This document shows, piece by piece, positions 1-5,222 of a stretch of DNA of 5,222 nucleotides. A program made the position numbers and the translations under genes. This stretch comes from Xanthobacteraceae bacterium (GTDB taxonomy: Bacteria > Pseudomonadota > Alphaproteobacteria > Rhizobiales > Xanthobacteraceae), in the NCBI GenBank assembly GCA_030043175.1, contig JASHYD010000185.1, positions 1-5,222 of the forward strand, written 5' to 3'. The notes beneath the pieces are model-generated. The model was not told the origin of the DNA. It did no database searches and worked only from the letters and a program-made list of their open reading frames with translations. Numbering within the stretch: the first letter of the stretch is position 1; each line of letters opens with the position of its first letter.

Positions 1-522
1 TGGGCTGCGGAGGCAGCCGGCGATGTCGTCGACCTTCAGCGCGGCTTGAGCGCGGCGAGCCTGATGGATCCGTCGGCAACCACCCAGGAAAGTATCACCG
101 GAACGATGTTCGGGCTTGGCATGGTCGCGCTCTACTTCGGCTCCGGCGGCCTTTATCTGACCCTGGGCACGGTTTACGACAGCTATGCCATATGGCCGGC
201 TGCGAACGCGTTTCCCATTTTCACCCCCGCCGCGAGCGAACTCTTCGTCCGCTTGCTCGACAACATCATCACCATGGGGCTGGTCCTGGTCGCTCCGATT
301 GTGGTCTTCCTGCTGCTGGGCGACATCTTGCTCGGGCTCGTTTCGCGGGCAGCGCCACACCTCAATGTCTTTGCGCTCTCGCTCAGCGTAAAAAACCTCG
401 TCTTCGCGCTTCTGATTGTCTTGTATTGCGCTTTCCTGATCACCTACATGGGGACCGATCTCAGCTCGCTCCTGGGCGCTGGAAGCGACCTTGAGAGCAT
501 GGGCAAGCCGCCTTCGCGGTAG
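1..522 (+). CDS. sctT: Type III secretion export-apparatus protein SctT (RhcT/HrcT/YscT), C-terminal part, 5'-truncated by window
   Basis: Inner-membrane component of the T3SS export gate, which forms the SctR/S/T pore through which substrates leave the cytoplasm. The frame is open from base 1, so the gene starts outside the window; 173 residues and a TAG stop are visible. The first visible residues contain the GD-x3-D-x-QRG motif (residues 7-15) followed by SL-x-DP. This is typical of SctT, whereas flagellar FliR has LQMG there. Hydrophobic segments lie at about 34-60, 90-112 and 131-149. Between the last two is the signature SRAAPHLNVFAL (about 115-126), the SctT/FliR PQLNVF-type motif. A TTG at 46 is an internal codon and not the start, because homology continues upstream of it. 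In many rhizobial clusters sctU follows sctT directly; here no sctU follows, so this seems to be the last gene of its operon. Identification is strong at family level; the symbol rhcT would apply if the host is a rhizobium. Confidence 0.92.
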   Translation, partial: WAAEAAGDVVDLQRGLSAASLMDPSATTQESITGTMFGLGMVALYFGSGGLYLTLGTVYDSYAIWPAANAFPIFTPAASELFVRLLDNIITMGLVLVAPIVVFLLLGDILLGLVSRAAPHLNVFALSLSVKNLVFALLIVLYCAFLITYMGTDLSSLLGAGSDLESMGKPPSR

Positions 523-842
523 CTCTTCCGACGGGGACGCCCGATAGAGCGTGAGCGCGCTCATGCGCGAAAAGACAGGTGCCAACAAACAGTGGGGCCG
601 AGAGCGTGATTTCGACTATTCAATGCGATTCCGTTTGACGCGTCGATCCCAGAGGCTCGAGTCCGGATCAATAATCGCCCAGTCGGGGAAGGCAATGCTG
701 GGCCAAGTCAAAAAAATATTCTACTCTGCGCCGACCTATTAAAGCGTGAACCGCTACGCGGGCATCACAACAGCATCCGGCGCGCAGCAGCAGGGGCGAC
801 CACAACGGTCGCCCCTGGTCAGCAGCGGACGTCAATAAGGCA
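523..842. other. Intergenic region between sctT and the convergent DUF1521 gene
   Basis: These 320 bases hold no convincing gene. A 63-codon open frame (551-742) has no ribosome-binding site and an arginine-rich, unstructured translation. A perfect 12-bp palindrome, TGAGCGCGCTCA, lies at 552-563, about 30 nt after the sctT stop, and could form a short hairpin there. An A-run followed by an AT-rich patch occurs at about 710-722. The strongest structure is the hairpin at 791-817, listed separately. Since sctT and the gene at 843-1988 converge here, both transcripts should end in this interval. Confidence 0.6.
791..817 (-). terminator. Perfect 11-bp stem-loop, probable terminator shared by convergent genes
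   Basis: CAGGGGCGACC (791-801) and GGTCGCCCCTG (807-817) are perfectly complementary, with a 5-nt loop (ACAAC). The hairpin begins 25 nt beyond the stop codon of the minus-strand DUF1521 gene. It could also end transcription coming from sctT, though it is about 270 nt away. No U-run follows on either strand, so it is not a textbook intrinsic terminator. It may act as a 3' stabilising hairpin or as a Rho-related end. Confidence 0.55.
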
Positions 843-1988
843 TTATACGTCCATGACGCTGTCCAGCATCTCCTGGGTGCCCAGACCTACGAACTGACCA
901 AAATTTGCGCCGGTTAACAGAGCAAAGTTTCCGCCGTTTGCTGCCATACCGGTCCCGAATGTTCCGAAGCCCATTGGGGCATTGGTCGCGTCCGCATCGA
1001 TATTTCCGGTGTTCGGGCCGATTTCGACACCGTTCTTCGCGAGGATGAGATTGCCATCCGGGGTGGCGGTCATCTGGACGCCTCCGGGGAGGGTATCGTC
1101 AAGGGCGTAGCCTTGTCCCGGCATGTTCTGCGTGTGAACGCTTCCGTTCGCGAAGGTAAAGTTCGCGGCCTGATCGCCGTACGTAACGACGACGTTGCTC
1201 ATCGTATTGGGGCCGGTGGGGTTGCTTGTCGGCGTGATGTTAATTTCGGCGCCGTTCGGAAGCTTGATGGTGGCGTTGTTATGCTGGAAGTCGGCGACGC
1301 CCCCGTTGGCCGTGCTTATGTGGGGATCCCCCCAAACAGAGAAGCTCTGATTGGTGCACGTATTGGTGACTGTGAGTTTGCCCGATTCATCGGCGCTCGC
1401 TGTGATCTTGTAGTCGCCAACAGTTATCGTGTTGTTAGCGGTGTCTACGGACATTCCTCCGCCAGCAAAGCCGTTACCGCCGTATTGACCGCCCATAGGA
1501 CCGCAGGGGCCGTGGCCGCCCATCCCGTCAAGATACGGCGAGCCGCCCATCGGATACTGGCCGCCGGTAGGATTGAAGGGATCCTGGCCGCCCGCCCCGG
1601 TCAAAACCGGCGAGCCGCCCATAGGATCGGAAGGGTCCATCGGGTTCATCCCGCCTGGCATCATCCCGCCTGGCATCATCCCGCCTGCCATCAGCGAAGC
1701 GCCCTCCATTATGAGCTGGGTTCCCTGGTTGATGAGTTGCATGCCGTCCCGGACGTCGCCCATCTCAATAAGTTGCTCACCCTCCGCCACCTCTTGTTCC
1801 CCGTCCCGAATGAGGGTCTCGCCAAGCTTTTGTCTGCCGCCATCACCGCAGCCGCCAGGCCAGCGACATTGGCTCATGTAGTTCGCTAATTGCTGCCCAC
1901 CCTGGCCAACCTGCCCCGTCAAATCAGGTTGCCCGTTTTGAGTGATGCCGAAACCAAAGCGAATGGCAGCGCCTGTCGTGACAGTCAT
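843..1988 (-). CDS. DUF1521 / metal-ion-inducible autocleavage (MIIA) domain protein, putative T3SS-secreted protein (NopE-like)
   Basis: A 381-aa protein without Sec signal or membrane segment. Start chosen at ATG 1988, which has AGGAG seven bases upstream; an in-frame GTG at 2027 has no ribosome site. Order: N-terminal 55 residues (possible secretion signal, two Cys in CRWPGGC); glycine-heptad segment at about 56-103 (G every 7 residues with one 5-residue step, I/L/V four after most glycines); Gly/Pro/Met-rich repeats to about 178; DUF1521-like domain at about 178-327 with WGDPHIS (GDPH at 220-223); Gly/Phe-rich tail ending EMLDSVMDV. In Bradyrhizobium NopE1 and a Vibrio coralliilyticus homologue, DUF1521 cuts itself between Asp and Pro of GD-PH when Ca2+ or other divalent metals bind; the same Asp-Pro bond is present here. 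NopE1 has two such domains, this protein one. Closeness to sctT supports T3SS export, but export is inference. GDPH also occurs in von Willebrand D-type domains, a less likely alternative. Confidence 0.85.
   Translation of the reverse strand: MTVTTGAAIRFGFGITQNGQPDLTGQVGQGGQQLANYMSQCRWPGGCGDGGRQKLGETLIRDGEQEVAEGEQLIEMGDVRDGMQLINQGTQLIMEGASLMAGGMMPGGMMPGGMNPMDPSDPMGGSPVLTGAGGQDPFNPTGGQYPMGGSPYLDGMGGHGPCGPMGGQYGGNGFAGGGMSVDTANNTITVGDYKITASADESGKLTVTNTCTNQSFSVWGDPHISTANGGVADFQHNNATIKLPNGAEINITPTSNPTGPNTMSNVVVTYGDQAANFTFANGSVHTQNMPGQGYALDDTLPGGVQMTATPDGNLILAKNGVEIGPNTGNIDADATNAPMGFGTFGTGMAANGGNFALLTGANFGQFVGLGTQEMLDSVMDV
1320..1331 (-). other. GDPH autocleavage site codons of the MIIA domain
   Basis: On the minus strand GGG GAT CCC CAC encodes Gly-Asp-Pro-His (residues 220-223), preceded by Val-Trp and followed by Ile-Ser. 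In DUF1521 proteins the peptide bond between Asp and Pro is the metal-triggered self-cleavage site. Cleavage here would release an N-terminal piece of about 221 residues, carrying the heptad and Pro/Gly/Met repeats, from a C-terminal piece of about 160 residues. Confidence 0.7.
1482..1625 (-). repeat. Two tandem 72-bp units encoding a 24-residue Gly/Pro-rich repeat
   Basis: Residues 122-145 and 146-169 of the DUF1521 protein both begin PMGGSP and both end GGQY. By my alignment 16 of 24 positions are identical. The unit at 1554-1625 comes first in the protein and the one at 1482-1553 second. The second copy replaces DPF with GPC and so adds a cysteine. They form part of the flexible linker before the cleavage domain. 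Confidence 0.75.
1651..1695 (-). repeat. Three tandem 15-bp units encoding MPGGM-type repeats
   Basis: The plus-strand unit CCGCCTGGCATCATC occurs at 1651-1665 and 1666-1680, with a degenerate copy at 1681-1695. On the coding strand it gives MAGGM, MPGGM, MPGGM. The near-identical DNA suggests recent slippage expansion, so copy number may vary between strains. Confidence 0.8.
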
Positions 1989-1995
1989 CGGGAGT

Positions 1996-2000
1996 CTCCT
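1996..2000 (-). promoter_or_regulatory. Ribosome-binding site of the DUF1521 gene
   Basis: AGGAG on the minus strand, seven bases before ATG 1988. It decides the start in favour of the ATG over the in-frame GTG at 2027, which has no comparable site. The protein is therefore 381 aa, not 394. Confidence 0.8.
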
Positions 2001-2044
2001 AAAGGTCGTCTCTTTGAACAGTCTCACAACCCACTAGGAGAAAT

Positions 2045-2074
2045 TAGGACGCGTTTTTGACAGGTCTGTGGCAA
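2045..2074 (-). promoter_or_regulatory. Promoter-like element, copy A, upstream of the DUF1521 gene
   Basis: Read on the minus strand: TTGCCA-N5-CTGTCAA-N-AAC-N-C-N2-CCTA, ending 56 nt before ATG 1988. It aligns without gaps over 30 nt with the element at 3042-3071 (22 of 30 identical by my count). TTGCCA is one base from a sigma70 -35 box, but no good -10 follows at 17 nt. The GTCA and CCTA ends recall the rhizobial tts box, but the core of that box (TCGAAAGCT) is absent. The cognate regulator is unknown. A GCGA-N3-TCGC inverted repeat (2078-2088) lies just upstream. Confidence 0.55.
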
Positions 2075-2766
2075 CAAGCGAATATCGCAGGAAATATAGG
2101 TATTATAAAGAATTTCGTACAATGTATACAGTGCGGTTCGACTTTTAGACGTCATAAGGGCGCGCCGAGGAGGTTGAAGACCGTACCATGTCATCACAAA
2201 ATTTATTTTGGCAGACATAAATCACACGCAGAATTGTCAAATATTAGCATTGTCATCGTGTTGCGGACGATAATATAGAGCCCGCGCCTTACCTGCGGTA
2301 TCGCTTCGCAAAGGTGCGCGGCGGAAGGAGTTCGTCGCCGCAAGCCGTTTTTCGATTGCAGGCCCTGGAAACCGCGCGCCGTGCCGGTACGACGTCCACC
2401 TGATGACCTCACGATGGGGGTCTCCGTCAGCGCGCCCCTGTCGCGTTCCATGCATGGGACCTCGCGGGCACCTTGGGGCTCCATACCGTATTCGCCCTTG
2501 CTCTTGCGCTACTCGATCAACTCCTCAATTCGACCGGCCATGCCGATGCAACCCAATCGCAAATCTGCGTCCTCCGCGTCAGGCGTCGAGCTTTTCCTGG
2601 GAACCCTTTCCTCAAGGAGAGCCTGCCCGGATTGCACGATTGGCGCGGGCACTTTGGAGATCTCGCTTTTGCGGCCTCAATCGGTTTGTCGGTCGATGCC
2701 GGACAATGGCGCCTTACGGAACGCAGGCGGAAAATCATCTGAATACATAATTATGTGTACAATATA
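2075..2766. other. Central part of the divergent intergenic region: AT-rich arms around a GC-rich block
   Basis: The interval 2075-2280 is distinctly AT-rich, with several TATAAT-like stretches. It contains a direct repeat of ATTGTCA (2233-2239 and 2249-2255, 16-bp period) and GTACAAT at 2117-2123. From about 2281 to 2740 the sequence is GC-rich again, then AT-rich with a perfect 12-bp palindrome ACATAATTATGT (2745-2756). GCGCCTTAC occurs near both ends of the GC-rich block (2284-2292 and 2709-2717). Open frames across the block exist in several frames on both strands, and none has a ribosome site or recognisable product. The base-composition jumps suggest inserted or degraded DNA. Confidence 0.45.
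2473..2742 (+). pseudogene. Unrecognised open frame, possible gene remnant
   Basis: I do not recognise this frame. It has a TTG as nominal start and no ribosome site. The open reading extends upstream of the TTG in frame with sensible residues (WDLAGTLGLHTV). From the TTG it gives 89 residues: a hydrophobic stretch (VFALALALLDQLL), then an arginine-rich and Trp/Phe/Gly-containing part ending at TGA 2742. By hand count, codon positions one, two and three have about 70, 48 and 61 percent G+C, a weakly coding-like pattern. Overlapping open frames in other frames compete with it. It could be the decayed 3' end of a gene or chance. Confidence 0.18.
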
Positions 2767-2956
2767 ATCCGGGTCATGATCCGTACGTGTGCCCGTGCCA
2801 ACTTTGGATGAGTGGCGGTGGCGCGCGGGAGGGCTCGCGATAGGGCTTGCAATAGAGCTTTGCTCAGGTTTCGCGCTGCACCGGCTGGACAGGGGCGTCC
2901 GCCCGCCACCATAGCAGAGACGTTGGCGTGTCGGCTACCCCGGATAGTACCCGGAT
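2767..2956. mobile_element. 190-bp imperfect fold-back element, MITE-like
   Basis: The left end reads ATCCGGGT-N4-ATCCG (2767-2783). The reverse complement of the right end reads ATCCGGGT-N3-ATCCG (2941-2956). Further in, GCCAAC on the left pairs with GTTGGC on the right at the same depth, about 30 nt from each end. GTGGCGG (2812-2818) pairs with CCGCCAC (2903-2909) at a depth of about 46-48 nt. So about 54 nt of each arm align as an imperfect inverted repeat around a centre with a degenerate 12-bp tandem repeat (2831-2854). TGTACA-N-TATAA lies outside the left end (2756-2767, its last base overlapping the first element base) and again 16 nt beyond the right end (2973-2984), not directly abutting as a clean target duplication would. 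No transposase frame is inside. It could be a non-autonomous transposon relic or a structured RNA. Confidence 0.4.
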
Positions 2957-3004
2957 AGCAGATTGAATGCATTGTACATTATAAGATACGCAGTATTCTT
3001 AGTT

Positions 3005-3032
3005 ACGCAAAAAGCTGAAAACTATTTTGCGT
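3005..3032. promoter_or_regulatory. Perfect 8-bp inverted repeat with 12-nt spacer, candidate operator
   Basis: ACGCAAAA (3005-3012) and TTTTGCGT (3025-3032) are perfect reverse complements. Their centres are 20 bp apart, about two helical turns, as expected for a dimeric activator or repressor. It ends 9 nt upstream of the element at 3042-3071. A further TACGCA (2987-2992) repeats the TACGCA overlapping the left arm (3004-3009). No equivalent copy is seen beside the DUF1521 gene. Confidence 0.4.
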
Positions 3033-3041
3033 TTCTCGTTC

Positions 3042-3071
3042 TTGCCATAAGACTGTCAATAACCCAGCCTA
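3042..3071 (+). promoter_or_regulatory. Promoter-like element, copy B, upstream of the His7 protein gene
   Basis: TTGCCA (3042-3047), five variable bases, CTGTCAA (3053-3059), one variable base, AAC (3061-3063), then CCTA (3068-3071). It ends 51 nt before ATG 3123. This matches copy A at 2045-2074 in sequence, orientation relative to the gene and distance to the start, which argues for a common activator or sigma factor. Confidence 0.55.
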
Positions 3072-3110
3072 GCCTGCGCGAGACGTCTAGATTGTTATAG
3101 GCACGGTTGG

Positions 3111-3117
3111 AAGGAGG
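3111..3117 (+). promoter_or_regulatory. Strong ribosome-binding site of the His7 protein gene
   Basis: AAGGAGG, a near-perfect Shine-Dalgarno sequence, sits five bases before ATG 3123. It supports both the start and the reality of this low-complexity gene. Confidence 0.85.
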
Positions 3118-3122
3118 AGTCG

Positions 3123-3590
3123 ATGGTAGGTGCAGTTACATCGTTCTCAAGTACACTCTCACTCCCAGGCGGCGGCAGCCTTACGACGACGGCGACGGCG
3201 GCGGAGACGCGCGGCCCTGGTGAGCCGGGACATCATCATCACCACCACCACTCCGATTCTTGCGATGGCTCTAATGCTGCGCAAGGTTCTGGTTCTCCGC
3301 AAGCTATGCAAGCTCAAGGCAATGCGGACATACAGAAAGGCGAGGCGGACATTGCGGCCGGACGTGTCGGGAAAGGCGAGCGTGAGATACAGCAAGGTCA
3401 GAACCTATTAAACGCCTCGCAATCTGCCCCCCCCTGCTCACCACCCAGCTCCAGCAGCGGCGGGCAGTCGTCGAATCCGCTGAATCCGATGTCCCTCATA
3501 CAAGCCCTCTCCGGCGGCGGCGGTGCCGGCGGTGCCGGTGGCCTCGGCAGCTTCAACCTTTCGTCGGTCTTGGGAATGATGTGCGGCTGA
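3123..3590 (+). CDS. Small low-complexity protein with natural His7 tract and glycine-heptad segment, putative secreted protein
   Basis: I do not recognise the family. The 155-aa product has no Sec signal peptide or membrane helix. Residues 1-30 are Ser/Thr/Gly/Ala-rich, as in T3SS N-terminal signals. Seven consecutive His (37-43, nt 3231-3251) are followed by SDSCD. Residues 66-92 carry glycines spaced 7-7-5-7 with Ile or Val-type positions between (GNADIQK, GEADIAA, GRVGK, GEREIQQ), the same pattern as residues 63-89 of the divergent DUF1521 protein. After it come a Pro/Ser linker (PPCSPPSSSSGG), a small hydrophobic patch (NPMSLIQAL), a Gly/Ala-rich run and the end SSVLGMMCG. Harpins are similarly Gly/Ser-rich but normally lack cysteine, and this has three. 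A strong ribosome site and the promoter-like element shared with the DUF1521 gene support a real, co-regulated gene. Metal binding by the His tract is plausible but unproven. Confidence 0.8.
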   Translation: MVGAVTSFSSTLSLPGGGSLTTTATAAETRGPGEPGHHHHHHHSDSCDGSNAAQGSGSPQAMQAQGNADIQKGEADIAAGRVGKGEREIQQGQNLLNASQSAPPCSPPSSSSGGQSSNPLNPMSLIQALSGGGGAGGAGGLGSFNLSSVLGMMCG

Positions 3591-3693
3591 ACTCGCTCGC
3601 AGGAGGGGCGGTCAAGCGCCCAGCGCTCTGGCTGGTGCGCCGGCGCAAGTGAGGGAGTCCGGGCCGCTTTCGGCGAGCAACAAGGGTCGAAAT

Positions 3694-3723
3694 GGGGGCC
3701 GGCTGCGGGCGCAGCCGCCCTCC
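3694..3723 (+). terminator. GC-rich stem-loop downstream of the His7 protein gene
   Basis: The left arm 3694-3706 and right arm 3711-3723 pair over 13 positions, with one C-C mismatch and one G-T pair, around the loop GGGC. The seven inner pairs are perfect (CGGCTGC with GCAGCCG). It lies about 100 nt after the stop at 3590, and the minus-strand genes at 3813 onwards converge on it. Only two T follow, so the call is based on stem strength and position. Confidence 0.5.
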
Positions 3724-3812
3724 TTCGTGACGTGCTTGATGCAATACTCGATGAGCTTGGTGGTTGGCGGGTGTGGGCATCGTAACGGAAGTCACTAAAG
3801 CGGCTGAAGTGT

Positions 3813-3950
3813 TTATGCCTTATCCCATCTGGCTTGGTTGAGGCCGCCGCTCTCCTCCAATTGTCGTTTGAATTCTCGATAGCCGCGGTGCAGATCGCTG
3901 ATGATCACGCAGCTCAACGCTGCCGCACCGCCCAAGCAGAATCCCGCCAC
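3813..3950 (-). CDS. Putative small single-span membrane protein (45 aa)
   Basis: Unrecognised. From GTG 3950 it would give 45 residues: a hydrophobic N-terminal half (GFCLGGAAALSCVII) and a charged C-terminal half (RGYREFKRQLEESGG), the look of a small membrane protein with a cytoplasmic tail. Third codon positions are about 70 percent G+C by hand count. The same frame stays open upstream to a GTG at 4130 that overlaps the stop of the TPR gene (GTGA), giving 105 residues. In the upstream part, however, third-position G+C drops to roughly a third over 3967-4065, and another frame looks more coding there. The short version therefore seems likelier. No good ribosome site; it starts 4 nt after the stop of the ORF at 3955-4065. 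It could be chance, or the second half of a frameshifted two-helix protein. Confidence 0.3.
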   Translation of the reverse strand: MAGFCLGGAAALSCVIISDLHRGYREFKRQLEESGGLNQARWDKA

Positions 3951-3954
3951 GAAT

Positions 3955-4065
3955 TCAATCCCGATATGAAATGGCAAATAGAATGATGATGATCGATGCC
4001 GGAGCGCAGTATAGGGTGAAAATAAGCGAGTGCGTAAGCCCTTCCCACATGTAGTCGGCGAACAT
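3955..4065 (-). CDS. Putative tiny membrane protein (36 aa)
   Basis: Unrecognised. ATG 4065 opens a 36-codon frame: MFADYMWEGLTHS, then an almost continuous hydrophobic stretch (LIFTLYCAPASIIIILFAI), then SYRD and TGA. The shape is a single membrane helix with a short positive C-terminus. By hand count its third codon positions have about 61 percent G+C, against about 36 percent for the overlapping frame in the same bases. It begins 61 nt after the stop of the TPR gene on the same strand, so the two may share a transcript. No clear ribosome site is visible, which lowers confidence. A one-base shift would join it to the ORF at 3813-3950 into one two-helix protein. Confidence 0.3.
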   Translation of the reverse strand: MFADYMWEGLTHSLIFTLYCAPASIIIILFAISYRD

Positions 4066-4126
4066 TTAGCTTTTGACCCACGCCGCCATAGTTCGAAGGC
4101 GTAGCGAGTGCGCAGGAACGTGTGGT

Positions 4127-5222
4127 TCACTGATGAGATTGGACGAAGTCGTCGAGGGCGGCACGCACCCGCGCGATGACGCTATCCCACGCGTGTGTTT
4201 CATCCTGCCGAAATAGGCGGATAGTCGGGTACCATGGGCTGTCTTCACGATCGAGCAGCCAACGCCAGTCGGCGTTGAACGGTAACATCACCCAAACAGG
4301 CTTTGCCAGTGCGCCAGCCAAGTGAGCGACGCTGGTATCCACGGAGATAACGAGGTCCAAGGTCGATATGAGCGCTGCCGTGTCCGCAAACGTCTCTAGC
4401 TCATCGCCGAAATGGAGAAGATCGCTTTGATCTCTCAGCACTGTCGCGTCGTCGGGGCGAACGTCCTTCTGCAGACTTACAAATGTAGCATTGATGTCCA
4501 GGAATGATAACAAAGAGCTGAGCCCAATCGATCGATTATGGTCGTTGAAACTCGCTGGGTTGCCAGACCAGGCAAGGCCGATCCTGGCGCGATGTTTGCG
4601 GCTTGCGAGCCTTGCGTCCCAATGTGCCAAGGCCTGCGGGGCTCGCTGATAGAGCGCCGTGGAGGGTATCGTCTCAAGTCGCGTCCCGAACGCCAGCGGC
4701 AAGCTGAGCAATGGGCAATGCATATCGAAATCGGGCAAGGGGTCGCCCCTGGATACGATCTGCGCGCCGCTGATGAGAGTGGTCATCAGCTCTTGCAGTG
4801 ACCTTTGGACTTCAAGAATCACACGTGCGCCGCGCTCCGCCACCAGCGGCACGTAACGGCAGAACTGGATCGTATCACCCAAGCCTTGGTCAGCGTAGAG
4901 AAGAATAGTCTTGCCTCGGAGGTCGTCCCTTCCGGTCCATAGCGGTTGCACAAAGCTGCGCTTGACCGTCCGGAGTTGCTTGGTTTCCCACCGCGATTCA
5001 TATTTTTCCCAACCTCGACCAAAGTCTCCAATCAGGAGGCGGCAAACGCCTTCATTGGCAAGCGCCTCGGCATAGCCCGGCCGCAGTTTGAGCGCGCGAT
5101 CGTAGCTCGCCAGCGCCTCCTCGAACCGCTTCAGCGCCTGCAGGGTGTTGCCGCGATTCAAAAGTGCCTCGGCATAGTCAGGCCGCAGTTTGAGCAACCG
5201 GTCATAGCTCGCCAGCGCCTCC
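4127..5222 (-). CDS. TPR protein with C-terminal heptosyltransferase-like (GT9-type) domain, 5'-truncated by window
   Basis: The frame is open to the right edge, so the start lies outside; a TTG at 5197 is an internal Leu codon. About 364 residues are visible. They begin in TPR repeats of 34 residues (ALASYDR-LKLRP-YAEAL pattern), followed by GDFGRGWEKYESRW, the usual junction. Next comes a Rossmann-type region with LLYADQGLGDTIQFCRY (close to the GDxIQFxRY loop of this family), RIGLAWSGNP, NDHNRSI, then LVISVDTSVAHLAGALAKPVWVMLP and WRWLLDREDSPWYPT. The DT-x3-HLAGAL segment matches the nucleotide-sugar-binding part of glycosyltransferase family 9. Proteins of this TPR plus GT9-like architecture are common in Bradyrhizobium and other Rhizobiales, usually with many TPRs; substrates are unknown. 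It ends in TGA at 4127. Its strand is opposite to sctT, so it belongs to a separate unit. It may be an unrelated neighbour of the T3SS island. Confidence 0.88.
   Translation of the reverse strand, partial: EALASYDRLLKLRPDYAEALLNRGNTLQALKRFEEALASYDRALKLRPGYAEALANEGVCRLLIGDFGRGWEKYESRWETKQLRTVKRSFVQPLWTGRDDLRGKTILLYADQGLGDTIQFCRYVPLVAERGARVILEVQRSLQELMTTLISGAQIVSRGDPLPDFDMHCPLLSLPLAFGTRLETIPSTALYQRAPQALAHWDARLASRKHRARIGLAWSGNPASFNDHNRSIGLSSLLSFLDINATFVSLQKDVRPDDATVLRDQSDLLHFGDELETFADTAALISTLDLVISVDTSVAHLAGALAKPVWVMLPFNADWRWLLDREDSPWYPTIRLFRQDETHAWDSVIARVRAALDDFVQSHQ
5064..5222 (-). repeat. 102-bp tandem repeat encoding TPR units
   Basis: GCCTCGGCATAG starts at 5064 and again at 5166, exactly 102 bp (34 codons) apart, and the bases after it are highly similar (GGCCGCAGTTTGAGC in both). 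One complete unit and more than half of the next are in the window. High DNA identity between units indicates recent duplication or gene conversion, so the number of TPRs outside the window may vary. Confidence 0.85.

Follow-up and report, generated by a model that had tools for sequence, protein, structure and literature searches.

Genes and paired elements at the locus

The window (the whole stretch of DNA that was analysed, 5,222 nucleotides long) begins inside sctT, a gene of the T3SS export apparatus, and therefore represents the edge of a T3SS cluster. It also carries a divergent pair of genes, a DUF1521 gene on the minus strand and a gene for a histidine-rich protein of 155 amino acids on the plus strand, each preceded by a 30-nt element. 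The features to which we refer below are as follows.

1..522, plus strand: end of sctT, T3SS export apparatus (PF01311, E 3.5e-34; 93% identical to P0015)
843..1988, minus strand: DUF1521 gene with a NopE-type domain (PF07481, E 9.9e-11; ATG at 1988-1986)
2041..2046, minus strand: −10-like TAATTT, 10 nt past the second half-site; putative −10 function
2045..2074, minus strand: 30-nt element before the DUF1521 gene, matching the plus-strand element, with copies in the related genome G001 and, diverged, in G002
2074-2068 and 2063-2057, minus strand: half-sites TTGCCAC and CTGTCAA of the minus element
3042..3071, plus strand: 30-nt element before the 155-aa gene, matching the minus-strand element
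3042-3048 and 3053-3059, plus strand: half-sites TTGCCAT and CTGTCAA of the plus element
3070..3075, plus strand: −10-like TAGCCT, 10 nt past the second half-site; putative −10 function
3123..3590, plus strand: gene for the 155-aa histidine-rich protein, with GGAGGAG just upstream

The DUF1521 gene has AGGAG just 5′ of its start, and its domain is one that we take to be related to NopE1 and NopE2. Both of these are secreted proteins (PMC6506597, in excerpt). No Pfam match was obtained for the 155-aa histidine-rich protein, whose single database relative, P0135, aligns at E 2e-9 with 32% identity across 41% of the query. Kinship between the two window proteins was considered and rejected, their similarity in BLASTP not being significant (best E 0.58). 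Histidine runs are present in the 155-aa protein, in its relative P0135, and in the DUF1521 proteins P0012 and P0014. P0135 and the SctT protein P0016 are listed with the same longest-contig figure (46372), and may share one contig. At 4127-5221 of the window, on the minus strand, TPR repeats and a weak match to glycosyltransferase family 9 adjoin the T3SS genes.

The two elements read TTGCCACAGACCTGTCAAAAACGCGTCCTA (minus strand, 2074-2045) and TTGCCATAAGACTGTCAATAACCCAGCCTA (plus strand, 3042-3071). Aligned without gaps, they share 22 of 30 letters, and the distances from their downstream ends to the start codons are 56 nt (ATG at 1988-1986) and 51 nt (ATG at 3123), respectively; recounting and remeasuring gave the very figures of the original prediction. 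It had also described the surrounding intergenic DNA as otherwise unrelated, and comparison of the printed flanks of the two 30-mers revealed no comparable block. Among ungapped 30-nt matches between the 300-nt regions upstream of both genes, this pair ranks first. When these regions were dinucleotide-shuffled and a match was counted at any offset, at least 22 identities were reached in 2 of 2,000 pairs (one with 22 and one with 24). Unlike such any-offset matches, the real pair lies at nearly equal distances from both starts.

Copies of the element and specificity of its pattern

At E 1e-3, 14 homologues of the DUF1521 protein were found, of which 11 come from JGI metagenomes. No match was found on plasmids, searched nearby and by the DUF1521 protein, and an alignment search of genome_contigs and viral_contigs for DUF1521 gave none. 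Scanning the reference genomes for SctT yielded 54 loci. The nearest SctT (75% identical) belongs to Hyphomicrobiales Centralia_MAG_73 (locus L001, genome G001), and the second nearest (64% identical) to Xanthobacteraceae JOPF206 (L002, G002). In L001 the DUF1521 gene adjoins sctT in the same arrangement as in the window, and CTGCCACATGCCTGTCAAACAATCGACCTA is located 70 nt before its ATG. This copy agrees at 18 of 21 fixed positions, the best match outside the window among the 54 loci, where the next best reaches 16, and it shares 23/30 and 20/30 letters with the two window elements. The corresponding place in G002, 86 nt before the DUF1521 ATG, is occupied by CCGCCATAACCTCGTCAAGGATTGCTCTTA, which is 16/30 identical to each window copy and was assigned by its place and anchors, not by overall identity.

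The 34-nt consensus of the elements is YYGCCAY-N4-YYGTCAA-N10-TANNNT. Searched as YYGCCAYNNNNYYGTCAANNNNNNNNNNTANNNT, it gave one exact match each in G001 and G002, in both cases the DUF1521 promoter. Allowing one mismatch added one match in G001, and the reversed control gave none. That additional site falls within long open frames, at a point 30 kb along the contig. Across 391 genomes of the family there were four exact matches, namely the G001 and G002 promoters plus a single site in each of G205 and G271. The reversed control had two across these 391 genomes. Because the sites themselves were used to write the consensus, recovering them is no test; the near-absence of others is. An earlier, differently weighted pattern of 19 positions, with up to three mismatches, found one site in G001 (the DUF1521 promoter), one in G002 (C196, which is not the DUF1521 promoter), none in G003 and three in G004, and its reversed control found 0, 1, 1 and 5, respectively. 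The promoter copy of G002 has five mismatches to this pattern.

These results bear on two checks proposed along with the original prediction. Conservation in related genomes was observed, the copy before the DUF1521 gene being clear in G001 and diverged in G002. As to random occurrence across genomes, the consensus stands nearly alone, its reversed control also having two matches, and the 19-position pattern recovered the G001 promoter but picked another site in G002. The two copies and the near-unique consensus lend good support to the proposal that the window elements are a common binding site, and we regard the element as a probably genuine regulatory site of the window's lineage.

Predicted regulator and alternative readings

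All four elements (two in the window, one each in G001 and G002) have the same order: a half-site, 4 nt, a half-site, 10 nt, and TANNNT, whose final T at position 34 falls outside the 30-nt element first noted. In the site layout of OmpR/PhoB-kind response regulators, such a gap separates the repeats from the −10. Direct repeats of this sort are bound head to tail by OmpR/PhoB-type regulators (PMC4415409, in excerpt), and the 7-4-7 layout is that of Pho boxes and of OmpR/PhoB-kind response regulators (PMC4415409 and PMC3131613, in excerpt). In TtsI of NGR234, a receiver domain is combined with a DNA-binding domain of the OmpR/PhoB type, and the tts boxes of pNGR234a have the 7-4-7 layout. The T at position 34 was present in 34 of 47 distinct tts-type boxes (L063, L120, L121, L134-L168, L045-L049), which were found by a pattern demanding TA at 29-30 and come in many cases from related strains; as a sign of a −10 it is suggestive only. 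The terminal TA of the tts box resembles the first two letters of a −10 hexamer TANNNT.

On the basis of this layout, we propose, with a probability of roughly 0.6, that the elements are promoters of an OmpR/PhoB-type response regulator and diverged relatives of the tts box, read by a regulator related to TtsI. The two 7-nt half-sites, 11 bp apart, would bind a head-to-tail dimer at the usual place of the −35, and the 10-nt gap and a weak −10 (TANNNT) would follow downstream. Transcription would start near 2034 on the minus strand and near 3082 on the plus strand, into the DUF1521 and histidine-rich genes, and the regulator would be an activator of the OmpR/PhoB family. We infer binding, activation, start sites and regulator alike, the identity of the regulator being the weakest step: a TtsI relative is our first guess, and PhoB is its main rival.

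No clear TtsI was found in G001 or G002, both of which are MAGs of unstated completeness; their best TtsI-like proteins are 35% and 32% identical, respectively, the level of ordinary response regulators. Nor was a PF00486 protein found on the T3SS contig of either genome, that of G001 stopping 193 nt upstream of the element. The TtsI-like genes G001:C97, G003:C171 and G003:C523 were put aside as ordinary pairs, lying next to histidine-kinase-like frames (by eye). The suggestion of an undescribed T3SS regulator thus keeps some force for want of a clear TtsI in the two genomes.

The Pho box, bound by PhoB, consists of CTGTCAT repeats with a 4-nt spacer (PMC3131613, in excerpt). It shares with the elements the 7-4-7 layout and, in the window copies, the second half-site CTGTCAA. 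On this reading, PhoB would activate the two T3SS-linked genes under phosphate scarcity. Compared with CTGTCATN4CTGTCAY, the plus copy scores 11/14, higher than any other window position (fraction 0.0001), the minus copy 10/14 (0.00067), the G001 copy 11/14 (0.00017) and the G002 copy 9/14. Relative to background, the window half-sites lie closer to the Pho box than to the functional tts consensus, and both G001 and G002 contain PhoB. However, the G002 copy leans to tts (8/11), and positions 4 (C) and 18 (A) of all four elements depart from the Pho box. In G001, moreover, the repeats before a PstS-like gene (named by eye) are CTGTCAC-like. The target genes differ as well, being predicted T3SS substrates or their neighbours, and tts boxes precede related genes elsewhere. 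We consider Pho boxes an unlikely explanation.

Less probable still is a regulator of another family that reads the inverted repeat TTGCCA-N6-TGTCAA. A candidate would be the GntR-like protein (named by eye) whose gene lies beside sctU in both G001 and G002 (L060 8316-9311 and L198 3989-4723), the two proteins being 76% identical. The inverted symmetry holds at 5/6 in both window copies but drops to 4/6 in G001 and 2/6 in G002, whereas the direct-repeat symmetry stays at 4-5 of 7 across the elements. We rejected the inverted repeat because its symmetry fades in the relatives.

The original prediction had also considered an alternative sigma factor, and indeed no sigma-70 promoter (TTGACA, 16-18 nt, TATAAT) was found at the elements: both matches in 1900-3200 (shuffle mean, 1.0) lie elsewhere, and a sigma-70 promoter with its own −35 was rejected. 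The half-sites spaced by 11 bp, the 10-nt gap and TANNNT in all four elements nevertheless fit a response regulator working with the main sigma factor, and the same gap and hexamer occur in tts-type boxes, which makes this reading very improbable. Least probable of all is that the likeness arose by chance or through a recent local duplication and has no function: 2 of the 2,000 shuffles do reach the match, and the consensus has two further sites outside T3SS and a matching reversed control, but G001 and G002 carry copies at the corresponding place.

Comparison with the tts box and other T3SS regulatory sites

The tts box is the switch for turning on the T3SS in root-nodule bacteria. The consensus of this rhizobial box, bound by TtsI, is given in PMC3009519, and its functional form, GTCAGN5CGN2AGN10TA, in PMC4990936 (both in excerpt). 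The elements share with it the 30-nt length, the 7-4-7 repeat spacing, TA at 29-30, G.CA in the first half-site and G..A in the second. They also share its place upstream of T3SS-linked genes, DUF1521 genes included: the window elements adjoin sctT and precede the DUF1521 gene, and hence lie upstream of predicted T3SS/effector genes. The half-sites differ, agreeing with the functional consensus at 7/11 in both window copies, 7/11 in G001 and 8/11 in G002, and the window copies lack the canonical half-sites TCGTCAG and TCGAMAG. A matrix built from 19 canonical boxes scored the window copies at −12.6 and −18.4 (ranks 72 and 257 of 10,386 positions, or 86 and 264 with a larger pseudocount), whereas the 19 true boxes, each left out in turn, scored 16 to 43. 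A canonical tts box was rejected on these scores, with the layout nevertheless kept. The earlier statement that the element does not match the tts box is therefore correct by its letters, but it missed that the layout is that of the tts box.

PF07481 was found in 22 of the 391 family genomes, and seven genomes have a weaker, window-like match (E 2e-19 to 1e-13). Inspection of all seven loci revealed a canonical tts box upstream of the window-type DUF1521 gene in five (G344, G108, G372, G287 and G078) and the variant box in two (G001 and G002). G108, G372 and G078 are Bradyrhizobium, and G344 and G287 are Bradyrhizobium-like by likeness only. Each of these five (L175-L179) encodes a TtsI of a second type, sharing 50-52% identity with NGR234 TtsI, at a distance of 21-24 kb from its DUF1521 gene.

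A relaxed tts-type pattern, drawn up with the sites already in view, matched twice in the window (0.036 expected), twice in L001, L060 and L169 together (0.17 expected) and 12 times in the five tts-box loci (0.23 expected). On pNGR234a it matched three times in L121 (0.23 expected) and three times in L063 and L094 (0.53 expected). No match was found in 42 loci of the Rhc-II side (Mesorhizobium, Labrys and others), against 2.4 expected. One match lies in L197. Before the structural T3SS operons of L001, L060 and L169 no box was found, the relaxed pattern occurring there only before the DUF1521 gene. In the lineage of the window, the box may control the secreted proteins rather than the machine.

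In the SctT tree, the window falls in the half that contains Rhc-II of pNGR234b, and Bradyrhizobium loci group with Rhc-I; the supports (84/86 and 93/84) are below the mark for firm branches. Since the tree splits the window from the Bradyrhizobium tts loci, box and injectisome may not share one line of descent. Typical regulatory boxes have been reported lacking on the Rhc-II side. We tentatively suggest, at somewhat short of even odds, that an uncultured lineage on this side has its own operator for the DUF1521 and histidine-rich genes, whose OmpR/PhoB-type reader would be neither TtsI nor PhoB and would have changed together with it away from the TtsI circuit.

The reading of the elements as diverged tts boxes is favoured by a pair match beyond shuffles, copies in two genomes, near-uniqueness of the pattern, and the layout of the tts boxes before related genes. 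Against it stand the tts matrix scores, the better Pho fit, the 35% and 32% TtsI identities, the split in the SctT tree, patterns framed post hoc, and the absence of the box from structural operons.

In plant pathogens, T3SS genes likewise have regulatory sites, the hrp, hrpII/PIP (TTCG pairs) and HrpL (GGAACC/CCAC) boxes, whose usual sequence and layout would be unlike those of the elements. With a defined 34-nt operator, one could look for the regulator and for secreted proteins of an uncultured lineage. If the TA of the tts box begins a −10, TtsI would act as PhoB does, which is testable in model rhizobia.
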